DNA of 6,553 nucleotides from Alphaproteobacteria bacterium (lineage in GTDB: Bacteria; Pseudomonadota; Alphaproteobacteria; UBA8366), in NCBI GenBank assembly GCA_029861675.1, contig JAOTYV010000268.1, positions 1 through 6,553 on the forward strand. Direction: 5' to 3'. The position numbers and the translations under genes are program-made. Below, piece after piece: positions 1-6,553 of the stretch. Below the pieces are notes generated by a model. It was given only the letters and a program-made list of their open reading frames with translations. It ran no database searches and had not been told where the DNA came from. Each line of letters begins with the position of its first letter. Within the stretch, counting starts at the first letter, position 1.

Positions 1-277
1 CCGCGACCAGGACAAGCTTCACCATCATCCATTTTTCGGTCCACGCTTCGCTCATATAGAGCATCAATAAACCGAAGATCCAGGTTAAGACCATCGCCGG
101 ATTCATGATCGCGCGCAGAAGGCGCCGCTCCATGACCTTGAAGGTCTCGGATTTGTCCGATCCGCGCTCCGCATCGCAATGATAAACAAACAGCCGCGGC
201 AGATAGAGCAGACCCGCCATCCAGGCGATCACACTGATCAAATGAAGCGCCTTGATCCATTGATACGGTTCTTCCAT
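1..277 (-). CDS. hemJ: Protoporphyrinogen IX oxidase HemJ, N-terminal part (runs off the left edge)
   Basis: HemJ is an integral inner-membrane protein that oxidises protoporphyrinogen IX to protoporphyrin IX, the step before ferrochelatase. I translated this by hand from the reverse strand. The ATG at 277 opens 92 complete codons with no stop before the window edge, so the C-terminal part is missing. Residues about 8-31 form a first membrane segment carrying His12 (KALHLIS) and the family hallmark WMAGLLYLPRLFVYH at 19-33. A charged, Arg-rich loop (37-56) follows, then a second membrane segment (about 58-75, NPAMVLTWIFGLLMLYM) and the start of a third (WMMVKLVLVA). Conserved histidines in this family are thought to bind heme or substrate. 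An AGGAGG ribosome-binding site sits 6 bases before the ATG, in the 18-base gap after hemH, the clearest such site in the window. Placement behind hemE and hemH supports the assignment. The family is firmly recognised; the missing C-terminus cannot be judged. Confidence 0.93.
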   Translation of the reverse strand, partial: MEEPYQWIKALHLISVIAWMAGLLYLPRLFVYHCDAERGSDKSETFKVMERRLLRAIMNPAMVLTWIFGLLMLYMSEAWTEKWMMVKLVLVA

Positions 278-295
278 GCGTCCCTCCTTTTTCGA

Positions 296-1357
296 TCACC
301 CCGGCGCGGCGAAACCGCATCCGCTTCGGTCCGCCGGACAGACCCGCCCCCCCTCGGCGCTGCAGAGCGCAGCGGCGCCGGTCGATGGCGCGGCGGCGTT
401 TGCAGCTACCAGGTCGGCAAGTCCCGCGATAAACGCCGGGCTGGTCCCCACGGTCGCCACCCGGACGTATTGCGGAACGCCCGCCTCGCGGGCCAGTGCG
501 CGGTATTCGATATCCAGCTCAACCAGGGTTTCCGAATGCTCCGAAACGAAAGCGATCGGCACGACGACAACCGGCCGGCCATCGACACCGGCTTCCCGGA
601 TGACATCGTCGGTCGCGGGCCCGATCCATTGCAGCGGTCCCACCCGGCTCTGATAGCAAACGGTCCAATCATATCCGTCGCCGCCGACCCGCGCGGCCAC
701 CGCCGCCGCGGTCCGTTCGACCTGTCCCTGATAGGGATCGCCCGCGGCAATAATCTTTTCCGGTAGGCCGTGCGCCGTGAACAACACGCGCGGACGCAAT
801 CCGGAAGAAATCTCGCCCAGCGCCTCGCGGACGCCCCCGGCCACGGCTTCGATAAATCCATCCAGAACCGGATAGCAGCAGATCCCGGCCGTCGGCGCCA
901 TCAATCTGGCCGACTCGGCACATCGCGTCCATCGGCCGACCGACGACCCCGTCGTGGTGGTCGAGTATTGCGGATAGAGCGGTAGCATAACGACCCGATC
1001 CGGCGCCCAGTCCCGCACCGCCGTCACGGTCTCTTCGGTCAATGGATGCCAATAGCGCATCGCAATGAAACACCGAACCTCCTCCGCGATATTCCGATCC
1101 ACCAGCATCGCCGCGAGGGCCTCGGCCTGTGTTTCGGTGTTTGCCAGCAACGGCGAGCCACCACCGAGCTCTGCATATATTTGTTGGGCGACCGGTGCGC
1201 GGCGCGTGGAAATAAACCGGGCGAGTAACCAGCGTATCGGCTGCGGCGCGCCGATAATTGCCTTGTCGTTAAACAGGTTGAACAGAAAGGGCCGCAACGC
1301 TTCCGGTCCGTCGGGACCGCCGAGGTTGAACAATACGACCGCCAGCCGGTCGGTCAT
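296..1357 (-). CDS. hemH: Ferrochelatase
   Basis: Ferrochelatase inserts Fe2+ into protoporphyrin IX to make protoheme, the last step of the classical pathway, at the cytoplasmic membrane. The 353-residue product starts with the typical VVLFNLGGP and continues with LFNLFNDKAII, GGGSPLL, the YPQYSTTTTGSS segment and FTAHGLPEKI. His196 of the last motif matches the catalytic histidine of the family. SEHSETLVELD supplies the active-site glutamate (Glu276). I chose the ATG at 1357 because its ATGA overlaps the hemE stop and is preceded by a GGGG stretch. An in-frame GTG at 1378 would add seven atypical residues. The tail carries three cysteines in a CX7CX6C arrangement (Cys332, Cys340, Cys347; CSAEGGRVC then PADRSGCGF). 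This resembles the cysteine-rich C-terminus of bacterial ferrochelatases known to hold a [2Fe-2S] cluster. Cluster binding here is inferred, and the fourth ligand is not obvious (Cys234 is one candidate). Translation is probably coupled to hemE. Confidence 0.96.
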   Translation of the reverse strand: MTDRLAVVLFNLGGPDGPEALRPFLFNLFNDKAIIGAPQPIRWLLARFISTRRAPVAQQIYAELGGGSPLLANTETQAEALAAMLVDRNIAEEVRCFIAMRYWHPLTEETVTAVRDWAPDRVVMLPLYPQYSTTTTGSSVGRWTRCAESARLMAPTAGICCYPVLDGFIEAVAGGVREALGEISSGLRPRVLFTAHGLPEKIIAAGDPYQGQVERTAAAVAARVGGDGYDWTVCYQSRVGPLQWIGPATDDVIREAGVDGRPVVVVPIAFVSEHSETLVELDIEYRALAREAGVPQYVRVATVGTSPAFIAGLADLVAANAAAPSTGAAALCSAEGGRVCPADRSGCGFAAPG

Positions 1358-2448
1358 ACGGGTCCCCGCCGCACGCACTCGATCAAGGCCGCGACATGCT
1401 CCGGCGGTGTCTCCTTAATCACTCCATGGCCGAGATTGAAGATCATCGGACCGCCGCCCAACACCGAAAGAATTTCCCGAACCGCCGTCTCCATCGGCGC
1501 TCCGCCATGGAGCAGGAGGACCGGATCGAGATTGCCTTGTACCGGCAGGATCGGCTGCAACGCCGTGCGCGCCCAGGACAGCGGCACCGCACTATCCAGG
1601 CCAACCGCCGTCACGCCGGTTTCGCGCACGTAGCGTTCGTAATTGATGCCGGCGCCGCGTGGAAATCCGATGATCGGCACATCCGGGTGGCGGCTCCGCA
1701 CCTGTTCGACAATCCGTTTGGTCGGCCTAATCGACCAGCGAACGAACGCCCCTTCGGGCAACACGCCGGTGTGACTATCGAACAATTGGACCACCGCCGC
1801 GCCCGCATCGATTTGGCGATTGAGATACGCCGCGGTCGCATCGACCAACACGCCGATCAATTTTTCAAAGCCGTCCGGATCGGTAAGCGCCCAGCGTTTG
1901 ACCGTGTGAAAATCGCGGCTGGTCCCGCCCTCGACCATATAGGTCGCAACCGTCCACGGTGCGCCCGCGAAGCCGATCAGGCTGCATTCATCGGGAAGCG
2001 CCTTCGAGACGCGGCGCACCGTCTCATAGACCGGCCCGAGCGTCTCCTCGAAGCCATCATTCGTAGCGGCAGCGGCGGCGGATCGCAGTGCCGATACGCC
2101 TGCCTCATCGCGGACCGGCGCGAGACGCGGTCCCTCGCCTTCCTCGAAGCGAACCTCCTGACCCAGCGCCTGCGGGATCACCAGAATATCGGAAAATAGG
2201 ATCGCCGCATCGACACCGAACCGCCGCACCGGCTGAAGCGTAACCTCCTCGGCCAGCTCCGGCGTGTAGCACAGGGCCAGAAACCCACCCGCCTCGGCAC
2301 GGATCTTCCGGTACTCGGGCAGATACCGCCCGGCCTGACGCATCAGCCAGACCGGTGGTGTCCTCAAGATTTCCCCCGCGAGAGCACGGAGCAAGGGTGA
2401 CGGCGCAGGCCGGCGGGATGTCACGTGGTGGGGCCCCCTGGTTTGCAT
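1354..2448 (-). CDS. hemE: Uroporphyrinogen decarboxylase
   Basis: This cytosolic enzyme removes four carboxyl groups from the acetate side chains of uroporphyrinogen III to give coproporphyrinogen III, at the branch between heme and siroheme/cobalamin synthesis. Both family signatures are present: PPVWLMRQAGRYLPEYR at 31-47 (Arg37 and Arg41) and GFAGAPWTVATYMVEG at 159-174 (Tyr170). Asp87 in ILFSDILVIPQALG is the catalytic aspartate equivalent. Ser225 in FDSHTG and His341 in FNLGHGV complete the site. The body is full length for the family. The start is uncertain. The ATG at 2448 has no Shine-Dalgarno sequence. A GTG at 2424 (356-residue product beginning TSRRPAP) has AGGGGG nine bases upstream and fits the usually short N-terminus better. 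The gene leads a minus-strand heme operon and its promoter lies in the AT-rich part of the putative origin, as reported for Caulobacter hemE. Confidence 0.96.
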   Translation of the reverse strand: MQTRGPHHVTSRRPAPSPLLRALAGEILRTPPVWLMRQAGRYLPEYRKIRAEAGGFLALCYTPELAEEVTLQPVRRFGVDAAILFSDILVIPQALGQEVRFEEGEGPRLAPVRDEAGVSALRSAAAAATNDGFEETLGPVYETVRRVSKALPDECSLIGFAGAPWTVATYMVEGGTSRDFHTVKRWALTDPDGFEKLIGVLVDATAAYLNRQIDAGAAVVQLFDSHTGVLPEGAFVRWSIRPTKRIVEQVRSRHPDVPIIGFPRGAGINYERYVRETGVTAVGLDSAVPLSWARTALQPILPVQGNLDPVLLLHGGAPMETAVREILSVLGGGPMIFNLGHGVIKETPPEHVAALIECVRRGPV

Positions 2449-2450
2449 CT

Positions 2451-2490
2451 CTATTACTAATATAGATTCCTATATTAGATTATAGTTGTA
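2451..2490. other. AT-rich block, candidate DNA unwinding element
   Basis: Only 8 of these 40 bases are G or C, in sharp contrast to the GC-rich genes on either side. It begins two bases before the hemE ATG and lies on the hemE side of the DnaA-box cluster. An AT-rich block beside DnaA boxes is the usual layout of a bacterial unwinding element. The same block carries the hemE -10 box and the first inverted repeat, so low melting energy may serve promoter opening, origin opening or both. The unwinding role is inferred. Confidence 0.5.
2457..2478. promoter_or_regulatory. Perfect 9-4-9 inverted repeat at the hemE transcription start (operator candidate)
   Basis: The arms are CTAATATAG (2457-2465) and CTATATTAG (2470-2478), exact reverse complements separated by ATTC. 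CTAT at 2451-2454 and ATAG at 2482-2485 extend the dyad past small asymmetric loops. The centre holds a GATTC (GANTC) site at 2465-2469. It directly adjoins the hemE -10 box on the downstream side and ends 9 bases before the hemE ATG. Such a site could bind a dimeric repressor of heme synthesis or an origin-binding protein. I do not recognise it as a named operator. Confidence 0.5.
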
Positions 2491-2505
2491 GTGATGCGGT
2501 GAGAA
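2479..2505 (-). promoter_or_regulatory. Candidate hemE promoter
   Basis: Read on the minus strand, a perfect TATAAT hexamer occupies 2484-2479. A TTCTCA hexamer at 2505-2500 matches four of six -35 positions but with a short 15-base spacer, so the -35 is weak. Transcription would start near 2472, giving a leader of roughly 24 bases to the ATG at 2448 or 48 bases to the GTG at 2424. It would drive hemE-hemH-hemJ. The start site falls inside the inverted repeat at 2457-2478, a position suited to repression. Confidence 0.5.
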
Positions 2506-2506
2506 T

Positions 2507-2537
2507 CGGGGATTATCGGATTGCCGATCTTATCCCG
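2507..2537. other. Imperfect dyad in the putative origin
   Basis: The inner stem pairs ATCGG (2515-2519) with CCGAT (2524-2528) around an ATTG loop. The outer stem pairs CGGG and AT on the left (2507-2513, one bulged G) with AT-CCCG on the right (2532-2537). No T-run follows on either strand, so a terminator is unlikely. It lies between the AT-rich block and the first DnaA-box cluster. Function is unknown; an origin protein site or cruciform is possible. Confidence 0.35.
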
Positions 2538-2544
2538 TGCATGC

Positions 2545-2553
2545 TGTGCATTC
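2545..2553 (-). promoter_or_regulatory. Weak DnaA-box-like site
   Basis: The minus-strand reading GAATGCACA matches TTATNCACA at seven of nine positions. An even weaker match (six of nine, GCATGCACG) directly adjoins it at 2536-2544, so GTGCAT recurs with a 9-base step at 2537 and 2546 on the plus strand. Both share the orientation of the perfect box at 2564-2572, as expected for a DnaA filament nucleated there. Neither would be called without that context. Confidence 0.35.
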
Positions 2554-2563
2554 ATTGTCGGCT

Positions 2564-2572
2564 TGTGTATAA
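2564..2572 (-). promoter_or_regulatory. DnaA box, exact consensus
   Basis: The plus strand reads TGTGTATAA, so the minus strand reads TTATACACA, an exact match to the TTATNCACA consensus for DnaA. With equal base frequencies about 0.01 such matches would be expected by chance in a 356-base gap on both strands (my own estimate). It is the strongest site-level support for an origin here and probably the main anchor for DnaA. Confidence 0.7.
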
Positions 2573-2687
2573 GCGGAAACCCGGACAGGGCCAAGCCAGT
2601 AGCTTTGCCGAGTCGTGTATTGGGTGAAACAGGGGGACAAGCGGATCCGCATCCGAGTTATCCCGGCAATGCGATCCGGTGGGTATC

Positions 2688-2709
2688 GATTGTCCCTATG
2701 GGGACAATC
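2688..2709. promoter_or_regulatory. Perfect 9-4-9 inverted repeat upstream of the DUF299 gene
   Basis: The arms are GATTGTCCC (2688-2696) and GGGACAATC (2701-2709), exact reverse complements around TATG. No T-run follows on either strand, so it is not an obvious terminator. The minus strand across the loop reads TCCCCA (2704-2699), identical to the weak 'W-box' DnaA site described at the Caulobacter origin. The half-site GGGGACAA also occurs without a partner at 2633-2640. It could be an operator, an origin element or an RNA hairpin in the DUF299 leader. Confidence 0.5.
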
Positions 2710-2766
2710 TGTGCAGTGAATACGGTCTAGCGGGGGTTGATTGGGCGATCCGCCGGAATCGTGTAG

Positions 2767-2786
2767 TTATCCAGAATCTATCCGCA
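2767..2786 (+). promoter_or_regulatory. Pair of near-consensus DnaA boxes
   Basis: TTATCCAGA at 2767-2775 matches the DnaA consensus at eight of nine positions and CTATCCGCA at 2778-2786 at seven of nine. They have the same orientation, start 11 bases apart (about one helical turn), and are opposite in orientation to the left-hand cluster. A GAATC methylation-type site (2774-2778) bridges them. One single-mismatch box is not rare by chance. The in-phase pair at the edge of the putative origin makes DnaA binding plausible. Confidence 0.45.
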
Positions 2787-2804
2787 ACCGGACTGTATGA
2801 AATC

Positions 2805-3665
2805 ATGGCAACGGATCAAGCGGCGAACGGGACAGATCAACAGCGCTTCCATCTTCACCTCGTCTCGGACGCGACCGGCGAAACGATCCATAGCGTCGCG
2901 CGGGCGTGTCTCTCGCAATTCGAAGGCGTCGAACCCCAGGAACACCACTGGACCCTGGTGCGGACGACCGGTCATGTCGACAAGGTGCTGGCCAGCGTCG
3001 CGGATCATCCGGGCGTCGTCATGTTCACCATCGTCAACGATTCCCTGCGCAGTGCCTTACAGCACGGCTGCCGCAAACTCAGCGTCCCGTGCATCCCCGT
3101 GCTCGATCCGGTGATCGGCGCGCTCGCCTCCTATCTCGGTGTTGAAAGCCGTGGTGAAGCGGGCCGCCAGCACGTCCTGGACGCCGAATATTTCGAGCGA
3201 ATCGACGCCATGACCTTCGCGCTCAATCATGATGACGGACAGGGCCTGTGGAACCTGGCCAATGCCGACATTGTCCTGGTCGGCGTCTCGCGTACATCCA
3301 AAACGCCGACCTCGATGTATATCGCCAACCGCGGCTTGAAGATCGCCAACGTTCCGCTTGTCCCGGAGGTCCAGCCGCCGGACGAATTGTTCAGCGAAGC
3401 CGTCGCCAATGGGCCGCTGGTGGTCGGCCTGACGAAAACGCCCGAACGCTTGATCCAACTGCGCCGCAACCGGCTGCGCCTGCTGAGCCAGGAGGAAGAG
3501 ACCGACTATGTCGATCTCGAGCGCGTGCGGGCCGAGGTTGCCGACGCCCGGCGTTTGTTTTCGAAACACGGCTGGCCGGTCATCGACGTGACCCGCCGGT
3601 CGATTGAGGAAACCGCCGCCTCCATCCTGCAGCATTATGAGCGATCGCGTGAAAGCAACGCCTGA
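2805..3665 (+). CDS. Pyruvate phosphate dikinase / PEP synthase regulatory protein (DUF299 kinase-pyrophosphorylase, 'RP001' origin neighbour)
   Basis: Members of this family (PDRP in organisms with pyruvate phosphate dikinase, PSRP/PpsR for PEP synthase) switch their target off by ADP-dependent threonine phosphorylation and on by phosphate-dependent dephosphorylation. They thereby control pyruvate-to-PEP flux in the cytosol. The 286-residue product opens with FHLHLVSDATGETIHSVARA (15-34), the family's N-terminal hallmark. It has the P-loop-like GVSRTSKTP at 160-168, followed by SMYIANRGLKIANVPLVPE and the late motif RRSIEETAASIL. The ATG at 2805 puts this hallmark close to the N-terminus, as is usual. 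The frame stays open back to a GTG at 2679, but those 42 residues are unlike the family and cross the putative origin. No clear ribosome-binding site precedes 2805. The neighbourhood gives no hint which dikinase is the target, so I leave the symbol blank. Its stop is two bases before maf. Confidence 0.93.
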   Translation: MATDQAANGTDQQRFHLHLVSDATGETIHSVARACLSQFEGVEPQEHHWTLVRTTGHVDKVLASVADHPGVVMFTIVNDSLRSALQHGCRKLSVPCIPVLDPVIGALASYLGVESRGEAGRQHVLDAEYFERIDAMTFALNHDDGQGLWNLANADIVLVGVSRTSKTPTSMYIANRGLKIANVPLVPEVQPPDELFSEAVANGPLVVGLTKTPERLIQLRRNRLRLLSQEEETDYVDLERVRAEVADARRLFSKHGWPVIDVTRRSIEETAASILQHYERSRESNA

Positions 3666-3667
3666 AT

Positions 3668-4279
3668 ATGGCTGAGACGGAAACACAGAGGCTGATTCTG
3701 GCCTCGGCCAGCCGCGCGCGCGCCGCCGTCCTGCGTCAGGCCGGGCTGAGCATCGAGCAGGTGCCGGCCGCGGTCGACGAGGAAGAGGTCAAGCGCGCGC
3801 TGCGCGCCGACGGCAGCCCCGCGACCCATGTCGCCGAGACGCTGGCGGATCTCAAGGCGCAGCATGTCTCGCGCCGCCACGGCGGTGCGTTTGTCATCGG
3901 CGCCGATCAAATGCTCGAGTGCAACGGCGTCTGGTTCGACAAGCCCGCCGACAGGGATCATGCGCGGGCGCATCTTATGGCGCTGCGCGGAACCACGCAT
4001 GAGCTGATTACCGCGGTGGCGGTCGTGCGCGACGGTGCCCGGCTGTGGCATCACGCGGCCACCGCGCATCTGACCATGCGGCCGTTCAGCGATACGTTCA
4101 TCGAGCGCTATCTCGCCGAGGTCGGCGAGGACGCCTGCCGCTCGGTCGGCGCCTATCAGCTCGAAGGCCTCGGCGCGCAACTGTTTGCCAAGGTCGACGG
4201 CGATTTCTTCACCATTCTCGGGTTGCCTTTGTTTCCGCTGCTGGACTTCCTGCGCGGGCATGGCATCGTGGACGAATGA
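3668..4279 (+). CDS. Maf-family nucleoside triphosphate pyrophosphatase
   Basis: Maf proteins hydrolyse non-canonical or excess nucleoside triphosphates to the monophosphate and pyrophosphate, a house-cleaning role in the cytosol. The 203-residue product shows the N-terminal LILASASRARAAVL (9-22), the VDE motif (36-38), LADLKA with Lys63, and IGADQM with the catalytic Asp80. KP at 92-93, ALRGTTHELITAVAVV (105-120), GAYQLEGLGAQLF (161-173) and ILGLPL near the end complete the family pattern. The GADQ form resembles the YceF-like subgroup (7-methyl-GTP in E. coli) more than the YhdE-like dTTP/UTP subgroup with GADT, but substrate assignment is only inferred. It starts two bases after the DUF299 stop without a recognisable ribosome-binding site, which suggests translational coupling, and overlaps aroE by ATGA. 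The exact symbol is left open because two Maf paralogues are common. Confidence 0.93.
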   Translation: MAETETQRLILASASRARAAVLRQAGLSIEQVPAAVDEEEVKRALRADGSPATHVAETLADLKAQHVSRRHGGAFVIGADQMLECNGVWFDKPADRDHARAHLMALRGTTHELITAVAVVRDGARLWHHAATAHLTMRPFSDTFIERYLAEVGEDACRSVGAYQLEGLGAQLFAKVDGDFFTILGLPLFPLLDFLRGHGIVDE

Positions 4280-5118
4280 CGCTTACAGGCAAGGCCCGGC
4301 TGGCCGGCGTGATGGGGTGGCCGGTGGCGCATTCGCAATCGCCCCGGCTGCACGGCTATTGGCTTTCCCAGCATGACGTCGACGGCGCCTATCTGCCGCT
4401 CGCGGTGCAGCCGGATGATCTGGCCGTGGCCTTGCGGGCTCTGCCGGCGCTGGGATTTCGCGGCGTCAATCTGACCCTGCCGCACAAGGAACGGGCGGTT
4501 GAACTCTGCGACGAGGTCTCCGAACCGGCACGCCGCATCGGCGCGGTCAACACCATCGTGGTCGATGCGGACAACCGTCTCGTCGGCAGCAACACGGATG
4601 CCTTCGGCTTCCTCGCCAATCTGCGCGACGCCAGCGATTGGCGCGCCGATGCGGGCCCGGCGGTTCTGCTCGGCGCGGGCGGTGCGTCGCGCGCGGTCGC
4701 GGTCGCCCTGAGCGACGCGGGCGTCGAATCGATCGCCATCGCCAACCGCACGGCCCGCCGCGCCGAGGCGCTCGCCGAAACGCTGGGTGGCGCGGTTCAC
4801 GCGGTGCCCTGGGCGGCGCGGTCGGACGCCTTGGCGGATGCGGCGTTGCTGGTCAACACGACCACGCTTGGCATGCGCGGACAGCCGCCGCTCGAGTTGG
4901 ACCTGGATGCCCTTCCCACCCAGGCAGTGGTCAATGACATCGTGTATGCGCCACTCGAAACCCCGTTGCTCGCCGCCGCGCGCGCGCGCGGCAATCCGGC
5001 GGTCGACGGGCTCGGCATGCTGCTGCACCAGGCGCGGCCGGGCTTCGAGGCCTGGTTCGGCGTACGGCCCGAGGTTACGCCGGCGCTGCGCGACTTCGTG
5101 CTCGGCGGTCTGAACTAG
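4276..5118 (+). CDS. aroE: Shikimate dehydrogenase (NADP+)
   Basis: AroE reduces 3-dehydroshikimate to shikimate with NADPH in the pathway to chorismate and aromatic amino acids. The 280-residue product has the substrate-binding HSQSP motif (Ser20, Ser22), NLTLPHKE with catalytic Lys71, and GAVNTIV with Asn92. NTDAFGF supplies Asp108, the partner of the lysine. The Rossmann glycine loop GAGGASRA lies at 133-140, and ANRTARRAE (156-164) provides the basic patch expected for NADP. DGLGMLLHQA (244-253) closes the substrate pocket with Gln252. Length is typical. The ATG at 4276 overlaps the maf stop as ATGA. The frame is open further upstream inside maf, but those residues do not match the family. 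A (CG)7 run at 4977-4990 encodes Ala-Arg repeats in a surface helix region and seems incidental. Confidence 0.97.
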   Translation: MTLTGKARLAGVMGWPVAHSQSPRLHGYWLSQHDVDGAYLPLAVQPDDLAVALRALPALGFRGVNLTLPHKERAVELCDEVSEPARRIGAVNTIVVDADNRLVGSNTDAFGFLANLRDASDWRADAGPAVLLGAGGASRAVAVALSDAGVESIAIANRTARRAEALAETLGGAVHAVPWAARSDALADAALLVNTTTLGMRGQPPLELDLDALPTQAVVNDIVYAPLETPLLAAARARGNPAVDGLGMLLHQARPGFEAWFGVRPEVTPALRDFVLGGLN

Positions 5119-5133
5119 GGGGCTGGGGCGCGC

Positions 5134-5748
5134 ATGGTCATCCTCGGACTCACCGGCTCGATCGGCATGGGAAAGAGCACGGCGGCGGCGATGTTGCGCC
5201 GGCTCGGCGTGCCGGTGCACGATTCCGACGCGGCTGTCCACCGGTTGCTCGGCCCCGGCGGGCGCGCCGTCGCCCGCGTCGAGGCGGCCTTTCCCGGCGT
5301 CGTTGCGGACGGCGCGGTCGACCGGTCGGCGCTCGGCAAGCGCGTGTTCGGCGACGCGGACGCGCTACGGCGTCTCGAAGGCATCCTTCATCCGATGGTC
5401 GGCGCGGAAAAGGGCCGGTTTCTGCGCCGCTGGGCGGAGCGCCGGGTGCGGGTCGTGGCGCTGGACGTGCCCCTGCTGTTCGAGACCGGCGGGGAGCGAC
5501 GGTGCGACGCGACGATCCTGGTGACCGCGTCGGCGTTTGTGCAAGCGGGCCGGGTGCTGCGGCGGCCCGGCATGACCGCCAAGCGTCTGGCTGAAATCCG
5601 CGCTAAGCAGATGGCGGATGGCGAAAAGCGCCGCCGCGCCGATTTCATCGTGATGACCGGGAACGGCTTTAATTCGACCTTGCGCCGACTCACCGGGATC
5701 GTCAGATTGATGGAACACCGAACCGGATGCCACTGGCCGCCGCGCTGA
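5134..5748 (+). CDS. coaE: Dephospho-CoA kinase
   Basis: CoaE phosphorylates the 3'-hydroxyl of the ribose of dephospho-CoA with ATP, the last step of coenzyme A synthesis, in the cytosol. The 204-residue product starts MVILGLTGSIGMGKST, with a Walker A loop at 8-16 (Lys14). DSDAAVH follows with Asp30 and Asp32, the second near the substrate. LHPMV (85-89), ALDVPLLFETG (109-119) and the lid/adenine segment R-x-G-M-T...R-x-x-K-Q...EKRRRADFIV (143-173) complete the family order. A GGGG stretch 5 bases before the ATG can serve as a weak ribosome-binding site in the 15-base gap after aroE. Length and all key residues are normal. The C-terminus (HRTGCHWPPR) is not conserved-looking. Confidence 0.96.
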   Translation: MVILGLTGSIGMGKSTAAAMLRRLGVPVHDSDAAVHRLLGPGGRAVARVEAAFPGVVADGAVDRSALGKRVFGDADALRRLEGILHPMVGAEKGRFLRRWAERRVRVVALDVPLLFETGGERRCDATILVTASAFVQAGRVLRRPGMTAKRLAEIRAKQMADGEKRRRADFIVMTGNGFNSTLRRLTGIVRLMEHRTGCHWPPR

Positions 5749-5776
5749 CCCCGCGGGCCGGGACCGTTCCGGCGGC

Positions 5777-5801
5777 ACGTTACAGCGGTACGTTACAGCG
5801 G
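5777..5801. repeat. Two-copy 13-base tandem repeat before dnaQ
   Basis: ACGTTACAGCGG occurs at 5777-5788 and again at 5790-5801, a 13-base period with one intervening T. It occupies the 71-base gap between coaE and dnaQ, ending 18 bases before the dnaQ ATG. It may be a recent slippage duplication or a repeated protein-binding site. No promoter hexamers are convincing around it. Confidence 0.7.
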
Positions 5802-5819
5802 AGCGGCAGAACCGACATC

Positions 5820-6488
5820 ATGCGCGAAATCGTCCTCGACACCGAGACCACCGGGCTCGACCCGAATGCCGGACACCGGGTCATCGAGATCGGCTGTATC
5901 GAGCTGGTGAACCACATCCCCACCGGCGAGACCTACCATCAATATATCAATCCCGAGCGCACCATGCCGCAGGAGGCGTTTGCCGTGCATGGGCTCTCGG
6001 AAGCATTTCTCGCGCAGCATCCGGTATTCGCCGACGTCGCCGCGGCGTTCGTCGATTTCATCGGTGACGCGACGCTGGTGATTCACAACGCGGCGTTCGA
6101 TATCGGTTTTATCAATGCGGAGCTGGCGCGGCTTGACCGGGACACCGTGCCGATCGGACGTGCGGTCGATACGGTGCGGATGGCGCGCGCCAAATTTCCC
6201 GGCGCCCAGGCGAGCCTGGATGCGCTCTGCCGCCGCTTCGAGATCGACAATTCGGCGCGCACCAATCATGGCGCCCTGCTGGACGCGGAATTGCTGTCGC
6301 TGGTCTATCTGGAATTGATCGGCGGGCGGCAGCCGGGGCTGGAACTCGCCTCGGCGAAGCGCGAGGGCGGGTCCATCCAAGCGGAGCGGCCGCTCCGGCC
6401 GGCGCGGCCGCATGCGCCGAGCGCGGATGAGTTGGAGGCGCACGCGGCGCTGGTCTCGACGCTGTCCGACCCGCTCTGGCGGCGCTGA
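5820..6488 (+). CDS. dnaQ: DNA polymerase III epsilon subunit (3'-5' proofreading exonuclease)
   Basis: The epsilon subunit proofreads for the replicative polymerase by removing mispaired 3' nucleotides. The 222-residue product has all DEDDh exonuclease motifs: Exo I DTETTG (Asp7, Glu9), Exo II HNAAFDIGFINAEL (Asp94), and Exo III HGALLDAELL (His150, Asp155). Right after the catalytic domain, QPGLEL (171-176) fits the clamp-binding pattern and sits where E. coli epsilon carries its weak beta-clamp motif. A basic, Pro/Arg-rich linker (about 179-200) and a short C-terminal helix (AHAALVSTLSDPLW) follow, the latter presumably contacting the polymerase alpha subunit. The ATG at 5820 places the catalytic DTETTG at the usual distance. 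The next upstream in-frame ATG (5727) would overlap coaE and add 31 unrelated residues. No good ribosome-binding site is seen. The location near the origin matches other alphaproteobacteria. Confidence 0.95.
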   Translation: MREIVLDTETTGLDPNAGHRVIEIGCIELVNHIPTGETYHQYINPERTMPQEAFAVHGLSEAFLAQHPVFADVAAAFVDFIGDATLVIHNAAFDIGFINAELARLDRDTVPIGRAVDTVRMARAKFPGAQASLDALCRRFEIDNSARTNHGALLDAELLSLVYLELIGGRQPGLELASAKREGGSIQAERPLRPARPHAPSADELEAHAALVSTLSDPLWRR

Positions 6489-6497
6489 AGATCCCGG

Positions 6498-6547
6498 GAG
6501 CTAGACCGTTACTTGTTTAAATCGGCTCAAGTGAGATGGTCTATCTC
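6498..6547. terminator. Two-part inverted repeat after dnaQ (terminator or dispersed-repeat candidate)
   Basis: GAGCTAGACC (6498-6507) pairs with GGTCTATCTC (6538-6547) at nine of ten positions. An inner stem ACTTG (6511-6515) pairs with CAAGT (6528-6532) around a 12-base loop. The structure starts 10 bases after the dnaQ stop in a stretch that is markedly less GC-rich than the genes. Only a short TTT follows before the window ends, so an intrinsic terminator is plausible but unproven. The shape would also suit a short dispersed palindromic element. Confidence 0.4.
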
Positions 6548-6553
6548 TTTGAT

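Follow-up and report, generated by a model that had tools for sequence, protein, structure and literature searches.

The window, meaning the whole stretch of 6,553 nucleotides analysed in this study, contains two outward-directed gene sets separated by a gap (Table 1). UPF0093/hemJ, hemH and hemE are found on the minus strand to the left of the gap, and DUF299, maf, aroE, coaE and a dnaQ-like exonuclease gene on the plus strand to its right. This divergent gene order, described in an earlier note on this DNA, was confirmed. The AT-rich block named there is also present: the GC content of the gap is 50% compared with 65% for the whole window, and the hemE end of the gap is 77-80% AT. The two perfect inverted repeats of that note were recovered with 9-bp arms, one at the hemE end and the other at 2688-2696/2701-2709. 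The Rfam search gave no match at the gathering score.

Table 1. Features identified in the window, with positions, strands and the evidence or remarks for each.
Feature	Position	Strand	Evidence or remark
hemE, uroporphyrinogen decarboxylase; left boundary gene	1354..2448	-	Pfam URO-D E=3.4e-116
Predicted chromosomal oriC, 356-bp gap between divergent genes	2449..2804	.	GC content; held-out profile; skew in G002
AT-rich block with 9-bp palindrome 2457-2465/2470-2478; candidate duplex-unwinding element	2449..2482	.	77-80% AT
Tract TAG TTG TAG (T-D-G units; DnaA-trio-like, read 3' to 5' GAT GTT GAT)	2483..2491	+	L001 and L027 have TAG TAG TAG at the aligned positions
Very weak DnaA box 1, top strand GGTGAGAAT	2498..2506	-	In relatives e.g. 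GGTGAATAA (L001), TGTGGATAA (L029)
Weak DnaA box 2, TAATCCCCG, 3 mismatches	2507..2515	-	Faces the tract, 15-nt spacer
Weak DnaA box-like TTATCCCGT, 3 mismatches	2530..2538	+	
Strongest DnaA box TTATACACA	2564..2572	-	Lies within 16 bp (CTTGTGTATAAGCGGT/A region) that hardly differ between the window, L001 and L027
Weak DnaA box-like TTATCCCGG, 3 mismatches	2658..2666	+	
Inverted repeat of two facing weak boxes	2688..2709	.	TTGTCCCTA at 2690 (+), TTGTCCCCA at 2699 (-)
DnaA box, one mismatch, TTATCCAGA	2767..2775	+	TTATTCAGA in L001
Weak DnaA box-like CTATCCGCA, 2 mismatches	2778..2786	+	
DUF299/COG1806 kinase-pyrophosphorylase; right boundary gene	2805..3665	+	Pfam PF03618 E=7.3e-94 (ORF 2679-3665); ATG 2805 from sequence
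maf	3668..4279	+	
aroE	4276..5118	+	Start from sequence
coaE	5134..5748	+	
dnaQ-like exonuclease	5820..6488	+	Start from sequence

Two sets of relatives were used for the comparative analysis. The first set was obtained by a DUF299-protein scan of species genomes, from which the best 80 of 118 confirmed loci were taken. The window and 54 of these 80 loci, in which hemE is divergent and 200-1000 bp from DUF299, gave 55 gaps; in the remaining 26 loci hemE was absent from the stretch (E 1e-10), 3.7-4.9 kb away, otherwise arranged, or cut. The second set (class sample) consisted of 142 genomes of the class, 90 of which gave a DUF299 match. Seventy of these 90 loci were read (the 30 best by search and 40 fetched, with 20 weaker ones left out); 62 of the 70 showed the divergent gap, and 58 gaps remained after four sharing a 40-mer with the first set were dropped. 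All counts over gaps concern related sequences, which are not independent. Among the best 80 of 118 loci, the closest relatives of the window are L001 and L027, with DUF299 identity of 80-81%; both are metagenome assemblies. The genome of L027 is G002, and the skew, parS and DnaA results presented below all come from relatives.

Some loci of the first set differ in arrangement. The hemE-DUF299 distance is 3.7-4.9 kb in L048, L056, L063, L068 and L073, compared with the usual ~0.4 kb, which may mean either that genes were inserted there or that the origin moved. No hemE was found in the 6-8 kb upstream of DUF299 in L034, L047, L049, L050, L052, L054, L057, L058, L061 and L062, several of which are titled Rhodospirillaceae (window's hemE as query, E 1e-10); these loci may have an origin with another left neighbour.

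Analysis of gene order, composition and relatives indicates that the gap is very probably the chromosomal oriC. The hemE/COG1806 location is the known chromosomal origin of Caulobacter crescentus (Cori) and of Rickettsia (PMC1914354, PMC4468827, PMC4285127, as described in their available text), and the window shows both a divergent hemE/COG1806 (DUF299) intergenic region and an AT content above the surroundings; the location and neighbourhood are of an already known kind. The cumulative GC-skew check suggested in the earlier note was run on the close relative G002 and placed the minimum at the same gap: in the whole 353,448-base contig C55 the minimum is at 192,780 and the gap at 192,155-192,573, 0.2 kb apart. 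For Stella vacuolata, whose genome is complete (G003; read as 40 samples and a continuous 400 kb), the minimum is at 5,576,280, 37 kb from the gap at 5,613,504-5,613,902. The skew of a second, sampled Stella genome (G004) reverses its sign somewhere from 4.96 to 5.20 Mb, a range that includes the gap at 5.09 Mb. Of the 36 loci having 5 kb on either flank, 29 show a higher GC skew in the right arm than in the left. The local cumulative minimum is close to the gap centre (within ~550 bp) in 17 of these 36 loci and 1.1-5.2 kb away from it in the remaining 19. A search of 10 relatives for parS-like sites (up to one mismatch) found 26 in total, compared with none for the reversed-pattern control. 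Twenty-five of these, with all 10 genomes represented, lie on the contig of the gap at distances of 7-27 kb; the remaining one (G009) is on another contig. The parS site is usually close to the origin, 8 kb away in Caulobacter (PMC4468827, available text). The skew and the parS position in relatives, taken together, are the ground for the origin reading, which they strongly support.

Identification of DnaA boxes gave a mixed outcome for the earlier note. The exact box reported there does not exist as TTATCCACA, and exact consensus boxes were rejected as the main signal since this sequence is absent; what stands is TTATACACA at 2564-2572 on the minus strand, which is exact only to TTATNCACA/TTWTNCACA. 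The near-boxes claimed for both ends were not borne out at the hemE end: boxes with up to two mismatches occur only in the middle and right of the gap (2564, 2699, 2767, 2778) and those in its first 115 bases have at least three. Over the whole window 10 sites with up to two mismatches were found versus a shuffle mean of 7.2, and 37 of 200 shuffles reached 10, so there is no clear excess. Within the gap, two sites have up to one mismatch to TTWTNCACA versus 0.40 in 60 shuffles; both recur in L001 and L027, and the 203-bp spacing between the 2564 and 2767 boxes is kept in all three sequences. The exact TTWTNCACA averaged 0.00 in the 60 gap shuffles and occurs once in the gap.

Comparison with the Caulobacter and Rickettsia origins, based on published descriptions, revealed the same boundary genes, similar length (356 vs 383-404 bp), AT content above that of the genome and a few weak DnaA boxes. 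The W-box of Caulobacter, TCCCCA, also resembles the conserved TAATCCCC[AG] box. The window has a T-D-G core (described below), unlike the five loci titled Caulobacter or Caulobacteraceae, and, unlike Cori, no CtrA or IHF consensus site: CtrA sites TTAA-N7-TTAA number zero in the gap under both the strict pattern and the relaxed rule given in the available text of PMC1914354, and IHF matches number zero for the two consensus patterns WATCAN5WTR and WATCAN4TTR. Two G-boxes TGATCCACA and five W-boxes are described for C. crescentus (PMC4285127, available text), whereas the gap has no TGATCCACA within one mismatch and one TCCCCA (minus strand, 2699-2704). IHF sites were also rejected as a family feature, WATCAN5WTR occurring 10 times versus 8.3 in shuffles. 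Full CtrA sites in the first set are limited to the five gaps titled Caulobacter or Caulobacteraceae (L045, L055, L059, L060, L070), which have two each and neither the core nor a T-D-G tract. In the class sample one CtrA site was found in 6 of 62 gaps, most with a core score above 12, showing that the two are not mutually exclusive.

The most outstanding feature of the gap is absent from the earlier note: the trinucleotide tract with weak tandem boxes at 2483-2515. It forms part of a core on the hemE side, in which an AT-rich block is followed by the tract and then by two weak tandem DnaA boxes; in some relatives the boxes are CCTGTGGATAACGGGGATTA. A core profile of 39 positions, trained on the same first-set gaps on which it was scored, reached at least 14.5 bits on the plus strand in 43 of 55 gaps and exceeded 8 bits on the minus strand in none; the best score on the reversed gaps was 9.3 bits. 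In the class sample 36 of 58 gaps scored above 12 bits on the plus strand and none on the minus strand, and the reversed control exceeded 12 once (12.4). A held-out profile built without the window, L001 and L027 gave 31.5 bits at window position 2477, compared with 16.8 for the best of 300 gap shuffles. It exceeded 12 bits in the window only at the gap, and its single such match in the 353-kb G002 contig is at the gap. For a profile built without L018, L025 and L043, the single match above 12 bits over 400 kb of Stella was again the gap, and the full profile gave no match above 14 bits over 1.2 Mb of samples from the two Stella genomes. The suggestion of a distinct architecture in the earlier note holds against Caulobacter, with its CtrA, IHF and G-box elements; among the relatives of the window this arrangement is the usual one (43 of 55). 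The AT-rich palindrome was rejected as a conserved hairpin, the mean stem being 5.23 versus 4.86 in shuffles over 71 tracts (p=0.016), a weak difference.

Among 16 two-letter repeat patterns, GTN was found to be the most enriched. Four GTN repeats were present on the plus strand in 27 of 55 gaps and on the minus strand in none (shuffle mean 0.28), and in the class sample in 14 of 58 and none, respectively (shuffle mean 0.28). At least three T-N-G units were found on the plus strand in 37 of 55 gaps and on the minus strand in three (shuffles 5.8); the corresponding numbers for the class sample were 24 of 58 and one (shuffles 5.4). A census of 133 of 149 gaps (no common 120-mer), with 73 tracts having room for flanks, gave 296 units represented by TTG (115), TAG (110) and TGG (71). 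TCG never appeared, compared with a share of 23-27% in shuffled gaps. The fixed letters of the alphaproteobacterial units are the outer T and G, and tracts without any TAG amounted to 8 of 37 in the first set and 4 of 24 in the class sample. In L008, L009 and L010, which are 94-98% identical around the tract, differences within the tract occur at middle bases only. A first count over 44 pairs, with duplicates included and a tract required in both members, gave 48 middle and 18 other differences. When 36 tracts were paired to their nearest neighbour by flanks alone, mismatches numbered 25 at T, 47 at the middle base and 18 at G, with some pairs out of phase; the middle is thus the freest position, though not the only variable one.

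The published DnaA-trio has a middle adenine, and the search rule for the basal unwinding system (BUS) needs at least three consecutive 3'-NAN-5' (PMC8287927, available text). This rule and a T-D-G rule were compared using a box with up to two mismatches and a spacer of 0-16 bp, in the expected versus the opposite orientation. With the NAN rule, matches in the expected orientation were obtained in 25 of 55 gaps and matches in the opposite one in 11 (shuffles 9.4); for the class sample the numbers were 18 of 58 and 26, respectively (shuffles 9.2). T-D-G units with a co-oriented box were found in 19 of 55 gaps in the expected and two in the opposite orientation (shuffles 0.1), and in 12 of 58 and none in the class sample (shuffles 0.1). 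A TAG-only rule gave three of 55 in the expected orientation and one in the opposite, and none of 58 in the class sample. These counts show that the NAN rule finds more gaps with little excess and no orientation in the class sample, whereas the T-D-G rule finds fewer with almost no background.

In the window, box orientation and tract strand agree with the BUS rules. The best co-oriented box is TAATCCCCG, with three mismatches (the published limit is two) and a spacer of 15 within the allowed 0-16 bp; the middle bases of the tract are A, T and A, and NAN trios gave no co-oriented match at up to three box mismatches. The window fits only the T-D-G rule, through the three-mismatch box: TAATCCCCG, 15 nt, then CTA CAA CTA on the box strand. 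With a tract of three units and a box of three mismatches, the element of the window is a weak example. L001 fits both rules (NAN at two mismatches), and L027 neither at up to two mismatches. Of the 55 gaps, 24 contain the box motif GGGGATTA; it occurs 24 times on the minus strand, like box 2, and twice on the other.

In the B. subtilis cryo-EM structure the guanine of the trio is held by Arg202 and Glu228 and the adenine by Asn187 and Glu183; change of the middle A to T or G reduced strand separation and initiation, and change to C did not (PMC10721633, available text). DnaA C-terminal matches were obtained in 18 of 19 and 28 of 30 genomes searched. DnaA with a Walker motif came from 45 loci, and six matches were without it (L298 and five weaker second matches). 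All 45 alphaproteobacterial DnaAs have Glu183, Lys202 and Glu228. Position 187 is tyrosine in 35, phenylalanine in six, histidine in two and asparagine in two; position 196, an asparagine contacting the T of the trio in B. subtilis, is lysine or arginine in 43 of 45. DnaA of E. coli has glutamine at 187 and Lys202, and DnaA of T. maritima, whose origin has TAG repeats, has asparagine at 187. The residues for guanine contact remain of the same kind and Asn187, the adenine contact, has been exchanged, in parallel with the repeat, with Glu183 unchanged; this is a correlation over one class and a few references. The gaps of the two DnaAs with Asn187 (L231, L213) have no clean all-TAG tract, and a within-class correlation of residue 187 with the tract was dropped because two asparagine cases are too few.

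Comparison with the BUS of B. subtilis revealed the same order and polarity: an AT-rich part, a tract on the expected strand and co-oriented tandem boxes (PMC8287927, PMC10721633). In B. subtilis the trios occupy the strand whose 3'-to-5' direction leads away from the DnaA boxes, which are co-oriented (PMC8287927). The differences are a middle base of A, T or G instead of A, Tyr or Phe at 187 in relatives instead of Asn, and boxes with at least three mismatches in the window. The origin of Thermotoga maritima, with three essential TAG repeats, also has a trinucleotide repeat in the DUE beside DnaA boxes, with the upper strand read (PMC10316083); it differs in having TAG only and Asn at 187. 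The trios quoted in that paper for B. subtilis, H. pylori and T. maritima all have a middle A, and for E. coli only three trios are described, their requirement being called unknown (PMC6727663); these comparisons follow the available text of the papers.

Overall, an origin with a BUS-like opening element and a drifted DnaA contact is the explanation we favour, as a rather probable one. DnaA would bind a few boxes across 2498-2786, and the weak tandem boxes at 2498-2515 would direct it to the tract on their hemE side. It would then polymerise along the top strand in the 3'-to-5' direction, covering TAG TTG TAG on the way to the AT-rich block at 2449-2482, which would melt and admit the helicase. 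The geometry would be that of BUS/DnaA-trios with the guanine, and possibly the thymine, contact kept and the middle base free to be A, T or G, and we propose that this freedom results from Tyr or Phe in DnaA where B. subtilis has Asn187. The relaxed-trio mechanism itself we hold to be evenly balanced between right and wrong. The core, putatively an unwinding element, represents a new variant of the DnaA-trio type, occurs in many sampled relatives and has a testable molecular reason. No description of such an unwinding core was found in the literature searched, most subscription journals and supplements being outside it; the supplements of PMC8287927 may list such tracts.

Other readings of the gap were weighed against this explanation. 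Divergent genes need promoters and the gap is conserved, as would be expected if it served solely to drive the divergent hemE and DUF299 genes and the origin lay elsewhere, for example near dnaA. This is hardly credible given that the skew minimum and parS sites of relatives are at the gap, that dnaA in G002:C55 is at 83 kb, ~110 kb from the skew minimum, and that dnaA in Stella G003 is at the record start, beyond a mostly rising skew over the preceding 220 kb (~5.6 Mb to the record end). The absence of a sigma-70-like site in 2300-2950 points the same way as weak evidence, since one promoter type was scanned and 0.4 sites were expected.

The remaining readings accept the origin and concern its opening. 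In the manner of E. coli, the upper strand, T-rich and with motifs resembling TTGT, would once opened fold back onto gap-bound DnaA, with no filament from adjacent boxes. The E. coli DUE (TTGT/TTATT) is likewise T-rich on the upper strand, TTGT, an E. coli ssDUE motif (PMC10316083), is contained in the TTG repeats, E. coli DnaA resembles the alphaproteobacterial DnaAs in lacking Asn187 and having Lys202, and weak boxes are spread over the whole gap. However, a co-oriented box adjoins the tract at a frequency far above that of shuffles and almost always in one orientation, an arrangement not required for ssDUE recruitment; TAG and TGG, not TTG, make up 181 of the 296 units; and E. coli recruits its ssDUE through an IHF bend (PMC10316083, available text), whereas the gap has no IHF consensus site. 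We consider this manner of opening unlikely, though it carries some weight. It is more doubtful still that DnaA reads the other strand, on which the invariant T of T-D-G is an invariant A, the unit becomes 3'-CAH-5' and the adenine rule stays intact. BUS boxes sit 3' of the strand read (PMC8287927, PMC10721633, available text), but the 3' side of the lower strand here is the AT-rich hemE side, which has no box with up to two mismatches, and the boxes are on the opposite side.

PMC10316083 treats as an open question how DnaAs from various bacteria come to recognise distinct single-strand motifs. Alphaproteobacterial origins constitute a natural experiment in which, within a single class and with the repeat phase constant, the middle base is free and the contact residue has changed. 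We suggest tentatively, at somewhat below an even chance, that a variant opening code is widespread in Alphaproteobacteria, with trios 3'-G(A/T/G)T-5' read via the flanking G and T instead of the middle adenine and enabled by the change of Asn187 to Tyr or Phe, so that initiator and code would have drifted together. If true, the element is overlooked or wrongly located by published searches that require a middle A. The T-D-G tract with a co-oriented box gives a sequence rule that places the predicted opening site within hemE/DUF299 origins.

Minor observations were also made. The 80-90 kb region of G002:C55, around dnaA, is a block of positive GC skew within the negative arm. Assembly G161 has two different hemE/DUF299 regions (L302, L311, L312), which is probably contamination. 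TTNTCC...GGANAA dyads occur in 6 of 55 gaps, with 12 counts on both strands versus a shuffle mean of 1.0. Five GANTC (CcrM methylation) sites are present in the 356-bp gap (2465, 2503, 2610, 2756 and 2774), a density of 14 per kb compared with 2.3 per kb for the 15 sites of the 6553-base window. Over the 55 gaps GANTC was counted 284 times on both strands, versus a mean of 196 and a maximum of 248 in 100 shuffles, a modest excess.
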